Positions 1 to 64,000 of a stretch of 64,000 nt of DNA are shown one piece after another; positions within the stretch are counted from its first letter, which is position 1, and each line of letters starts with the position of its first letter. The translations under genes were made by a program, and so were the position numbers. The notes under the pieces are model-generated. The model had not been told where the DNA came from, did not search any database, and saw nothing but the letters and a program-made list of their open reading frames with translations. The DNA comes from Candidatus Poribacteria bacterium (GTDB lineage Bacteria; Poribacteria; WGA-4E; WGA-3G), in NCBI GenBank assembly GCA_022821965.1, contig JAJECN010000022.1:372001-436000 (forward strand), in the 5' to 3' direction.

Positions 1-1
1 T

Positions 2-1087
2 TTTCAAAATGAAACTCTTGATGAACTCCGTGGCGCGTTGGGTAATTTATTCAACGACCCACCATTGATATTAAAAAATTTAGGAAATCCTTTAGATGGA
101 AACCTATTCCAATTTGACAAAGGAACAAGCGAAAGGTTTTCATTTCAGAATCTGGCAAGCGGCGAAAAAGCTGCTCTTGACCTACTACTTGATGTCATTG
201 TAACAAAGGCAGAGTACAACGAAACCATAATTTGTATTGACGAACCAGAAGCTCATATCCACACGAAACTGCAGGGACAACTTCTGGAGGAACTCTACAA
301 CCTTATTTCTCCTAAATCGCAACTTTGGATTGCCACACATTCCATCGGCATGGTACGCAAGGCACAAGAACTTTGGGAGGAAGATCGAGAATCAGTCGTG
401 TTTCTTGATTTCGGTAAGGATAATTTTGATAAGCAAGTAACGCTCAAACCCATTACACCGGATCCAGACTTCTGGGCGCGTACCTATGAAGTTGCTCTGG
501 GAGACCTCGCTGAATTGGTGGTAACCGGGCGGACTGTGTTCTGTGAGGGTGAAGAGTTTGACGCTGAGTGTTATAAGAACATTTTTAAGAATCGTTACCC
601 AGAAATTGATTTTGTTTCTTTGGGTGCGAGAGGAAACGTCGAAAAGTCTGTAACGGCAGCGAATCTTGCTATCGAGAAGATTGCGAAGAGTGCAAAAGTT
701 ATCGGAATTGTAGACAGGGATAAAGCAACGTGTGGGGAAATAAAGCGGAACGCCAAAAAAGGCATCCGCACTCTATCGCGGAAAACCATCGAAAGTTATC
801 TCCTTGACGACGAGGTGCTAACTAAACTATGTGAAGACTATGGCGCGCCCGATAAGATTAATGATTTACTTACAGCGAAACAAGATGCCCTCGACAAACA
901 TGGATTAAAATCGTCGGATAACCTGAAGTCTATTGTTCAGGAGGTACATGGCGCTGCTCAAAAGGTTTTAAAATCAGCTTACTTGGGAAATGACAAGGGA
1001 AGTTTCATGATGGATGTGCTTGCCTCGCGCATTCAACCCGGTATGAAGGTCTATGAGCAGCTACACAAGGACATCTTCGGAGGGTGA
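2..1087 (+). CDS. OLD-like ATPase/TOPRIM protein, 5' truncated by window
   Basis: The frame is open from base 2, so the true start and the Walker A motif lie upstream of the window. The visible part has the C-terminal half of an ABC/SMC-like ATPase: an ASGEK signature-like stretch, a Walker B strand with DEPEAHIH, and the switch histidine in ATHS. A TOPRIM-like region follows, with an acidic motif (FCEGEEFD) and a DRD motif near VIGIVDRD. This order is typical of OLD-family nucleases and AAA_15/AAA_21 proteins, which act on DNA and are often part of phage defence or repair. It ends 49 bases before the reconstructed start of the next gene, so the two may form an operon. The substrate is unknown; defence is inference from family and island context. 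Confidence 0.72.
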   Translation, partial: FQNETLDELRGALGNLFNDPPLILKNLGNPLDGNLFQFDKGTSERFSFQNLASGEKAALDLLLDVIVTKAEYNETIICIDEPEAHIHTKLQGQLLEELYNLISPKSQLWIATHSIGMVRKAQELWEEDRESVVFLDFGKDNFDKQVTLKPITPDPDFWARTYEVALGDLAELVVTGRTVFCEGEEFDAECYKNIFKNRYPEIDFVSLGARGNVEKSVTAANLAIEKIAKSAKVIGIVDRDKATCGEIKRNAKKGIRTLSRKTIESYLLDDEVLTKLCEDYGAPDKINDLLTAKQDALDKHGLKSSDNLKSIVQEVHGAAQKVLKSAYLGNDKGSFMMDVLASRIQPGMKVYEQLHKDIFGG

Positions 1088-1135
1088 TTCGTAAGCCACA
1101 TTGATAAAACAGATTTGCTTTAAGAGGTAAAATCG

Positions 1136-1151
1136 GTGCGAATTCCATTTA
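1136..1151 (+). pseudogene. 5' fragment of membrane-protein gene, split by IS630
   Basis: A GTG at 1136 is preceded by AGAGGT at a good Shine-Dalgarno distance and reads V/M-R-I-P-F before the IS630 TA target at 1150-1151. Removing the element and one TA joins this fragment in frame to the ORF after 2068, giving MRIPFSLYDFLGYAVPG as the original N terminus. The fragment alone encodes nothing useful. Confidence 0.6.
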
Positions 1152-1170
1152 TGGTAAACCTTAGAATTAA

Positions 1171-1695
1171 TTAGACATTTTCATATTCTTGAATAATATC
1201 CTCAAGTGTCAAGTCAGGATAATATTCACGTTTTCGTTTGATATTGGCAAAATCGTGTTCAATCGGATTGTAATCCGGGGAATAAGGCGGCAGAAATAAT
1301 AGGCTCGCTCCTGTCCCCTCTATGAGTTGGCGCGTCTGAGACGTCTTGTGAAGCATCGCATTATCCAAGATCAGAACGTGATTTGCGGTCAAACGCGGAC
1401 AGACCATCTCGGCTAACCACTCATTGAAATCTGCGGATTTACATCCACCCTGAAGCAGACGCGCAGCGCTGAAAGTCCCTTGAAAACGCGCAGCAAGCAA
1501 GGTCCGAGTCCGAGTGCGTTGACTTGAGATAAGCCCATAGACGGCTTCTCCTTTCGGGGCATACCCGTAACGTCTATGACTTTCGTCTCGGAACCCACTC
1601 TCATCGGCATAAACCACGCATTTGCCAGCCTGCTGGAGTGCCGCGAGGTCTTGGCGATAGGCAGATCGTTTTTTCGGACATCGCTCCTTATACCC
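1171..1695 (-). CDS. IS630 transposase DDE part (orfB)
   Basis: The +1 (or -2) frame after the A9 run reads KTLGYKERCPKKRSAYRQDL and then the catalytic DDE domain. VVYADESGF holds the first Asp, LILDNAMLHK the second, and PPYSPDYNPIEHDFANIK the Glu. The frame is open well upstream of its first Met, which shows that it is translated as a fusion with orfA and not from its own start. All catalytic residues are present, so the element may be active if slippage works. It ends with YENV at the left inverted repeat. Confidence 0.85.
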   Translation of the reverse strand, partial: GYKERCPKKRSAYRQDLAALQQAGKCVVYADESGFRDESHRRYGYAPKGEAVYGLISSQRTRTRTLLAARFQGTFSAARLLQGGCKSADFNEWLAEMVCPRLTANHVLILDNAMLHKTSQTRQLIEGTGASLLFLPPYSPDYNPIEHDFANIKRKREYYPDLTLEDIIQEYENV

Positions 1696-2008
1696 GAGTG
1701 TTTTTTTTTCGCGTGATACCGAGAGTTTTCAAGGCGTAGTAAATGCAAAACTCCGAGACACCAAAATGGCTCGCACGCTCTGCCTGAGTTTCATCTGGGA
1801 AGTCAGCGACATGTTTTTCAAGCGCATGGAGGTCAAGGGTTCTCGGACCCCGAGGACCCGGTTTCTTACGCACCAATGGATCCTCGGCATTCAACCACGT
1901 ATACAGAGTTGCGCGTGCGATGGAAAACTGCCGGCAGGCTTCGGTCTTTTTACCGCCAGCTTCAATGAACGCTAAAACGCGTTTGCGTAAATCTGATGAA
2001 TAAGCCAT
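1688..2008 (-). CDS. IS630 transposase N-terminal part (orfA, HTH)
   Basis: 106 aa starting MAYSSDLRKRVLAFIEAGG, the typical IS630/helix-turn-helix start, followed by a second HTH (ADFPDETQAERASHFGVS). It would bind the terminal repeats. The frame ends shortly after a run of nine A residues (on the coding strand; T run at 1701-1709 of the + strand), where the transposase frame continues one base later. The run is a likely site of programmed ribosomal or transcriptional slippage, as known in other two-frame IS630 members. A plain disabling frameshift is the alternative. Confidence 0.85.
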   Translation of the reverse strand: MAYSSDLRKRVLAFIEAGGKKTEACRQFSIARATLYTWLNAEDPLVRKKPGPRGPRTLDLHALEKHVADFPDETQAERASHFGVSEFCIYYALKTLGITRKKNTRV

Positions 2009-2070
2009 AATACGAAAAGTCTAACATAAATCTAATAAACTGTCTATTTATTTATCTGGGTTACCATAGT

Positions 2071-3006
2071 TTGTATGATTTTTTAGGATATGCAGTGCCT
2101 GGATTGATTGTAATAGTAATATTGACGATATTGATAAATCCTGCATTCCTAATAGATCTACCCAATCAATTGAAAGATAAGAACAGTGAGTTAGCGCAAT
2201 TTCTGCGTCCTAGCGTGATGCTAGGTATTCTGTACGTCCTTTTTGCTTATCTTGTAGGTCTTGTTAGTCATGCCTTAACACATTGGTTGTTTGGAGTCTT
2301 TTCAACAATATGGAAACCACTTAAAAGGTATCATGCTGATAGTGGAATTTTTGAGCAGGCGTTATTTAATCCCAAATGTCGGATCTATCCCGAAGATTTT
2401 GAACAGTATACAGAGCAGTTTATAGACAAACTAAAGTGCAAGTTTAGAAATGTTTTTGAGATTGACATTTGTGAAATTGACAAAACAGAAAGGAATAGTC
2501 CAATCGCGTATACAGAAATTTTTAATCTTTGTCGGACTGTTGTACTGAGGCACAGTGAGGCTTCCTCCAGCCGGACTTCTGCTCTACTAGCTCTATACAA
2601 TTCTACGAGACTATTGGGAAGTATTTTGTTCCTTGCCTCTATAAGTTTTTGGATGAAAATGACTTTCTCTGAAAATTTGCTTCAAGGTATATGGATTTTG
2701 CTCATAGTTTATCTTATTGTTCACATGTCTATTTGGGTAATAGGATACAAAAATTGCCTAAGTCAACAATCTTTTTTCAGACTCATTTATTGGATTATTT
2801 TTTTCGTTCTCGGTTCAATAGCCTTGTTGAAAGATGGATGCACCGCTTTATTTATATTTTATTGTATCAGTGTGCTCTTGTGTCCTATATTCTTGCACCT
2901 TTATCATGTCCTTTTTCGGTATTATCGTAACACCATCCTTTATGGATTTTATGAGTATGTCGTAACTCGCGAAAAATCGGAAAAATCCGAAGATAGCGAA
3001 AATTGA
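2071..3006 (+). CDS. Multi-pass membrane protein, 5' end displaced by IS630
   Basis: 311 aa from a TTG, though the original start was probably the GTG at 1136 on the other side of the insertion. Hydrophobic segments lie at about residues 5-28, 48-75, 178-195, 200-224, 236-256 and 260-285, with a hydrophilic, mostly cytosolic-looking stretch at 85-170. The C terminus is charged (EKSEKSEDSEN). I do not recognise the family. The gene is clearly more AT-rich than the housekeeping genes later in the window, which fits horizontal acquisition. Its partner is probably the upstream ATPase/TOPRIM gene. With no good RBS left, expression after the insertion is doubtful. Confidence 0.6.
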   Translation: MYDFLGYAVPGLIVIVILTILINPAFLIDLPNQLKDKNSELAQFLRPSVMLGILYVLFAYLVGLVSHALTHWLFGVFSTIWKPLKRYHADSGIFEQALFNPKCRIYPEDFEQYTEQFIDKLKCKFRNVFEIDICEIDKTERNSPIAYTEIFNLCRTVVLRHSEASSSRTSALLALYNSTRLLGSILFLASISFWMKMTFSENLLQGIWILLIVYLIVHMSIWVIGYKNCLSQQSFFRLIYWIIFFVLGSIALLKDGCTALFIFYCISVLLCPIFLHLYHVLFRYYRNTILYGFYEYVVTREKSEKSEDSEN

Positions 3007-3007
3007 T

Positions 3008-3036
3008 TTGAATTACTTATCAAATAATGGTATAAT
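3008..3036 (+). promoter_or_regulatory. sigma70 promoter, probably leaderless transcript
   Basis: TTGAAT (3008-3013) and a perfect TATAAT (3031-3036) are separated by 17 bases. The ATG of the HD gene starts at 3043, only seven bases after the -10 box and without a Shine-Dalgarno sequence. The mRNA should therefore start at or next to the start codon. Confidence 0.65.
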
Positions 3037-3042
3037 TTTAAT

Positions 3043-4428
3043 ATGACAGAACGTCCCCACGAAATGAGAGATCCGATTCACGGGTTTATCAAACTTTCTG
3101 AAACAGAGAAAAAACTAATTGACACCAAAGTGTTTCAACGACTTCGTCGGATTCGGCAGTTGGCAATGACATTTTTGGTGTATCCGGGTGCGATGCATAC
3201 GCGGTTCGATCATTCAATTGGTGTGATGCACATCGCGGGTCGGATTTGCAAGCGGCTCCAGGAATTAGATCATATTGAAATATGTGAAACGACAGTGGAT
3301 CGGATTAGATTTGCGGCACTGCTTCATGATGTTGGACACGGACCGTTTAGCCATGTTTCCGAACATCTGTTGGACGAGAACGTCCCTGATAAAGATCAGG
3401 TTCGTGAAAAAATACACGAAAAGATTACCGTAGATATTATTCGTACCGACTCGGAAATCAATGAAATTTTGAGTTCTGATGAACGTGATTTCGTGATCTC
3501 TATGATTGAAGAACAAGGAACATGGAACTGGCAGCGTGATATTGTTTCTAGCGAATTAGATGCCGATAAAATGGATTACCTCCTGCGTGACTCCTATTTT
3601 TCGGGTGTCAAATATGGATTGTACGATCTGGAAAAACTTATTGAAGCATGTTTTATCAGTGAGAATTCGGTGACACCACTTGCGATTAAGAGCACAGCGA
3701 TCTACGCCCTTGAACAACTCCTGCTTGCGCGATATCACATGACGCAACAAGTGTATTGGCACCGAGTCAGTTTAATTTCCAATGAGATGATTATTAGAGG
3801 AATTACGCTTGCAATTGATGGAAACAATCCTGAAATGACAAGGCTTTACCGATATCCCGAAAAAAATAACGAAGAATGCGATCAAGATTATGAACAAACG
3901 AAAAAAGACTTCATTCAGAACTATCTTAATTATCATGATGAAAAGATAATTGAGATTTTAAAAAATGCCCCTGAAGGATATGTCCCGGCAGAAACCAAGG
4001 AAATCTTCAGCAGGCTTTACGACAGAAAACTCTTCAAAATGATTGCCGAACTCAGGTTCAAAGATGAAAGGGATGTGCTGCTTCACTCACGGCTTGATGA
4101 GATGTTAGTTGATACGGAACAGAAGCAGCGATGTGAAGCAGAGATTGCAGCACACCTTGGTCTTAATGCTGCTTATGTAATTGTGAGTAAACCGCCGATT
4201 CGGACCCAAAATTACGGAATTCCAACCAACTTGCTTAACCCAGAGGCAATCATGATTTTTGACGAAGACCAAAACGGGCTAAGGCGTATGATTGACTATG
4301 CAAACGAGTTGTTTTTCGTGAGACCTTCCACCGATGTTTCTTCATTGGAAACTGTTCAAATCTATGCTCCAGATCAGGTATCAGAAACGCAGGAACGTGA
4401 AATCCAAGAGATTTTGCGTCGTGCTTAA
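3043..4428 (+). CDS. HD-domain phosphohydrolase (SAMHD1/dGTPase-like, COG1078)
   Basis: 461 aa. It opens with RDPIHGFIKL and has the metal site of the HD superfamily in order: HTRFDHS (His52, His57), LLHDVGHGPFSH (His95-Asp96) and SSELDADKMDYLLRDS (Asp173 region). This is the COG1078 group, related to dNTP triphosphohydrolases and SAMHD1; the exact substrate is not predictable here. A possible leaderless promoter lies just upstream, and a YwgA-like gene follows after 12 bases. The same pairing (ywfO-ywgA) is known from Bacillus subtilis, which supports a functional link. Roles considered are nucleotide-pool control and defence by dNTP depletion; the second is inference. Confidence 0.85.
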   Translation: MTERPHEMRDPIHGFIKLSETEKKLIDTKVFQRLRRIRQLAMTFLVYPGAMHTRFDHSIGVMHIAGRICKRLQELDHIEICETTVDRIRFAALLHDVGHGPFSHVSEHLLDENVPDKDQVREKIHEKITVDIIRTDSEINEILSSDERDFVISMIEEQGTWNWQRDIVSSELDADKMDYLLRDSYFSGVKYGLYDLEKLIEACFISENSVTPLAIKSTAIYALEQLLLARYHMTQQVYWHRVSLISNEMIIRGITLAIDGNNPEMTRLYRYPEKNNEECDQDYEQTKKDFIQNYLNYHDEKIIEILKNAPEGYVPAETKEIFSRLYDRKLFKMIAELRFKDERDVLLHSRLDEMLVDTEQKQRCEAEIAAHLGLNAAYVIVSKPPIRTQNYGIPTNLLNPEAIMIFDEDQNGLRRMIDYANELFFVRPSTDVSSLETVQIYAPDQVSETQEREIQEILRRA

Positions 4429-4440
4429 TAAGGAGATAAC

Positions 4441-5013
4441 ATGCACATTATTGATATCCTTTTGCTTGTCGTCAAAGGTGAGACCGATGGCAAATTAAGG
4501 GGACGAACACTCCTCCAGAAAAAAGTCTATTTTTTGTCAGTGCTAACGGGTTTTGATTTAGGGTTTACGCCCCATTACTATGGACCCTATAGCAGCTTTG
4601 TTGCTGCTCACCTAGATGGTTTAGTGAATTATGGAGTCCTTAGAGAGAATACAGAGTTTTTTGCGACTGCTTCAGGGGAGCGAACTCCTTGGGGTGAAAT
4701 TCGCAAGCATACTTATATTTATTCTATAATACCTGAGGTCGCCGAAAAGGTCTGGAGTGCTGCACAGAAAAAGCAAGGCTTTGCCGAATGGAGTCAAAAG
4801 CTTAAATCTATCAATGATCAGAAGATCGCCCGTGATTCTAATAAACTCTCCATTGCTGCAAAGGTCCATTACATTGTCAGTTTGGAAGGAAACGAGACCC
4901 TCACGCTCACGCAGGTGCAGCAGATAGCCGAAGAGTACAATTGGGACGTGAAGGCAGAGGATATCGAAGGTGTCCTTTCCTTTCTTAACTGGATTAGGAC
5001 TTATAACAACTGA
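4441..5013 (+). CDS. YwgA-like uncharacterised protein
   Basis: 190 aa with the N-terminal signature of YwgA/GepA-like proteins: LRGRTLLQKKVYFL, then HYYGPYS, a winged-helix-like start shared with antitoxin-associated DUF4065 domains. The C-terminal half is helical with no recognisable catalytic residues. An AAGGAG Shine-Dalgarno precedes the ATG and the gene follows the HD phosphohydrolase by 12 bases, so the two are co-transcribed. Function is unknown in the family; a regulatory partner of the HD enzyme is a guess from the conserved neighbourhood. Confidence 0.65.
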   Translation: MHIIDILLLVVKGETDGKLRGRTLLQKKVYFLSVLTGFDLGFTPHYYGPYSSFVAAHLDGLVNYGVLRENTEFFATASGERTPWGEIRKHTYIYSIIPEVAEKVWSAAQKKQGFAEWSQKLKSINDQKIARDSNKLSIAAKVHYIVSLEGNETLTLTQVQQIAEEYNWDVKAEDIEGVLSFLNWIRTYNN

Positions 5014-5058
5014 TGAATCCGATGACATTCCGTTGTAAAAATGAAAGGTATTGTAATC

Positions 5059-5481
5059 ATGGTAGGAGAACGACTGAGAAGATTTAGACTTGCTCGTGGT
5101 ATGTCTCTCGGGGACTTGGAAGCTGCAATTGATGGGTTAGTTAGTAGTCAAACACTGTCAAAGTATGAACGCGGGAAGCTGCAACCAACAGCGAGAGTCC
5201 TCAATCGAATCGCTTCCGTCTTTGGAATTAAGTCCGCCCAATTGTGGGGTGAGCTAACCTGTGATACAGAAGTCGAACCCCTTCTTAATCAGACGATGGA
5301 TCCGTCTACTGATAACCCACTTAGTGAACGTCGTAAGTTTCTGCAATTACCAAAGGCGGAGAGAAACCGTATCCTAAGCGAACAAGCGAAGGAGATGGCG
5401 GATTTCTATGAAAACGATCCAGAGTGGCGGGAATGGGAAGGTGGCCCCCTTGTAGCATACGATATTCCGCTTGACACATAA
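5059..5481 (+). CDS. XRE-family HTH protein with antitoxin-like C terminus
   Basis: About 140 aa. I prefer the ATG at 5059 because AAAGG lies 10 bases before it; an earlier ATG at 5041 has no RBS. Residues ~1-65 are a Cro/C1-type HTH (VGERLRRFRLARGMSLGDLE ... SQTLSKYERGKLQP). The C-terminal third (LPKAERNRILSEQAKEMADF then YENDPEWREWEGG) resembles the short C-terminal module of type II antitoxins that usually precede MazF- or PIN-type toxins. No toxin gene follows: the next 140 bases hold a dispersed repeat and then the RHH gene. It is probably the third gene of the HD-YwgA operon (45-base gap). Confidence 0.7.
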   Translation: MVGERLRRFRLARGMSLGDLEAAIDGLVSSQTLSKYERGKLQPTARVLNRIASVFGIKSAQLWGELTCDTEVEPLLNQTMDPSTDNPLSERRKFLQLPKAERNRILSEQAKEMADFYENDPEWREWEGGPLVAYDIPLDT

Positions 5482-5484
5482 TAG

Positions 5485-5510
5485 GGTGCGGTTGGGAATG
5501 CAGATCGCAA
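5485..5510 (+). repeat. 26-bp dispersed repeat, copy 1
   Basis: Starting GGTGCGGTTGGGAATGCAGA, this stretch recurs exactly at 18182-18207. It lies directly after the stop codon of the XRE gene. The second copy is longer and folds back on itself, so this one may be a remnant. Confidence 0.7.
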
Positions 5511-5618
5511 ATGTAAAGCATTCTCACTGCGAAGCAAAATTTGGTTTCCGCGTGTCGGGAAAATTAAATTTTCATTCACTTGAAACCGATTTGTACAACT
5601 AACGTAATATATGTTCAT

Positions 5619-5648
5619 ACATGTATGCATGTTTACATGTGCACATGT
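5619..5648. promoter_or_regulatory. Three ACATGT boxes, candidate RHH operator
   Basis: ACATGT occurs at 5619-5624, 5635-5640 and 5643-5648 (16- and 8-base spacing). Each lies in a longer palindrome such as CATACATGTATG and GCACATGTGT. They sit immediately before the GGAGG (5651-5655) of a ribbon-helix-helix gene, where RHH antitoxins typically autoregulate. Confidence 0.5.
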
Positions 5649-5665
5649 GTGGAGGCATATATTAT

Positions 5666-5905
5666 ATGAAAACAGTAGCGATTCTGTCAGGCGAGGGCGA
5701 AGTTGCCATTGGAACAACACCTAAACCGATTTCAACGGTGCCGCCGTCCCGTCAGGGCAAAAAGATGATTTCCGGACATTTTGACAAGGACGTGCATCGA
5801 CAACTGAAGATGCTTGCCCTTGAGAAAGACACGAGTATTCAAGATCTGTTGAGCGAGGCGTTGAACGCGCTGTTTGAGCGGAACAATAAGCCGCCGATAG
5901 CGTAA
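5666..5905 (+). CDS. Ribbon-helix-helix protein, antitoxin-like
   Basis: 79 aa from the ATG at 5666, chosen for the GGAGG 10 bases upstream; the in-frame extension to 5621 runs through the palindromic boxes and is not coding. After a flexible N terminus comes GHFDKDVHRQLKMLALEKDT, then a SIQDLLSEALNALFE helix pair, the pattern of RHH antitoxins of the ParD-like type. It should dimerise and bind repeated short palindromes, three of which lie just upstream. A 65 aa ORF follows after 18 bases; neither looks like a known toxin. Confidence 0.72.
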   Translation: MKTVAILSGEGEVAIGTTPKPISTVPPSRQGKKMISGHFDKDVHRQLKMLALEKDTSIQDLLSEALNALFERNNKPPIA

Positions 5906-5923
5906 TAGATTTCGGGGGATACT

Positions 5924-6121
5924 ATGATTTCAAACGCGGATTGGCGAATTTTAGAGAGAACGAATCAGATGCTGGCATTGAGTTGGGAAGCACTCAGACG
6001 TGCCCGCGAAAATGAGGATACGCACGCGATCAAAATGGCTGAGATGAGTTATTTTCAGGCGTTGCAGGGTGTGATTGTCGCGACCCAAAATGCGGTTGCC
6101 CAGAATGCAATCGCGCAATAA
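5924..6121 (+). CDS. Small helical protein, unknown
   Basis: 65 aa with a GGGGG Shine-Dalgarno 6 bases before its ATG, 18 bases after the RHH gene and so probably co-transcribed. It is predicted all-helical (RILERTNQMLALSWEALRRA), ends with an Ala/Gln/Asn-rich tail and has no Cys or signal peptide. I do not recognise it. Its position after an RHH gene makes it a toxin or partner candidate, but no toxin motif is visible. A MITE-like element is inserted three bases after its stop. Confidence 0.55.
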   Translation: MISNADWRILERTNQMLALSWEALRRARENEDTHAIKMAEMSYFQALQGVIVATQNAVAQNAIAQ

Positions 6122-6123
6122 AA

Positions 6124-6225
6124 TAGTTTAGGATTTACGCACTTGTCTGATGACTATTTACCTCCCACACGCCGCTGGCGAGGTTTCAAACCTAGCCAGC
6201 GAGGGACCGCGTAAGTCCTATAGTT
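6124..6225. mobile_element. MITE-like element with 5-bp target duplication
   Basis: A 92-bp element (6129-6220) has terminal inverted repeats TAGGATTTACGC / GCGTAAGTCCTA (11 of 12 pair). It is flanked on both sides by TAGTT (6124-6128 and 6221-6225), which looks like a target-site duplication. The core is a strong hairpin, CGCTGGC at 6173-6179 with GCCAGCG at 6195-6201 and AGGTT/AACCT above it. No coding capacity. The core hairpin recurs in the element at 12980-13098. Confidence 0.65.
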
Positions 6226-6268
6226 ATCCATCTGCGGCACTTTTGTGTCTGCTTTAGAGTTGCAATTT

Positions 6269-6294
6269 GGGGAACAACAGGGTTGTTGTTCCCC
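6269..6294. terminator. Perfect 11-bp hairpin between converging genes
   Basis: GGGGAACAACA and TGTTGTTCCCC pair perfectly around a 4-base loop. It lies between the end of the RHH unit and the end of the minus-strand propeller gene, where a bidirectional terminator is expected. The U tract is weak on both strands, so the call is tentative. The rest of 6295-6477 shows no gene or clear signal. Confidence 0.45.
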
Positions 6295-6477
6295 TTAAGT
6301 TTTGATATCAGCGAGTTCTCATGGCACAAAGGACTATCGAGCGTATATCGTCGCCGATGCATGCGTGCTACCAATTTCAAATTTCGGTGTAGGATGCTCG
6401 GCTTCTGCCAATAATCTTCTGGCTATCTGTATGCCTACGCCAAAACGTTGAACAAATCCAATTCAGGCAATCAAAAA

Positions 6478-8172
6478 TCAATACAGCACATGCACCCGAT
6501 TCTTTCCGCGCACCGTTTCATCTTGCATCGCTATTGGCACCTCAACGATAGCGATTAAGGCACCCTCCGCACTGACTGCAAGTGTATCGTAGGGGAGTTG
6601 TCCTTCTGTGCGGTAGGTGTACAGGTATTTCGCCAAACCGCTGCCCCCCGCTTTCAAATCAAACACCGAAACACCGTGGAGACTCTCATTCGGATCCTGT
6701 GTCCGCTTGGAGACAGACAATACGGCATAACGGTCCATCGCGTCAATACGTAAGCCTTGCGGCATGTTCTCAAGTTTCCACTGCCAACTTTTTTCACCGT
6801 TCCATGAATAGGCAAACAGCGTCATCCCATTGGGGTGTCCCGCCGAAGGTTTTTGCGCGCCTTTTCGGAGATGATAGGGGATGTAGGTATCCCCAGTAAC
6901 AAAGAGTGCTGCTGCATTCGTCGCGTCAATCGTGCCAGAAGTGGCTACAATAGGGATGCCGCTTACCTCCAGTGGTGTTGCCAAATTTTCCTGCCATATC
7001 GGTTCAGGCTTGTTTATGTCGAAAATAAAGGCGCGTCCATCGTCAGTTGCGACGTTGATGAACTCGCCATCGGGGGATAGACTGACACCTCTCCAAAATG
7101 TGACCTGCGCAAAATACTCGCGTAAAGGTTCAATATCCACGTGCCATTTTTCCGTTCCATCTTCTGCATTGAGGACAGTGAGTTTTCCGTTGCCGCTTTC
7201 ATTCGCGGCATTGCCTTGTAAGTTATGCCCGCTATCCGTTACGAGGGCGAGTGTTTTTCCATCACCGCTTACGTCGAACCAGCGTACCACCTTTGGCACA
7301 GCGTGTTCGCGGGTCCATTTCCAAGTGACTTCTCCGGTTTCACCGTCAAATCGATAGAGTTGGGACTTCTTAAGTGGTGTATTGTTTTCTGTCCACGAAT
7401 GCACACTCGCAACCAAAAGGTCTCCGTTCGTCAGGGTGCGCATGCACGCTGGACCGGGGTAGCTTACCCACGCGTAGACGCTATCAGGGTTGCTCGGTGT
7501 AGAGGTTTCAATGTCGTCAGCGGTGCGGTATTTCCAGCGGAGTGTCGGTTTGTCGGTTGTTAGGTCGTAGCAGTAGATAAACCCATCTGCTGCTTGTTCA
7601 CCAATATAAAGGCGTGTATTGTCAGAACTGAATGCCATCCGTCTCACATAACCTTCCGAAATACGGGTTTTCCAAAGGGTCTCACCTGTGAGGGGTTGCA
7701 AAACCGCGAGATGTCCGCTATCTGTCGCTATTGCTAACTTCTCTGTATTAGGTCTACTGCCATGTCCCAAGGCAAGTGCAGTCGGTTTCGCGGGTTGACG
7801 AAGGTTTTCCATCAGCGATAAGAGTCCGTCTAATTCGACGGTACGGATGAGATAAGGTTCTGGCTTCAACGGCGAAGTTGCTGTTGTTACACTGTCATTT
7901 AAGCGAAACTGATAACTTTGGTTCGGTTGCCATGCGAATTGAAGAAGAAAACGGTTCGCGTCAAATTGTTGGACAGTTGGTGTTTCTGCTAACGCCTGTG
8001 TTGTGTCGTTAGACACGGTTGCGACGTTGATTTGGAGATCAACATCCTGTTTATGTTCGGTTTCAAGTACTGCGCCTGTTCTGACCCAAGTAACGTTTAT
8101 GTCAGCCGTCGCAATACCGATAGATAAGACGATGAACAAGCAGAGTAGCGTCAAAGACTGAATTCGTTTCAT
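6478..8172 (-). CDS. Secreted PQQ/WD40-like beta-propeller protein
   Basis: 564 aa. Residues 1-23 form a signal peptide (MKRIQSLTLLCLFIVLSIGI). Residues ~24-110 look like a small beta-sandwich, and the rest is a propeller of PQQ-like repeats (LAVLQPLTGETLWKTRI, YRFDGETGEVTWKW, LTVLNAEDGTEKWHVDI, VATDDGRAFIFDINKPEPIW). No metal or catalytic motif is visible, so it probably binds a ligand or protein at the cell surface or periplasm. It is the last gene of a minus-strand unit behind the cobalamin riboswitch (gaps of ~90 bases). A link to B12 uptake is therefore inference from context, not from sequence. Confidence 0.75.
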   Translation of the reverse strand: MKRIQSLTLLCLFIVLSIGIATADINVTWVRTGAVLETEHKQDVDLQINVATVSNDTTQALAETPTVQQFDANRFLLQFAWQPNQSYQFRLNDSVTTATSPLKPEPYLIRTVELDGLLSLMENLRQPAKPTALALGHGSRPNTEKLAIATDSGHLAVLQPLTGETLWKTRISEGYVRRMAFSSDNTRLYIGEQAADGFIYCYDLTTDKPTLRWKYRTADDIETSTPSNPDSVYAWVSYPGPACMRTLTNGDLLVASVHSWTENNTPLKKSQLYRFDGETGEVTWKWTREHAVPKVVRWFDVSGDGKTLALVTDSGHNLQGNAANESGNGKLTVLNAEDGTEKWHVDIEPLREYFAQVTFWRGVSLSPDGEFINVATDDGRAFIFDINKPEPIWQENLATPLEVSGIPIVATSGTIDATNAAALFVTGDTYIPYHLRKGAQKPSAGHPNGMTLFAYSWNGEKSWQWKLENMPQGLRIDAMDRYAVLSVSKRTQDPNESLHGVSVFDLKAGGSGLAKYLYTYRTEGQLPYDTLAVSAEGALIAIVEVPIAMQDETVRGKNRVHVLY

Positions 8173-8204
8173 TGTAATGTTTCCTTATATTTGAATTGGT
8201 GATT

Positions 8205-8225
8205 TCCCGCGCCAGCGGCGTGGAA
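8205..8225. repeat. Relic of the MITE core repeat
   Basis: The sequence CGCCAGCGGCGTG in this 90-base gap matches the core of the MITE-like elements at 6124-6225 and, less fully, 12980-13098. No terminal repeats are visible here, so it is at most a decayed copy. Confidence 0.3.
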
Positions 8226-8262
8226 GAGTTTTTCGCCAACCAACTGACTACATATTTATGGA

Positions 8263-10224
8263 TTAGTCCGCCACACGCCATAAGCCTTTACCTAACCGTC
8301 CACCGAGAAGCACACCGATAAATGTATAGACGAAACCTTCGATTAAGATTCGGAGGACGATATACCAATCGGCATAAAAAAGCCGATAGAACAGTATAGA
8401 GAGTTGAAAATCGACATAGGTGGAGAGTGCGTCGCAAACGCCTAAGACGACTGCCCATGCCAGCAGGCTGCGCCCTCGGACGCACAGAAATCCTGTTTCC
8501 AATAGAAGAACGCTTGTACCGGTGTAAACGATCGCCATCGGTGTGAAAAGCCCAAACGTGACACCACCGAGAAGTAAACGCACTGCAGAGACAAGTAAGA
8601 TTACACCGCTGCCTTTAACGCGTTTCCGATCCGTAGCCTCCGCATTTTCCGGGTCCCCATTAATGTAGATAAGTAGTGCCGTCAGCAAAGCATAGTAGAG
8701 TGTTTCGTTGATTAAACCGGTTAGAAGCACCGAGCCTGGACCCAAAACGGCACGGATTAAGTTGAGAAACAGCGTTGACGGAACCATCACCGCTACAAAA
8801 ACCGTTGTGCTGAACAGCGCAATCACGATCAGCTGTTTTGTTGTGAAACCGGCGAAAAGCCACTTATGAAGTCGCAGGACGAATGCGAAACCGATGCTAC
8901 TACTGATGATTGCCAACAGACTGACGAGCAGTGCCTGTTGATTTGGGACGATCAGGTGCAGCGGACGTTGTTCACGAAGGATTGTCGCGTCGCTTCCCCA
9001 GACCTTCACTGCGATGTCGCGCACATATTCCCCCGGAATTGCTTGTTCTGGCTGGTTTCCCTGCCGTAAATACACTGGATGAAAGTAGATAGGCAACGGA
9101 ATCTCTGTAACCGTGCCACCCAGCAAGCTCGCAAACGCTACACTCCGATTGGTCCCTCCGTTTGCTGTTTCTGGGGGCGCGAGAAATGAAATAATTTCGC
9201 CACTTTTCGTATCCGTGTTAGTTGATGACACGACTACATGAATCGTTTCTTCGCCTTCGTTGTGAAGTCGGACTGTCTGATAGGTTGTCGGTTCAAATGC
9301 ATTGGTTTGCGGGGTTCGGAGCCAACTGAACAGTGGACGTGGGTAGTAGACAGTATCTTTTCGCTGTTTCAAATCTACTGTGCCTGTCGCATCCGTCGGC
9401 ATATCAATAGATTCTATTGAGAGGTTTTCAGCGATTTCTGAAACGGTTGCGACTCGTAGCTGCACCGTTGCTTGCTGTTCCCATGTTTGTCCTATGTCAG
9501 TTGTGAAATGGACAGTCCCCGAAATCTCTTGTCTATCCGAACGACTTGTCTCGGAGGTTCTCAAAACTAATTCACGGTACCACACCTCCGATGCGACTCG
9601 AAATCTGTCGGTAGTGGAGAGGCAGGTTACAGTGTCAATTGTTTCGATTTTCCAACCTACTGGTAAGTGAACGACGGTTAGGATTGATGGCAGACAAAAT
9701 TCCAGTTCAAAGGTTGTTGGCGTGTTCCCGTTTGTAACAAGAACCGTGGCTGTCATCTCGCTCCCACTTAGAACGAGTGCCTTCTGATCATTTTCTAATG
9801 TATCCGCCGAATCCGCCTGCGTCGCAGCACCGTAGGGGATGGCAATCTCTAAATTGCCTTGTGTGTATGTCCGCGGGGCAGTTATCGTTTGAACGCTGAT
9901 GTTCCCTGTAGACGAGGTCGCTTCAAATTTATAGGTTTCCCCTGCCTGCCATTCAAAATAGAGGGATTCCGTCTGACGAGGTGATACTGGGAAGTTGAGT
10001 TGCGCAACCACTACACCCTCCGAATTAAAAGCATTCAGATGCAGGACGGGTGATGCCGCATCAAATTGCACCTTTGCCCCTAACGAAAAGAACGTCACCT
10101 TCCACGAGATCGGTTCCTCTTTGGGGTCTGAAGTGCAACTGAGCAAAAAAACGAGCAGCGGCACGCCCCATAAGATTTTCTCTATTGCAGATTGATATGG
10201 TGTTCGATTCAGAGCGTGTGTCAT
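8263..10224 (-). CDS. Lipoprotein fused to ECF-S-like membrane domain
   Basis: 653 aa. A signal sequence ends in the lipobox LLSC (Cys30), so the N terminus should be lipid-anchored outside. Residues ~35-425 are beta-rich extracellular domains with no recognised catalytic motif. From ~residue 430 to the end there are about six membrane helices (for example LIVIALFSTTVFVAVM, GLINETLYYALLTALLIYI, GVTFGLFTPMAIVY, GFVYTFIGVLLGG). This pattern recalls substrate-binding S components of ECF vitamin transporters (YkoE-like). No ATPase or EcfT gene is nearby, as is usual for group II ECF systems. The position after a cobalamin-riboswitch-controlled propeller suggests corrinoid or related uptake. ECF membership is a by-eye call; an unrelated membrane protein is possible. 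Confidence 0.6.
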   Translation of the reverse strand: MTHALNRTPYQSAIEKILWGVPLLVFLLSCTSDPKEEPISWKVTFFSLGAKVQFDAASPVLHLNAFNSEGVVVAQLNFPVSPRQTESLYFEWQAGETYKFEATSSTGNISVQTITAPRTYTQGNLEIAIPYGAATQADSADTLENDQKALVLSGSEMTATVLVTNGNTPTTFELEFCLPSILTVVHLPVGWKIETIDTVTCLSTTDRFRVASEVWYRELVLRTSETSRSDRQEISGTVHFTTDIGQTWEQQATVQLRVATVSEIAENLSIESIDMPTDATGTVDLKQRKDTVYYPRPLFSWLRTPQTNAFEPTTYQTVRLHNEGEETIHVVVSSTNTDTKSGEIISFLAPPETANGGTNRSVAFASLLGGTVTEIPLPIYFHPVYLRQGNQPEQAIPGEYVRDIAVKVWGSDATILREQRPLHLIVPNQQALLVSLLAIISSSIGFAFVLRLHKWLFAGFTTKQLIVIALFSTTVFVAVMVPSTLFLNLIRAVLGPGSVLLTGLINETLYYALLTALLIYINGDPENAEATDRKRVKGSGVILLVSAVRLLLGGVTFGLFTPMAIVYTGTSVLLLETGFLCVRGRSLLAWAVVLGVCDALSTYVDFQLSILFYRLFYADWYIVLRILIEGFVYTFIGVLLGGRLGKGLWRVAD

Positions 10225-10313
10225 GCAATTTCATGAAGGTATTGCGCATGCATGGAATTTGTGAAAGGCGAGGTGTTTTTGCTGGAGTGTTTCCCTCGCC
10301 TATGAATGCTAAG

Positions 10314-11669
10314 TTACAGCCCTTGACCTATCAGCACCAGATCAAGGATATTAACAACTTCGTCTCCATTGACATCCGCAAGTATTCCAGCACCCTCGTC
10401 ACCGAGAAAACGGCCTGCGATTATCATATCTTTCATATTGACAAACCCATCGTTGTTGATGTCCGAGCGTCTCGGGACAATCCTTGCGAACCCCAAAATA
10501 GAGCCGCCGGGTCCAACGTGATAGGTTTGTAGGAGAGACGCATCTGCTACATCCATGACGCGAACGAAATCCTGTCCACTACCTGACCAATCGGGTTGGG
10601 TGATGTAGAGATTCCCATCCGGTGCAAAAGTCAGACCGCCACTGATAGGTGCGTCTGCATCGTTACTGAAATTGGTAAGCGTGTCATCTTCGTCGCGGAT
10701 CCAGTCTCGTGCAGCAACATCATAGATGAGCAGCCCTGGGTTTTGCCAGCTGCCTTGGATAAACAACTGTTTTTCTGAATTGAGAGCGAAGGAACCGGGG
10801 GTCAGTTTGAGTTTAACCGTTTCCACCACCTCATCGGTATTAGCGTCAATCAGAACGAGATGCCCCAGGATGTCATTGTAATTTCCCGTTGTTTTGACAA
10901 TGATAGTGGATTCGCCATCAGTGAGGATTCCACTTGCGTTCGTCGGCACTGGAATTGACTTCAGAATGCTGTCCGTCTCTGTATCAATTACTGTAACACT
11001 ACTATCGTAGTAGGTGGTCTTGCGTGCAACAGGATCGTACTCCCATGCGGGATTTGTGACATAGGCTTTGCCGTTGAGAAGCGTGATGCCGGTCGGTTTG
11101 TTGAAGAAACCCATGAGGACCTTCGTCACATTGCGGTTATTGATGTCTATGACATGCACCTCGTGCGCTGCGGCGCAGGTGACGTACATCTTGTTCTCGC
11201 CGACAACAGCGACCTGTTGAGGAGTCGCACCGGCTTGAATCGGAATTTCACCAACGATCTCTCGGTCCTCCAAGTTGACAATAAAGATGTTATCGCCGGA
11301 ACTCGCAGCACCCGTAATGGGTAAATTAAAGGTGGGGATATAAGCGAGGTGTCCGCGAATGGAAAGACCGACTGCTCGCCTTCGATTAAGTGGCTCGGCA
11401 CTGAAATGAAGTATCTCATTGTCAACAGCTCGACGCTCACTCAGTTCCATCAGATTGATGAGTGAGAGTGAGGCGGTGATACCTAAGTCGGGATGCGTCA
11501 ACGCATTTATGACAACTGCGAGGTCTTGAGCCTCTGTTTGTCCAAAGGCTGGACCCATGGTGAGTGTGAAAAGGATTGCGCCTATAAGTAGGAGCAAATA
11601 ACACGAAAAATGTCGCCGAAAGATTTTTCTGGACGCGCTTGCAGGCGATGTCGCTACAATTTTGTTCAT
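10314..11669 (-). CDS. YVTN-type beta-propeller with dockerin-like tail
   Basis: 451 aa from the ATG at 11669, chosen for GGAGG six bases upstream; the longer ORF runs into the riboswitch leader. It has a signal peptide or anchor (YLLLLIGAILFTLTMGPAFG). Next come YncE/YVTN propeller blades (NIFIVNLEDREIVGEIPI, KMYVTCAAAHEVHVIDINN, KAYVTNPAW, VTVIDTETDSILKSIPV). Two dockerin-like EF-hand repeats close the protein (DINNDGFVNMKDMIIAGRFL and ADVNGDEVVNILDLVL, ~residues 395-450). The first gene after the cobalamin riboswitch, it is analogous in fold and context to the Bacteroides B12-capturing surface propeller BtuG. That analogy is inference. Dockerin-like tails in this setting may anchor to surface cohesin-type domains. 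Confidence 0.75.
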   Translation of the reverse strand: MNKIVATSPASASRKIFRRHFSCYLLLLIGAILFTLTMGPAFGQTEAQDLAVVINALTHPDLGITASLSLINLMELSERRAVDNEILHFSAEPLNRRRAVGLSIRGHLAYIPTFNLPITGAASSGDNIFIVNLEDREIVGEIPIQAGATPQQVAVVGENKMYVTCAAAHEVHVIDINNRNVTKVLMGFFNKPTGITLLNGKAYVTNPAWEYDPVARKTTYYDSSVTVIDTETDSILKSIPVPTNASGILTDGESTIIVKTTGNYNDILGHLVLIDANTDEVVETVKLKLTPGSFALNSEKQLFIQGSWQNPGLLIYDVAARDWIRDEDDTLTNFSNDADAPISGGLTFAPDGNLYITQPDWSGSGQDFVRVMDVADASLLQTYHVGPGGSILGFARIVPRRSDINNDGFVNMKDMIIAGRFLGDEGAGILADVNGDEVVNILDLVLIGQGL

Positions 11670-11696
11670 TAAAACCTCCGTAATGAAACAAGAAAC

Positions 11697-11724
11697 CCCT
11701 GCTTTCACGGAAAGACAGGGGGGA
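11697..11724 (-). terminator. Riboswitch expression-platform hairpin
   Basis: On the minus strand, CCCTG-CTTTC and GAAAG-CAGGG form a 10-bp stem with a one-base bulge, followed by the U-rich tract UUUCUUGUUU. The start codon RBS follows directly. This fits a transcription terminator controlled by the upstream cobalamin aptamer. Confidence 0.6.
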
Positions 11725-11849
11725 AGCGACACTCTGTATAAGGCGTATCCTGTAAGTGTGTAAAAGAATTCCATACCGTATATCTATCGGTATTTATATT
11801 TCTGATCTGACAGGATACTGTGCTCTGTTCCACCGCTTTCCCGCGAAAG

Positions 11850-12045
11850 CAGATGCGTGAAACACGACTCAGGCAGGTCTCCTGACTTCCGATCTTGCGT
11901 CCACTGAACCTTCCCATCAGTAAATTGACAGTGGTTTTTTCAGCGGATATTTGTGATCGTTTACAGTGGCGGGGCCGTGGCGGATTCTCACCGCGCTTCC
12001 CTATTCTCCGGCTCTCTCCGGCACCTGAATCGTTCGTTTATTTAA
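11850..12045 (-). promoter_or_regulatory. Cobalamin (AdoCbl) riboswitch aptamer
   Basis: Read on the minus strand, the conserved landmarks appear in order. They are CAGGTGCC (12020-12027), GGTGAGAATCC (11982-11992), CCCCGCCACTGT (11963-11974), GGGAAGG, and the B12 box AGTCAGGAGACCTGCC (11872-11887). These are the standard blocks of RF00174-type aptamers. It lies between its own sigma70 promoter and the YVTN propeller gene and should repress the three-gene unit when B12 is plentiful. Confidence 0.93.
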
Positions 12046-12058
12046 TTGTGATGCATAT

Positions 12059-12087
12059 ATTATATCACGTTTCACTGTTTTTTGCAA
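12059..12087 (-). promoter_or_regulatory. sigma70 promoter of the riboswitch unit
   Basis: On the minus strand, TTGCAA (12082-12087) and TATAAT (12059-12064) are 17 bases apart. The start point falls near 12052, just before the aptamer. It is back to back with the plus-strand promoter at 12113-12141. Confidence 0.7.
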
Positions 12088-12112
12088 AATTTTTTCAATT
12101 AAAATAAAAAAT

Positions 12113-12141
12113 TTGACAATGCAAAGTGGATGTGGTATTAT
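12113..12141 (+). promoter_or_regulatory. Strong sigma70 promoter for structured RNA / hisI
   Basis: A perfect TTGACA (12113-12118) is followed after 17 bases by TATTAT (12136-12141). Transcription should start near 12148, some 264 bases before the hisI start codon. Confidence 0.72.
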
Positions 12142-12147
12142 TAATAT

Positions 12148-12396
12148 TAAGCGTGGGTAAATCCAAAAATTTGGCAGTCATCAACCGTTTTTGAAAAGCG
12201 AGAGAAATGACACTTTTCCGTTCACACTCCAATCTGCATAGCATAGTCAATCATTGGCATTGGTGGCATTCCAATTGCTTACGGAGGAGTGTGCGTTCAA
12301 ACGGATATCTATAGACATGTTACCCCCAACGGGGTTTTATAGAAAGTTGAAGCCTTATGCACACGAATCCGAGCTGCATAAGGTTTTTTGTTTTTA
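12148..12396 (+). ncRNA. Structured RNA: hisI leader or small RNA
   Basis: About 245 bases lie between a consensus promoter and a strong intrinsic terminator, with no ORF of note. A long-range stem pairs TCCGTT-CACACTCC (12217-12230) with GGAGTGTG (12286-12293) and AACGGA (12300-12305), leaving a six-base bulge. Inside, CAA-TTGG can pair with CCAA-TTG. A short CCCC-AAC-GGGG hairpin with TTTT follows (12331-12342 region), then the main terminator. It matches none of the T-box, SRP, RNase P or tmRNA landmarks I know; a 6S-like RNA is possible. Either it is an independent sRNA or it attenuates hisI. Confidence 0.5.
12351..12396 (+). terminator. Intrinsic terminator upstream of hisI
   Basis: CCTTATGCA (12353-12361) and TGCATAAGG (12375-12383) form a perfect 9-bp stem followed by TTTTTTGTTTTT. 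It lies just before the hisI RBS, so hisI expression from the upstream promoter needs read-through. Confidence 0.82.
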
Positions 12397-12411
12397 AAGA
12401 GGAGAATTCGC

Positions 12412-12792
12412 ATGAAAATTTTGTCGGAACTCAAATATGACCGCGATGGTTTGGTCGCCGCAGTCATTCAGGATTGTACGAATAACGAAATCCTGATGGT
12501 TGGCTATATGAACGCGGAAGCGATAAAAGAGACATTAACCACCGGGCGTGTCTGCTTCTGGAGTCGTTCCCGCCAAAAATTATGGATAAAGGGGGAGACT
12601 TCGGGGCATACACAGACGGTTGCGTCTGTCGCAGTTGATTGTGACGGCGATGCCCTACTGATAAAGGTTGAGCAGAAGGTAGCAGCGTGTCATGTCGGCT
12701 ATCGCTCCTGCTTCTTTCGGGAAGTCTCCCCCGACGGAGAATCAACGCGTGTCGTAGGTGAAAAGGTTTTCGATGCAGATGTTGTTTATTAG
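12412..12792 (+). CDS. hisI: Phosphoribosyl-AMP cyclohydrolase
   Basis: 126 aa, monofunctional HisI without the HisE pyrophosphohydrolase domain. It opens the purine ring of PR-AMP in histidine synthesis. The metal-binding and active-site blocks are visible: VCFWSRSRQKLWIKGETSGH, then VDCDGDALL and the cysteine motif ACHVGYRSCF. The start at 12412 has an AAAGAGGAG Shine-Dalgarno seven bases upstream; an in-frame upstream Met falls in the terminator hairpin. No other his gene is in the window. Control by the preceding structured leader is likely. Confidence 0.93.
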   Translation: MKILSELKYDRDGLVAAVIQDCTNNEILMVGYMNAEAIKETLTTGRVCFWSRSRQKLWIKGETSGHTQTVASVAVDCDGDALLIKVEQKVAACHVGYRSCFFREVSPDGESTRVVGEKVFDADVVY

Positions 12793-12979
12793 CCTCCGAT
12801 ATTTTGTCAATTTTCGTATCTTAACATTCGCTCGAAAATCGTTTGCCTAAGTTCACCTACGATTTCTATGCTGTAGAAATATAAAAGAATCGCACCAGCC
12901 GTTGTAGACCTTGTTTTCAGCCGTGTGTCTTTGGCGATATCCAGTGCAGTCATGTCAAGAATTTTGATGCCTTAGAATT

Positions 12980-13098
12980 TATAGTAAAGCCCACAATTAA
13001 TTATACACTCAAAGATTGGCGAGGATACAATCCTCGCCAGCGGCGGTGAGCGGTTTTATGTTTTTGAGAGTGTTCGTTTATTTTCGGGTTTTACTATA
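12980..13098. mobile_element. MITE-like element with IS630-like ends
   Basis: Terminal inverted repeats TATAGTAAAGCCC (12980-12992) and GGGTTTTACTATA (13086-13098) match at 12 of 13 positions and begin with TA. They resemble the ends of the IS630 copy at 1150-2068 (TATGGTAAACC). Inside are ACACTC/GAGTGT arms and a perfect 9-bp hairpin GGCGAGGAT/ATCCTCGCC (13018-13038). The hairpin shares its core with the element at 6124-6225. It is non-coding. The rest of the hisI-RidA gap (12793-12979) shows no clear feature. Confidence 0.6.
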
Positions 13099-13123
13099 AC
13101 CCATTTGTAAAAGGATTAATCAG

Positions 13124-13585
13124 ATGAAAATCGAACAACGGCTTGAAAAATTGGATGTGCAACTACCGGAGCCAACAGGCCCTGTAGCGAATTACGTCGC
13201 AACCGTGCAGACCGGAAATCTCATATTTGTGTCAGGACATGGACCTGTAACAAACGAAGGGAAAATCCATAAAAGTCAACTCGGTGCCGATGCAACAATC
13301 GCAGATGGCTATGCCTCAGCCCGTCAGGTAGCGATCTGCTTGTTAAGCACCCTCAAAGACGCACTTGGCGATCTCGACCGAATCAAGCGTGTCGTTAAAG
13401 TGGTTGGATTTGTCAATTCAGCACCTCACTTCACCGACCAGTCCACGGTTGTCAACGGCGCATCCGACTTTTTCATCAAGGTATTCGGTGATAAAGGCAG
13501 ACATGTCCGCTCCTCAATCGGCGCGGTGCAACTGCCCCTTGGGGTGCCGGTTATAGTTGAAATGGTTGTCGAAATTGAGGACTAA
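13124..13585 (+). CDS. RidA/YjgF-like protein
   Basis: 153 aa. It belongs to the longer RidA subgroup (YjgF-like, about 150 aa): N-terminal EQRLEKLDVQLPEP, then FVSGHGPV, LKDALGDLDRIKRVVKVVGFV and C-terminal RSSIGAVQLPLGVPVIVEMV. Classical RidA deaminates reactive enamine/imine intermediates. The usual substrate-binding Arg appears in the region RHVRSSIG. The gene sits before trpE with an AAGG RBS, and RidA-type proteins near amino-acid genes fit removal of 2-aminoacrylate. The exact substrate of this subgroup is not known. Confidence 0.82.
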   Translation: MKIEQRLEKLDVQLPEPTGPVANYVATVQTGNLIFVSGHGPVTNEGKIHKSQLGADATIADGYASARQVAICLLSTLKDALGDLDRIKRVVKVVGFVNSAPHFTDQSTVVNGASDFFIKVFGDKGRHVRSSIGAVQLPLGVPVIVEMVVEIED

Positions 13586-13624
13586 CCACTTTAAAAAAGA
13601 AAGATACGAAAAAGGAACTATATA

Positions 13625-15127
13625 ATGTATTATCCCACGTTGGAAGACTTTCGCAAGACAGCGAAATTAGGAAACACTATACCGGTATATCGCTCGATTT
13701 TGGCGGATATGGAGACACCGGTGTCTGCTTTTTACAAGTTAATGCCTGATAATTATGCGTTCTTGTTAGAGAGTGTGGAAGGTGGTGAAAACCTTGCGCG
13801 TTACTCTTTTTTGGGGAGTCAACCCTCAGTGCTTTTCCATAGTAAAGGGCATCAGGTGACGATTGAGTACTTGGAAAAAGGCGAAACGGTCATTCAGAAA
13901 TATGAGGATCCGTTGCGTGCGCTTGAGGAATTGATGCAGAATTACCGACCTGTTGACACTGAAGAGTTACCAAAATTCCACGGTGGCGCGGTGGGTTATA
14001 TGAGCTACGACATGGTGCGGTTCGTAGAAGAATTGCCAGATAATACCGAAAATGACCTGCAGCTTCCGGATTGCTTTTTTATGATTGCCGAGACGCTCTT
14101 GATATTCGATCATGTGAACCATCAGATCAAGGTTGTGGCGAACGCACATATTGATGGTGATGTAGACGAGGCTTATACGGATGCGCTTGCGAAAATTGAT
14201 ACGTTGGTCGAGAAGGTTACAGCGACTTCCGAAGCGCATTTACGCAGCAAGCGTAGCGATCCGCAGGAAGGGTATGATGAAATCCTCTCTGATCCCGAAT
14301 CGAATTTCACAAAGTCTGGTTACGAAGCCGCGGTTCGGTGTGCGAAAGAATACATAACAGCAGGCGACATCATTCAAGCGGTACTCTCGCAGCGGTTGAG
14401 TTGTCCAGTCTCTGTAGACCCATTCGAGGTGTATCGCGCATTGCGGATCGTCAACCCATCGCCTTACATGTATTATCTGAAACTGGATAGTTTTGATATT
14501 GTAGGTGCCTCACCGGAGATGATGGTCCGGGTAGAGGATGGGCTCGCTCAGCATCGCCCCCTTGCCGGAACACGCCCGCGTGGCAAAACGACAGAGGAGG
14601 ATCTTGAGATGGAACGGTCACTTCTTGCAGATCCGAAAGAACGTGCAGAGCACGTTATGCTCGTTGATTTGGGACGGAACGACTTCGGGCGCGTCTGCAA
14701 GTATCATACGGTTGAAGTCACCGATCTCATGATAGTTGAACGTTTCTCACATGTGATGCACATCGTTTCACACGTGATTGGGAAACTGCGTGAGGATGTC
14801 ACGGCTTTCGATGTGATCCGAGCGTGCCTCCCTGCAGGCACCCTTTCAGGTGCACCGAAGGTCCGGGCAATGGAAATCATTGACGAACTGGAATCGACAC
14901 GCCGCGGGACATACGGTGGGGCGGTGGGGTACTTCAGTTTCTCTGGTAGCACAGACACAGCGATTACGATCCGAACGGCGGTTATCAAAGATAGCACGGC
15001 TTATGTGCAAGCGGGGGCTGGTATTGTCGCGGATTCTGTGCCTGAAACTGAGTATTACGAAACCTTGAATAAAGCCAAAGCAATGCTCAGTGCTATCGCA
15101 TTGGCAGAGCAAGGTTTCTTGTTGTAA
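13625..15127 (+). CDS. trpE: Anthranilate synthase component I
   Basis: 500 aa, normal length. The N-terminal anthranilate-synthase domain carries LLESVEGGENLARYSFLG, part of the tryptophan feedback site. The chorismate-binding domain shows VLSQRLSCPV, NPSPYMYYLKL, PEMMVRVEDG, HRPLAGTRPRGK, LVDLGRNDFGRVC and LPAGTLSGAPKVRAMEIIDELE. It makes anthranilate from chorismate with glutamine supplied by TrpG, whose gene follows after 113 bases. That gap contains a heptamer hairpin. No trp leader peptide is evident. Confidence 0.96.
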   Translation: MYYPTLEDFRKTAKLGNTIPVYRSILADMETPVSAFYKLMPDNYAFLLESVEGGENLARYSFLGSQPSVLFHSKGHQVTIEYLEKGETVIQKYEDPLRALEELMQNYRPVDTEELPKFHGGAVGYMSYDMVRFVEELPDNTENDLQLPDCFFMIAETLLIFDHVNHQIKVVANAHIDGDVDEAYTDALAKIDTLVEKVTATSEAHLRSKRSDPQEGYDEILSDPESNFTKSGYEAAVRCAKEYITAGDIIQAVLSQRLSCPVSVDPFEVYRALRIVNPSPYMYYLKLDSFDIVGASPEMMVRVEDGLAQHRPLAGTRPRGKTTEEDLEMERSLLADPKERAEHVMLVDLGRNDFGRVCKYHTVEVTDLMIVERFSHVMHIVSHVIGKLREDVTAFDVIRACLPAGTLSGAPKVRAMEIIDELESTRRGTYGGAVGYFSFSGSTDTAITIRTAVIKDSTAYVQAGAGIVADSVPETEYYETLNKAKAMLSAIALAEQGFLL

Positions 15128-15224
15128 TAGTTGTCAGTTGTGAGTCGTCAGTCATCAGTTAAAAGATTTTTGACTTTATCAAAGCCCTCTTAACTGACCG
15201 CTGATAACCGACGATTGACTACTG
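15128..15224. repeat. Heptamer hairpin, copy a (trpE-trpG)
   Basis: The left arm (15128-15164) reads as heptamers GTTGTCA-GTTGTGA-GTCGTCA-GTCATCA; the right arm (15186-15224) reads TAACTGA-CCGCTGA-TAACCGA-CGATTGA. The arms pair imperfectly with the loop TTTTTGACTTTATC-like. One of seven related copies in the window. Confidence 0.75.
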
Positions 15225-15240
15225 TTAAAGGAGACGAAAA

Positions 15241-15804
15241 ATGGTTTTGATGATTGACAACTACGACTCCTTCACCTATAACTTGGTTCAGTATTTGGGT
15301 GAGCTCGGTGCTGAATTGGAGGTTCATCGGAGTCGGAAAATTGGCTTGGCGGCATTAGACGCACTGGCACCGGAACGGATTGTCATTTCACCCGGTCCTT
15401 GCACGCCGAAAGAAGCAGGCATATCCAACGATACCATACAACATTTCGCCGGAAAAGTCCCGATTTTAGGTGTGTGCCTTGGTCACCAGTGCATCGGGGA
15501 CGTGTTCGGTGGTGATGTTGTTAGGGCTGATCGATTGATGCACGGTAAAACCTCAATGATAGAACATAATGGTCTTGAGCTTTTTGAAGGATTGGATAAT
15601 CCATTTGAAGCAACGCGCTATCATTCGCTTATCGTGAAAAAAGAGACGTTGCCGGACTGCCTTGAGGTCACCGCTTGGACGGATCAGGACGAAATCATGG
15701 GACTTCGGCATAAGAGCTTGCCTATCTGGGGTGTGCAATTCCATCCGGAGTCGATTTTGACGGCTGCTGGAAAAAGTCTGTTGGGAAATTTTTTGGCACT
15801 ATAG
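15241..15804 (+). CDS. trpG: Anthranilate synthase glutamine amidotransferase
   Basis: 187 aa class I glutamine amidotransferase. The catalytic triad is present: Cys79 in GVCLGHQC and the HPE pair in VQFHPES. The N terminus [20 protein letters not shown] and the oxyanion motif [12 protein letters not shown] are typical of TrpG/PabA. It supplies ammonia to TrpE. A GGAG RBS precedes the ATG. It could also serve PabB-type enzymes, but no pabB is nearby. Confidence 0.95.
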
Positions 15805-15824
15805 ATTAACAGAAAGGTTCAACG

Positions 15825-16592
15825 ATGACGAAACAAACGAATGAGACAACACCGGTACCGGTTTTGGTTTCTTGGTCTTCAGGTAAAGATTCTGCGTGGG
15901 CACTTCACACGCTGCGTCAGCAGTCGGAATACTATGATGTGCGGGGTATTTTTACGACTGTCACAAAAACATTTGATCGCGTTTCTATCCACTCTACACC
16001 GGCGTGGGTGCTGAAACAGCAAGCGGAGAAACTCGGCGTGCCGTTGTACGAGATACCGATCCCGTATCCGTGTTCCAACGCAATTTACGAAGAAGCGATG
16101 CGAAAATTTCTCGCCGAAGTGGAAGCACTGCCTGAACATTTGGGCGCGTCGCATTTCGCGTTCGGTGATCTCTTTTTGGAAGATATTCGCGAGTACCGCG
16201 AAGATAAACTCAAAGGGACCGGTTTTACACCGATTTTTCCGGTATGGGGAGAGGACACAACGCGACTCGCCAAAAAGATGATGACCTCTGGCATGCGCGC
16301 TATTATCACTGCTCTCAATCCTACCAAAGTCCCCGCCGACTTCGCTGGACGATGGTTTGACGCTGCGCTCCTCGCAGATTTACCGGATGGCGTGGATCCG
16401 CTCGGCGAAAACGGGGAGTTCCATACGTGCGTCGTTGATGGACCGATGTTCAGTTCACCTGTTGCTGCAAAACCGGGAGAAGTCGTTCAGAGAGACATCG
16501 TTTCTAAAAAGGATAACGATGACAAAATTCACACAAGCAGCAATACGTCACCAACTTATGTCTATGCTGATGTAGTACCCCTGGATGAGTGA
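15825..16592 (+). CDS. Dph6-like ATP pyrophosphatase, copy 1
   Basis: 255 aa. The PP-loop SWSSGKDSAWALH near the N terminus and ENGEFHTCVVDGPMF near the C terminus mark the adenine-nucleotide alpha-hydrolase family related to diphthamide ammonia ligase. Bacteria lack diphthamide, so the real substrate is unknown; ATP-dependent amidation or thiolation of a small molecule is plausible. An AGAAAGG RBS precedes the ATG. It starts 20 bases after trpG and overlaps a paralogue by eight bases, so the four genes are probably one transcript. Confidence 0.83.
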   Translation: MTKQTNETTPVPVLVSWSSGKDSAWALHTLRQQSEYYDVRGIFTTVTKTFDRVSIHSTPAWVLKQQAEKLGVPLYEIPIPYPCSNAIYEEAMRKFLAEVEALPEHLGASHFAFGDLFLEDIREYREDKLKGTGFTPIFPVWGEDTTRLAKKMMTSGMRAIITALNPTKVPADFAGRWFDAALLADLPDGVDPLGENGEFHTCVVDGPMFSSPVAAKPGEVVQRDIVSKKDNDDKIHTSSNTSPTYVYADVVPLDE

Positions 16593-17247
16593 TTTTAGCA
16601 ATACCATGAAAAAAGCAGCTGTTCTATGGACAGGCGGCAAAGATTCTGCCCTCGCATTTCAAGTCTCCTTAAATCTTTACGATATAAGGAGACTTGTCTG
16701 TTTTGTTCCAGCGGGCAACCGGCAATTCTATGCACATCCGACGGAACTCATGGAAATACAAGCACAGAAGATCGAGATTCCTATTGAATTCGTGCCTATT
16801 TCCGAGCCTTATAAACTGAGCTATCGTCAACAGATCGAGAGGCTTAGAAATAGCGGAATTGAGGTGCTAATTACGGGAGATATTTCTACGGTGGACGGGA
16901 TGCCGAATTGGATAGAGGAAGTCGCTGTAGGTTTGGTGGCGGTCCATAAACCGTTGTGGGAATTAGATCGGCACGCGATATTGGATACCCTAATTTTCAA
17001 CGAATTTAAAGTGATTTGTTCCTTGGCTTACAAAAAGCACTTTCAACCGACTATTGCTGGTAGATATTTAGATGCTGAACTCATTTCAGAACTGAAGCAG
17101 CTGCCGATTGACACTTGCGGCGAACAAGGTGAATACCACACATGGGTGTTAGATGCGCCGTTTTTCAAAGAGCCTGTGCAATTAGAAGGTACACGCGTTA
17201 TTGATGCGGACGAGTATTGCTACCTCACCTACGAACAGGCAACGTAA
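16585..17247 (+). CDS. Dph6-like ATP pyrophosphatase, copy 2
   Basis: 220 aa. The PP-loop LWTGGKDSALAFQ, VLITGDISTVDG and GEQGEYHTWVLDAPFF define the same ATP_bind_4 family as the preceding gene. The sequences differ substantially, so this is an old tandem duplication or two specialised enzymes. The start at 16585 overlaps the previous stop by eight bases; a later Met at 16606 (MKKAAVLW) is an alternative that would also be coupled. It converges on panB with a 12-base gap. Confidence 0.82.
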   Translation: MSDFSNTMKKAAVLWTGGKDSALAFQVSLNLYDIRRLVCFVPAGNRQFYAHPTELMEIQAQKIEIPIEFVPISEPYKLSYRQQIERLRNSGIEVLITGDISTVDGMPNWIEEVAVGLVAVHKPLWELDRHAILDTLIFNEFKVICSLAYKKHFQPTIAGRYLDAELISELKQLPIDTCGEQGEYHTWVLDAPFFKEPVQLEGTRVIDADEYCYLTYEQAT

Positions 17248-17259
17248 GTAGGAAAGGAA

Positions 17260-18123
17260 TTAACGCTCTGATCGCAGCCACTTCTGAACTCGCTCAAGTT
17301 TGTCTGGGGGGATATGTGAAGTGTTCGCGTCTGTGGGGAATGTACGGTTCGCTACCTCTTCCCGATACTGACAGATTGCCTCAAAGGTCAGGTGGTTGTA
17401 GTCCTGATAGCGTTTGGCGTGCTTGAAGGGTGGACCGATGCCTAATATATCGTTGATGACAAGCACCTGTCCGTCGCAATATCGACCGGCACCAATACCG
17501 ATAGTAGGAATAGAAACAGTCTCTGTTATGATTTGGCTCACCTCTTCGGTGATTTTCTCAAGGACTATGAGTTTCGCTCCAGCAGCTGCGAGTGCTTTTG
17601 CTGCTTCAATGAGTTGTTTCGCTTTGGCAAAGGTTTTTCCGTGCGTCGCTGCTTTGGTGCCGTGAATTTGTGGGTTGTGCCCGATGTGCGCGCAAACCTC
17701 AATATTCTGTTCGGTAAGTGCAGTAACAATCGGAACTTTCTCTATACCGCCCTCCAATTTTACACCGTCTGCGCCATCGGATAGAAAGGCATGGGCATTG
17801 ACAACGGCTTGCTTCACATCACGATCAGCGGCGTAAGGCATATCAACGAGAAGGTAGGCATCTGTCACACCGCGGCGCACTGCTTTAAGGTGGTGTTGCA
17901 TGTCCGCCATCGTCACCTCTGTCTCGTTTTTATAACCGAGGATATTTGTACCGACGCTATCCCCGACGAAAACGATGTCAATCCCCGCTTCGTCTTGTAG
18001 GCAAGCGGTCGGATAATCGTAACAGGTTAGCACAGTGATCGGTTGCTGCTCCTGTTTTTTGGTGTGCAGGTATGTGATGTCTTTCTTCACAGTTCTTACT
18101 GCCTCCGCGTTATAGTGAGACAC
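17260..18123 (-). CDS. panB: 3-methyl-2-oxobutanoate hydroxymethyltransferase
   Basis: 287 aa, GTG start. It adds the hydroxymethyl group from methylene-THF to ketoisovalerate, the first step of pantothenate synthesis. Family blocks are clear: VLTCYDYPTA, VFVGDSVGTNILGY, VKLEGG, CAHIGHNPQ, VLEKI, IPTIGIGAGRYCDGQVLVINDILG. It is the last gene of the minus-strand sucC-to-panB run, 155 bases after sucD with a dispersed repeat in the gap. Confidence 0.95.
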   Translation of the reverse strand: MSHYNAEAVRTVKKDITYLHTKKQEQQPITVLTCYDYPTACLQDEAGIDIVFVGDSVGTNILGYKNETEVTMADMQHHLKAVRRGVTDAYLLVDMPYAADRDVKQAVVNAHAFLSDGADGVKLEGGIEKVPIVTALTEQNIEVCAHIGHNPQIHGTKAATHGKTFAKAKQLIEAAKALAAAGAKLIVLEKITEEVSQIITETVSIPTIGIGAGRYCDGQVLVINDILGIGPPFKHAKRYQDYNHLTFEAICQYREEVANRTFPTDANTSHIPPDKLERVQKWLRSER

Positions 18124-18181
18124 ATTGCTCGGCGCACTTCCATGAAGATAAACAATAATTCGGTAATTTCATAGAGATGCC

Positions 18182-18256
18182 GGTGCGGTTGGGAATGCAG
18201 ATCGCAACCCCCATTATCAGGGGCAGGTGAGTACACCGCAAAACCACACCTACCGG
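18182..18256. repeat. Dispersed repeat, copy 2 with inverted arms
   Basis: The first 26 bases (18182-18207) are identical to 5485-5510. Here the unit continues. GGTGCGGTT at its start pairs with AACCACACC (8 of 9) near 18242, and CCCC/GGGG form an inner stem. It looks like a complete palindromic repeat element of which the first copy is a part. Confidence 0.65.
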
Positions 18257-18278
18257 GCTTGGGAAATAGAAAATCTGT

Positions 18279-19151
18279 TTAAGCCAAGACCTCTGCCACG
18301 GTTTCTCCAATAGTGGCGAGGTTATCTGCCACGGTAATTCCGGCATCTTTGAGTGCCTGAATCTTATCCGCAGCCGTGCCTTGTCCACCAGAGATGATTG
18401 CACCCGCATGTCCCATCCGTTTTCCTGGAGGCGCGGTCTGTCCTGCGATAAAACCGACAACCGGTTTTGTCATATTGTTTTTGACAAACTGCGCTGCTGT
18501 TTCCTCAGCCGTACCACCGATTTCACCGATTAAAACGACGGCGTGCGTGTCGTCATCCGCCTCAAAAAGTTTCAGAACATCGACGAAGTTTGTTCCGATT
18601 ACGGGGTCCCCACCGATTCCGACACAGGTGGACTGTCCGATACCGAGTCGTTTCAGTTGATAGGCGGCTTCATAGGTTAGCGTTCCACTTCGGGATACGA
18701 TACCGACATTACCCGGAGTGTAAGCGAATTCAGGCATCACACCGATTTTACATTCGCCGGGTGTAATCACACCAGGGCAGTTCGGACCGATTAATCGGAT
18801 TGGCTTTCCTTTCAGGAACGCCTTCGCTTTCACCATGTCAAGCACAGGAATATGTTCGGAGATACAGACAATCAGCTCAACTCCCGCCTCTGCGGCTTCC
18901 ATGACAGAGTCTGCCGCGTTGAAGCGCGCGGGGACGAAAATCAGTGAGGTATCTGCGCCTGTTGCTGCGACACCATCCGCTACGGTATCATATACCGGGA
19001 TGCCGTTTACATCGGATCCGCCTCTACCCGGGACCGCACCTGCAACAATCTGGGTGCCGTAAGCCGCGCACTGCTCCGTATGAAAACGTCCGGAGCGACC
19101 TGTGATGCCTTGAACGATTACTTTTGTATTTTTGTTAACAAGTATGCTCAT
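18279..19151 (-). CDS. sucD: Succinyl-CoA ligase, alpha subunit
   Basis: 290 aa. The Rossmann CoA-binding domain begins [18 protein letters not shown]; the phosphohistidine loop [14 protein letters not shown] lies near residue 245; [17 protein letters not shown] is the ligase domain signature. It converts succinyl-CoA to succinate with NTP formation together with SucC. The sucC gene is on the same strand but separated by pgk and proS, an unusual split. Confidence 0.96.
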
Positions 19152-19160
19152 ATTTTTTAT

Positions 19161-19250
19161 GGTTGTCGGTTATCAGTTACCTTGTTGTGGCGTTCAGAAA
19201 GATATTAACTCTTACTGCAAATCAAACTGACCACTGATAACTGATGATTA
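19161..19250. repeat. Heptamer hairpin, copy b (proS-sucD)
   Basis: The left part (19161-19184) contains GTTGTCGGTTATCAGTTA and the right part (19220-19250) contains AACTGACCACTGATAACTGATGA. Both are chains of the TATCRGT/ACYGATR heptamer and can pair around a ~35-base loop. Confidence 0.7.
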
Positions 19251-19252
19251 AT

Positions 19253-20689
19253 TTAATATGCGCGCGCGAAGACTGCGATGTCTTCTGCGGGTTTACCGCA
19301 GACGATACATTCACCATCTCCATCGGGTTGTTCCATCGGGAGGCACCGGATAGTTGCTTGTGTCTCCTCTCTAACCTGATCCTCACACGCTGCGTCACCG
19401 CACCACCGTGCGCGAGCAAATCCATTTTCAATGACTTCTTTGAATGCGTCGTAAGTGTTGGGTTCAAAGGTGTTTGCATCTCGGAAATCCGTCGCCCGTG
19501 TGAGCATATCCGCTTGAATGGTGTCGAGCATTTGCGTCACCGTCTCGGCAGCGTTATTAATCGGTACGAACGTTTTTCCTTCCTTACCCGGTATATCGCG
19601 TCGTGCAAGGACAATTTGCTGTTTCTCCAAGTCACGGGGTCCTATTTCTATACGCAGCGGCACGCCTTTAAGTTCCCATTCGTTGAATCGCCATCCGGGT
19701 GAGTAGTCGTGTCTGTCATCAACATGGTAGCGGACACTCCCCAAGGTCTCACAGATGTTGTCAACGGTTTGCATGACTACTTGCTTAGCGTCCTCTCTGT
19801 TTTTCGGAACAATTGGGACGATGACGAGTTGTGTGGGCGCGAGTCTCGGCGGTAGGACTAAGCCTTGGTCGTCCCCGTGTGCCATGATAATCGCACCAAT
19901 CATTCGGGTGCTTATCCCCCAGCTGGTTGTCCAACAGTGCTGCTGTTTCTGGTTCGCATCGAGGTATTGAATGTCGAAAGCCTTGGCGAAATTTTGTCCT
20001 AAGTCGTGTGATGTTCCGGCTTGAAGTGCGCGTTTATCACCCATCATTGCCTCAATGGTATAGGAAGTCAATGCACCGGGGAACTTTTCGCTTTCACTTT
20101 TGCGCCCAGGAATGACAGGTATCGCGGCTTCGTTAACAGCGAAATCTGTGTAGAGGTCGAGGATACGGAGCGTTTCTTCTTCCGCTTCTTCATGTGTAGC
20201 GTGAGCAGTATGCCCCTCTTGCCAAAAGAATTCCATCGTCCTTAGGAAAAGACGGGGGCGTAACTCCCATCGGACAACATTCGCCCACTGATTGATAAGC
20301 ACAGGCAGATCCCGGTAAGACTGGATCCACTGACTATACATGTAGCCGATGATGGTTTCAGATGTTGGACGCACCACGAGCGGCTCTTCCAACTTTTTCC
20401 CGCCGCCATGCGTGACAATGGCGAGCTCCGGTTTGAAGCCTTCGACGTGTTCCGCCTCCTTCTCAATGAAACTCATTGGAATAAAGAGGGGGAATGCGGC
20501 GTTTTGGTGTCCTGTCTCCTTGAAGCGGGTATCCAGTTGTTCCTTGACATTCTCCCACAGGGCGTATCCGTAAGGACGTACGACCATGCAGCCGCGCACG
20601 GGTGCGTAATCTGCCATCTCTGCTTGACGGATAACCTGTGTATACCATTTTGCGTAGTCTTCACTACGGGGAACTATTTTATCAAACAT
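19253..20689 (-). CDS. proS: Prolyl-tRNA synthetase, archaeal/eukaryote type
   Basis: 478 aa, without the editing insertion (INS) of typical bacterial ProRS. It starts SEDYAKWYTQVIRQAEMADY and has class II motifs: ALWENVKEQLDTRF, RWELRPRLFLRTMEFFWQEG and GIEIGPRDL-like RIEIGPRDLEKQQ. The C terminus has the archaeal-type zinc module (ARWCGDAACE ... GECIVCGKPAEDIAVFARAY). This type occurs in scattered bacterial lineages. It charges proline tRNA; a tRNA-Pro(GGG) gene lies at 33.6 kb. Confidence 0.95.
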   Translation of the reverse strand: MFDKIVPRSEDYAKWYTQVIRQAEMADYAPVRGCMVVRPYGYALWENVKEQLDTRFKETGHQNAAFPLFIPMSFIEKEAEHVEGFKPELAIVTHGGGKKLEEPLVVRPTSETIIGYMYSQWIQSYRDLPVLINQWANVVRWELRPRLFLRTMEFFWQEGHTAHATHEEAEEETLRILDLYTDFAVNEAAIPVIPGRKSESEKFPGALTSYTIEAMMGDKRALQAGTSHDLGQNFAKAFDIQYLDANQKQQHCWTTSWGISTRMIGAIIMAHGDDQGLVLPPRLAPTQLVIVPIVPKNREDAKQVVMQTVDNICETLGSVRYHVDDRHDYSPGWRFNEWELKGVPLRIEIGPRDLEKQQIVLARRDIPGKEGKTFVPINNAAETVTQMLDTIQADMLTRATDFRDANTFEPNTYDAFKEVIENGFARARWCGDAACEDQVREETQATIRCLPMEQPDGDGECIVCGKPAEDIAVFARAY

Positions 20690-20849
20690 TTTTTTAATTA
20701 TGTGCCTCTGGGCATTGCTCCAAATGTAAATGCAGGGGTCCCCATAGCGAATAGCATGTGGGGAACAAATTATGTCATTTAAGGAAACCTAATTTCGTTT
20801 CGCAATGGTTTTCGGTTAATTCCAATCGTCTCTGGGTTATAAAGATTTT

Positions 20850-22040
20850 TTAAAAATCCGTTAAAGCAAGGATGCCCGGTAGCGATTTTCCTTCTAAAAA
20901 CTCTAAGGAGGCACCGCCTCCTGTTGAGATATGCGTCATTCGATCGGCGACACCGGCTTGTTGTATCGCTGCGACACAATCACCGCCACCGATAATGCTC
21001 ACCGATTCCGACTTTGCAATCTGTTTCGCTACCGCGATTGTGCCTTGCGCGAACTTCTCGAATTCATAGACCCCTAAGGGACCGTTCCACACGACAGTTT
21101 TTGCTGTTGCGATCTGTTCAGCGAACGCTGCTACTGTTTCGGGACCGATGTCTAACCCTTGCCAGTCATCGGGGATATATCCTTTGTCTACAACTTTAGA
21201 CTGCGTTTCAGGATCAAAAGCTTTGCCCACAACGTGATCTATTGGTAGTAAGACAGTGTCTGAGAAGTCCACCCTTTCGACCAACGATTTTGCAACGTCA
21301 AGTTTCTCGGTTTCAACAAGCGAATTGCCGATACTGAACCCCATCGCTGATAAGAATGTATATGCCATACCGCCGCCGATGAGGAGTTTATCCACCCGTT
21401 CAAGGAGCGTTTCAATGAGTGTGATTTTGTCAGATATTTTTGCACCACCGAGAATAGCAACATAAGGACGTGCAGGGTTTTCGAGGCTCGTGCTTAGATA
21501 ATAGATTTCGCGTGCCATCAAGAATCCAGCGACACACGGATTCAGATAGTGTGTTACCCCTTCAGTTGAAGCATGTGCCCGGTGTGCTGTGCCAAATGCA
21601 TCGTTGACATAGACATCCGCGAGGGAGGCAAGTTGCTTAGCGAATGCGGCATTGTTCTCCGTTTCCTCAGCATAGAAGCGGACATTTTCAAGAAGCAGCA
21701 CTTCCCCATTGCGCAAAGATTCCACAGCACTTTGCACCGACTCGCCGATGCAATCTTTGACGTGTGCGACGCGCGTGCCGAGTTTCCGACTGAGAGCTAC
21801 GGCGATTGGTTCAGTCGAGAGCGTCTCTCGGTCTGCTGCCGAACCGACTTCGGGTCTCCCTAAATGTGTCACCAAGATGATTTTAGCATCGGTGTTAATG
21901 AGTGATAAGAGCGTCGGCAAAACAGCAGTGATGCGGGTTTCATCAGTGATTTTCCCATCTTTCATCGGGACGTTGAAATCTACTCGCACGAGGACACGTT
22001 TTCCGGTAACGTCTATGTCCTTTAATTCAAGTTTTTCCAT
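20850..22040 (-). CDS. pgk: Phosphoglycerate kinase
   Basis: 396 aa, standard length. Hallmarks are RVLVRVDFNVPM, VTHLGRP, LLENVRFY, DAFGTAHRAHAST, ILGGAKISDKI, LIGGGMAYTFL, VWNGPLGVYE and SIIGGGDCVAAI with STGGGASLEFLEG at the nucleotide site. It transfers phosphate from 1,3-bisphosphoglycerate to ADP in glycolysis. It lies between sucC and proS in a minus-strand run. Confidence 0.97.
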   Translation of the reverse strand: MEKLELKDIDVTGKRVLVRVDFNVPMKDGKITDETRITAVLPTLLSLINTDAKIILVTHLGRPEVGSAADRETLSTEPIAVALSRKLGTRVAHVKDCIGESVQSAVESLRNGEVLLLENVRFYAEETENNAAFAKQLASLADVYVNDAFGTAHRAHASTEGVTHYLNPCVAGFLMAREIYYLSTSLENPARPYVAILGGAKISDKITLIETLLERVDKLLIGGGMAYTFLSAMGFSIGNSLVETEKLDVAKSLVERVDFSDTVLLPIDHVVGKAFDPETQSKVVDKGYIPDDWQGLDIGPETVAAFAEQIATAKTVVWNGPLGVYEFEKFAQGTIAVAKQIAKSESVSIIGGGDCVAAIQQAGVADRMTHISTGGGASLEFLEGKSLPGILALTDF

Positions 22041-22051
22041 ATTTTTTTGAA

Positions 22052-22079
22052 GTTGTTAGTTATCAGTTGTCAGTAACCG
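22052..22079. repeat. Heptamer repeat, copy c, half element (sucC-pgk)
   Basis: GTTGTTAGTTATCAGTTGTC-type heptamers are present but a convincing second arm is missing in the following 130 bases. It looks like a decayed or half copy of the hairpin family. Confidence 0.5.
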
Positions 22080-22215
22080 TCGGCAGCGGATAGTGTTCTT
22101 GAAAGGACGTAAACCGTCAACACCACTTATTAATAATCGGAAACTGAAGACTTTTTACCTATCCAAAACTGGTTTTCTATCAATTCGGACGGTTCGGTTA
22201 CCAATTATGTTATTT

Positions 22216-23400
22216 TTATGCAGGGTTTGCTGCTGTTACTGCCAGTTGTGCTGCCTCAGAGAGTCCTTCCGCTTGCTGAACATCTAAGTCGGACTCAGCG
22301 ATAATCTGTTTGCCGAGTTCCACATTTGTTCCTTCCAAGCGAACTACGAGAGGAACATTAAGTTCAACCTGTTTCGCCGCTTCAACGATACCATTCGCGA
22401 TTGTATCACACTTCATGATACCACCAAAGATGTTAACAAGAACCGCCTTCACATTTTCATCTGCGAGGATAAGGCGGAAAGCGTGTGCCACTGCCTCAAC
22501 GGATGCACCACCGCCGACATCAAGGAAGTTTGCCGGTTCGCCACCGTTCTGTTTGATAATATCCATCGTTGCCATCGCCAATCCGGCACCGTTCACCATA
22601 CACCCTATATCGCCATCAAGACGGATGTAACTCAAACCTGATTCGCTTGCTTCCAGTTCACTCGGGTCTTCTTCGTAGGGATCTCGCATCTCAGCAATGT
22701 CAGGATGTCGCCAGAGTGAGTTGTCGTCAAGATTGACCTTGGAATCGAGTGCGACGATCTCTAATTCGTCATCTTTTGATACAATCGCCAGCGGGTTAAT
22801 CTCTACGAGTGAACAATCGCAGTTAGTGAATGCCTCATAAAGCGATAAAATTAGTGCCGTGGCGTTTGGAATAATTGGGCGATAGGTTGTGTTGGCAATC
22901 AGTTTGTATGCGAACGCTCGCGCTTGAAATTCCGTTAAACCGAAAGCAGGATCAATTTGTGTTCTAATGATTTTTTCGGGGGTTTGCGCTGCGACTTCCT
23001 CAATATTGACTCCCCCCTCTTCGCTGCCGATTACGGTGAGCTGTGAAGTTTCACGGTCAAGCAATATAGCGAGGTAGTATTCCTTCTCTATTTTTACGGC
23101 TTCGGCGACAAGGACTTTACGGACCTGTTTCCCTTCGGGACCGGTCTGTGGTGTCACGAGCTGCATGCCGAGAAGAATTTCGGCGTGTTGTTTGACTTCT
23201 GCAGTGGAGTTTGCGACTTTGATGCCGCCGCCTTTCCCGCGTCCACCCGCATGGATTTGTGCCTTGACAACGTATCTATCACAATTGAGTTCCTGCGCGA
23301 CGGCTTCCGCTTCTTTCGGCGTTTCGGCAACTTTGCCGGGTAGCATGTTGACACCGTGGGATTCTAAAATTTGTTTGGCTTGGTATTCGTGGATATTCAT
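22216..23400 (-). CDS. sucC: Succinyl-CoA ligase, beta subunit
   Basis: 394 aa. An ATP-grasp domain begins MNIHEYQAKQILESHGVN. Typical elements are VKAQIHAGGRGKGGGIK, LVEINPLA and the C-terminal LDVGGGASVEAV, NIFGGIMKCD, VVRLEGTNVELGKQII. It is the nucleotide-binding partner of SucD. It is the first gene of the sucC-pgk-proS-sucD-panB run and has its own promoter. Confidence 0.96.
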   Translation of the reverse strand: MNIHEYQAKQILESHGVNMLPGKVAETPKEAEAVAQELNCDRYVVKAQIHAGGRGKGGGIKVANSTAEVKQHAEILLGMQLVTPQTGPEGKQVRKVLVAEAVKIEKEYYLAILLDRETSQLTVIGSEEGGVNIEEVAAQTPEKIIRTQIDPAFGLTEFQARAFAYKLIANTTYRPIIPNATALILSLYEAFTNCDCSLVEINPLAIVSKDDELEIVALDSKVNLDDNSLWRHPDIAEMRDPYEEDPSELEASESGLSYIRLDGDIGCMVNGAGLAMATMDIIKQNGGEPANFLDVGGGASVEAVAHAFRLILADENVKAVLVNIFGGIMKCDTIANGIVEAAKQVELNVPLVVRLEGTNVELGKQIIAESDLDVQQAEGLSEAAQLAVTAANPA

Positions 23401-23489
23401 CTTTTCTGTATGATTCTTTGGTAAGACTCCTTTAGCACTGATAAAGGCTGATGTATTTTGTCAGTATGTCTTGAATTAATATATCAAGA

Positions 23490-23518
23490 ATTATACTATA
23501 TTTGGGAGAAAATTGCAA
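23490..23518 (-). promoter_or_regulatory. sigma70 promoter of sucC
   Basis: On the minus strand TTGCAA (23513-23518) and TATAAT (23490-23495) are 17 bases apart, identical boxes to the cobalamin-riboswitch promoter. The leader before sucC is about 80 bases. Confidence 0.65.
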
Positions 23519-23642
23519 GTTTTTCAGGTTCGTTAACCCTACTGTTAAAACCTACTTGTTACCGCATACAAAAATCTTTACTATCCTTTTTAATTTTACG
23601 GGACTCTATATAAACAACCTTGTTTCACTGGAGGTAGAAACC

Positions 23643-23948
23643 ATGTTTATGCGGAAATTCAAAACCGGTTTTCGGTTGCTCGGGACTTTTCTTCTGAGGG
23701 TCCTATTAGGAATCGTGGCTGCTTACTTATGGCTTGCCGGACTGTTCTTTATGGGTCGCATTACAGTCGGTAGGCTCTCCGACCGTTATATGGATGGACG
23801 CTATGACGGACTGAGGGATACAGTGTTTGACATTATTAGTCCTATCGCATGGTATGGCGGTTGGATGTTGATAGGCATAGCCGTTATCTGGGGTTTTTCG
23901 CAAGGCAGGTTGGATATCCGGAGGTGGCTAAGGAGACAGCAGGCTTAA
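23643..23948 (+). CDS. Small two-helix membrane protein
   Basis: 101 aa from the ATG at 23643, preceded by GGAGGT; the longer ORF upstream has no RBS. Two membrane segments (LLRVLLGIVAAYLWLAGLFF and IAWYGGWMLIGIAVIWGF) flank a short loop rich in Asp, Arg and Tyr (SDRYMDGRYDGLRD). The C terminus is basic. I do not recognise the family. It is followed after 29 bases by another small gene of unknown function and probably shares its transcript. Confidence 0.6.
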   Translation: MFMRKFKTGFRLLGTFLLRVLLGIVAAYLWLAGLFFMGRITVGRLSDRYMDGRYDGLRDTVFDIISPIAWYGGWMLIGIAVIWGFSQGRLDIRRWLRRQQA

Positions 23949-23977
23949 ATGGTGAATCAACGGAAAGGAGAAGTATC

Positions 23978-24370
23978 ATGAGAACTATTCAATTTTGGCA
24001 GAAATTCGTGAAGATTTTTCGATTAAATTGGGAATATCATTGGTCGTATCATCACCCGAAAACCAGTCAAAGCGTGCAGGCGATGCAGAAAGTAGAATGC
24101 GTCCGAGATAAAGCACGTTTTCGCACCCGAGAGAGTGATGACACCCTCCATGAGTTCCGTGTTTTCCGTCCAAAAGAGAGTGAAGGAAACACAGATTTCT
24201 TATTCTTAGTCGATGAAGAGGCTAACGCCTACACAGATATACCGAAAGGCTGGGAGATAGTTGACTTACACGGCACCGAAGCGCGTGGTGATGTTGTCGG
24301 TTTCTTGGAGGGCAAACGCTATCTGTTTGAAGGTGGGTCCGGCAAATTATTGGCTGTGGCAGAAGAATAG
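23978..24370 (+). CDS. Hypothetical soluble protein
   Basis: 130 aa from the ATG at 23978 (AAAGGAG seven bases upstream). The N-terminal ~25 residues are basic and aromatic (RTIQFWQKFVKIFRLNWEYH). The remainder is acidic and probably beta-rich, ending in a compact domain (YTDIPKGWEIVDLHGTEARG). No signal peptide or known motif. It pairs with the preceding membrane protein; function unknown. Confidence 0.55.
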   Translation: MRTIQFWQKFVKIFRLNWEYHWSYHHPKTSQSVQAMQKVECVRDKARFRTRESDDTLHEFRVFRPKESEGNTDFLFLVDEEANAYTDIPKGWEIVDLHGTEARGDVVGFLEGKRYLFEGGSGKLLAVAEE

Positions 24371-24443
24371 AAATATCGGATGATTTGTAAGTGCGCATAA
24401 CCTCCAATCGAATACCTTCAAACATTTTACAACTAAAAGAGAT

Positions 24444-26048
24444 TTAGGCAAGTCCCGTTTCATGTGAAGGGCGTTCTTGAATCACAGGAATCACGTAACT
24501 CCGAATTGTCAATCCTTCTAATGTCTCTGTCTCCACGCGCGGTTCCGGCGTGTTGCGATGGTCAAACACTACATAATACCCTTTTTCGGCACCCTCTGAT
24601 TTGACGTACGCTGCAAGTTGCGCTTTACCTGTCTGATAACGACCATCTCCACCCCAGATTTTTGTTTCAACGATATACTTTTGGTTTCTGTGAAGAATCA
24701 GGATATCCATTTTACCGCGCCCTGTTTGCACCTCAAGATACATAGCCCCGCCCACAATTTGGACGAACTGCTCAAGATAGGCAAAGAGGAGATGTTGTCC
24801 GACATATTCCTGCGGCGTATCCGGGACTTGTAAGATTTTGAAGCCTGCACGCGCGATAAAATCTCGGAAGTTGTCAAGGAGTGCTGCCATCTGAATCTGT
24901 CCGTCCGATGTGAGATAATCCTGAAATCCTGCGCGATTGTCATCCGGTAAATATTCCTGTTCCAATCCATTGACTATCGGTTTGAATGCTTCTATGATGC
25001 AATAGTGGTAAATTGGGTTGATAATTTGACACATACCGTCAGCACCTTCAGCTATGACCCCGTAAGTAGCGAGTTCATCGATGTGTTCATTATAAAGGCT
25101 AAACCTTACACCTTCATCGTAGGAGGCGATTTTCATGAGAAGTGCTTCAAATCGTTGATCCTTATGGATATTGGTTATCAGATGATCAATATTCGTGTGT
25201 CCTTCACGTAGGAGCTGGATATGTGCATCTGAAAAGTGTTTCATTGTAATCGGCTCGCTTTTTGGGATGTCCATTTCTTCGGTAAGAATTTGCGCGAATC
25301 GATTAACAAGCACAGGTTGGCCAGCCGTCTGTTTGTGAATAGCTTGGAGAGTTTCGGGTGTGATGGGTTGCCCAACTTCATCGGTGTATTGTGAAAAGAG
25401 TTCTTGCACCTGTTCAAGCGTGAAATTGGGCAATTTGAACTCGTCTTGTATATTAAAGGGAGAGATGGAGCGATCGTAGTTGAGTTGTGTAATGCTCTTG
25501 ACACCGACAATGCCGATGCCGTGCGGGCATCGCGCCCTTCCAGAGAGGTAAATTTGACGAAGCGAATGCAGAAACCCTCTAATAGCATCCCGTGGAATGC
25601 TATCAAACTCATCAATAATCACAACAAACCGCTGGTTTTCCAGCAGACCTCCAAGATCTTCAAAAAACTCCCGCATCGAAATAGGTTCAGTTATTTGCGC
25701 GTTCGCCAAAAATTTATTGAGCGCATCAGATGGACTCTTCCGGCGTTTCTGGAAGACACTCTTAATTTCCTTACAAATTTCTTTGCAGAGAGACCTATAA
25801 AAAGCATCAGCATCACTATCCACGTATCCCTCAAAATTAAGTTGTATTGGGAAATAGGTGCTCTCTTGGTCTTCAAGCGCGTTGAGCGCGTTTCGGAAAA
25901 ATGTGGTCTTGCCTGTCTGGCGCGGCGCGAAGAGAACGATATATCTGCCTTTTTTTATTCGATCTACAAAATCCGAGAGTTCCTCTGTGCGTGCGACGAC
26001 GTAGTTATCCTCAGGATAGACAGGACCGCGGGTCTCAAACCATCTCAT
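24444..26048 (-). CDS. AAA_35-like ATPase with PD-(D/E)XK C terminus
   Basis: 534 aa. Walker A is APRQTGKTTF (residues 41-50) and Walker B VVIIDEFDS (142-150), in an AAA-like domain of the type often called AAA_35 or DUF1703-associated. The C-terminal ~100 residues hold a nuclease-type core: GKMDILIL (Asp), IVETKIWGG (E-x-K) and a Gln further on, the PD-(D/E)XK pattern. Such proteins are common, variable and of unknown role; defence or mobile-element control is suspected. It follows folK with a 56-base gap and an AAAGGAG RBS, at the end of the fab cluster. Confidence 0.78.
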   Translation of the reverse strand: MRWFETRGPVYPEDNYVVARTEELSDFVDRIKKGRYIVLFAPRQTGKTTFFRNALNALEDQESTYFPIQLNFEGYVDSDADAFYRSLCKEICKEIKSVFQKRRKSPSDALNKFLANAQITEPISMREFFEDLGGLLENQRFVVIIDEFDSIPRDAIRGFLHSLRQIYLSGRARCPHGIGIVGVKSITQLNYDRSISPFNIQDEFKLPNFTLEQVQELFSQYTDEVGQPITPETLQAIHKQTAGQPVLVNRFAQILTEEMDIPKSEPITMKHFSDAHIQLLREGHTNIDHLITNIHKDQRFEALLMKIASYDEGVRFSLYNEHIDELATYGVIAEGADGMCQIINPIYHYCIIEAFKPIVNGLEQEYLPDDNRAGFQDYLTSDGQIQMAALLDNFRDFIARAGFKILQVPDTPQEYVGQHLLFAYLEQFVQIVGGAMYLEVQTGRGKMDILILHRNQKYIVETKIWGGDGRYQTGKAQLAAYVKSEGAEKGYYVVFDHRNTPEPRVETETLEGLTIRSYVIPVIQERPSHETGLA

Positions 26049-26104
26049 CTTTCTATTCTCCTTTAAGGGGCTGTGGAAATTATATCAGATTGTGGTGTGA
26101 AAGT

Positions 26105-26620
26105 CTATAAGAAACAGGTTTGAAACAAACATATAGATCCTGATTCAGATATGGATTTATCATCGTCAAGGCGATTGAGAAGGGGCTGGATAGACTCCTG
26201 AAAGACGGGATGCACCAGATCCGGGGCAATCTCAGCCAACGGGACTAGTACGAAACCGCGTAGATGCATCTCTGGGTGCGGTATGACGAGTTTCTCCGTC
26301 TGGAGACACAAATCTCCATAGATTAGTATGTCCAAGTCGATTTCTCTCGGACCCCAACGGATGCGGTGTTGTCTACCAATAGTAGTCTCGATGTTTTTTA
26401 GGGTATGTAGCAAGGAGAGGGGAGAAAGGGAGGTTTGAATCGCAGCAACACCGTTCAGAAACTGTGCCTGCGCTTCATAACCGACGGGATCTGTTTCGTA
26501 AACGGAGGAAATCTTTTGTAAGGTGATTCCCCCCGTTTTTGATAGGGTCTGGATAGCGTTCTGGATATGCGCCAGTCGGTCGCCGATATTGCTTCCGAAG
26601 CCGATGTATGCTAAGGGCAT
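26105..26620 (-). CDS. folK: HPPK, folate biosynthesis pyrophosphokinase
   Basis: 171 aa. It transfers pyrophosphate from ATP to hydroxymethyl-dihydropterin. Signature residues are [10 protein letters not shown] at the start, [19 protein letters not shown], and [16 protein letters not shown] with the metal-binding aspartates, then [19 protein letters not shown]. It lies 35 bases after fabF and is probably co-transcribed with the fab genes. Confidence 0.95.
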
Positions 26621-26655
26621 AAAGTCTCCGAAGCACGTCCAGATGGACGAAGATA

Positions 26656-27894
26656 CTAACCCGTAAATTTGCGGATGGCGATTGAGGTGTTGTGTCCACC
26701 GAAACCGAAGGCGTTGGAGAGCGCGACTTCAATCTTCGCGTCACGACTTTCATTTGGGACGTAATCCAGGTCGCAATCTTCGTCTGGCATATCGTAGTTG
26801 ATGGTTGGAGGCAGGTAGCCCTTCTCCATCGCGCCCAAGCAGGCAATGAGTTCTACAGCTCCAGCTGCACCGAGCAGATGACCAATCATAGATTTGGTAG
26901 AACTGACAGGGATCTCGTAAGCGCGTTCGCCGAATAGGGTTTTAATGGCGTTTGTTTCAGCGACATCGCCAATCGGTGTAGAGGTGCCGTGAGCGTTGAT
27001 ATAATCGACGGCATCTAATGGCAATTCAGCGTCTTGGAGTGCGAATTCCATCGCTTTCGCTGCTCCCTCACCGTTTTCAGGCGGACTCACCATATCATGA
27101 GCATCTGAAGTCATCCCATACCCAATGATTTCCGCGTAGATATGGGCACCTCGCTTTTGAGCATGCGATAGCGATTCAAGGATTAATACACCCGCGCCGT
27201 CACCCATAACAAAGCCATCCCTGTCCTTCGTGAAGGGACGAGAGGCGCGTTCGGGTTCGTGGTTTCGCGCCGACATCGCGCGCATTGAACAGAATCCAGC
27301 AAAAGCTAAAGGGGTAATCGCCGATTCCGTGCCACCAGTAAACATGACATCTACCTCGCCCCGCTGAATCATACGGAACGAATCACCCATAGAATGGTTC
27401 GCACTCGCACATGCAGTGACAGATGTAGAGTTAGGACCTTTGAGGTTAAAATGGATGGATATCTGTCCTGCTGCCATGTTGATAATCATATATGGCACAA
27501 GGAATGGACTCACGCGTTTGGCACCCTTTTCGGCAAGGATTTTTGCGTTGTCTTCAAGGACACCGATGCCTCCGATCCCAGAACCGATTTGAACACCCGC
27601 ACGATAAGGATCAACTTTATCAAGGTCCAAACCCGCATCCTTGTGCGCCATGATTGCAGCAGCAAGCGCATACTGAATAAACAGCGGTAACCTGGACGCA
27701 GCGCGGCGATCCATGTACTGTTCCGCCTGAAAATCCTTTACCTCTCCGGCGATTTGGGTGCGATGCTCAGAGGCATCAAAATAGGTTAAAGGTCCGATTC
27801 CGTTTTTACCGCTGGCAAGCGCATCCCAATATTCTTCTTTCGTGTTGCCAATAGCATTGACGACACCGATTCCTGTAATAACTACACGCTCCAC
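26656..27894 (-). CDS. fabF: 3-oxoacyl-ACP synthase II
   Basis: 412 aa, GTG start. The condensing-enzyme triad is complete: Cys in [13 protein letters not shown], His in [11 protein letters not shown] and His in [12 protein letters not shown]. It elongates acyl-ACP with malonyl-ACP in type II fatty-acid synthesis. It follows acpP after a 157-base gap that holds a heptamer hairpin. Confidence 0.97.
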
Positions 27895-27916
27895 GAGACC
27901 GATCCTTTTTTTTAAG

Positions 27917-28045
27917 GGTTATCAGTTATCAGTCATCGGTTATCGGTCAGAGGTTTCTCTGTAACAATCTACCCGATTTTGAAGTACTCCAGAGTAGGGT
28001 GAATTATTACGTCAAAGCCTCTTAACTGAAAACCGACAACCATTC
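27917..28045. repeat. Heptamer hairpin, copy d (acpP-fabF)
   Basis: The left arm (27917-27954) is a clear chain TTATCAG-TTATCAG-TCATCGG-TTATCGG-TCAGAGG. The right arm (28011-28045) reads CCTCTTAACTGAAAACCGAC. The AGAGG/CCTCT tip pairs exactly. The loop is about 55 bases. Confidence 0.75.
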
Positions 28046-28051
28046 ATTAAC

Positions 28052-28285
28052 CTACACATGTTCGTCTAGGTAACTCAAGGCATCTTGGACAGTCTGAATT
28101 TTTTCGGCATCGCTGTCAGGGATTTCGATATCGAATTCCTCTTCAAGTGCCATAACTAATTCCACGGTATCAAGAGAATCGGCACCCAGGTCTTCCATGA
28201 AAGAGGAATCTGGGGTGACATTATCTTCATCAACACCGAGTTGTTTCGCAATAATTTCAATGAGGCGTTCTTGGTTTGTTGCCAT
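28052..28285 (-). CDS. acpP: Acyl carrier protein
   Basis: 77 aa, acidic. The phosphopantetheine attachment serine is in [20 protein letters not shown]. It carries the growing acyl chain between FabD, FabH, FabG and FabF, all encoded around it. It is flanked on both sides by heptamer hairpins, which may help set its usually high expression relative to neighbours. Confidence 0.97.
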
Positions 28286-28317
28286 AAGCGTTTCTCTGAT
28301 CTCCTATAAAATTATGT

Positions 28318-28403
28318 ATGGCTGTCGGTTATCGGTCGTCGGCTGTCAGCAAAAAATCTCTTGGTTTCTGATAGCCGGGAGTGGGGAACCGAGAGCCGAT
28401 AAA
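28318..28403. repeat. Heptamer hairpin, copy e (fabG-acpP)
   Basis: The left arm contains GGCTGTCGGTTATCGGTCGT and the right arm GATAGCC and GAACCGAGAGCCGATAA. The arms pair around an AT-rich tip near 28350-28362. It occupies nearly the whole fabG-acpP gap. Confidence 0.7.
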
Positions 28404-29180
28404 TTACATCACCATGCCACCGTCAACTTGAAGTATTTGACCGGTGATATAGCGTGCAGCATCTGAAGCCAAAAAACAGGCAGCGTCCGCTACATCTTCT
28501 GGATGCCCAAACTCCCGTAGTGGGATTAGTTCAAGCAGTTGTTTTTGATTATCTTCCGAGATTTGTGCCGTCATGTCTGTTGTGATGAAACCCGGGGCGA
28601 TAGCGTTTACGGTAATACCACGGGTACCAACTTCTTTCGCTGTTGCCTTTGTGAATCCGATGATACCGGCTTTCGCCGCGGCATAATTCGCTTGCCCTGC
28701 ATTTCCGACCAATCCCACAACTGACGAGATGTTGATAATACGTCCACTTTTCTGGCGTATCATAGGACGAAGGACTGCACGGGTACAGTACATCGTGCCA
28801 GTCAGATTTGTCTGTAACACGGCATCCCAATCTTCATCTTTGAGGCGCATGAGCAGCATATCACGGGTGATCCCCGCGTTGTTTACGAGAATGTCAATTT
28901 GCGAAAACTGGGCAATTGTTTTTTTGATAAGACCTTCAACATCTGCCTTTTGGGAAATGTCGGCGGCCGTTGCGAGTGTGGTGTAGCCTTTCTCCTGCAG
29001 CGTTTCAGCAATTTGTGTAACCGCCTCAGCAGAACGTGAGCAGAGCACGACGTTCGCCCCGGCTTCACAGAGTCTCTGGGCAATCGCCGCGCCGATCCCT
29101 CGCGACGCACCTGTAACGATAGCCGTTTTGCCGCTGAGTAAGTCTTCTCTAAAGGCATTCCGCTCGGTTGTCGCGTCCAT
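28404..29180 (-). CDS. fabG: 3-oxoacyl-ACP reductase
   Basis: 258 aa SDR enzyme. NADPH site TGASRGIGAAIA, NNAG motif, catalytic Ser/Tyr/Lys in INISSVVGLVGNAGQANYAA and AKAGIIGFTKA. It reduces the beta-keto group in fatty-acid elongation. Its ATG overlaps the fabD stop by one base (TAATG), so translation is coupled. Confidence 0.95.
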   Translation of the reverse strand: MDATTERNAFREDLLSGKTAIVTGASRGIGAAIAQRLCEAGANVVLCSRSAEAVTQIAETLQEKGYTTLATAADISQKADVEGLIKKTIAQFSQIDILVNNAGITRDMLLMRLKDEDWDAVLQTNLTGTMYCTRAVLRPMIRQKSGRIINISSVVGLVGNAGQANYAAAKAGIIGFTKATAKEVGTRGITVNAIAPGFITTDMTAQISEDNQKQLLELIPLREFGHPEDVADAACFLASDAARYITGQILQVDGGMVM

Positions 29181-30145
29181 TACGTTTGTCCACCATTTCC
29201 ATATTTATCTGTCACGAGAGACAACGTTTTGACATCTTCAACATTCACAGTGCTACTTTCAGGAAGTGTTCTTTTTACTAAGCCAGATAGCACCTTCCCG
29301 GGACCCACCTCTACAAAATGCGTGATACCGGTTTCCTTGATAGTATGCAGCGTCTTTTCCCATTGAACGGGTTGCGTTATCTGCTCGAATAAGAGGTGTT
29401 TGATGTTATCTACGTCGGTTGCAAGTTCACCCGTTACATTCATCACCACATTGACTTGTGGCGGATGCAATGTCACCGAGTCGAGCACAGATTGAAACTT
29501 TTGTTGTGCGGGTGCCATTAGTGATGAGTGAAACGCACCACTCACTGGCAAGGGACGACACCTTCTCTCTCCAATTTCGGCTTTTGCGAGTTCAACGACG
29601 TGGTTGACTGCCTGAACTTCTCCAGAGATTACCAATTGCCCGGGACAGTTGTAATTGGCAATATTCACAGTCCCTTTAGTGCTATCACAGAGTTGTTGCA
29701 ATCGCTCCGTTTCCATTCCGAGGATTGCCGCCATTGTCCCTTGCTGTATTTCACCTGCTTCCGCCATAAAACTCGCGCGTGCGTGCACCAAGCGCAATGC
29801 ATCTGAGAACTCAAGCACACCTGCTGCCACAAGTGCGGAATACTCACCCAAACTATGTCCGGCAACCACGTTGGGGACAACGCTTTGTTCCTCTAAGGCT
29901 CGCAATGTTGCTACACTACAGGTTAAGATCGCAAGTTGTGTATTTTCCGTTTGCTTTAGTGTTTCTGCCGGTCCCTCAAAACAGAGTTGACTCAAGGTAT
30001 GTCCATCTTGCTTAGATAGACTACGCCAAAAGGTGTCGGCTTCCTGAAAAACAGCATCAACAATTGGAGAGGTTTTCGCTAACTCTGCTCCCATGCCTAC
30101 CTGCTGTGAACCCTGTCCTGGAAAAATAAATGCCAGTTCTGTCAT
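29180..30145 (-). CDS. fabD: Malonyl-CoA:ACP transacylase
   Basis: About 321 aa from the Met at 30145 (MTELAFIFPGQGSQQVGMG); the ORF could extend to 30193 but then overlaps fabH and lacks an RBS. Active-site Ser is in GHSLGEYSAL and His in SGAFHSSLM. It loads malonate onto ACP. The gene is coupled to fabG downstream and follows fabH closely. Confidence 0.94.
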   Translation of the reverse strand: MTELAFIFPGQGSQQVGMGAELAKTSPIVDAVFQEADTFWRSLSKQDGHTLSQLCFEGPAETLKQTENTQLAILTCSVATLRALEEQSVVPNVVAGHSLGEYSALVAAGVLEFSDALRLVHARASFMAEAGEIQQGTMAAILGMETERLQQLCDSTKGTVNIANYNCPGQLVISGEVQAVNHVVELAKAEIGERRCRPLPVSGAFHSSLMAPAQQKFQSVLDSVTLHPPQVNVVMNVTGELATDVDNIKHLLFEQITQPVQWEKTLHTIKETGITHFVEVGPGKVLSGLVKRTLPESSTVNVEDVKTLSLVTDKYGNGGQT

Positions 30146-30165
30146 TTCTTCCGATGTACGCTGTT

Positions 30166-31161
30166 TTACAACCTTAGAAGTGTGCTTCCCCATGTCAATC
30201 CTGCGCCAAAAGTCACAAAAAGGAGAAGATCCCCCGGCTTTGCGCGACCTTCGCGGATTGCTTCATCTAATGCTATGATGATCGTTGCTGCAGAGGTGTT
30301 ACCGTATTTGTCAACATTGATATAAACCTTCTCTCGCGGCACATCGAGCCTGTCCCCGACTGCCTCAATGATACGAAGATTCGCTTGATGCGGGATTAAG
30401 AGGTCTATCTCCTCTACGCTAACATCCGCCTCACGGAGCACGCGTTGAGCGGCTTCTGGCATGAGTCGGACCCCTAATTTAAAGACTTCTCGTCCATTCA
30501 TCTGGAGTTTGTCTAACTTCTGATCAATCGCTTCCGCGGTGACTGGCATTCTGGAACCACCTGCGGGGATACCGAGAAGGTCGATGTCGGCATAATCTCC
30601 GTCAGAGCCAATATAGGATGCGAGGATACCTTTGGGTTCGTCTGTGGCTTGTACAATAGCTGCGCCAGCACCATCTCCAAATAGGACACATGTGCTTCTA
30701 TCGGTCCAGTCAATAATGTTGTTGAAAATCTCACCACCGATGACAAGAATGGTGTCGCATCGTCCAGATTTAATCATTCCGTCAGCTAAATCAAGTCCAT
30801 AGAGGAAACCTGCGCATGCGGCAGATATATCCATTGCCGAAGCGTTCTTTGCACCGATGCCTTTCTGGACATAGCACGCTGTTGAGGGAAAAAATGTGTC
30901 GGGTGTAACCGTCGCAACGAGAATCATGTCGATGTCAAGCGGATCAATATGTGCATTTTTAATAGCCCATCGTGCGGCATGAATACAGAGGTCCGAGGTA
31001 GCGACATCCTCTTCAGCAATACGCCTCTCAACAATCCCTGTTCGTTGCTGAATCCATTCGTCAGTTGTATCAACCATTTTCTCAAGGTCAAAGTTGCTAA
31101 TAACCCGTTCCGGGAGATAAGACCCTGTTCCTGTGATGGCTGCATGTCGAAGTTGCGTCAT
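30166..31161 (-). CDS. fabH: 3-oxoacyl-ACP synthase III
   Basis: 331 aa. The catalytic Cys is in MDISAACAGFLYGL, His in PHQANLRIIEAV and Asn in KYGNTSAATI. It starts fatty-acid synthesis by condensing acyl-CoA with malonyl-ACP. In most bacteria plsX sits between rpmF and fabH; here there are 120 non-coding bases and no plsX. Confidence 0.96.
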   Translation of the reverse strand: MTQLRHAAITGTGSYLPERVISNFDLEKMVDTTDEWIQQRTGIVERRIAEEDVATSDLCIHAARWAIKNAHIDPLDIDMILVATVTPDTFFPSTACYVQKGIGAKNASAMDISAACAGFLYGLDLADGMIKSGRCDTILVIGGEIFNNIIDWTDRSTCVLFGDGAGAAIVQATDEPKGILASYIGSDGDYADIDLLGIPAGGSRMPVTAEAIDQKLDKLQMNGREVFKLGVRLMPEAAQRVLREADVSVEEIDLLIPHQANLRIIEAVGDRLDVPREKVYINVDKYGNTSAATIIIALDEAIREGRAKPGDLLLFVTFGAGLTWGSTLLRL

Positions 31162-31281
31162 TATGTCTCTCTTAAAATTTTTGGTGTTGTGGGCACCGCT
31201 TGCAGGTTTCCTATACTGAAATGGACAAGCCGAAACTTGCTGTAAAATATCTACGTTCGTTGATTTCTAAGAGATCTTTAC

Positions 31282-31467
31282 TTATGCCTCGTCCGCGGAT
31301 TTCAGCACGGGTCGTCCATTATAATGTCCACATTCGGAACAGACTCGGTGGGAAATAATCGTCTCCCCACAGTATGAACAGACACTTGTGGTTTTATAAT
31401 AGAGCGCGTGATGGCTCCGCCGCGATCTTTTTTTCGCTTTTGACGTTTTCCGTTTTGGATGTGCCAT
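31282..31467 (-). CDS. rpmF: Ribosomal protein bL32
   Basis: 61 aa, basic. It begins MAHPKRKTSKAKKRSRRSHH, the conserved start of bL32, and keeps the zinc ribbon CSYCGE ... CSECGHYNGR. A component of the 50S subunit. It follows the DUF177 gene by 72 bases, the standard order. Confidence 0.96.
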   Translation of the reverse strand: MAHPKRKTSKAKKRSRRSHHALYYKTTSVCSYCGETIISHRVCSECGHYNGRPVLKSADEA

Positions 31468-31539
31468 GGATTATCTCCTTTGTCTATAAAGTTGCGATTT
31501 GGGAATTACGCCTAACAATTCTAAGGATCTATTATGATT

Positions 31540-32085
31540 TCAACTGTTATCCAACATTTTTGAAAGGACTGAAAATGGATTAGAGGCAGATACCGGGGTC
31601 TCATTCGTTATCTCACAAGAGCATTCCGCCGTATTAAGTTCGGTTCCACATTCAGGACATAAACCTTTACATGTTTCAGAACAGAGGGGCCATGCCGGTA
31701 TTTCAAGGACAAGTACCTGCCGGACATCTTCTGAAATATCTAACGTTTCTCCGTCATAGTATCGCTCACCGCCTTCTTCCTGTTCCGAAGGTTCATTACC
31801 GATAGAGCATAACAAATCAACTGTTGTCGTTATGTCCACCTCAAGTGGGTTAATACAGCGTCGGCACTCCACCGAAAGCGTTGTGGTAATATCAGCCGTC
31901 ACGTAAATATTGTTGTCCCCTTGGCGAAAGAGCGTAACTTTACATGACAGTGGATCAATAAATTTTGCCTCTTCATAAGTTAAATCGATGGACGCGGACG
32001 GTACAAGTGCTTCGTATTCCTTGAAGTCTTCATCTCGAAAGTCTTTCATATCGAACACTAAGGTATTTCTTATGCCTTCCTTCAT
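31540..32085 (-). CDS. DUF177/YceD-family rRNA accumulation protein
   Basis: 181 aa from the ATG at 32085 (GAGGGG RBS nine bases upstream). The DUF177 core CRRCINPLEVDI is present, and the C-terminal zinc-type motif CSETCKGLCPECGTELN is complete, followed by an extra Cys pair (CSCE). YceD homologues bind 23S rRNA and are encoded before rpmF, as here. It heads the rpmF-fab run. Confidence 0.9.
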   Translation of the reverse strand: MKEGIRNTLVFDMKDFRDEDFKEYEALVPSASIDLTYEEAKFIDPLSCKVTLFRQGDNNIYVTADITTTLSVECRRCINPLEVDITTTVDLLCSIGNEPSEQEEGGERYYDGETLDISEDVRQVLVLEIPAWPLCSETCKGLCPECGTELNTAECSCEITNETPVSASNPFSVLSKMLDNS

Positions 32086-32206
32086 ATTCAATTTCCCCTC
32101 AACTATCTGTTGGAGACAGACTTCAGGTTTCCCTTGTCGTGACAGTCAAACGCCAAGGTCGGACAAATGCGTATCCTCGTCCCTACATTATGAATATCGG
32201 AACAAC

Positions 32207-33529
32207 TTAGAAATCGACTTCTTCTTCGATTCTGATGAGCTGTGCTTCGTCTTTCACATCTTCAAGCGTGTAAATCTCTGCAAGCGCGGCTTTCATGTTC
32301 TTTTCACGTGCCTTGTGTGTCAACATGACGAGCGACACTATTTCCATGCCGTGCGGATCTTTTTGAATGACAGAAGCGATACTAATCTGCCAGTTCCCCA
32401 GAACAGTACCGATTTTCGCGAGAACTCCAGGACGGTCAGCAACAACAAAACGGAGGTAGTAGCGTGTCTCTATATCGTCAATGGGACATACACCGACCTC
32501 TGCCTGTGAACCCGCAAACCATGCGCGTGAAATCGGCGTGCTCACGCCTTGTTGCACAGATTTCGCGGCATCAATGATGTCAGCGACAACAGCACTCGCT
32601 GTTGGCATCTCACCGGCACCCTGTCCGTAAAAGAGCGTCGGACCGACCGCATCGCCAATGACACAAACCGCATTGAATGCACCGCCGACGTTCGCAAGTA
32701 AACTCCGCTCCGGCACGAGTGTCGGATGCACGCGTGCTTCGACCCGATTCCCATCACTTAACTTCGCAATGGCGAGCAGCTTGATGACGTAACCGAGTTC
32801 GCGGGCGTATTGAATCTCTTTTTGGGTGATGTTTGTAATACCTTCCACATGGAATTGTGAGAGTGAGATGTTGCTCCGATAGGCGAGGGCAATCAGAAGA
32901 ATGAGTTTCTGCGCAGCGTCAATTCCTTCAACGTCAAGCGTTGGATCGGCTTCGGCATATCCCATGTCTTGTGCGGCTTTGAGCACTTCTGAAAAATCCA
33001 CAGCGCGCTCGTGCATTTCCGTTAAAATGTAGTTACATGTGCCGTTCACAATGCCGTAAAGTGAGTGAATCTGGTTGCCTGCGAAACTCTCCTGGAGCGT
33101 TTTGATAATCGGAATGCCGCCTGCCGTACTGGCTTCAAAATTAAGGCTAACTTGATGTTCGGAAGCCAGTTGAAACAGTTCACCACCGTGTTCAGCAAGA
33201 AGGGCTTTGTTTGCTGTGACGACATGTTTGCCGTTTTGGAGGGCGCGCTTGATGAGGGAATGCGCTTCTGTAACACCGCCGATAAGTTCAACAACGATAT
33301 CGATATCCGGATTGTCAACGACTTCTGCCGGGTCGGTCGTCAGACAATCTATAGGGAGCTCAACGCCTTGACGTGTCGCGGGCAGCGTCCGTTTTACTAT
33401 TTTTTTTAGGCATAATTCTGTGCCACTATTTTTGGCGATGAGGGCGTTCTGATTTATCAGAATTTTGGAAACACCAGTGCCGACAGTACCCCATCCTAAG
33501 ATGCCAACATTAATACACGACTTATCCAC
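32207..33529 (-). CDS. hom: Homoserine dehydrogenase
   Basis: 440 aa, GTG start. NAD(P) site VGILGWGTVGTGVSKIL, KHVVTANKALLAEHG, the substrate region EASTAGGIPIIKTL and GMGYAEADPTLDVEGIDAA-like DMGYAEADPTLDVEG. The C terminus is an ACT domain (YYLRFVVADRPGVLAKIGTV) for feedback by threonine. It makes homoserine for threonine and methionine. No other thr gene is nearby. Confidence 0.95.
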   Translation of the reverse strand: MDKSCINVGILGWGTVGTGVSKILINQNALIAKNSGTELCLKKIVKRTLPATRQGVELPIDCLTTDPAEVVDNPDIDIVVELIGGVTEAHSLIKRALQNGKHVVTANKALLAEHGGELFQLASEHQVSLNFEASTAGGIPIIKTLQESFAGNQIHSLYGIVNGTCNYILTEMHERAVDFSEVLKAAQDMGYAEADPTLDVEGIDAAQKLILLIALAYRSNISLSQFHVEGITNITQKEIQYARELGYVIKLLAIAKLSDGNRVEARVHPTLVPERSLLANVGGAFNAVCVIGDAVGPTLFYGQGAGEMPTASAVVADIIDAAKSVQQGVSTPISRAWFAGSQAEVGVCPIDDIETRYYLRFVVADRPGVLAKIGTVLGNWQISIASVIQKDPHGMEIVSLVMLTHKAREKNMKAALAEIYTLEDVKDEAQLIRIEEEVDF

Positions 33530-33614
33530 TACTCCAACTCCCTCCTTTCTTCTTTACTATCTACCGTGCAGCTTGTACACGCAACGCGTGCAAACTAATA
33601 TTGCGTATCAGAGA

Positions 33615-33688
33615 TCGGGGCGACTGGATTCGAACCAGCGACCTCTTGAACCCCATTCAAGCGCGCTTCCGGGCTGCGCCACGCCCCG
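33615..33688 (-). tRNA. tRNA-Pro(GGG)
   Basis: On the minus strand a full cloverleaf folds: acceptor CGGGGCG/CGCCCCG, anticodon stem CTTGA/TCAAG with loop ATGGGGT (anticodon GGG), and T arm GCTGG-TTCGAAT-CCAGT. The discriminator is A and CCA is not encoded. A strong promoter lies upstream. Confidence 0.95.
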
Positions 33689-33710
33689 TTAACAAGATTA
33701 AATCTTTTTA

Positions 33711-33740
33711 ATTGTACCACAAGTCACTATGTGATGTCAA
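33711..33740 (-). promoter_or_regulatory. Promoter of tRNA-Pro
   Basis: On the minus strand TTGACA (33735-33740) and TACAAT (33711-33716) are 18 bases apart, placing the start about 16 bases before the tRNA. Confidence 0.68.
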
Positions 33741-33965
33741 ATAAAAAAATTGCCCATTTCAGAAATCATCGGTTTGTATGAAACAAGCCGGTCACCCCTA
33801 TATCTGAGTCTGAAAGGACTACTATCAGGTTATTCAAAGGGTTGTCCGATCTGGTATTTTCTGTAAAAAATAAGGCGAGGTCTTCGTATCTCACAGTCAC
33901 TTTAAGGTACACGCAGAATAGATCGTCTACGAAGACTCGCCCCGTCTGCTATGAATATAAGACCA

Positions 33966-34751
33966 CTAAGCAAAACCCATCTCTTTCAGGTTTCTGAGGC
34001 TGATACCTAAACTTTCAAACGGGTCGCGCTCATAGCAGGTATCCTGCTCGATGATATACCATTCAACCCCGGCGTAGATACAAGCGTCCAAGATATCCGA
34101 CCAGTTGAGGTTGCCTTCACCAATTTCGGCGAAGCGCTGTGTGGAGCCTTGCATCGCCATATCCTTAAGATGGATAATGTCGGCACGTCCTTTTAACTGA
34201 CGGATCCATGCTGCTGGGTCGCCGCCACCGTGCTGGATCCAATAAGTATCCAATTCACTTTTAAAATAATTCGGATCACTCTCCGCATACAGAATCTCTA
34301 ACCCGGTCCGCCCGTTAAAGCGTTCCAACTCGAAACTATGATTGTGATAAGAGAAGGTCAACCCACCTTCGGCAAGGCGCGCTGCGACTTCGGATGCCTC
34401 TTTTGCGAATTTAGCGTACCCTTCAGCGGTTCGATATTCACCGGGCAGTCCGCCGATTGCGGCATGCTTACATCCCCAGAGTTGATGTTCATCAATAACG
34501 GATTGCGGTTCATCGCGCATCCTTTCGTAACTCGTGTGTGTCGCGATGATGCTGATGCCTTCACCATCAACAATGTTTTTCAGTGCGGCGGGTTCAATCG
34601 GACCAAGTGCAGAACATTGCACCGTCTCATATCCGAGTTGCCGAACTTTTTTCATCGTCTCAGCGATGTCGGCTTCGGTTTTGGTGAATTCCCTGACGGT
34701 ATAAAGCTGCGCGGCAATTTGCTGCGCGGAAAGTGCATTTTGTGTTGCCAT
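33966..34751 (-). CDS. Sugar-phosphate isomerase/epimerase (TIM barrel)
   Basis: 261 aa from the ATG at 34751 with an AAGGAG RBS; the longer ORF start has none. It is an AP_endonuc_2/xylose-isomerase-like TIM barrel: AAQLYTVREF, HTSYERM, TFSYHNHSFELERF, KSELDTYWIQHGGGDPA, HLKDM, EIGEGNLNWSDIL, WYIIEQDTC. The Glu, Asp, His and Glu that would bind a metal are present. Members act on inositol- or sugar-like substrates; the specific one is not predictable. It is monocistronic with its own promoter. Confidence 0.87.
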   Translation of the reverse strand: MATQNALSAQQIAAQLYTVREFTKTEADIAETMKKVRQLGYETVQCSALGPIEPAALKNIVDGEGISIIATHTSYERMRDEPQSVIDEHQLWGCKHAAIGGLPGEYRTAEGYAKFAKEASEVAARLAEGGLTFSYHNHSFELERFNGRTGLEILYAESDPNYFKSELDTYWIQHGGGDPAAWIRQLKGRADIIHLKDMAMQGSTQRFAEIGEGNLNWSDILDACIYAGVEWYIIEQDTCYERDPFESLGISLRNLKEMGFA

Positions 34752-34792
34752 AATATCTCCTTCTGTTTGGCATGGACTATTTGTTGATTGGT

Positions 34793-34821
34793 AGTATATC
34801 AAAAAAAGGGACAGCGGTCAA
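34793..34821 (-). promoter_or_regulatory. sigma70 promoter of isomerase/epimerase gene
   Basis: On the minus strand TTGACC (34816-34821) and TATACT (34793-34798) are 17 bases apart. Confidence 0.6.
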
Positions 34822-34960
34822 GTTAATGTACACTAAAGTTTGGACAACTTATAGTAAAGATGGAAACATGTAGACGGATTTTCAGGAAAGCAAACGCTCA
34901 TCGCCGCTTTTAAGAATTGATTTGCATATAAAAAACAGTTTTGATAAACTTTAAGGTATG

Positions 34961-35308
34961 ATGAATTCGTTTTTCTTCGGCGGTAAAAGTCGAGGGTCCT
35001 TTCGATTTTTACGCCTCCTTCTCCATCTCCCAAATTTCGTCAGGTTGGCGTGGCGACTGTTTATCGATGAGCGCATTCCTGTCTATCGGAAGGCGATCCT
35101 TGTTCTTGCCGAATTATTGGCGGTTATATTCGCTGTCGCGTACTTGGTGAATCCACTCGACTTTGATTTTTTCCCCATCATTGGTCGATTTGATGATCTT
35201 CTCATTGGTGCTTTCGTGATTCTTGTGCCGGGTGCATGGCTCTTTATTCGCCTTTGTCCGGAGCACATTGTCCGTGAACATGTGGATCGGATTTCACGTA
35301 AAGAGTAA
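34961..35308 (+). CDS. DUF1232/YkvA-like membrane protein
   Basis: 115 aa. After a basic amphipathic start comes the DUF1232 core: DERIPVYRKAILVLAELLAV, then YLVNPLDFDFFPIIGRFDDL, which corresponds to the usual Y-x-x-x-P-x-D-x-x-P-D/P-x-x-P-x-x-G-x-x-D-D pattern. A second membrane segment follows (IGAFVILVPGAWLFI). Two adjacent ATGs (34958, 34961) have an AAGG close by, so the start is uncertain by one codon. Function of the family is poorly known. Confidence 0.75.
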   Translation: MNSFFFGGKSRGSFRFLRLLLHLPNFVRLAWRLFIDERIPVYRKAILVLAELLAVIFAVAYLVNPLDFDFFPIIGRFDDLLIGAFVILVPGAWLFIRLCPEHIVREHVDRISRKE

Positions 35309-35484
35309 AAGAAGGGCATCGCGCGAAGCATTTTTTAGATGTACCGTTTTTTTTTGAACTTTTTTGCAACTTTATTTTCCAATAGGTGTGTCTTTAAACC
35401 ATAAATACAAAAAAATTAAAAAACGTGGTTTCGGTCCGCCTCCGAGATCGGAGCCACCCCCGAACTACATTGGAGGTTTATATC

Positions 35485-37071
35485 ATGTTTAGACTTGGAA
35501 CTAAATTTCAAATCCCAATAAGAGTGCTTTTGGTGTTAGTGGCACTCATCGTCGCGGCGGCGATTGTCATCAACCGAGGGACAGATGAGTTTACATTACA
35601 AACCGCAATCGGACAAACAAACGACACACTTCAAAAATCGGAAGATTTTCTGCACTTAGAACGCGCGAACCAAGCCTTTATTGATTTGGTGGCACAGACG
35701 CGACCTGCTGTTGTGCAAATTACAACAAAAATGAGACGAAATAGGCGCGAGGAACCACAAAGAGAACAGATGTCGCCCGAAGAGGAGGACCAGCTTAGAC
35801 GCTTTTTCGGGGATGAGTTTTTCAGACGCTTTTTTAGAGAACGTATGCCGCGTAATGTAGATCCGAATCCAGAGCCTTTAAGAGGTCTCGGTTCCGGGGT
35901 GATTGTCAGTGATGACGGTTATATCCTTACCAACAACCATGTCATTGAAGGTACCGATGAAATTAAGGTTACCTTAGCGAACCAGAAAGAATATCAGGCG
36001 AAACTTGTTGGACGAGATGCCGCCGGAACCAAGGTCGGTGGTACTGACTTGGCACTTCTGAAAATTGATGCTGAAGGACTTCCTATGCTTCCATTCGGCG
36101 ACTCGGACGCGCTTGAGGTTGGTGAATGGGTTATAGCCATCGGTAATCCGCTTAGTTTCTCACAAACTGTAACGCGCGGTATTGTGAGTGCAAAGGGACG
36201 GACAAGGTTTAGCGGCATTCAGTACGGTAACTTCATTCAAACGGATGCTCCCATTAACCGTGGAAACAGCGGCGGTGCCCTTATAAACATCCGTGGTGAA
36301 TTAGTCGGTATTAATACGTTAATTGTGACCGGTGGTTTTACTATGGGCAATGTCGGTCTTGGCTTTGCTGTTCCGAGTAATACGGCACAACAAGTCTTGC
36401 CGCAACTTGTTAAACACGGTAAGGTAGAACGCGCTTGGCTCGGTATTAGTATGGAAAATGTTAATCAGGAATTGACAGAAACATTAAACTTTGACGCGCC
36501 GCGCGGTGCCCATGTCACAGCAGTTGGCAAAGGTAGTCCTGCTGAAAAAGGTGGCATTCAGACTGAAGACGTTATTGTTGAATTTAATGGTGAATCAGTC
36601 CGAGATATATCACATCTGACGCTTCTTGTTGGTTCGGCGGAAATTGGTAAACCTGTTGATCTGACTGTCCTCCGGGAAGGCAATCAGGAAGAACGGTTGA
36701 CCGTTAAATTGGAAAAACGGACAGAGGAAGTTCTTACGAGACTCACTGAGGAACAGCAAGAATTCTTTGCAGGTTTTCAGGTACAGAACTTGACTTCCGC
36801 TATTGCTGAGGAATACGGCTATGCGTCGGACGAAAAAGGTGTGATTGTCACGGGAGTTGAACCCGCCAGTGATGCAGCAAGACAGGGCATTAAACTGGGA
36901 TCCCTCATTCAAGAAATGGAATGGACCCCGATTGATAATCTTGAGACTTATTCCCGTCTTGCGAATCAATTGAAGGACGCAAAGAAAGAGCAGGTGCTCT
37001 TCTATGTCAAATCGCCATACGGTCAGGGTGGTGGGTATGTTACGGTAAAGGTGCCCACATCTGATCGGTAA
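35485..37071 (+). CDS. HtrA/Deg-family serine protease
   Basis: 528 aa from the ATG at 35485 with GGAGG eight bases before it. Residues ~12-32 are an N-terminal membrane anchor. The trypsin-like domain has the triad His in TNNHVIEG, Asp in GGTDLALLKID and Ser in NRGNSGGALIN. The Asp loop carries a short insertion (AAGTKVGG) compared with common DegP proteins. Two PDZ domains follow (~residues 300-390 and 425-520). It degrades or refolds misfolded envelope proteins. A six-base-arm hairpin (CTCCGA/TCGGAG) lies just before the RBS. Confidence 0.93.
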   Translation: MFRLGTKFQIPIRVLLVLVALIVAAAIVINRGTDEFTLQTAIGQTNDTLQKSEDFLHLERANQAFIDLVAQTRPAVVQITTKMRRNRREEPQREQMSPEEEDQLRRFFGDEFFRRFFRERMPRNVDPNPEPLRGLGSGVIVSDDGYILTNNHVIEGTDEIKVTLANQKEYQAKLVGRDAAGTKVGGTDLALLKIDAEGLPMLPFGDSDALEVGEWVIAIGNPLSFSQTVTRGIVSAKGRTRFSGIQYGNFIQTDAPINRGNSGGALINIRGELVGINTLIVTGGFTMGNVGLGFAVPSNTAQQVLPQLVKHGKVERAWLGISMENVNQELTETLNFDAPRGAHVTAVGKGSPAEKGGIQTEDVIVEFNGESVRDISHLTLLVGSAEIGKPVDLTVLREGNQEERLTVKLEKRTEEVLTRLTEEQQEFFAGFQVQNLTSAIAEEYGYASDEKGVIVTGVEPASDAARQGIKLGSLIQEMEWTPIDNLETYSRLANQLKDAKKEQVLFYVKSPYGQGGGYVTVKVPTSDR

Positions 37072-37109
37072 TTGGTGGCGCGGGTTCCGTGGAATTTGCG
37101 ATTTAAAAC

Positions 37110-37138
37110 TTGACGGATAGTTGTTTTTGGGGTATACT
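37110..37138 (+). promoter_or_regulatory. sigma70 promoter of MDR-fusA unit
   Basis: TTGACG (37110-37115) and TATACT (37133-37138) are separated by 17 bases; the start falls about 40 bases before the dehydrogenase gene. Confidence 0.62.
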
Positions 37139-37185
37139 GCCCGGAAACAACTATCCTTTATTGTATTAAGAGGTTCTGATTTCTA

Positions 37186-38187
37186 ATGAAAGCACAACGG
37201 GTCGTTTGGCCCGATCGCGCCAAAGTTGACGTTGAAACGTTCGCGTTATCGCCTATCGGAGATGATGAAGTACTTGTCGCTACGGAATGCACACTCATCA
37301 GTCCGGGCACGGAACGCGCGTTTTTGTTAGGACTCCCCAATGCCCAAGGAAGATACCCTTCCCGTCCGGGTTATAGTAATATCGGCACGGTGATAGAGGT
37401 CGGAAAAGCAGTCACCGACTGTGAGATAGGGGATCGCGTTGCTTCGACACAGGGACATACGAGCCATTTTGTTACCTCACCGAGTCGTTTGTTGAAAGTG
37501 GCCTCCCCGGATGTTCCTGCTGAAGAAGCAGTCTTTTTTAATCTTGGTGCGATTGCATTGCAAGGTGTTCGGAAGGCGCGAATTGAATTGGGTGAAGCAA
37601 CGTTGGTTTTGGGGCAAGGACTCATCGGCTTGTTGGCAATGCAGCTCTCGAAACTGAGTGGTGCACTGCCGGTCATTACCGCGGACCTCACCGATAGCCG
37701 TCTCGACATCTCTAAAAGCGTGGGAGCGGACTACACCCTCAATCCAGAAGATGCCGATTTCTCCGAACAATTGGGTAGCCTTACAGAAGGTAGTGGACCC
37801 GCAGTTGTTATTGAGGCGACTGGACACCCGGACGCGATTAGTACCGCTTTAGATGTCGCCGGAAGAGATGCCCGGGTGGTACTTCTGGCAAGTACTCGCG
37901 GGGAAACACCGAACGTGAACTTCTATCGGGATGTGCATAAAAAAGGTCTTATTCTCTATGGGGCGCACAATTCTATCCGCCCGCGTCAAGAGTCGTCACC
38001 GAACTTCTGGACACTTGAAGATGACAGTGTATTACTGTTATCACTCATCACACATAAGCGTTTCGACGTTGCTCCGTTGATTAGTCACCGCGTCCCTGGA
38101 GAAGACGCACCGAAGGCATATCAACTTCTCATGGAATGGAACTCCGACTTACTTGGTGTCGTTCTTCAATGGAACAACAGCATGTAG
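37186..38187 (+). CDS. MDR-family dehydrogenase without structural zinc
   Basis: 333 aa medium-chain dehydrogenase/reductase. N-terminal GroES-like fold (CTLISPGTERAFLLG, RPGYSNIGTVIEVG) and nucleotide site VLGQGLIGLLAMQL. The four-Cys structural zinc lobe is absent and the catalytic zinc cysteine position is not conserved, as in the bi-domain oxidoreductase-like members. The substrate is unknown; this group often sits in sugar or polyol clusters. fusA follows 21 bases later and shares the transcript, an unusual partner. Confidence 0.82.
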   Translation: MKAQRVVWPDRAKVDVETFALSPIGDDEVLVATECTLISPGTERAFLLGLPNAQGRYPSRPGYSNIGTVIEVGKAVTDCEIGDRVASTQGHTSHFVTSPSRLLKVASPDVPAEEAVFFNLGAIALQGVRKARIELGEATLVLGQGLIGLLAMQLSKLSGALPVITADLTDSRLDISKSVGADYTLNPEDADFSEQLGSLTEGSGPAVVIEATGHPDAISTALDVAGRDARVVLLASTRGETPNVNFYRDVHKKGLILYGAHNSIRPRQESSPNFWTLEDDSVLLLSLITHKRFDVAPLISHRVPGEDAPKAYQLLMEWNSDLLGVVLQWNNSM

Positions 38188-38208
38188 GCGCGAACCTGCA
38201 AGGAAAAA

Positions 38209-40365
38209 ATGGCACGCGAATATCCGATTGAAAACGTACGCAACATCGGCATTGCAGCACACATTGATGCCGGTAAAACAACCACGACTGAACGGATCCT
38301 CTTCTATACGGGTAAAAAGCATAAGATCGGTGCAGTCGATGATGGGACCGCTGAGATGGATTGGATGGTCCAAGAACGAGAGCGCGGTGTTACGATTACC
38401 GCTGCTGCGACAACCTGTTTCTGGCGAGAACACGCAATTCATCTTATTGACACACCCGGACATGTCGATTTCACGGTAGAAGTGGAACGCTCCTTACGGG
38501 TTTTGGATGGGGCTATCGCGCTTTTCTGTGCTGTGGGTGGGGTGGAGCCGCAGTCGGAAACTGTCTGGCATCAAGCTGAACGCTATAATGTTCCACGCAT
38601 TGTTTTTGTTAATAAAATGGATAGAGTTGGTGCAAATTTCCCACGCGTTCTGGAGATGATGAAAGAACGGTTGGGGGCAAATCCGCTCCCGCTCCAGTTG
38701 CCGATGGGTGAAGGCACTGATTTCTCAGGCGTTATTGATCTACTAACACAAAAAGCAATGCGCTGGAATGATTCCGATCTCGGACAGACTTATGTAGAGG
38801 TAGAGATTCCACCTGAATTTCAGGATGAAGTGGCGTTGGCGCGAGAAACTCTTTTTGAGAGTGTCGCTGTTGAAGATGAAACCTTGCTTGAAAAATACTT
38901 GGACGGTGAAGAGATAACCCACGATGAGTTATTAAGGGTTATCCGTGCAACGACGCTAAGTGGAACATTAATTCCCGTCCTGTGCGGGAGCTCCCTGAAA
39001 AATCAGGGTGTTCAACCGCTGCTTGATGCAGTCGTCGATTTTTTGCCATCCCCCGTTGAGGTACCACCTATAGAAGGGACTGTCCCAAATTCCGCCACTA
39101 ACAGCGCTCGTTCCAAGCGCGCTGAAGATACATCCGCCGAACAGGATAAAGTAACGCGTCTCGCAGACGACACTGCCCCGTTTTCGGCGTTAGCGTTCAA
39201 AGTCGCAAGCCATCCGACGGTGGATAAACTCGTTTACTGTCGAGTCTATTCAGGTGTACTCAAGCGCGGAGAGGCTATCTACAACGTCCGTTCTGAAAAA
39301 CGGGAACGAACTAATCGTATCTTACAGATGCACGCCAACAAAGAGGCAGTGTGTGATGCGGCTTACGCTGGTGATATTGTTGCCCTTGTCGGGCTTAAGG
39401 ATACCAAGACAGGAGATACTATCACCGATCCAAAGGAGCCTCTTCTGCTGGAGTCCATTACTTTCCCGGCACCTGTCATCTCCGTTGCCATTGAGCCCGA
39501 GCGTGCCAGCGATGCTGATGATTTGGAGGAAACGCTTGAAAAATTGATGGATGAAGATCCAACGTTCACCGTAGGGATTGACAAGGAGACTGGACAACGG
39601 ATTATTTCTGGGATGGGTGAGCTGCATTTAGAGATTCTCACAGACCGGATGATACGCGAATTCGGGGTCAATGCTCGGGTGAGCAAACTTCAGGTGGCGT
39701 ATCGTGAGACCATCAGTAGTTTTGCGGAGGCTCAGGGCACACATATCCATAAAACAGATGAAGAGGGTATCTATGGCGATGTGCTGCTGACAGTTGAGCC
39801 ATTAGAACGCGATGAAGGATTTCAGTTTGAGGACAACACGGACGAGACACAAATCCCACGACAGTATATCCCGTTTGTTGAGAAGGCGTTGGAAGGCGCG
39901 ATGGGGACAGGTCCCCGCATCGGATACCCGATGCAAGACGTGAAGGTGACGCTTACAGGTGGTTCCTATCATCCAACGGATTCCTCGGAGGTGGCATTTG
40001 AAGCGGCAGCGATCTTGGCGTTTGAAAACGCAACCAGAAAGGCGAACCCTTTGCTCTTAGAACCAATTATGCGGATGCACATCACTGCCCCCGATGAATA
40101 TATCGGTAAGGTCATCGGAGATCTCAACGCACGCAGGGCACAGATTAACGAGAGCACAACACAGGACCCATCTACGACAGGACACGCCTCACAGTTAACA
40201 CAGAGTGTTATCAACGCCTTTATTCCATTGTCAGAGACGTTTCAGTACACGACGCAGCTCCGATCAATGACCCAGGGACGTGGTGCGTTCACATTAGAAT
40301 TTTCGCATTATGAGGTAGTACCAGAGTCGCTTGCACCGGGTGCCAAGACTGTAAGCGTGGTTTAG
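38209..40365 (+). CDS. fusA: Elongation factor G
   Basis: 718 aa. The GTPase motifs are intact: [15 protein letters not shown] (G1), [10 protein letters not shown] (G2), DTPGHVDF (G3), NKMDR (G4). Domains II-V follow; domain IV has the tip region and domain V ends ALRSM-like [21 protein letters not shown] hydrophilic insertion of ~25 residues (near 300-325, [16 protein letters not shown]) precedes domain II. It drives translocation or ribosome recycling; a second fusA elsewhere cannot be excluded since this copy is not in a str operon. Confidence 0.95.
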
Positions 40366-40372
40366 GCACTGC

Positions 40373-41506
40373 TTAGTGTCCGTATGCTTTCATCACTTTT
40401 TGTAGCTCCGCCAATGGAATGGCGTACATCGTTCTACCGTTGCGTCCTGTGGTTGTCGTTGCCATTGTCATTGAATTGACGATAGCCTCTTCTGTGGCTT
40501 CAATAACTGCTTGAAAGAGCGAACTTAAGCGTCTATTGACGAGCATTTGGATTTGAAAAGTACCGGTTTCAGTACTGGTTGAAAAGATATTTGCGGTGGA
40601 AAATGCGATGACGAATTCACCGCTACCGTCTGTACTCGGTGTACCTGTGCGGGCAAGCCCATGTGTTGCGCGTATCGCTAATTGCTTCAATTGACGGTGT
40701 GTTAGCGGGGCATCGGTCGCGATGACAATGATGAACGAGCCGTCTCTGGTCGGTTTTGGGGGAGATCCGGTAATTTCCTTACCAACAGGAACCCCGTTGA
40801 TTCGCAGCTGATGGCGCCGCCCTCCATTGGAATTAACAAGTACACCGACTGTCCACCCGCCTTGCTCCTCACGGAGAACGCGGGAGGCGGTTCCGATGCC
40901 AGCTTTGAAACTGTAACATCGCATTCCTGTGCCGCCGCCAACGCTTCCCTCGGTTACAGGACCGTCGGTGGCGTTCTTAATGGCTTCAATTGCGTGCTGC
41001 GCTGTAACATGGAGCCCACTAATGTCGTTCAAACCGCCATCATAGCACTCCGCTACAATTGGCAGCACAATGTTGTTATCCGGATATCGCTCCACAATGT
41101 AGCGCACAACGCCGTCATGGACTGCCCCAACACTGAGTGTATTTGTGAGCATAATGGGGGATTCAATCCATCCTGCTTGATTAATACGGGCGATGCCGGT
41201 TGTCTCACCGTTGCCATGGATAGTATATGCTGCGCCGAACAGATGTGCTGTCCAAATGTCGTCACTCGGAAGGATAGCGGTAACACCGGTGCGAATTGAA
41301 TCCCCTTCATTCAGCGTGACGTGTCCGACCTTCACCCCCGCTACATCAGTGATGGCATTGTGTGTGCCGGTTGCGATGCTACCGATCTGAATGCCGATGT
41401 CGCGTGCCCGTGCGCGGATATCTGCGTCTGTAGATTCAGCGTTCACGCTGTATATAGAACATGCCCAAAAAACACCCGTGAAAACAACGAGAATCAATAA
41501 TTTCAT
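40373..41506 (-). CDS. DmpA-like P1-family aminopeptidase, secreted
   Basis: 377 aa from the Met at 41506, which begins a signal peptide (MKLLILVVFTGVFWACSIYS); the longer ORF upstream overlaps the next gene. The P1/DmpA fold is clear: NAITDVAGVKVGHVTL, GVTAILP, TGIARI, EGSVGGGTGMRCYSFKAGIG. The autoprocessing Gly-Ser pair is in RDGSFIIVIATDAPLTHRQL. DmpA-type enzymes release N-terminal residues, some with D- or beta-amino-acid preference. It lies 13 bases after the DUF4416 gene and converges on fusA. Confidence 0.88.
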   Translation of the reverse strand: MKLLILVVFTGVFWACSIYSVNAESTDADIRARARDIGIQIGSIATGTHNAITDVAGVKVGHVTLNEGDSIRTGVTAILPSDDIWTAHLFGAAYTIHGNGETTGIARINQAGWIESPIMLTNTLSVGAVHDGVVRYIVERYPDNNIVLPIVAECYDGGLNDISGLHVTAQHAIEAIKNATDGPVTEGSVGGGTGMRCYSFKAGIGTASRVLREEQGGWTVGVLVNSNGGRRHQLRINGVPVGKEITGSPPKPTRDGSFIIVIATDAPLTHRQLKQLAIRATHGLARTGTPSTDGSGEFVIAFSTANIFSTSTETGTFQIQMLVNRRLSSLFQAVIEATEEAIVNSMTMATTTTGRNGRTMYAIPLAELQKVMKAYGH

Positions 41507-41519
41507 GTGGCACGGGATC

Positions 41520-42086
41520 TCAATCCGTTGTATTTTTTTTTGAAATATTTTCATCTTCCAATTGACTCCTATAGATTTTGCGAATTTGGTTAAAAATGGC
41601 GATGTACGTTGGTAACCGGTAGTCCGGGTAACTCCACTCCCAAGGTTGAAATGTTTTGCGATGGAAGCGGAGCGTGATTTCGGCATAAATCCCATCGCTG
41701 AGATAGATGCGGTGTGCGTGATCCTTGGTTGAGGCGAGCACCAGTTTTGCCAAGCAGATATAACCCACATCTAAATTGACGCGCCGTGCGTCACCTGTAG
41801 CGGTTCTTACGGCGAAGGCTTGTTCCACTTTATTTGTGAATAACTTCAACTCGGGGAGTGTGCCGCCGTCAATGAGTTTTTCAAAACTGATAAACTGCCG
41901 TTGAATATCTGGTCCCATCTCGGTTTGATAATAAGTCGTGCTGGTGAAAGGCAATAGTTCGCTTGTGAAATCAATGGGACCGAGACGCTGTGTCAACTCG
42001 GTATAGACAGTTGATAGGAGGCTGGGTTCCACAGTTAGCACACCTATAACGGCTTTAACGGGTTGCGGCATTGTAATTGTTCCCAT
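41520..42086 (-). CDS. DUF4416-family protein
   Basis: 188 aa from the ATG at 42086 (AGAGGA RBS); the ORF extension upstream covers the promoter region and is not coding. DUF4416 blocks are obvious: PQPVKAVIGVLTVEPSLL, GPIDFTSELLPFTSTTYYQT, EMGPDIQRQFISFEKLID, RRVNLDVGYICLAKLVLAST, KDHAHRIYLSDGIYAEITL, WEWSYPDYR. The family has no known function. It is followed by the DmpA-like peptidase and is divergent from rpoB. Confidence 0.88.
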   Translation of the reverse strand: MGTITMPQPVKAVIGVLTVEPSLLSTVYTELTQRLGPIDFTSELLPFTSTTYYQTEMGPDIQRQFISFEKLIDGGTLPELKLFTNKVEQAFAVRTATGDARRVNLDVGYICLAKLVLASTKDHAHRIYLSDGIYAEITLRFHRKTFQPWEWSYPDYRLPTYIAIFNQIRKIYRSQLEDENISKKNTTD

Positions 42087-42191
42087 GTGGTCCTCTGTAA
42101 CGAAAGGGAAGTCGGGAATCGGAGTGTTTTTGCCTGCGGGTTTCCCGGCTCCTACAGCAAAACCGAATGTTTCCGTTTTTTCTAAAAAAAC

Positions 42192-42220
42192 TTGACTTTT
42201 GTTTGTCTTTTTGGTATAAT
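42192..42220 (+). promoter_or_regulatory. Upstream sigma70 promoter before rpoB (P1)
   Basis: TTGACT (42192-42197) and TATAAT (42215-42220) are 17 bases apart. It lies 470 bases before the rpoB start, ahead of a structured, terminator-ended stretch. Confidence 0.62.
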
Positions 42221-42226
42221 TATAAT

Positions 42227-42410
42227 ATCGTGTTGGCAGGCGTGTCAAGCGTAGTCACTCGGCTATGTGCCTGCCTCTCACTTGACAGGGAATAAATACA
42301 CGATACACGATAGCCAATGCAATCTATAAAATGCATAAGAAATTGTTCAAAACACACCCTTTGCTGAAGTATACCAGACAGGATGCGCCCTGTCAATGTT
42401 TTGTTTGTTG
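42227..42410 (+). ncRNA. Structured leader or small RNA upstream of rpoB
   Basis: Starting at the P1 promoter, several arms can pair in competing ways. ATCGTGT (42227-42233) pairs with a doubled ACACGAT (42298-42311). GGCAGGC (42235-42241) pairs with GCCTGCC (42269-42275). TGTCAAG (42243-42249) pairs with CTTGACA (42281-42287), crossing the previous stem as a pseudoknot. TTGACAGG (42282-42289) can also pair with CCTGTCAA at 42389, which is the 3' arm of a terminator-like hairpin. Mutually exclusive pairings are the mark of a switch or of an sRNA. No ORF. Confidence 0.42.
42377..42410 (+). terminator. Terminator-like hairpin in rpoB upstream region
   Basis: GACAGG (42377-42382) and CCTGTC (42389-42394) form a short stem followed by a T-rich stretch (TGTTTTGTTTGTTGT). 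Its 3' arm has an alternative partner at 42282-42289. Confidence 0.5.
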
Positions 42411-42513
42411 TCTGTAGGTGCGCTTAACTCTTCTACAAGTTTCTTGCTAACGCAATAAAGTCAAAAAAAAATCGATTAAACCGCAAAAAAATGTAATTTT
42501 TTCAATTTTTTTC

Positions 42514-42542
42514 TTGACTTTTCCCGAATTATAATATATAAT
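42514..42542 (+). promoter_or_regulatory. Main rpoB promoter (P2)
   Basis: TTGACT (42514-42519) and TATAAT (42537-42542) with 17-base spacing; the start near 42549 leaves a ~114-base leader before the GTG start of rpoB. Confidence 0.65.
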
Positions 42543-42662
42543 ACTTTGTTATGCTGTGTCACCATATTAAGACGGAAAAAGCAGCTGGGAAGCAGGCTTT
42601 TTCAAAAGTCTATTTACAAGCTTAAGCTGCATAACCACCGCCAAATAGGGAGACTTCATTCA

Positions 42663-45600
42663 GTGAATAAAAATCCCAGCCAGAAAAATGAGATAAGGTA
42701 TTTTGCCAAAACGGAGGTTCGGACCCCTCTCCCGAATCTTATTGAGACCCAAAAGCTTGCTTATGATGCCTTCTTAAAACGAGATGTCCCACCCACCGAA
42801 CGTGCAGAAACGGGCCTCCAAGCCGTATTTAAAGAAGTGTTTCCGATTTATGACTTTTCGGATGTCAATAGTCTTGAATTCGTCAGTTACAGTCTTGGCG
42901 CACCGAAATATACGCTTCAAGAATGTGTTGCCCGCGGTGTAACGTACCAAGTATCCCTCACCGCACGTATCATGCTTGTTGTGCGTGAAGCAGACTCGGA
43001 TGCTGATGAACCGCACGTGGTGGATATCCGAGAATCTGATGTCTATCTCGGCGAAGTCCCTTTAATGACCGAAAATGGTAGTTTTATTGTCAACGGCAGT
43101 GAACGTGTGATAGTGAGCCAGCTGCATCGTTCACCGGGTGTTATTTTCCTTGAAAAATCGTTACCAACGGGACGGCGCACACCGACTGCCCAGATTATCC
43201 CCTATCGAGGTGCATGGGTTGAATTTGAAATAGACACGAAAGATCAGATTTATGTGCGTATTGACAAGCGTAGAAAACTGCCTGCCACCGTATTACTTCG
43301 CGCGCTTGGATGGGATTCAGACGCAGATATTCTAAAACTCTTTGCTAAAACAGAACGACTCGTGCTTGCGGGGTGGCGTGTTATCGATGTAGAAGGACCG
43401 GTGAAACAAGTCAAACCCGGTGATCTGTTGGATGCTGCGGACTTTCGGCAGGCAAGCAAAGACTATCCTGATCTTGAGGTAGAGAATTGTTATCGCGTTA
43501 CTGAAGTAACCGATGAGGAGTGCCCATTAGAGATTGGGCAGGAGGTTACATCTAAAGAACGTACAAGCCTCCGCAGAAAATGGAAAGGCTTTGAAACCGA
43601 GCTTCTCCGACGTGTCATTGATACACATGACAGTGCCTGTGAACTTGCGCCCGAACAATTACTAACGGATTCAGAATACCAAGAAGCGCGTTCTCGCTAC
43701 GGTAGGAAGGCATTTACAGCTGAACAGATATCTCAAGACGGTCAGGAGAGTGTTGGTCGAGTCTGTGCTGAAGACATCATCCACCCGGAAACTGGTGAAG
43801 TGCTCCTCACAGCAAATACGTTGCTCACTGAAACAGAATTGGAACGTCTCACGGAAACAGGTGTTGAAGCACTCACAGTCTTAGACGTAGAGGATTGCCA
43901 GCATATCCGGTTTCTACGCAATACATTAGAACGGGACCGACAGGCAGATTACGAAGAGCCATATACTTTGCAAGACGCTGCACTGCTTACAATCTTTCGC
44001 ACGCTGAGACCAGGAGATCCCGCTGGTATAGAGAACGCTCGTAAACATCTTGCGTGGCTGCTCTTTGATTCGCATCGGTACGATTTAGGTGTCGTTGGGC
44101 GATATAAACTTAATCGAAAATTTCAGGATATACCCATTTACGGTGAGCCACCGGAGGAGAGTTTTCGTACGCTTCGCCCGGAAGATATTGCGGCTACGGT
44201 GGATTACCTTCTTAAAGTTCACAATGGACTTGTCCAGAAAGATGATCTTGACCATCTCGGCAATCGCCGCGTGCGTGTTATCGGTGAACTGCTCGAAAAC
44301 CAATTCCGAATGGGGTTGTTCCAGATTCGCAGAACGACGCGCGAAAGGTTGAGTACGAACAACGATATAGCGAAAGTCGTTCCGTCCTCCCTGGTAAATC
44401 CAAAACCTCTGATGATGGCACTCCGCGAATTCTTCGGTTCAAACCAGTTGTCGCAATTCATGCAACAGATTAATCCGCTTGATGAATTGACGCACAAACG
44501 CCGTATTTCAGCGATCGGGCCGGGTGGACTCCACCGAGATAGGGCAACAGCCGCCGTTCGGGACGTACACCCTACGCACTATGGGCGTGTTTGTCCTTTG
44601 GAAACGCCCGAAGGTCCGTCAATCGGGCTCATTGTTTCCTTGGCTTGTTATGGGCGGATCAATCCCTACGGTTTTATAGAAACGCCTTATCACAAGGTTG
44701 AGGATGGTTCGAGAGTAGGTTCAGTAGAGTATCTCACAGCGGATAGCGAAGACACAGCTTACATTGCTGCAAAGGCGGCACCGCGTGCTGCTTCACAAAC
44801 TACAAATGGTGATGCAGATAATTCGGAGCAGACCCTACCCGTCCGTAGTGGAGAGGATATCCTGTCGCTTCCGATGGAAAAAGTGGATTACATCGGTGTC
44901 TCTCCACAGCAGATCGTTGGTATTTCCGCCGCGCTTGTTCCATTTCTGGAGCATGAGGATGCAAACCGCGCATTGATGGGTGCGAACCACCAACGTCAAG
45001 CTGTGCCGCTCATCAGTCCAGAAGCACCGCTCGTAGGAACAGGGATGGAAGCTCCTGCTGCATTGTATTCGGGTGCCCTTATTACTGCGGCCCGTGCTGG
45101 CACCGTCACAAGTGTCTCGGCTGACGAAATCCTTATCCATACAGGTGAAGCACTTCACGCTGATAAGGGTGAAAATACCTTCAGTGAGATGGGCTACGAT
45201 GTTTACAAACTCCAGACGTTCAAACGGAGTAATAGTGGTACCTGTATCCACCAACGTCCCATCGTTGCGGTGGGTGATAAAGTTGAAGCCGAACAGGTTA
45301 TTGCGGATGGCACATCCACAGAAGATGGCGAACTTGCTCTTGGGCGGAACATCCTCTGCGCTTACATGCCGTGGGGCGGTCATAACTATGAGGACTCTAT
45401 CCTGATAAGTGAATCACTCATCAAGGAAGATACGTTCACTTCTATCCACATTGAGGAATTTGAGGTGGAGGCGCGCGAAACGAAAGTGGGTCCAGAAGAA
45501 ATCACCCGTGATATTCCGAATGTTAGCGAGCAGCGACTCACACAACTTGATGAAGAGGGTATTATTCGCGTTGGTAGTGTTGTTGGCGCAGGCAGCATCT

Positions 45601-47918
45601 TAGTCGGAAAAATTACACCGAAAGGTGAGAGCGAATATGGACCAGAGGAAAAACTCTTACGCGCAATCTTTGGCGAAAAAGTCAAAGAGGTAAGGGATGC
45701 TTCGACTTACGTGCGTCCTGGCGTTGAGGGTGTCGTCATTGATGTAAAGGTATTTTCTCGTAAGCCAGATGGCGCGTCCCGCCGTGGAAATTGGTCGCAA
45801 GGCGACTCAAACGTGTCGATGGCTGATAACTTGCGATATGAGTCGAAACGCAAGGAAATTGAAGAGACCTGGCGCGAGCAGATCGCTTCTATCCGCCGCC
45901 GAAAAACTGAGGAAATTCACAACACACTTATAGGGTGTGAACTCGCTGATTCGCTCTACACAGTTAATGGTGTTAGCAATAGTGCCGATGCTAAACCCTT
46001 TGCTAATGCTGGTGATACTTTGACCGCTGAGGTTTTAGAAGCCTACATTTCGGGTTTCACGGCGGATGAATATCATATAGTGACTGAGGATACAGCCTCC
46101 GAGGCTTTTATCGCTGAAGCGTGCTATAGAGTGACGAACGTACCTGATCCAGTTCCTACTATTGTGGTCCATCCTCTCGATTCCTCAACTGAGGAACCGA
46201 TAACTTCGGATAGCGATGAAAGTGAGAATGATGAACCCGGAGCAGGGTCTGCGATTTCACTCGCGGAAACTATTAGTGCAGTACAGGTATATCTTAGCAA
46301 AGTGTGTGAACCACTTCTGGAGAATACCGAACCCCTTTCACAAGAAGAGGAGCCTTTAAACGAAGAGATCGCGGATGCTGATGTTGTGCTTCGCGGTTAT
46401 AACGGAAATGTCGTTGCTATTGTCCTATATGCAACTGATGATGAACATACTGAAGGTGGACCTCCTTCTGAACGTCTTTCGGAAATGCTTGCTGCAACGG
46501 ATGCACGATTCGGCATATTGATAACTGGTGCGGACTCAGAGCCTGATAACTGGGACTTTTATGGACTGGTAGGCGACACAGCGTTGCAACCGTGCGATCG
46601 CTCCGAGTTTGAAATCGGCGTTACGGCTCAGCTCGAAGCGGCTGGATGTCCTGTCGTGGAAACACAAAGACTAACCCAGCAGGAGTGGGAAAACCTTAGT
46701 GAAACCTACAAGGATTTACAAGTCGAGTTATTTTGGGACATTAAGGAAGTCTTTGATCCAGCGTGTCCATTGACTGAAGGACAAGAGATCACCGATGCCG
46801 ATCATCAACAGGTATCTAAAGATTTTCCAGAGCGTCCTATACAAGCGGGCCAGCGACTTACTCCAGATGAGTTAGAGTCGCTCACCAAAACCACTAAGAA
46901 CCTGAAGACCGATAACATTTGGCACATTACCGCTGTTTTTGATCCAAAGTGTACACTGTCTGTTGGCGACGATGTTTCTGACGCTGATTATCAGGAAGCA
47001 CTCAAATCATGTAGTTTGTCCGTTACGGACATCCATGTAACCAATGCCGATGCGAAAGAACACATCCAACGTGTTGAAGAGATGGCACAAGGCAGAATAA
47101 CCACTTATACTGAGGAGAAGGATCGGGCACTTCAGCAGTTAGATATGGGTGATGAGTTAAAACCGGGTGTTATCAAACGTGTCAAGGTTTATGTTGCCAG
47201 CAAACGACCGATTTCAGTGGGAGATAAGATGGCGGGTCGTTACGGGAACAAAGGCGTTGTTGCTAAAATTTTACCCGTTGAGGATATGCCCTACCTCCCG
47301 GATGGTACGCCAGTTGAGTTAGTGCTGAACCCCTTGGGTGTGCCCTCTCGAATGAACGTCGGTCAGATATTGGAAATCCATCTCGGATGGGCGTGCCATG
47401 AACTCGGCATCCGGGCAAAATCCCCTGTGTTTGACGGTGCGACAGAGGCAGAAATCTTCGAGCTGCTCGGCGAAACCGAGCTCCCTGAACGTAGTAAACA
47501 GACGGGTAAGAGCATTCTCTTTGATGGTAGGAGCGGTGAACCGTTTGCCCAAGAAGTAACGGTTGGATACGTTTATTTCCTCAAGTTGAATCACCTTGTT
47601 GCTGATAAGATGCATGCTCGCTCTACTGGACCTTACTCTCTCGTTACACAACAGCCATTAGGTGGTAAGGCACAGCATGGGGGTCAACGTCTCGGTGAAA
47701 TGGAAGTTTGGGCATTGGAGGCTTATGGCGCAGCACATACGCTCCAGGAAATGCTTACACTCAAATCAGATGATGTCCTCGGTAGAAGGGAAATCTATGA
47801 GTCAGTTGTGAAGGGGCTGAACCCTGATCCACCCGGTACACCAGAATCGTTCAAAGTTTTGGTCCGTGAACTCCAAACCCTCGGACTCCATGTATCTCTT
47901 GACAAGGATGAAGAATAG
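42663..47918 (+). CDS. rpoB: RNA polymerase beta subunit, with large repeat insertions
   Basis: 1751 aa from the GTG at 42663 (GGGAGA RBS nine bases upstream); a TTG at 42546 falls at the transcription start and is unlikely. All core blocks are present: PNLIETQKLAYDAFL, ENGSFIVNGSERVIVSQLHR, the rifampicin region (SNQLSQFMQQINPLDELTHK), GHNYEDSILISE, KITPKGESEYGPEEKLLRAI, SVGDKMAGRYGNKGVVAKI and MHARSTGPYSLVTQQPLGG. Two insertions make it ~450-500 aa longer than usual. One lies at residues ~238-355, in the place of lobe/SI1, and has three copies of a ~38-aa repeat. The other lies at ~1094-1460, at the SI2/beta-i9 coiled-coil position, with further repeats and a nuclease-like domain. The rpoC gene follows; rplKAJL does not precede it. 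Confidence 0.97.
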   Translation: MNKNPSQKNEIRYFAKTEVRTPLPNLIETQKLAYDAFLKRDVPPTERAETGLQAVFKEVFPIYDFSDVNSLEFVSYSLGAPKYTLQECVARGVTYQVSLTARIMLVVREADSDADEPHVVDIRESDVYLGEVPLMTENGSFIVNGSERVIVSQLHRSPGVIFLEKSLPTGRRTPTAQIIPYRGAWVEFEIDTKDQIYVRIDKRRKLPATVLLRALGWDSDADILKLFAKTERLVLAGWRVIDVEGPVKQVKPGDLLDAADFRQASKDYPDLEVENCYRVTEVTDEECPLEIGQEVTSKERTSLRRKWKGFETELLRRVIDTHDSACELAPEQLLTDSEYQEARSRYGRKAFTAEQISQDGQESVGRVCAEDIIHPETGEVLLTANTLLTETELERLTETGVEALTVLDVEDCQHIRFLRNTLERDRQADYEEPYTLQDAALLTIFRTLRPGDPAGIENARKHLAWLLFDSHRYDLGVVGRYKLNRKFQDIPIYGEPPEESFRTLRPEDIAATVDYLLKVHNGLVQKDDLDHLGNRRVRVIGELLENQFRMGLFQIRRTTRERLSTNNDIAKVVPSSLVNPKPLMMALREFFGSNQLSQFMQQINPLDELTHKRRISAIGPGGLHRDRATAAVRDVHPTHYGRVCPLETPEGPSIGLIVSLACYGRINPYGFIETPYHKVEDGSRVGSVEYLTADSEDTAYIAAKAAPRAASQTTNGDADNSEQTLPVRSGEDILSLPMEKVDYIGVSPQQIVGISAALVPFLEHEDANRALMGANHQRQAVPLISPEAPLVGTGMEAPAALYSGALITAARAGTVTSVSADEILIHTGEALHADKGENTFSEMGYDVYKLQTFKRSNSGTCIHQRPIVAVGDKVEAEQVIADGTSTEDGELALGRNILCAYMPWGGHNYEDSILISESLIKEDTFTSIHIEEFEVEARETKVGPEEITRDIPNVSEQRLTQLDEEGIIRVGSVVGAGSILVGKITPKGESEYGPEEKLLRAIFGEKVKEVRDASTYVRPGVEGVVIDVKVFSRKPDGASRRGNWSQGDSNVSMADNLRYESKRKEIEETWREQIASIRRRKTEEIHNTLIGCELADSLYTVNGVSNSADAKPFANAGDTLTAEVLEAYISGFTADEYHIVTEDTASEAFIAEACYRVTNVPDPVPTIVVHPLDSSTEEPITSDSDESENDEPGAGSAISLAETISAVQVYLSKVCEPLLENTEPLSQEEEPLNEEIADADVVLRGYNGNVVAIVLYATDDEHTEGGPPSERLSEMLAATDARFGILITGADSEPDNWDFYGLVGDTALQPCDRSEFEIGVTAQLEAAGCPVVETQRLTQQEWENLSETYKDLQVELFWDIKEVFDPACPLTEGQEITDADHQQVSKDFPERPIQAGQRLTPDELESLTKTTKNLKTDNIWHITAVFDPKCTLSVGDDVSDADYQEALKSCSLSVTDIHVTNADAKEHIQRVEEMAQGRITTYTEEKDRALQQLDMGDELKPGVIKRVKVYVASKRPISVGDKMAGRYGNKGVVAKILPVEDMPYLPDGTPVELVLNPLGVPSRMNVGQILEIHLGWACHELGIRAKSPVFDGATEAEIFELLGETELPERSKQTGKSILFDGRSGEPFAQEVTVGYVYFLKLNHLVADKMHARSTGPYSLVTQQPLGGKAQHGGQRLGEMEVWALEAYGAAHTLQEMLTLKSDDVLGRREIYESVVKGLNPDPPGTPESFKVLVRELQTLGLHVSLDKDEE
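43374..43727 (+). repeat. RpoB insertion 1: three protein repeats
   Basis: Three consecutive units at the protein level: 43374-43487 (WRVIDVEGP ... KPGDLLDAADFRQASKDYPD), 43488-43601 (CYRVTEVTDEECPLEIGQEV) and 43602-43727 (LLRRVIDTHDSACELAPEQL). The shared pattern is Y-x-V-T-x-V-x-x-x-x-C-P-L-x-x-G-x-x-L-T-x-x-E-Y followed by a helix and G-F. Confidence 0.75.
45942..47040 (+). repeat. RpoB insertion 2: repeats around a foreign domain
   Basis: This ~365-aa stretch splits the coiled coil before DELKPGVIKRVKVYVASKRP. A repeat-like unit starts at 45954 (LYTVNGVSNS ... AGDTLTAEVLEAY). Two good units lie at 46722-46832 (IKEVFDPACPLTEGQEITDA) and 46914-47024 (ITAVFDPKCTLSVGDDVSDA), with a half unit between them. 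The middle (46251-46580) resembles HsdR_N. Confidence 0.7.
46251..46580 (+). other. HsdR_N-like, probably inactive domain inside RpoB
   Basis: Residues ~1197-1306 of RpoB. The order helix (ISAVQVYLSKVCEPLL), ADVVLRGYNGNVVAIVLYA, helix, then ARFGILITGADSEPDNWDFY follows type I restriction HsdR_N domains (D-x-V-L-x-x-x-N-G-x-x-x-A-x-V-E-x-K ... G-I-L-x-T-G ... W-x-F-Y). The catalytic E-x-K is replaced by LYATDD, so nuclease activity is not expected. A by-eye assignment. Confidence 0.5.
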
Positions 47919-47922
47919 AATA

Positions 47923-48021
47923 TTGGCTTTCAGTTATCAGCCGTCGGCTTTCGGTTAAGAGGTGTCTGGTGAACGCAAAACCCTCTTTACTGATTGTTGA
48001 CGACTGACAACTGAAGGCTAA
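47923..48021. repeat. Heptamer hairpin, copy f (rpoB-rpoC)
   Basis: The left arm (47923-47963) runs TTTCAGTTATCAGCCGTCGG onward to GGTTAAGAGG. The right arm (47979-48021) runs CCTCTTTACTGATTGTTGAC onward to CTGACAACTGAAG. It fills the 120-base gap between rpoB and rpoC. Confidence 0.75.
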
Positions 48022-48038
48022 AAGAAAAAGGGGAACTG

Positions 48039-51000
48039 ATGAACACAGCATTTGACAGCATCTCCATAAAGATAGCCTCGCCTGATCAGATTAAAGATGA
48101 GGCGAAGCAGACCAGTTGTAGACGTCGAAATCCCGCCCAAGCAACAGATGGACCCTTTATCTGTCCTGAGAAAGGGACGTGTAGCTGCGGTGAGGTTAAG
48201 AAAGCAGAAACTATTAACTACCGTTCTTTTCGTCCTGAACCGGAGGGTCTCTTTTGTGAGGCCATCTTTGGCCCCCAAAAGGACTGGGAGTGTAACTGCG
48301 GCAAGTATAAACGGATTAAACATAAAGGGATGATATGTGACCGCTGTGGTGTCGAAATCACGCAACAGCGCGTTCGTAGAGACCGGCTCGGTTATATCCA
48401 ACTCGCCGCGCCTGTTTCCCATATATGGTACTTCAAGGGTATTCCGTCTCGTATTGGTACTTTCTGTGAGCTCTCTTCACGTGATGTGGAACGTGTTCTC
48501 TATTTTGAGGGCTTCATTGTTGTTGAGGTGACCGACCCTGATTGCCCACTTGAACCTGGACAGGTATTAACTGAGATTGAATATATTGAGCACAGCAACA
48601 AGTACTGGGGCGGGTTTCGCGCTGGAGCCGGTGCGGAAGTTATTCGCGAAATTCTGAGTGGTATCGATCTTGAAGAGGAGAAAGAGAAGTTAACCAAAGA
48701 GTTAGACGAAACAACGAGCCATCAAAAGAAACTTAAGATCGCTAAGCAGCTGAAACAGATGGCTGACTTTGCGGAAATCGGTCAGCGACCTGAGTGGATG
48801 ATTTTGGATGTTATTCCAGTCATTCCGCCAGATTTACGCCCCCTTGTCCCACTCGAAGGTGGACGTTTTGCTACCAGTGACCTTAACGACCTGTATCGCC
48901 GTGTTATCAATCGGAACAACCGACTGCGCAAACTTATACAGCTTCGTTCTCCAGAGGTGATTCTCCGAAATGAGAAGCGGATGCTGCAGGAAGCAGTAGA
49001 TGCCTTCTTTGATAATGGACGGCACGGTAGACGTGTCACCGGTCCCGGTAACCGCCCCCTCAAATCCCTTGCCGATGTTCTCAAAGGTAAGATTGGACGG
49101 TTCCGTCAAAATCTTCTCGGCAAACGGGTTGACTATTCCGGGCGTAGTGTCATCGTTGTTGGACCCGAATTGGGGTTGCATCAATGTGGAATCCCAAAAC
49201 GGATGGCAGTGGAGTTGTTTAAGCCATTCATTATTGAGCGGCTCCAAGCTTATGGGTATACGCAAACAATTAAGCGCGCGAAGCATATCGCTGAACACGT
49301 TGACTCGAATTCGCCTGTTTGGGAGGTGGTGGAGGAAGTAATTGCGGATCACCCGGTCTTACTCAATCGTCCGCCAACGTTGCACCGACTCGGCATTCAG
49401 GCATTTTTACCTGTTTTGGTAGAGGGCAAGTCAATCAGAATTCCGCCGCTTGTTTGTAAGGCGTTCAACGCCGACTTTGATGGCGATCAAATGGCAGTTC
49501 ATGTGCCACTCACCGTGGAAGCCCAAGCTGAGGCAAAACTCTTGATGCTCAGTAGTCATAACATCCTCAAACCTTCACACGGTGATCCTATCGCTGTTCC
49601 AGAGCTTGACATGGTGCTTGGACCCAGCTTCCTTACAAAGGCACTGCCGGAGCATGCTGAGGATGCGATGCTTTTGCACACCGCATACACAACGAACGAC
49701 ACTGCTGCTTTTGAGGCAATCTATGAAAAACCGTGGTATAACCGCCGCTACGCACATCCAGAAGAGGCAATCACTGCTCATGCAGCAGGTCAACTTAAGC
49801 TGCACGATAGCATCCAGTTCTTCTGTGCACCTAATGGAAATGGAAAAACTACGGAACCAATTCTTACGACAGTGGGTAGGGTTATTTTTAACGAAGTGCT
49901 GCCATCTGAATTAGAATGGGAAGACGAACATTCCGAACAGCAGATTCCGTTCTTCAATGCTGAAGCCGGGGGCAGGCAATTATCTGACCTGATCCATCGC
50001 TGTTTTAACGAATTGGGTACACGCGCCACAACTGAAGTACTTGAGAAGGTCCAAAAGCTCGCTTTTGAGTATGCAACGTTGAGCGGCATTTCGCCTGGCA
50101 TCATGGACTATATTACGCCCGACAACCGAGACAAACTGGTGAATGATGCCCAGGCGCAAATTGATTCCATCCTTGAGGGTGTAGCAACGACCGAACGCGA
50201 GGAGCATGAAAACGAGCAAGTTCGTATCTGGCTGGATGCGATTACGGAAGTTGAAAACGAGATGTTCAAAGTCTTGCCCGAATTAGAGACATCTCTCGTT
50301 GAGCGCGCTGATCCTCGAAAGATTCATCCAAAGATCGATGCCCATGGTGCAGAGATACGCGACAAAACAGTGGAGGGTTTCAGTCCGGTCCATATCATGG
50401 CGGACAGTGGTGCACGTGCTCGGAAAAATCCATTCACGCAAATCAGTGCCGTTATCGGGTTGAAGGCAAAACAGACCGGTGACATTCTTATCCCACCAAT
50501 TACCTCGTCTTATCGTGAAGGTTTGGATGTACTCGACTATTTCAACTCCACCTACGGGTCCCGTAAAGGTCTCGTGGACACGGCGATGAAGACCGCTGCG
50601 TCCGGATACCTTACTCGGAAACTTGTGGATGTCGCTCAAGATGTTCGCGTTACGATTGAAGATTGCGGTACGCTGAACAGCATTCAAAAGTTTGCAACGG
50701 AGGGTGGGGACCTTGCCTTTAAGATCAGTGGACGTACTGCCGCCGAGGACATCGTCAACCCAGAGAACGGTGACATACTTGTTCCAGCGGGTGCCATCAT
50801 ATCTACACAGAATGCTGAGAAGATTGATGAACTTGGCGTGAGAGTGGTGAAAGCCCGTTCCGTGCTCACCTGCCAAGCCGACGAAGGGGTTTGCGCAAAA
50901 TGTTATGGTAATGATCTAACGACGAATGACCTTGTTAACGTTGGCGAGGCAGTCGGCATCATCGCAGCACAATCCATTGGTGAACCCGGCACGCAGCTCA

Positions 51001-53732
51001 CCATGCGGACGTTCCATACTGGCGGTGCTGTTGAGGAAGTAGCGGAAGCGCGTCAGCGCAGAATTTTGTCCAAAGCCAACGGCACCGTGCATTTCCGAGA
51101 TTTCCAACCCGGACGGACGGTCGAAAAAGAGGGTGGGCTCTGGATAGCTACTGAAAACAGAGCAAACCTTGATGGACCCGCCTACAAGGTGCGACAGGTC
51201 AATCACCCTCACTGTCAATTGCGTGAAGGTGAATTGCTCAGTGAAAAGCAGTATATGGAAAACGCGGAACGCTACAAAGGCTTTGATACGAAGACATGGC
51301 TGTATGAAGTTACAGAGGTCTTAGATAATAACTGCGATTTGAAGGTAGGCGATCGGTTGTCGCAGGCAGAGTACGTCAAAGCACAGATGGACTACGGTTT
51401 TCAGAGGTTTGTAACCCCAAAATACCGCGTGACACGGGTGCAACATCCTAACCTTTCTCTGACCACAGGGACCGAGCTTACTGAAGAAGAGATAGAGCAA
51501 TTGAAAGCGGATACCCGTCAGGGGATTGAGGGAGAATGGCACTACTTGGATGCTGAAACAGGCGAGCGTATTGCTGTTGAGAACCTTACGGCAACTCAAG
51601 GTAATGCTTCTCCTGAACGCACTGATGACGAAGAAGGCGAAGCCTCCGGGCGCGATGCGAGTTTCAATCGTGTGTATTGCATAACCGAGATAGACAAGAA
51701 AACAAGCAAAGACTTCGGATTTAAGGTAGGAGACGAAGTTGAGCCAGAGAAAATCGCGCCATTGCTTAATCCGTTTGAAGTGGATACAAAGCCCGTTTAC
51801 GTTGTCAATACAGAGGTTGCTGAATTTACTGTCGGACAGACGTTAACTGCCCGTGAGTACGAGGATGCCCGCACGGAGTATCAGCATCTTGAACGCGCAT
51901 TTAAAGTTGAGAAGCAAGATGTTGAAAGACACTATGTGACTGATATATATCACTCCGAGTGTCCGTTCAAAATCGACGAAGAGTTAAGCGGTACAGCCTT
52001 AACGCGAGCACGTAAGCGGTTTACGGGTTTCGATGCCCAAAAGTTGCGGCACCGGATAACACAGGTGCACCATCCTGATTGCCCACTCAAACCGGGGGAT
52101 CTGATTAGTGAAAGTGAAGCAAAACAGTTGGGTGATAGCTACCCAGGGTTTATCACCTCTCAGAGTACGAATACTATGGGTAGTTTTGAAGTGGAGCGCT
52201 TATACCGTGTCACGGCTGTCAATCATCCTGACTGTTCACTGGAAGTTGGAGAACTTTTGACGCAAAAGGAATCCACCGCAAAACGCCGACAGTACAAAGG
52301 ATTGGAAGTTTCACGTCATTATGAAGTGGCACAGATCGAAGACGGTAGCACGGCGTTAAGTGTCGGTCAACGTCTCACTGAAATTGAGTATAAGGCACTC
52401 CGAAAAACGGATGCAGCACTCGCGGAAAAGGTCACGAGCCTGTACCATGTCGTTAGCGTACACCACCCTGAGTTAAAACTGGAGGTTGGTACCGAACTTA
52501 GTGACAAGGAGTATCGAACGTATCACCGACAATTCAAAGGGTTTGATGCTGAGCTTGTTTATCAAGTTGTTGACGACAAACGAGATATTGACACACAGCT
52601 GGAACCCGGGACTATTCTGTCTTCAAAGGAATACCGTGCCATTGACAAGGCAAACTTGCAGGTGACCCACACTGTCACCGATATTTATCACCCAAATTGC
52701 GAGTATGCGGTTGGCGACGAATTGTCAGAAGACCATGAAGTTGTGAAGGCGAAGTTCCCTGGATTTGAAATGGATGAACTCGCTTTACGGATGCGTATTG
52801 AAGTCGAAACTGTCGATGGAACTCGTGTTTCGCACGTTATTCCGGCAGACTACTCCTTCTCTTTGAAGGAAGGCGACAGTACCCGGAAAGGGGACACGCT
52901 GGCAGAACTCCATGAGAGAACAAAGAACGATGACATCGTTGCTGGTATCCCGCGTGTTACAGAATTATTTGAGGCACGCCGCCCAAAACGCGAGGTCGCG
53001 GCTCAAATCGCCGAAATCGAAGGTTATGTCCAATCTGCAGGCACAAAGTCAGGCATTCCGGCTTATCGGATTGAACATGAAGGATACCAGAGTCGCCTCT
53101 ATCAGATTCCTGATGAGAAGCGGCGCGTTGCTGAGGGCGATTGGGTGAATGCCGGTGAACCCCTTACCGACGGTTTCCTCAATCCGCACGATATCTTGCG
53201 TATCGGGCGCACGACCATTGAAGGCGTGTCCGTTGAAGGTGAGGAAGCAGTCTGGTCATATCTCGTTGATGAAGTCCAGAAGGTCTATCCTAACGGCACT
53301 ATCAACGATAAACACGTTGAGACAATCGTGCGGCAGATGCTGACGAAAATTCGTATCACCGACCCCGGCGACACGAACTTCTATCCGAACGATGAAGTGC
53401 AACGCAGGCAATTTGAACGTATCAATAGTGAAATCGTGGAAAACGGCGGCACACCTGCCACGGGTGAACCGATCCTTCAGAGCATTAGTAAAGCCTCTTT
53501 AAGCACGGATAGCTTCATCTCTGCCGCATCCTTCCAGCAAACGACGAAGGTACTCACAGATGCTGCTGTGAGTGGGCAGACCGATAGGCTCTTCGGACTG
53601 AAAGAAAACGTTATTCTCGGTAGACTTATTCCAGCAGGTAGCGGATTCTCAGGTTTCCAGAACTTAGAGGTCTCCCCGCTTGAGTCGGAGATTAGCGAAA
53701 CCGGTGCCAGCGAAACTGGTGATGATGATTAA
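48039..53732 (+). CDS. rpoC: RNA polymerase beta' subunit, with giant SI3-type repeat insertion
   Basis: 1897 aa; RBS AAAAGGGGA precedes the ATG. Core motifs: N-terminal zinc site [37 protein letters not shown], the catalytic [10 protein letters not shown] with Asp479, Asp481 and Asp483, the bridge helix and trigger loop ([16 protein letters not shown]), the second zinc cysteines ([13 protein letters not shown]) and the C-terminal [15 protein letters not shown]. Residues ~1049-1581 insert some 12 divergent copies of a 37-43 aa repeat into the trigger-loop SI3 position, inside a sandwich-barrel hybrid motif. The N terminus also has a Cys-rich insertion (residues ~22-50). The array accounts for nearly all the extra length. 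Confidence 0.97.
48519..48623 (+). other. Native RpoC clamp segment resembling the repeat
   Basis: Residues 161-195 ([20 protein letters not shown], then [15 protein letters not shown]) occupy the position of a segment found in all RpoC proteins (V-V-x-D-P-x-x-T-P-L-x-x-x-Q-x-L-x-E-x-E-Y). It matches the consensus of the inserted repeats closely and may be their source. Confidence 0.65.
51183..52780 (+). repeat. RpoC repeat array (about 12 protein units)
   Basis: Units start near 51183, 51294, 51423, 51675, 51791, 51931, 52045, 52198, 52315, 52441, 52554 and 52673. The best conserved are [60 protein letters not shown] and [20 protein letters not shown], each followed by a helix and GF or GFDA. 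DNA identity between units is low, so the array is old and under protein-level selection. Confidence 0.8.
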
Positions 53733-53854
53733 GTCGTTGTCGGTTGTCAGTTCGGAAAGCTGCTGTGCAGCTTTCCTTTCGGTTGTCGGTTAAGATATGG
53801 TTTGGTTGAGCCAAAACCTCTTTAACCGATGACCGATAACTGATAACCGATAGC
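53733..53854. repeat. Heptamer hairpin, copy g (rpoC-fumC)
   Basis: The right arm (53813-53854) is the clearest heptamer chain in the window: ACCGATG-ACCGATA-ACTGATA-ACCGATA. The left arm (53733-53803) is interrupted by a separate perfect 10-bp hairpin GGAAAGCTGC-TGT-GCAGCTTTCC (53754-53776). It lies between convergent rpoC and fumC and could serve both as terminator. Confidence 0.78.
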
Positions 53855-53857
53855 TAT

Positions 53858-55246
53858 TTACCCTAAATTCGGTCGTGTCATATCTCCCGGCACGACAAGC
53901 TCGTCAAAAGCCTCCCCTGTCAGGACCTCAAGTGCAATAGCAGCCTCACGCAATGTGCTTCCCTGTTCATGTGCATGTTGCGCGACTTTCGCTGCCTTAT
54001 CATACCCAATATGTGGGGTCAACGCTGTCACAAGCATCAAGGATTCCGAAAGGTGCTGCCCTATCGCTTCAGGGTCCGGCACAATGCCTTCGACACAATT
54101 CACACAGAACGATTCGCACGCATCACCGAGGAGTTGTATGGATTGTAAAGCGTTATACGCCATCACAGGCATAAATACATTCAGTTGCAATGCCCCGTTT
54201 GCCCCCGCAAACGCTAATGTGGTATCATTTCCAATTACCTGTGCACATACCATTGTAACGGCTTCGCATTGGGTAGGATTTACCTTTCCGGGCATAATTG
54301 AACTTCCCGGTTCCATCTCAGGTAACTGCAGTTCACCGAGGCCACACCGCGGTCCCGAAGCGAGCCATCGGATGTCGTTTGCAATCTTGAAGAGTGCAAC
54401 CGCTAATGTTTTCAGGGCACCGCTTGCGCTAACAACCGCGTCCCGACATGCGAGTGCCTCAAACGCGTTTGGTGCGCGTTGGAGTTGATAGCCTGTTGTT
54501 TTCGAGAGCCGCGCTACGACTCGTTCTGTGTAATCCGGGTGTGTGTTCAATCCTGTGCCGACAGCTGTCCCACCAATCGGCAGTTCGGAAAGGTGTGGCA
54601 GCGATGTCTTGATGCGTTGTTCTGCAGCAATGAGTTGTTGTGTGTAAGCACTAAATTCCTGTCCAAGTGTGAGAGGTGTTGCATCCATCAGATGCGTTCT
54701 TCCAATCTTGACGATCTCTTTGAACGCGGATGTCTTTTCGGCAAATGCTTCTCGCAATGTGTTCAGGCGCGGTAAGAGGTGTTCGTGAATCTGTCGGACC
54801 ATTGCCAGATGTATCGCAGTCGGGAAAATATCGTTCGTCGATTGGGACTTGTTGACGTGATCGTTCGGATGGATCGGATCCTTACTCCCCATTTCACCGC
54901 CAAGCATTTCAATTGCCCGATTTGCGATGACCTCATTGACATTCATGTTCGTTTGAGTTCCACTACCCGTTTGCCAGATACGGAGCGGAAAATGGTCGTC
55001 TAACGTGCCATCAATAACCTCTTGCGCTGCTGTGCCAATTGCTTCTGCCAGCCGATTTTCAAGCAAACCGAGGTCTGCGTTGACCTGCGCGACTGCCTGC
55101 TTGATGGTACCGAGTGCCCATATAGCTGCGCGTGGCAAGCGTTCTTCGCCAATCTTAAAATTTTGGAGCGCACGTTGCGTCTGTGCCCCCCAATATCGGT
55201 CGTCTGGGACGTGAAGTGTCCCCATACTATCTGTTTCACTTCGCAT
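53858..55246 (-). CDS. fumC: Fumarase class II
   Basis: 462 aa from the ATG at 55246; a Met four codons earlier (55258) has its RBS too close. Class II fumarase blocks: [62 protein letters not shown], and the signature [18 protein letters not shown] with the catalytic Ser loop. It hydrates fumarate to malate in the TCA cycle. It is transcribed alone toward rpoC. Confidence 0.96.
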
Positions 55247-55319
55247 TATATATTTCATGCCTTTCGCTAAAATAGAATTTTAGTGATTCGCGTTCTGTTC
55301 CCTTATTCGGTATAGGCAA

Positions 55320-55349
55320 ATTTTATCATATTTCGGATAGATATTTCAA
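55320..55349 (-). promoter_or_regulatory. Promoter of fumC
   Basis: On the minus strand TTGAAA (55344-55349) and TAAAAT (55320-55325) are 18 bases apart, giving a ~70-base leader. Confidence 0.5.
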
Positions 55350-55434
55350 CCGCAATTGTGGTAGAGGCAAGGGGTATTCAGTCCGAGTGTAATTTATATC
55401 TTCTCCTCGAGGTTTTTCGCTGTAAGAGTGCCAC

Positions 55435-55545
55435 TCCGTCTAAAGTACGCGTCAAGGTACCCACATGCTAAAGCGTGGGGCTTGTGCTTCCTCGCGACTG
55501 CGGTTTTCTCTAAGAGTCCACCGTCTTACTGTCGCTCCACTTTAG
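55435..55545 (-). ncRNA. Putative omega RNA / right end of TnpB element
   Basis: Downstream of tnpB on its strand is a non-coding stretch. It ends in a strong hairpin (CCCAC-GCTTTAGCA-TGTGGG type, 55460-55480), the usual 3' structure of IS605/IS1341 omega RNAs. A guide would begin just beyond it, around 55455 and lower. The exact boundary cannot be set without other copies. Confidence 0.5.
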
Positions 55546-56655
55546 GCAGCCAAGCCTGCCCGTTTGATATTCATAGCAGCGTTTACGTCTCTATCGTGGT
55601 GTGAACCACATTCGGGACATGTCCACTGTCTATCCGAAAGAGAGAGGTCTTTGTTATGGTATCCACAATCACTACAAGGTTTGGTCGTTGCTGTCCATTG
55701 TCCGATTTTGACAAAGGTTTTACCGTGCTTTGCACACTTGTGTTCCATTATCTGAAGAAACTGATAGAAGGCATGGTCAGAAACTTTACGTCCCCAAAGG
55801 CGTTTCATACCTTCAAGGTTGAGCGTTTCAAAAATGAGTGTATCAAACGCTGTGCAAAATTCGGTCGCAAGTTTCCATTGCCAATCTGCTCTTTGTCTGG
55901 CAACTTTTCTGTGTTGTCTTGCCAAAGCACGACACGCACGATACCAATTGTTAGAACCTTTAACTTTGCGACTCAGTGCTTTGTTTAGAGATCGCAACGT
56001 CTTCAGGGATTGTTTGAAAAACTGCGGAGATTGTATCTTATCACCTTCGTCGCTTGTTAGGAATGTCTTGTTTCCGTAATCAAACCCTGCGCTCTTACCC
56101 GTCTTGGGTTTCGGTTCCGAATCGTCAACATTCTCACACGAAAAGCATATCCAATAGTCGCCGCACTTGTCACGCTTGATTGTGATCGTCTTGATTACGC
56201 CTTTGGTGTCACGGTGTTTGTGAAATGAAAACCATGTATCTATACAGTTGATCTTAATACGATTATCTTCAAGTGTATAGCCTGCTTGTGTGAACGTCAT
56301 GGAGTTGTATTTCTGACGTGGTTTTATTTTCGGTCTACCCACTTTACGTGTTGTTTTACCTGCTTTTCGGTCTTTGATATTGCCCAAAAAAGCGTCTTGA
56401 GATTTGCCATAACGTCCCACAACGTCTTGCACAACTTGACTCGGTAGCTCTTTCCAGTGCGGTTTTCTCCGCCGTTTGAGTTTGGCAACATGCGCATTCA
56501 GACGAGACGCAGATACATTTTTACCAAACATGCGATAATACCGACGTTGTAAGCGCATGATATGCACATGGATACTCCACATATCGTCAAGCATGTTGCC
56601 GAGTTTGATGGTGTTAGACTGATTCTGAAGTTTGTATTTATAGGCTTTTCTCATG
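55450..56655 (-). mobile_element. IS1341/IS605-type element, tnpB only
   Basis: A full-length tnpB with a right-end omega RNA-like hairpin and no tnpA in the neighbourhood. It would need a TnpA in trans to move. The boundaries are approximate; the left end may include the hairpin at 56656-56755. Confidence 0.6.
55542..56654 (-). CDS. tnpB: TnpB RNA-guided endonuclease
   Basis: 370 aa, the usual size of compact TnpB. The RuvC-like residues are intact: Asp in SAGFDYGNKTF (~residue 189), Glu in LIFETLNLEGM (~275) and Asp in HHDRDVNAAMNI (~353). The zinc ribbon CSDCGYHN ... CPECGSH lies between the last two. It is the ancestor-type nuclease of Cas12, cutting DNA guided by omega RNA and helping to retain the element. 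It appears functional; nothing in the sequence is frameshifted. Confidence 0.93.
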   Translation of the reverse strand: MRKAYKYKLQNQSNTIKLGNMLDDMWSIHVHIMRLQRRYYRMFGKNVSASRLNAHVAKLKRRRKPHWKELPSQVVQDVVGRYGKSQDAFLGNIKDRKAGKTTRKVGRPKIKPRQKYNSMTFTQAGYTLEDNRIKINCIDTWFSFHKHRDTKGVIKTITIKRDKCGDYWICFSCENVDDSEPKPKTGKSAGFDYGNKTFLTSDEGDKIQSPQFFKQSLKTLRSLNKALSRKVKGSNNWYRACRALARQHRKVARQRADWQWKLATEFCTAFDTLIFETLNLEGMKRLWGRKVSDHAFYQFLQIMEHKCAKHGKTFVKIGQWTATTKPCSDCGYHNKDLSLSDRQWTCPECGSHHDRDVNAAMNIKRAGLAA

Positions 56656-56755
56656 GTATATCAGGTATCAGGTATTTATCTCCCGTCAACTGAGAGGAAA
56701 CCGACACGTTACCGAGAGATAACGCTTGACTTGTCGGTTTCCAACCTGATACTAT
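56656..56755. repeat. Large nested hairpin upstream of tnpB
   Basis: Three nested stems: TATCAGG-TATCAGG (56659-56672) against ACCTGATA (56744-56751), GGAAACCGACA (56696-56706) against TGTCGGTTTCC (56732-56742), and CGTTA/TAACG inside. The outer part uses the same TATCAGG heptamer as the genome-wide hairpin family. It may be an eighth family member or the left end of the TnpB element. The remaining bases to 56957 hold no clear gene. Confidence 0.65.
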
Positions 56756-56975
56756 TGTTATAGGACATTTTTGACGAAATGTCAAATCTTTTTTCAACTA
56801 CAAACCTATGGGTCCCTCTACATCCCACAAGCGAAAGCATGCGGATTTGACGGGAAGAGCGTTAAAATTTGCTATTTTCTTTTAGACATGGTATAGTTAA
56901 AGAATGGAGAAATGTCGAGAACTGGGATCGCACGACAAATTAAATCTTGATTCTGACTGAGGAGTGAAATCGCGG

Positions 56976-58028
56976 GTGGATTCAACATTAACCAATCCAT
57001 ATCTGATAAACGCCTTAACACCACCACCGGCGCAGAGTTATCGCTATAAACGCTGGCAGGAGAGAGGCTATCACCCGAACCTACATCCGATTTCGTCTGA
57101 CAGCGAATGTGGAACGTTAATAGGACAGATGGGCTGGGTAGGCGCACATGCACATGCTCGTGAATACCTATGGGCAACCGCTGGCAATATGGGCGCAGTT
57201 TTAACGGAAGCGATTGAAGAGGCGTGTCTCATCCCTTACGAGGCATCGCCGCGCTACCAATTGCCACCGCAGATTGTTGTTAAAGGGTTAGCAGGAAGAC
57301 ATGTGCTGCTTACGAAATCGGGTTCACGTCTGGACATGATTGGCATTGAGCATCCTGCCCTTAACTTAACCATTATTGAAGTTGAACCCGATGGCGTACA
57401 TTATCGAATGCGTTTTGGCACACCGGATCAGGCAATTTTGGATCAGAACCAAGATGGCATTACGCCGCCAGCACCGACGAGTGAAATGTTCCATTATATG
57501 CTCATTTTCGACCAGTTAGAGGCGCAAGGTTTTAACGCGCTTGTTCACTTGCAACCGAAGTTTTTGAATCTCATTTCTCGTACGGAGCATGGCGCGCCAG
57601 ATCGATTTTACAACTTCCTCAGAGGGTATGAACCGGAAACGCCTATCATATACGACGAATCCAGCGGTATTGGGTTCGTAGAAGAACGAGCACCCGGTAT
57701 TCCAGAACTATCTTATGAAAGCTTACGACTTTTCCAAAATGGCGGAAATGCGGAGCGTCATATTCTCTATTGGGTGGGGCATGGGACGTTTTCACGCGGT
57801 AGGGATCTCCTTGATGCCTACAAACATGCGGAATACTTTGAAGCCGCTGCGCGAATGGCGTGGGAAGCGAATCAGCAACGTGTTGATGCACAAGCCTATA
57901 CGGAAGAGATCGTTAGTTGTATCTTACGCGAGTTCAATGCAAATCGCGAAGCATCTGCTAAAATAGATTCAGATTTCGAGGATGTTGAGCCCCCAACACA
58001 GTCTGAGAACGTCTATAATTATCCTTAG
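56976..58028 (+). CDS. Class II aldolase/adducin-like protein
   Basis: 350 aa from a GTG at 56976, chosen because GAGGAG lies 11 bases upstream; a GTG at 56964 overlaps that RBS. Fold motifs of class II (zinc) aldolases are present: VLLTKSGSRLDMI, PTSEMFHYMLIFDQLEAQGF, NALVHLQPKFL and YWVGHGTFSRGRDLLDAYKH. The zinc pair, normally H-x-H in V-H-x-H-P, is H-L-Q here, so one ligand is lost or replaced by Gln. Whether it still cleaves a sugar phosphate is uncertain. A coiled-coil protein gene and a CapA-like gene follow on the same strand. Confidence 0.75.
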   Translation: MDSTLTNPYLINALTPPPAQSYRYKRWQERGYHPNLHPISSDSECGTLIGQMGWVGAHAHAREYLWATAGNMGAVLTEAIEEACLIPYEASPRYQLPPQIVVKGLAGRHVLLTKSGSRLDMIGIEHPALNLTIIEVEPDGVHYRMRFGTPDQAILDQNQDGITPPAPTSEMFHYMLIFDQLEAQGFNALVHLQPKFLNLISRTEHGAPDRFYNFLRGYEPETPIIYDESSGIGFVEERAPGIPELSYESLRLFQNGGNAERHILYWVGHGTFSRGRDLLDAYKHAEYFEAAARMAWEANQQRVDAQAYTEEIVSCILREFNANREASAKIDSDFEDVEPPTQSENVYNYP

Positions 58029-58110
58029 ACAGGACTTCGCTAACGAGCTTTCTAACCTCGCCTGTGAAGCGGATCGAACACATATACCCTCAGAACGGGA
58101 GGAATAATAT

Positions 58111-58782
58111 ATGCAGTCATCTATAGATATCCAAGACCCGGAACAGGAACATGACACTACAACAGAAACAGACTTAGAGCGGCAGCAGCTGGAAATGCAT
58201 CTTCGCGACAGCGTCATCGGAAGATATATTCGGAATTATAACAGACGCTTGCGGACTCTCAGCCAAGAATTAGAGCAAACTCGCCAGCAGATTGATGATA
58301 AGATTAGAGATATAGAAAAACGCTTCGCCCAAGGAATAACAGAGATTAAAACCGATCTCCGTAACCTCTCCGCTAAACTTGAAGACGACAATTCGGCGTT
58401 AACGTTAGACAAAATTGAAACGCTTATTAACGCGCGGATTGATGTCCGATTGGATGGAATTACCGGACGTGATGAAGCAGACCTTCAGAGGTTGTCAACG
58501 CTAATAAACGAGTTTGCCAGTGAATTCCAAGCACAAATTGATCGGATCAGCAATGAAACGAAACTCCTGCGAGAACAGACTCGCCGCAGCCAAGAGTCTT
58601 TGCGAGCAGATGTAGCGTCTGAAACTGAAGCACTTGAAACCGCGAAAGTTGATCGGATCGCTTTATCTGAAACCCTCATTGCGCTTGGAGTGAAACTCAA
58701 AGAGGATAACCTACTGGATGAATTGGACACGGATCTAACACTTGATGATGTCTTAGACGGTTCGGAAGATGATGAAAATTAA
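58111..58782 (+). CDS. Coiled-coil protein, unknown
   Basis: 223 aa, no signal peptide, no Cys. GGGAGG lies eight bases before the ATG. Residues ~45-130 and 140-190 predict long coiled coils (LRTLSQELEQTRQQIDDKIR, QAQIDRISNETKLLREQTRR). The N and C termini are acidic. I do not recognise a family. The end overlaps the next gene by 14 bases, so the two are translationally coupled, which suggests a joint role with the CapA-like protein. Confidence 0.65.
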   Translation: MQSSIDIQDPEQEHDTTTETDLERQQLEMHLRDSVIGRYIRNYNRRLRTLSQELEQTRQQIDDKIRDIEKRFAQGITEIKTDLRNLSAKLEDDNSALTLDKIETLINARIDVRLDGITGRDEADLQRLSTLINEFASEFQAQIDRISNETKLLREQTRRSQESLRADVASETEALETAKVDRIALSETLIALGVKLKEDNLLDELDTDLTLDDVLDGSEDDEN

Positions 58783-59914
58783 GTATGTTAAAAGCTCTGT
58801 ATGTGTATTACAACGTCATTTGATTTGTAGTCTGTTGTGCATCATAATCTTCGGGGCATCGCTCATGGAACTCCCAGCGAGTGATACAGTTTCCGTTGAT
58901 GAGATTTCAGTGCTCGCTGTCGGTGATATTACTGTGAGTGCTCGTATGACACCTTTGATTGAAAACGAGGGTGCCGGTGTGTTTTTTCAAGGAACAGCTG
59001 CCCTAATTCAGTCCGCGGATGTCGCGACTGCTTCCTTAAACACCAGCATCTCGGAAAGAGGTGAACCGCGATACGGCATTGAAAAACCATTTCAGGCAGC
59101 ACCCGGACTTGGTAGAGCCATCGCGAATGCAGGGTTTGATGCTGTTTCCTTAGCCACACCGCATATAATGGACTTCGGTCTCGAAGCGTTGGAGGATACA
59201 ATCACCGAGTTGGAGTGGTATGATGTTAAACCGATCGGTGCTGGTCTGGATGCCGAAACGGCAAAACTTCCAGCGTGGGTGCCAATCAGGCTCAAGGAAT
59301 CCAAGCCTACACAGGTCGCGTTGTTAGCATATTATCGGATGAATGAGTTCACGCGTTACACCGAGGATCCGCTCGCTTACGCTGTTTATAGTGAAATGAC
59401 AACTGCTGTTGAACAAGCGAAGGCAGAAGCGAAACTCGTAATTGTTTGGCTACATTGGGGAAGCAAGGAGAAATCCGGGGATGATGCAATCGGGCGGCAA
59501 CGAATTTTTGCACAAGCATTGATTGACGCGGGAGCGGACATGGTGTTATGTCAGCAGCTTCATACGTTTGGTGGTATTGAGTTGTATCAAGGCAAACCGA
59601 TTGTTTACAGCCTCTCGGATTTTATCTATGATACTTACGATAAACAGCACTCACACATAGTTATTCCAAAGGCGACGTTCGAGTCGAGACTTCTGAAGTC
59701 GATTGAGTTAATTCCAATTTTGACGGATCCGGCGAAAACGCCGGTGCGCCCTGGAAAACCGACGGAAACCGCAGCAAAACCCGACATTGGGAAGCAGTTT
59801 CCGAGTGTTCTAACGGGAGAAGCGGCGGTAGAAACCTTGAAGGACTATCAACAACGTTGCGCTGAATTGGGGACGGAGGTGTTCATTGAAGGTGAACGTG
59901 GGTGGATTCGATAG
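58769..59914 (+). CDS. CapA-like metallophosphatase-fold protein
   Basis: 381 aa with an N-terminal membrane/signal segment (LICSLLCIIIFGASLMELPA). The PGA_cap/CapA pattern is present: ISVLAVGDITVSARM, NAGFDAVSLATPHIMDFGLE, VIVWLHWGSKE and IELYQGKPIVYSLSDFIYD. Two usual metal motifs have changed: N-N-H-x-x-D-Y-G is TPHIMDFG, and G-x-H-P-H is CQQLHTF. CapA proteins act in polyglutamate or exopolysaccharide export; the changes make the activity uncertain. It overlaps the coiled-coil gene. Confidence 0.78.
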   Translation: MMKIKYVKSSVCVLQRHLICSLLCIIIFGASLMELPASDTVSVDEISVLAVGDITVSARMTPLIENEGAGVFFQGTAALIQSADVATASLNTSISERGEPRYGIEKPFQAAPGLGRAIANAGFDAVSLATPHIMDFGLEALEDTITELEWYDVKPIGAGLDAETAKLPAWVPIRLKESKPTQVALLAYYRMNEFTRYTEDPLAYAVYSEMTTAVEQAKAEAKLVIVWLHWGSKEKSGDDAIGRQRIFAQALIDAGADMVLCQQLHTFGGIELYQGKPIVYSLSDFIYDTYDKQHSHIVIPKATFESRLLKSIELIPILTDPAKTPVRPGKPTETAAKPDIGKQFPSVLTGEAAVETLKDYQQRCAELGTEVFIEGERGWIR

Positions 59915-60048
59915 GTAAGCGGTCTTCCGATCATGCCGCTTCGGTAGGAGCGAGCCAGAGATATAACAAGCAATGAGGGGAAAGTAGAAATAAAACGTGT
60001 AAGCCCAAGGAACACGCTGGGAAACCGGATATACGGAGAGGGCGTTTT

Positions 60049-62007
60049 TTGCAAGACTTACCTGAACGAACCGCAAGGAACATTAGCAGAGGTGAACGCG
60101 GGTTAACACCTAAAGCTTTTCTCATTGCGCTACTCCTGATTCCTCTTAACGTCTTCTGGATTATCGAACTGGAGGTCGTCCGTTATACACACCCGACGCT
60201 GATTCATCCGCTCTCCAATGTCATTTTTATCATTTTCTGGCTGATGGTGTTCAGTGCTGCGTTGGGAAAATTGTCCTCCAAACTGCGATTAACACCGGCG
60301 GAATTGCTCACAATCTACGTCATGTTGTGCATCGTATCCTCACTCTGTTCGCACGATATGATGGAGATCCTGGTCACTATACTCGGACATCCGTTTCGAT
60401 TTGCGACATCCGAGAATGAATGGCAGCAACTTTTTTGGAAAGAACTCCCGACCTGGCTAACTGTTCAAGACGCGAGTGTTTTGTCAGGGTATTATGAAGG
60501 GCAATCAACGCTTTATCGGGAAACACATCTTACCGCTTGGGCACTACCCGCTGCATGGTGGACACTTTTTATTCTTGTGTTGATGTTTGTGATGCTGTGC
60601 ATCAACACGCTTCTCCGTATCCAATGGACAGAGCGGGAACGGCTGACGTATCCGATTATCCAGCTGCCGCTCGCAATGACAGAAACGAATACAAATTTTT
60701 TCAAGAACAAACTGATGTGGTTGGGGTTCAGCATCGCCACAGCCATTAGCATCTTGAATCTGCTGAACTCGATTTATCCGGCAGTCCCGTATCTGCCAGT
60801 TAAACGACAAAACATCCATCAGTATTTTACCGGTCGTCCTTGGAACGCGATGGGCGGTGTGCGTCTCTCGTTTTATCCTTTTGCGATTGGAATAAGTTTC
60901 CTTATTCCGCTGGACTTGCTTTTTTCGTGTTGGGCGTTCTATTGGGTGTATAAATTTGAGTTAATGGCGGGCAGTATTCTTGGGGTACGGAATTTACCCG
61001 GGTTCCCTTATGCCGATGCACAGAGCTTCGGAGCATATATGGTACTCCTCGGTACCGCTGGATGGGTTGGAAGGACGCACGTCAAAAGAATTTTTACCGG
61101 TGTTGTGGAGGGTCTTCGAGGTACTTCTCAGATAGATATGCAGCGCGAGCCGATGCCTTATCACATCGCTTTCCTCGGTATTGTCGGTGGGATGCTGTTT
61201 TTGACTGTATTCTCCTATAAGGCGGGGATGTCGCTCTGGGTGATTCCCATTTTTTTCGGGCTTTACTTTCTACTCGCCACGATGATTGCACGACTTCGTG
61301 CGGAATTGGGGTTCTTGGTTCACGATTTGCACCGGGTTGACCCGCACGGATTAATCGTGACGGCGTTTGGTACCCAGCGGTTGACGACAAGTACGAAGAC
61401 GGTTTTTTCGTTGTATATGTTCTTTAACCGGGCATATCGTGCCCACCCGATGCCGCAGGAATTGGAGGCGTTGAAAATTTCGGAGCGGCGACAGATACGT
61501 CCACAGCACACCGCCGCTGCGATTCTCATCGCGACCTTAGTCGGGGCAATTGTTATATTCTGGCTGCTCTTGGATAGTTATTATAGACACGGCGCGGAGA
61601 CCGGCTATTACGGTCCTTGGGCATTAGGATTCGGGAGAGGCGTTTATCGACAACTTGAAAACTGGTTGAATTATCCGCAAGGCACTGATGTCCCTGCCCT
61701 CGCCTTCATGGGTGGTGGCGCAGGAGTCGCTCTGGGATTAATGCTATTGCGAACCCGATTTCTCTGGTGGCCCCTGCACCCACTCGGTTATGCCATGGCA
61801 AATAGTTGGGGCATGTACAACCTTTGGAGTTGTCTCTTCGTCGCATGGATAGCAAAGGCAATTGTCCTACGTCAAGGAGGGCTTAAAGCCTATAGACGGA
61901 TGGTGCCGTTCTTTCTCGGACTTGCGCTCGGAGACTACATCAGTGGAAGTTTGTGGAGTATTGGCAGCATTTTAGCGAATACCACGTTGTATCAATTTTG
62001 GCCTTAA
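60049..62007 (+). CDS. DUF6785/DUF6784 polytopic membrane protein
   Basis: 652 aa, TTG start (no ATG fits; the upstream frame closes). About 12-14 membrane segments, beginning AFLIALLLIPLNVFWIIELE, with the typical LSSKLRLTPAELLTIYVMLC, WTERERLTYPIIQLPLA and LRAELGFLVHDLHRVDPHGL blocks of this oligopeptide-transporter-like family. It is common in Planctomycetes and Poribacteria and of unknown function. It follows the CapA-like gene by 134 bases. Confidence 0.78.
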   Translation: MQDLPERTARNISRGERGLTPKAFLIALLLIPLNVFWIIELEVVRYTHPTLIHPLSNVIFIIFWLMVFSAALGKLSSKLRLTPAELLTIYVMLCIVSSLCSHDMMEILVTILGHPFRFATSENEWQQLFWKELPTWLTVQDASVLSGYYEGQSTLYRETHLTAWALPAAWWTLFILVLMFVMLCINTLLRIQWTERERLTYPIIQLPLAMTETNTNFFKNKLMWLGFSIATAISILNLLNSIYPAVPYLPVKRQNIHQYFTGRPWNAMGGVRLSFYPFAIGISFLIPLDLLFSCWAFYWVYKFELMAGSILGVRNLPGFPYADAQSFGAYMVLLGTAGWVGRTHVKRIFTGVVEGLRGTSQIDMQREPMPYHIAFLGIVGGMLFLTVFSYKAGMSLWVIPIFFGLYFLLATMIARLRAELGFLVHDLHRVDPHGLIVTAFGTQRLTTSTKTVFSLYMFFNRAYRAHPMPQELEALKISERRQIRPQHTAAAILIATLVGAIVIFWLLLDSYYRHGAETGYYGPWALGFGRGVYRQLENWLNYPQGTDVPALAFMGGGAGVALGLMLLRTRFLWWPLHPLGYAMANSWGMYNLWSCLFVAWIAKAIVLRQGGLKAYRRMVPFFLGLALGDYISGSLWSIGSILANTTLYQFWP

Positions 62008-62209
62008 TATATTCGACGATGTTCCCTTGTTTGTTGCCTGTCAAACGGATACTGAGACTGCACGTAAAAAAACGATGGTCGATCAAAAGACTAATCGTAG
62101 CAAGAAATCCTCGCTAAAAATACCTAAATGAGCAATTCGCATCAAAAACTGACAATTGACTCAGCGGCGCAATCATAACGATACATCCATTTTAAAAAGG
62201 AGAAAAAAC

Positions 62210-64000
62210 ATGGAAACCAAAGAGAAAAAAGAAAACATAGACGAAAATACTGCTGAAGAAGCGGAAGAACGCATACAGGAACTTCCGCTCCTTCCGTTAG
62301 ATGATCTTGTCGTTTTCCCGTACATGCCGCCGGTACCGCCATTCCCACCACATCATGTCGCACTCTCTGGCAAGATGGCGACCACGGCTGTTGAGGATGC
62401 TATGGAGCATGACAGGGGACTTTGTATCTTTCGCCCAAAAAGGGATCTTTCTAAGGACAAGATTAAAGAGATTGAAAAGAGCGATCTCAGCCCAATCGGT
62501 AGTTTGATTCACATCCTCCGTTACAAAACTGATGACGAAGATGTATTGTTTCTCGCACATGGACGAGAGCGCGTCGAAATAGAAGAGATTTTACATACAG
62601 AGCCGTTTGTTAAGGCGCGCGTCGGCATCATTGGTAGCGATGATGAAGATCCGGTTGCTAACGCCGAAATAGACTTGGAGGTGGAGGCACTCGTTCGCAG
62701 CAATGATGAGATGTTCCAACGCATTGTTCAGATGTCGTCACGCTACCAAGAGGAATATGGCAGCTTGACCAAAACCATGATTGATGAACCGGGCCGCCTT
62801 GCTGATTATATCGCCGCTATGCTGGATCTGAAACCGCACGATAAGCAGCGCATTTTGGAGGCGGTGTCTGTTCATGAACGCTTAAATACACTTGCTGTTA
62901 TTCTCGCTAAAGAACTTGACCTGCACGAATTAGAAAGCAAAATCCAAAATAATGCACAAGCCGTCATTAACAAGGGACAGCGTGAATACTATCTCCGGGA
63001 ACAACTTAAGGCGATTCAAACCGAACTTGGTGAAGCGGACGACCTTGGACTTGAGATTGATGAAATGTGGGAACAGCTGCGCGAAACTGAAATGCCTGAC
63101 AAAGCGAAACAGGCGGCGGAAAAAGAATTGAAACGACTCTCTAAAATGCAGTCTTTCTCACCTGAATCAACCGTTTCCCGAAATTATTTGGATTGGTTGT
63201 TAAATCTTCCTTGGTCTATCAGTACCGAAGATGCTTTGGATATTGCCGCGGCACAAAAGATTCTTGATGCGGATCACTACGATCTGGAGAAGGTCAAGGA
63301 ACGGATTTTGGAATACCTCGCTGTATGCATGCTCAAAGACGATATGAAGGGACCCATCTTCTGTTTTGTTGGCCCCCCCGGTGTCGGGAAAACCTCGCTC
63401 GGTAGGTCTATCGCTCGTTCAATGAACCGGAAGTTTGTCCGTATCTCATTGGGTGGTATGCACGATGAAGCTGAAATTCGTGGGCATCGACGTACCTACA
63501 TTGGATCAATGCCCGGACGAATTGTCAAGGGGATTCGACAGGCTGAGTCGAACAATCCTGTCTTTATGCTTGATGAAATTGACAAACTCGGATCTGATTT
63601 TCGCGGGGACCCGGCTTCCGCACTCCTGGAAGTCCTTGACCCGGAGCAGAATCATTCGTTCACGGACAACTATCTTGATGTGCCTTTTGATCTCTCGAAA
63701 GTGATGTTCGTCACGACAGCGAATCAGCTCCACACTATTCCACCACCACTACGTGACCGGATGGAAACAATAGAGCTTCCTGGCTATACTGCCAATGAGA
63801 AACTGATGATCGCGAAGCAGTATCTGATACCGCGTCAATTGGCGGAAAACGGACTAAAGAGTAAGTTGATTACTCTCAGGGATACTGCCATTAAAAAAGT
63901 CATCAATGAGTATACTCGCGAGGCGGGTGTGCGCAATTTAGAGCGTGAACTCGGCACCCTCTGCCGAAAGGTCGCACGCGGTGTTGCTGAAGGGAACACC
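62210..64000 (+). CDS. lon: Lon protease, 3' truncated by window
   Basis: 597 codons are visible and the frame is open at the window end. AAAAGGAG precedes the ATG. The N-terminal substrate-binding domain starts LPLLPLDDLVVFPYMP with a proline-rich run (PPVPPFPPHH) where other Lon proteins have a shorter loop. The linker helix has INKGQREYYLREQLKAIQTE. The AAA+ module shows Walker A GPPGVGKTSLGR (~residue 388), SLGGMHDEAEIRGHRRTYIG, and Walker B FMLDEIDKLG. The Ser-Lys protease domain lies beyond the window. It degrades misfolded and regulatory proteins. Confidence 0.96.
   Translation, partial: METKEKKENIDENTAEEAEERIQELPLLPLDDLVVFPYMPPVPPFPPHHVALSGKMATTAVEDAMEHDRGLCIFRPKRDLSKDKIKEIEKSDLSPIGSLIHILRYKTDDEDVLFLAHGRERVEIEEILHTEPFVKARVGIIGSDDEDPVANAEIDLEVEALVRSNDEMFQRIVQMSSRYQEEYGSLTKTMIDEPGRLADYIAAMLDLKPHDKQRILEAVSVHERLNTLAVILAKELDLHELESKIQNNAQAVINKGQREYYLREQLKAIQTELGEADDLGLEIDEMWEQLRETEMPDKAKQAAEKELKRLSKMQSFSPESTVSRNYLDWLLNLPWSISTEDALDIAAAQKILDADHYDLEKVKERILEYLAVCMLKDDMKGPIFCFVGPPGVGKTSLGRSIARSMNRKFVRISLGGMHDEAEIRGHRRTYIGSMPGRIVKGIRQAESNNPVFMLDEIDKLGSDFRGDPASALLEVLDPEQNHSFTDNYLDVPFDLSKVMFVTTANQLHTIPPPLRDRMETIELPGYTANEKLMIAKQYLIPRQLAENGLKSKLITLRDTAIKKVINEYTREAGVRNLERELGTLCRKVARGVAEGNT

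Follow-up and report, generated by a model that had tools for sequence, protein, structure and literature searches.

In Candidatus Poribacteria, a cobalamin riboswitch precedes three genes that we read as a B12-repressed operon for corrinoid import: the S component carried by the second gene product, S653, would work with an ECF motor and be fed by propellers, in a B12-dependent diderm that appears unable to build the corrin ring. We assign this reading a probability of about 0.84. The argument is built on sequence, namely the regulatory element, the conserved trio, the S-component identity of S653, the motor genes, and the apparent lack of both corrin synthesis and BtuFCD. The window, by which we mean the whole 64,000-nucleotide stretch analysed, comes from a Candidatus Poribacteria MAG (G000, 5.69 Mb, 95% complete); Poribacteria are known for sponge symbionts (PMC3909097). 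The features concerned are as follows.

about 12059-12088, minus strand: promoter-like -35/-10 site 5' of the riboswitch (TTGCAA or TTTGCA, 17-18 nt, TATAAT; 10/12 matches)
11855..12043, minus strand: cobalamin riboswitch aptamer (RF00174; 116.6 bits, E = 1.4e-28; full length, 1-189)
11686..11721, minus strand: predicted intrinsic terminator of the leader, hairpin CCCCTGTCTTTCCGTGAAAGCAGGGG (stem 11721-11696) and then TTTCTTGTTT (T tract 11695-11686)
10314..11669 (revised start), minus strand: propA, secreted YVTN/BtuG-like beta-propeller with C-terminal dockerin, about 451 aa (ORF; Shine-Dalgarno site and ATG 3' of the terminator)
10317..10466, minus strand: type I dockerin region of propA (PF00404, Dockerin_1, E = 2.3e-6, exceeding the curated cut-off)
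8263..10224, minus strand: S653, lipoprotein with predicted Ig-like ectodomain and ECF S component, 653 aa (ORF; lipobox; model; archaeal operon)
8950..10104, minus strand: S653 ectodomain, residues about 41-425, Ig-like beta domains (model secondary structure; Foldseek Ig-repeat matches)
8940-8872, minus strand: S653 extra helix TM0, residues 429-451 (model)
8266..8841, minus strand: predicted S-component domain of S653, residues 462-653, six helices (Foldseek match to YkoE 5edl; profile matches)
6478..8172, minus strand: propB, exported PQQ/BamB-like beta-propeller, 564 aa (PF13360, PQQ_2, E = 5.4e-12)

The first-pass annotation had placed a B12 riboswitch, with a promoter and a terminator, at the head of three envelope genes. 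The riboswitch scores above the RF00174 gathering score of 31.5 bits, and it is the sole cobalamin riboswitch found in the 5.7-Mb genome. The leader terminator holds as well: three other families have counterparts at the corresponding position, with different yet paired stem sequences (CCCCTG/CAGGGG, ACCCCAG/CTGGGGT and AGCCAATTTT/AAAATTGGCT), and the leader is therefore most likely a transcription-terminating riboswitch. Of the promoter, the 10/12-match site can be found, but such sites are no commoner in this region than expected by chance (8 seen versus 9.6 in shuffles). On the 3' side of the terminator come a Shine-Dalgarno site and then the three minus-strand reading frames propA, S653 and propB, as described earlier. 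The context of the first start codon (GGAGG-TTTTA-ATG, directly 3' of the terminator) is that of position 11669, where propA most likely begins, rather than at the mechanical ORF start at 11774 that would give 486 aa.

The first-pass annotation had suggested looking for the trio behind riboswitches in related genomes, and it is conserved there. By protein search, S653 is present in 35 of 40 related genomes, with identity falling to 41-43% in another family of the order, and a riboswitch search of the same 40 genomes normally returned one site per genome. The arrangement of riboswitch and trio extends over four Poribacteria families. Among the 30 riboswitch loci read in detail, the riboswitch leads directly to propA in 28 and directly to S653 in one, and 23 keep an uninterrupted riboswitch-propA-S653-propB order. 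In one genome (G026), the unit is split into two loci, S653 with propB and propA by itself, and a separate riboswitch stands at each of them; this speaks for selection maintaining the B12 control of these genes. In two others (G030 and G035, 80% and 88% complete), a riboswitch precedes propA and S653 was not found. A separate arrangement is seen in G037 (L052:1263-5143), where a HEARO RNA (RF02033) and an RRXRR/HNH protein lie 3' of the cobalamin riboswitch, at the place expected for propA, and are followed by a Cas4-Cas1 fusion; an IscB-like element here adjoins the riboswitch.

Searching the second gene product, S653, directly against Pfam and NCBIfam (hmmscan) and against PDB (phmmer) gave nothing useful. 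Its lipobox cysteine, Cys30, is found in all 40 Poribacteria members of the S653 alignment and is absent from the archaeal members. The AlphaFold2 model of the full protein (53 sequences, mean pLDDT 81) consists of Ig-like domains, TM0 and a six-helix bundle. A large lipid-anchored ectodomain is fused to the membrane domain. Foldseek with the full-length model returned only Ig-repeat matches such as integrins and was uninformative on the membrane part, which was therefore folded alone together with TM0 (28 sequences, pTM 0.79). The best PDB match of the bundle is YkoE 5edl, with probability 1.00, E = 4.7e-3, 198 columns and TM 0.47/0.52; this is the sole confident match, TmRibU 5kc4 being returned at E 1.8. 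An hmmsearch of PDB with the S-domain sequence profile again placed YkoE first, weakly (E = 0.39), and two divergent family members match the YkoE Pfam family PF09819 at E about 0.02. Fold and sequence profile thus pick the same protein independently; the scores agree, and none is decisive alone.

It is important to note that the best of these Pfam scores, 15.6 bits (E 0.018), lies under the PF09819 gathering threshold of 25.2, and the S domain is best regarded as a distant relative of YkoE and not as a member of its family. YkoE, the closest relative of the membrane domain in fold and sequence profile, is annotated for HMP/thiamine. Of the relatives with which the first-pass annotation had proposed comparing the 653-aa protein, YkoE was matched; CbrT and BtuM were found by the S-domain profile nowhere in PDB up to E = 10, and the substrate can therefore not be read from a characterised B12 relative. 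The predicted topology is that of an S component, with six helices after TM0 and both ends cytoplasmic, and the Lys/Arg residues around the start of the S domain and at the C-terminus are as expected for a cytoplasmic location. The first helix of the S domain shows no evident strict AxxxA motif for EcfT docking; since S components do not universally carry this motif, we attach no weight to the result. Since the similarity to known S components is weak by each of these measures, much of the case is made by operon context, and with the predicted fold and the consistent profiles it leaves the earlier claim, that the C terminus of S653 resembles an ECF S component, well supported.

That context comes from archaea. 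In a homologue scan of about 85,000 genomes, which reaches fairly close relatives only, relatives of S653 were restricted to Poribacteria and to Methanosarcinales and related archaeal MAGs. In 14 Methanosarcinales loci, some of which end at contig ends and one of which has frame breaks, the order is a propB-like propeller, a CobN-like protein (PF02514, 1291 bits), the S653 homologue (about 30% identical, E about 1e-42), a fused EcfA-EcfA, EcfT (CbiQ, 83.6 bits) and an ABC-2 pair. S653 and propB thereby have a direct link to an ECF motor. The propeller common to the Poribacteria trio and the archaeal operon is propB (28-31% identical, E to 1e-70), which, as the third gene, had correctly been called a PQQ-like propeller. 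Counting against the B12 reading, the archaeal operon has a CobN-like neighbour and no riboswitch shown to link it to B12. The ABC-2 ATPase/permease pair that comes after EcfT lies at 10415-11907 in L194 and has counterparts throughout L193-L206.

The first-pass annotation had also pointed to EcfA and EcfT genes elsewhere in the genome as worth looking for, and both are present. EcfT is on contig C9 (4451-5362, minus strand), which also holds the window about 367 kb further on, and the fused EcfA-EcfA is on contig C32 (TIGR04520, 434.8 bits; cut-off 315). Across the Poribacteria set EcfT occurs once per genome in 35 of 40 genomes, is about 40% identical to the archaeal protein, and in two other families stands adjacent or nearly adjacent to EcfAA. 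An association of the S domain with EcfA and EcfT genes exists in both groups: it is operonic in the archaea, while nearly every Poribacteria genome has one orthologue of each motor gene, unlinked to S653. On C32, the fused EcfAA overlaps the end of a gene for a B12-binding radical SAM protein with a DUF4070 domain (L129:8389-10530, minus strand). Such a gene neighbours EcfAA in several other Poribacteria families too, and this neighbour is possibly the reason why the motor has been kept at that site.

In the window genome neither motor gene is beside the trio or under the riboswitch, which would suit a mode in which S653 imports B12 alone and EcfT and EcfAA serve something else; solitary S-like B12 importers do exist, for example BtuM (PMC6072759). 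However, the archaeal operon joins S component, EcfAA and EcfT, and S653 and EcfT are found together throughout the order, and neither is present in the outgroups G038 and G039. The genomes in which one is found without the other (G004, G014, G030, G035, G036 and G037) are mostly incomplete or fragmented. Nor was another general S component found for the motor to serve, as no PF12822 match passed E = 0.001 in any genome except G039. We therefore regard a solo mode as a minor rival and as very unlikely, and favour S653 acting with the ECF motor.

Turning to physiology, CbiC (PF02570) was found in G039 only and in none of the searched genomes of the order, and CobN shows the same distribution. 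B12-binding proteins occur in 40/40 genomes, most of which have frames of about 1230-1250 aa that fit MetH. With the biosynthetic genes missing and B12-binding enzymes present, these genomes look B12-using and unable to make the corrin ring. This bears on the main rival, in which the ECF system takes in Co2+ for corrin synthesis and the propellers bind the metal or a metal chelate. The nearest ECF motor families (CbiQ/CbiO) are annotated for cobalt, the archaeal operon includes a CobN-like chelatase, and elsewhere B12 riboswitches also control cobalt transporters. But cobalt imported by Poribacteria could not become B12 where CbiC and CobN are absent, a 400-aa ectodomain with two propellers suggests a large ligand, and the S domain resembles YkoE, a vitamin S component. 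We consider cobalt import improbable on these grounds, chiefly because the genomes cannot use the metal for corrin, and keep a corrinoid as the putative substrate.

A conventional route also seems to be lacking. No homologue of BtuF or BtuC, the binding protein and the FecCD-type permease of BtuFCD, lies within or beside the trio, and a strong FecCD match is missing from 23 of the 35 S653-bearing genomes. Five riboswitches, three strong FecCD permeases, TonB receptors, CobN and CbiC are present in the class-level outgroup G039, which is without S653 and EcfT; it looks like the conventional BtuB-BtuFCD arrangement, which is probably this outgroup's system. BtuB-BtuFCD would thus share with the trio the function of B12 uptake and differ from it in gene content. 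As for the outer membrane, there is no shortage of TonB-dependent receptors, with 20 plug matches in the window genome, and one of them therefore probably carries the outer-membrane step for B12.

The window genome has one full FecCD system, and it adjoins two HmuY genes. This cluster (G000:C55, L119:2375-9229) comprises a TonB receptor, two HmuY-like proteins, a binding protein, a permease and an ATPase, and a strong FecCD match of this kind is found in only part of the genus. Its TonB receptor matches hemin and B12 receptors about equally. BtuC is the best NCBIfam match of the permease yet stays below the cut-off (266 vs 334 bits), and the HmuY pair points to heme; the system was rejected as a BtuFCD candidate and probably serves heme uptake. 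With heme already served in this way and the trio under a B12 riboswitch in Poribacteria, another minor rival appears weak, namely that the substrate is a different tetrapyrrole or a corrinoid precursor or derivative (heme, cobinamide or degraded corrinoids) and not B12 itself. CobN-like neighbours in archaea speak for it; CobN-like proteins can be tied to metalloporphyrin salvage, as in the case of Bacteroides BtuS (cited in PMC10846266), and an ECF heme importer exists (PMC7299338). We rate this rival, too, as having little chance, and B12 itself stays the favoured cargo.

The propellers would be the capture devices of such an importer. BtuG of Bacteroides is a B12-riboswitch-linked capture protein with femtomolar affinity (PMC6143338), and the suggestion that the first propeller recalls it is borne out by the propA family profile, which matches BtuG1 (8blw_B, 5.5e-13) and the further BtuG entries 8okv (7.5e-8) and 3dsm (1.2e-6), so that BtuG1, BtuG2 and BtuG3 are all recovered (entries 8BLW, 8OKV and 3DSM; PMC10404256). 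The top PDB hit of the profile is a Methanosarcina surface-layer YVTN protein (5.3e-14). YVTN propellers are promiscuous, and that this protein slightly outscores BtuG weakens the argument from similarity. Both propA and BtuG are exported YVTN propellers linked to a B12 riboswitch (PMC6143338, PMC10404256). BtuG, however, is a surface lipoprotein that caps BtuB, whereas propA has a signal peptide and a dockerin, lacks the lipobox and surface-export signal, and has no btuB or other TonB receptor gene in its operon.

The dockerin-like tail described in the first-pass annotation is a type I dockerin by Pfam score, the PDB profile search of the propA family also returned dockerin chains, and most propA members carry such a domain. 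Three relatives have a gene for a cohesin-domain protein (L084:11137-12666, L085:5232-6743 and L086:1-1398) directly behind the dockerin-bearing propA that follows the B12 riboswitch; two of these proteins give sorting-tail matches, as does propA of L081. A chance match was considered for the propA dockerin and rejected, given a score above the Pfam cut-off and the adjoining cohesin gene in three relatives. A real dockerin-cohesin pairing is suggested by these observations; they are not proof of it, because these genomes commonly contain cohesins, the window genome having 15 matches, and propA of families f2 and f3 has no evident dockerin. It is plausible that propA is tethered at the surface by dockerin-cohesin contact.

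These genomes make common use of dockerins, Ig-like domains and propellers as surface modules, and cohesins are frequent in them; on that account the trio could form a surface structure or a signalling unit regulated by B12, with no part in transport and with an S-like fold that is incidental. The complete ECF motor of the archaeal operon, the S-component fold of the S653 bundle and the co-occurrence with EcfT all stand against this, and we give it hardly any weight.

We propose the following mechanism. When B12 is scarce, the riboswitch would let transcription pass the leader terminator. Corrinoid would cross the outer membrane through one of the many TonB receptors, and propA (secreted, BtuG-like and dockerin-tagged) and propB may capture it outside the cell or in the periplasm. 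The lipid anchor and extra helix of S653 would keep it at the inner membrane's outer face, where its Ig-like ectodomain may act as a built-in receptor or docking platform and hand the corrinoid to the C-terminal S component. The S component, which we infer to couple physically with EcfT, would then carry the corrinoid into the cell with the ECF motor, that is, the fused EcfA-EcfA ATPase and EcfT encoded elsewhere.

ECF transporters occur predominantly in Gram-positives, and among characterised ECF systems we know of none whose S component has an extracytoplasmic receptor fused to it. The archaeal CobN-S-EcfAA-EcfT cluster offers an independent, cultivable handle on function, Methanosarcina being amenable to genetics and dependent on corrinoid enzymes. 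ECF B12 transporters such as CbrT, S-component-like B12 importers such as BtuM and B12-capturing propellers such as BtuG are already known. ECF-CbrT of Lactobacillus (PMC5997447) resembles the system described here in having a six-helix S component, a separate EcfA/EcfT motor, a B12 substrate (predicted in our case) and a host without BtuCDF; CbrT is a bare S component in a Gram-positive, whereas S653 adds a lipid-anchored ectodomain of roughly 400 aa and an extra helix, in diderms and archaea. BtuM (PMC6072759) is likewise an S-component-like B12 importer of Gram-negatives without BtuCDF, but it is small and solitary, without an ECF module, and is not matched by the S-domain profile. New here are the S-component family, the lipid-anchored ectodomain fused to it, its deployment in a diderm phylum alongside B12-controlled propellers, and the CobN-bearing version of the archaea; a literature search of open-licence papers found no description of this system.

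Many B12-dependent Gram-negatives without BtuCDF have no known inner-membrane importer (PMC6072759), and one order of sponge-associated and marine bacteria appears to fill this gap with an ECF transporter. An earlier proposal for B12 import in Poribacteria (PMC5087111) invoked a TonB-dependent system without specifying it, and named genes can now be put in its place. More tentatively, and at somewhat less than even odds, the trio may represent a new class of B12 transporter: an S component with a built-in, lipid-anchored periplasmic receptor, supplied by BtuG-like propellers whose dockerin tags dock them on cohesin surface proteins as a cellulosome-like vitamin trap, common to a diderm phylum and to methanogenic archaea, and coupled in the latter to a CobN-like chelatase.

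Two further observations concern the surroundings of the trio in the window. At 12352-12383 (plus strand), a strong hairpin with a T run lies just 5' of the Shine-Dalgarno site of a hisI-like gene (~12412), which stands upstream of trpE- and trpG-like genes; the hairpin looks like a leader terminator or attenuator. At 1171-2008 (minus strand), an IS630-like transposase is present as two overlapping ORFs, probably the outcome of a programmed or accidental frameshift.

Follow-up and report, generated by a model that had tools for sequence, protein, structure and literature searches.

Tandem units resembling the clamp element sLC recur in both large subunits of RNA polymerase in one family of Poribacteria

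We analyzed a 64,000-nt stretch of a Candidatus Poribacteria genome (assembly GCA_022821965.1, contig JAJECN010000022.1), hereafter the window, which carries rpoB and rpoC on its forward strand (Table 1). The original prediction, made from the letters of the window, had placed about 12 degenerate repeat units of roughly 40 aa in RpoC at 51183-52780 and five to six more in RpoB. The RpoC array was borne out, with 12 unit starts (aa 1049, 1089, 1129, 1213, 1254, 1298, 1338, 1389, 1428, 1469, 1508, and 1544) between 51183 and about 52775. Nine of the 12 units were strong matches to a hidden Markov model (HMM), those at aa 1254 and 1508 were partial matches, and the unit at aa 1213, which gave no HMM match, was placed via its sequence pattern and predicted secondary structure; the best pair within the array shares 56% DNA identity. 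RpoB carries five full units and two half-units in total, three full units in SI1, immediately preceding the BBM2/BEAN element, and the remainder in SI2. The RpoB stretch predicted at 45942-47040 proved not to be a plain array, since a nuclease-like domain takes up its central part (about 46248-46631). Placement at SI1, SI2, and SI3, known sites of lineage-specific insertion, agreed with an alignment to E. coli (approximate in gappy parts) and, for SI3, also with structure. Since the genome has a single rpoC core match, we rejected the idea that these genes encode a second, dispensable polymerase. A second rpoC match is present in three genomes of the same genus (G005, G012, and G025).

Table 1. 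Features of the rpoB-rpoC locus, in window coordinates
Feature	Position	Strand	Basis
rpoB, host gene	42663..47918	+	1751 aa, GTG start; Pfam and NCBIfam RpoB domains
RpoB SI1 array: three units (aa 238, 277, 317)	43374..43715	+	HMM
Native BBM2/BEAN element of SI1, unrelated to units	43755..43890 (approximate ends)	+	BBM2 HMM 42.4 bits, RpoB aa 354-412
Short strand-like repeats opening SI2 insert (RpoB aa ~1132-1165)	46056..46157	+	By eye
Degenerate PD-(D/E)XK-like domain of SI2 insert (RpoB aa ~1196-1323)	46248..46631	+	Foldseek; VIA-align; identity to G003 cassette
RpoB SI2 units: half, full (aa ~1358), half, full (aa 1420)	46647..47018	+	HMM
rpoC, host gene	48039..53732	+	1897 aa; Pfam and NCBIfam RpoC domains
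Native sLC element (beta'-bD2) of clamp, probable parent of the repeat (RpoC aa 159-195)	48513..48623	+	Unit HMM; alignment
First part of SI3 SBHM, interrupted by array (RpoC aa ~1003-1048)	51045..51182	+	VIA-align
RpoC array, ~12 units, probably sLC-derived, in trigger-loop insertion	51183..52775	+	HMM; AlphaFold2 model
Linker between RpoC units, partly disordered in model (aa ~1166-1210)	51534..51668	+	pLDDT < 50, model residues 187-209
Second part of SI3 SBHM (RpoC aa ~1578-1631)	52770..52931	+	AlphaFold2 model; VIA-align

The units of the two subunits were compared using an HMM built from the RpoC array units alone, with 300 shuffled sequences as control. This HMM detected the RpoB units at up to 37.9 bits (SI1: 11.2, 37.9, and 23.4 bits; SI2 full units: 15.0 and 19.2 bits), far above the 3.7-bit maximum of the shuffles; the SI2 half-units (aa 1329 and 1393) scored weakly, at 5.3 bits and below. 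A three-unit RpoC query (116 aa) matched RpoB in its own genome (E 7.9e-9). There the unit profile gave 15 matches at E <= 1.3e-4, five in rpoB and ten in rpoC (one of them the native element described below), and outside these genes just two, at E 3.5 and 4.3. The resemblance between RpoB and RpoC units is confirmed as going beyond chance and, as had been predicted, one family of units with shared ancestry occupies both subunits; profile comparison aligned the units across subunits rather than finding them unrelated.

The likely parent of this family is resident in the enzyme. The term sLC (small left claw) covers beta'-bD2 and beta'-bD7, CATH 3.30.60.280 (Alvarez-Carreno et al., 2024, PMC11515920). 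In bacterial RpoC, beta'-bD2 is a single element of about 40 aa with a strand-loop-helix build. A unit HMM built without the native sLC still matched that element in the window RpoC, which aligns to the one such element in other bacterial RpoC. Among outgroup RpoC, native sLC was the sole place matched by the RpoC-only HMM: 15 of 21 sequences matched there at E < 1e-3 (best 2e-13), and of the six that fell short of this threshold even at sLC, five matched weakly, again at sLC. None of 19 outgroup RpoB matched at E < 1e-3. A reverse HMM trained on 22 sLC sequences, with that of E. coli among them, scored seven array units in the window RpoC and three RpoB units above the best of 300 shuffles. 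HHalign gave 98.4% for the unit against sLC (E 4.9e-15, 35 columns), compared with 16.5% for bD7, 3.1% for RpoB BBM2, and 0.7% for beta' BEAN. Since the outgroup matches fall at sLC and HHalign favors sLC rather than BBM2/BEAN, it appears that a resident beta' domain was multiplied, and these comparisons support the unit being a copy of beta'-bD2. Only the native copy sits in the clamp, and those of the array and of RpoB, at SI3, SI1, and SI2, would be derived. The units are short and diverged.

An AlphaFold2 model of the array (pLDDT 81.6) showed a repeat of long strand, short strand, and helix. Aligned by VIA-align to E. coli SI3 (4iqz), the whole-array model gave Z 11.7 over model residues 7..628, and it was the segments on either side of the array that matched the sandwich-barrel hybrid motif (SBHM). 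We therefore consider it unlikely that the units are ordinary SBHM domains; the SBHM is the host domain, which the RpoC array interrupts. Foldseek returned no match at E <= 0.001 for either the array model or the SI2 model. Because VIA-align matched the SBHM ends rather than the units and Foldseek gave nothing at that threshold, the fold of the array units is without a structural match to a solved sLC. Scanned against Pfam, the window SI2 and RpoC array showed chance-level matches only. The stretch from the trigger loop to the LFEAR motif measures 644 aa in the window, 851-854 aa in g18, and 932 aa in G004.

Among the matches listed, two or more copies were found in 55 of 386 genomes, all belonging to one Poribacteria family, while 19 genomes had one copy and 312 none. 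Within the family, 55 of 58 genomes had two or more, and the other three were without any rpoC match. The family comprises sponge-associated Poribacteria. Tree support was 0.997 for g1 with g18 and 0.993 for the family, and median units in RpoC/RpoB were 1/0 in the outgroup, 10.5/0 in g19, 9.5/4.5 in g18, and 10/5 in g1. These medians include the native element where it was above the cut and were taken without ORFs shorter than 1290 aa or the second rpoC of G005; some ORFs truncated at contig ends, such as RpoB of G082 and RpoC of G027 and G073, are among the minima. The distribution supports an order of gain in which the RpoC array came first, followed by RpoB SI1, SI2, and then insertions elsewhere in single species. 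Assembly error as a general cause was rejected, as several single-contig genomes, such as G005, G009, G021, G028, and G081, carry the array. GreA is absent across the whole phylum, and its absence thus does not track the array.

The insertions are under purifying selection. In three pairs, one of them with high dS, dN/dS was 0.11-0.14 for the RpoC array against 0.06-0.09 for the RpoC core, 0.07-0.15 for SI1, and 0.12-0.27 for SI2; such low values (0.07-0.27) argue against the insertions being junk. Array layout was kept, with many invariant columns, in 44 aligned g1 and g19 sequences; family arrays whose length was out of the ordinary, those of g18 among them, and ORFs truncated at contig ends were not part of this alignment, which was used for AlphaFold. 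The array and insertions are acidic (pI 4.05-5.05).

The middle domain of the SI2 insert matched 3ijm in Foldseek with probability 0.99 but E 0.05. VIA-align placed BpuSI (3s1s) at Z 7.3 (111 aligned, 3.8 A), 9y1l at 6.9, and 3ijm at 6.4, with BsaXI (4.6), EcoR124I (4.5), and Hjc (4.4) lower; Z values below 8 are moderate, and flagellin rows ranked equally high through their long helices. Of the catalytic D...E-x-K, E-x-K is replaced in the window domain and four aligned relatives, and it was not seen in the 29-row alignment of the domain (29 of the RpoB ORFs tried for AlphaFold, the others having failed a text pattern). As modeled, the domain resembles a PD-(D/E)XK nuclease in its core fold, minus the catalytic motif. 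The window SI2 insert shares 31% identity over nuclease and units with a cassette in RpoB of G003 (E 8.8e-35), and its opening repeats resemble, by eye, the short repeats preceding the nuclease in other genomes' cassettes.

Extra in-frame cassettes of this kind were found in other RpoB or RpoC loops of five family genomes: in RpoB of G003 (two HsdR-like) and G074 (HNH), and in RpoC of G002, G075, and G026 (MTES_1575). Four of these cassettes have the order short repeats, nuclease, and sLC units. The genomes concerned are multi-contig drafts, yet the reading frames run through without stops. By sequence likeness, the nuclease domains resemble ZorE, Hhe/ProA, or HsdR. The HNH domains of G074, G045, and G041 matched ZorE models in PADLOC (E 1e-18 to 5e-20). 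Their assignment as HNH is based on NCBIfam and PADLOC matches and a conserved C-C-H-H-C-H pattern; Pfam's HNH models failed to match the domains of G074 and G045, and when part of the G074 cassette was searched against PDB sequences, leukotriene A4 hydrolase (E 0.011) was the sole match. The MTES_1575 domains matched the C-terminal part of Hhe, PDC-S37, and ProA. The Pfam model HSDR_N_2 did not reach its 25-bit cut-off in either G003 (16.7 bits) or G009 (20.4 bits). Ten insertions scanned with Pfam at E <= 0.5 gave no Hint/intein family, and inteins were rejected on this ground. Some cassettes contain tandem repeats, a 105-bp unit in G002 (1.9 copies, 92% match) and a 51-bp unit in G003 (2.4 copies, 93%).

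Several observations bear on whether the units travel inside in-frame, unspliced cassettes. Such cassettes would enter RNA polymerase genes at loops, persist by keeping the frame open, and lose the nuclease after fixation, leaving the units behind. Besides the five genomes with extra cassettes, a unit block is common to different nucleases (G074 and G075, 45% identity over 181 aa, E 5.8e-42; G002 and G075, 43%, E 4.2e-43), and the G003 cassette matches a free-standing 851-aa protein of G009 (49%, E 4.5e-129), the only such copy among the matches listed. E-C-K/E-F-K is retained in the first G003/G009 copy, whereas the fixed SI2 domain has lost E-x-K. Relatives have short loops at seven of the eight sites examined (no short-loop relative was found for G045), and cassette GC is 3.6-7.8 points below that of the host gene. 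However, target-site duplications were absent, the longest word in common being 8 bp, genes of mobile elements were not identified, the sites differ between genomes save for a single RpoB loop shared by G018 and G074, the oldest array (RpoC) is without a nuclease in most genomes, and no stretch in viral_contigs matched the G075 cassette patterns. On balance we find this reading, in its insertion and its persistence alike, possible but doubtful. Its stronger form would be a new mobile unspliced element, in which nuclease cassettes framed by sLC copies move among RpoB and RpoC loops (once free-standing), swap nucleases, and decay, leaving arrays that the cell reuses as enzyme surface; this we hold to be rather unlikely.

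The same cassettes could be read as polymerase-tethered defense, the nucleases being anti-phage effectors and the arrays blocking or misdirecting polymerase-binding phage proteins. The ZorE, Hhe, PDC-S37, and ProA matches would fit, and in E. coli T4 Alc acts with beta and T7 Gp0.7 phosphorylates beta' SI3 (PMC2939025). Nevertheless, the matches cover one domain, the nuclease alone, of much longer proteins and lie far below full-length cut-offs (43.7 of 600, 51.2 of 2000, and 60 of 1500 bits), no PADLOC family was matched by the window SI2 or G003 cassettes, and paf mutations are described as falling outside SI1 (PMC2939025), which makes defense unlikely. Neutral expansion, in which slippage and recombination in tolerant loops produced insertions retained merely since the subunits still fold, seems improbable to a like degree: the insertions do lie in loops and the tandem repeats of G002 and G003 point to ongoing duplication, but the conserved layout and low dN/dS of the array oppose it. 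Far less credible is that the units are BBM2/BEAN repeats. These share the SI1 site, a similar length, and one to six known tandem copies (PMC2939025), yet by HHalign the profiles are unrelated, and the BBM2 HMM found its own single element beside the units in the window RpoB and none of the units; we rejected this identity as extremely improbable.

We consider it probable that multiplied sLC units, their copies in RpoB, acidic surfaces, and a decayed SI2 cassette together account for the locus. The sLC would have been duplicated in tandem within the SBHM loop of the trigger-loop insertion (SI3), reaching about ten to fifteen copies, and copies would then have been placed in RpoB SI1, later SI2, and further loops in single species, presumably by tandem duplication followed by in-frame recombination into insertion-tolerant surface loops. 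The arrays may form acidic projections on the polymerase at the trigger-loop insertion, on the lobe, and at the flap base, where they would serve other factors as docking or shielding surfaces, and the SI2 insert may be the decayed descendant of a nuclease-bearing cassette whose fold was kept as a surface domain. The candidate functions are an acidic docking or shielding surface, the likeliest of them, defense, or a selfish cassette. The original prediction's suggestion that the units bind a shared partner or build an extended polymerase periphery may also apply. Folding alone could also constrain conserved insertions.

Modular insertions in these subunits are not new. The 2024 survey describes, as rare cases, beta' variants whose bD2, bD4, bD5, or bD7 carries an inserted sLC, and for beta it names, in its accessible part, BEAN rather than sLC (PMC11515920). 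The present unit is likewise homologous to beta'-bD2; the difference lies in ten or more copies within the SBHM of the beta' trigger loop, plus copies in beta SI1 and SI2. The original prediction knew of no description of an array common to both subunits. That holds for sLC units in beta, which we did not find in open-licence papers, but not for tandem modules in general, since BBM1/BBM2, BEAN, and HABAS are common to beta and beta' (PMC2939025, PMC1586193, and PMC11515920). BBM1/BBM2 and BEAN are, like our units, small modules present in both subunits and in tandem at SI1, but the BBM2 and BEAN profiles are unrelated to the units. The cyanobacterial Si3, with 8 SBHM and 645 residues called the largest known insertion (PMC10802570), is similarly a giant, repeat-built trigger-loop insertion; it consists of SBHM domains, whereas the Poribacteria have sLC units inside one SBHM. 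Inteins and homing endonucleases also insert in frame, with a nuclease, into polymerase genes, but here sLC-derived units would stand in place of the splicing domain.

The large subunits of RNA polymerase are among the most conserved bacterial proteins. The 2024 survey assigns their domain insertions to one discrete episode in ancient times, after which insertion fell off steeply (PMC11515920). The insertion described here looks recent, a resident beta' domain having apparently spread between subunits in one bacterial family, with an order of spread readable on the tree and fresh nuclease-bearing insertions in single species. Since the copies frame nuclease domains in some species, the polymerase looks to be still acquiring new domains. 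Two questions are thereby made testable, namely how a domain can pass in frame from one essential gene to another and what purpose the large surface insertions of bacterial polymerases serve. If the nucleases are active, the polymerase of these bacteria would either carry selfish cassettes or act as a defense platform.

A unit HMM was built from 315 units of RpoC trigger-loop arrays in 33 genomes, excluding the native N-terminal element. In line with the original prediction of one ~40-aa repeat family in both polymerase subunits, RpoB units of the window scored up to 37.9 bits with this RpoC-derived model, versus a maximum of 3.7 in 300 shuffled sequences. The unit profile gave 15 matches at E <= 1.3e-4 on the window's own genome, rpoB or rpoC in every case, and the RpoC array matched RpoB by direct sequence search in most genomes of the window's genus (g1). 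The window's RpoC region recurs at 62-87% identity in nine records named as Poribacteria, which are mostly or entirely metagenome assemblies.

Host genes and layout of the repeat units in the window
Feature	Position	Description
rpoB	42663-47918	expected Pfam and NCBIfam domains; long gene
rpoC	48039-53732	expected Pfam and NCBIfam domains; long gene
RpoC array	aa 1049 to about 1579	about 12 units of ~40 aa
RpoB SI1		three units
RpoB SI2		two full units and two half-units

In RpoC of other Poribacteria families, the unit HMM matched the native clamp element (aa ~160-220) only. Among 21 outgroup RpoC, which include one second rpoC from a member of the window's genus, 15 matched there at E < 1e-3, five more weakly and one not at all, while none of 19 outgroup RpoB matched at E < 1e-3. 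The element aligns with the single copy of solved RpoC (e.g., 8i23) and is termed beta'-bD2, or small left claw (sLC), in PMC11515920. HHalign gave 98.4% (E 4.9e-15) for the unit against sLC and 16.5% against bD7; BBM2/BEAN identity was rejected at 3.1% (RpoB BBM2) and 0.7% (beta' BEAN). In reverse, a model of 22 sLC sequences, E. coli included, scored seven array units in the window's RpoC and three units in its RpoB above all shuffles.

A single SBHM domain in the trigger-loop insertion hosts the RpoC array and is split by it: the array model resembles E. coli SI3 at both its ends (4iqz; Z 11.7, 80 residues, 2.3 A). Each unit is predicted to form a long strand, a short strand and a helix (pLDDT 81.6); structure searches with the array model returned no match of the units' own fold to solved sLC.

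At E <= 0.001, the unit profile matched 74 of 386 genomes. Two or more matches were found in 55, every one in the window's family, and a single match in 19 (10 order-mates and nine outside the phylum). Three family members (G034, G064, G065) had no unit match, and no rpoC core match either. Median RpoC/RpoB unit counts (E < 1e-3, counting the native element and with some ORFs truncated at contig ends) were 1/0 in the outgroup and 10.5/0, 9.5/4.5 and 10/5 in the family's genera g19, g18 and g1, and a FastTree tree of core RpoC supported g1+g18 at 0.997 and the family at 0.993. Therefore, the RpoC array came first, RpoB SI1 units preceded the g1/g18 split, the SI2 insert arose in g1, and single-species insertions followed. 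Separately, a second rpoC-like region in the single-contig genome G005 (L088:4811-9155), matching within a 1073-aa ORF that a 383-aa ORF overlaps in a different frame, may be a decaying copy.

Scanning relatives' RpoB and RpoC for insertions revealed extra in-frame blocks (cassettes), each in single genomes. RpoB cassettes occur in G003 (two HsdR-like domains) and G074 (HNH), and RpoC cassettes in G002, G075 and G026 (REase_MTES_1575, E 1.1e-19 to 9.4e-24, above cut-off). Four of the five run from short strand-like repeats through the nuclease to sLC units, the exception being that of G026, which lies within the array; G018 carries a block of units without a nuclease. Unit blocks are common to cassettes with different nucleases (G074 versus G075, 45% identity, E 5.8e-42). 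G074 and G075 are sister genomes, and their cassettes differ from each other and lie in different subunits. At seven of eight insertion sites examined, the loop is short in the nearest relatives. The HNH domains match ZorE (PADLOC; E 1.1e-18 for G074) and the MTES domains the C-terminal parts of PDC-S37, Hhe and ProA, in one domain each and far under full-length cut-offs. Outside the family, in another family of Poribacteria, ZorE-like HNH occurs in RpoB of two of six g5 genomes (G041, L094:3288-4187; G045, L098:10955-12322); the G045 domain sits among BBM2 duplicates, and a segment downstream has been copied as well. RpoC of G078 (L145:9953-11380) has a coiled-coil-like insertion of > 350 aa without sLC units.

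The middle domain of the window's SI2 insert (pLDDT 82.9) resembles restriction endonucleases (Foldseek 3ijm, prob 0.99, but E 0.05; VIA-align Z 7.3 for BpuSI, 6.9 for the putative restriction endonuclease 9y1l, 4.5 for EcoR124I and 4.4 for Hjc). Since flagellin rows reach equal scores via helices, this resemblance is moderate by structure alone; the link by sequence is stronger, the insert being 31% identical to the G003 cassette (E 8.8e-35). In G009, a separate 851-aa protein aligns with that cassette (49%, E 4.5e-129). E-x-K persists in the first of the nuclease copies in G003 and in G009 (E-C-K, E-F-K) and is missing from SI2 domains. The G009 protein (L087:1062-3617) has TPR repeats and a hydrophobic stretch besides its two HsdR-like domains and sLC units, and its gene adjoins another ORF bearing the same nuclease domain. 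The nucleases may render the cassettes selfish or defensive, or the cassettes may simply be tolerated.

BBM1/BBM2, BEAN and HABAS are known tandem modules common to beta and beta' (PMC2939025, PMC1586193, PMC11515920), and PMC11515920 also notes that sLC is inserted in rare beta' variants. In open-licence literature we found no paper that describes sLC within beta, trigger-loop arrays built of sLC or nuclease domains embedded in RpoB/RpoC. By eye, BBM2 copy number in SI1 of outgroup RpoB ranges between one and several across Poribacteria, another instance of a multiplied module, and at its bD7 site RpoC of G050, from another family (L103:11657-12454), carries about four BEAN-like repeats.

GreA_GreB_N (PF03449) matched none of 84 Poribacteria genomes versus nine of 14 control genomes, and the phylum may be without Gre factors, which cyanobacteria are also said to lack. 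Because the absence holds phylum-wide, it does not explain the array. Cyanobacterial Si3 is described in PMC10802570 as a shield over the site of secondary-channel factors, and by analogy the arrays could be acidic docking or shielding surfaces; the insertions have acidic pI values (5.05, 4.81 and 4.05).

Across three pairs, dN/dS was 0.11-0.14 for the RpoC array versus 0.06-0.09 for the RpoC core, 0.07-0.15 for SI1, 0.12-0.24 for the SI2 nuclease-like domain and 0.13-0.27 for SI2 units. Cassette GC is 3.6-7.8 points under that of the host genes, and recent tandem copies are present in G002 (105 bp, 92%) and G003 (51 bp, 93%). The arrays probably arose by tandem duplication of sLC and in-frame recombination into tolerant loops. 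A native beta' domain, the sLC, has multiplied and spread between subunits, with purifying selection acting.
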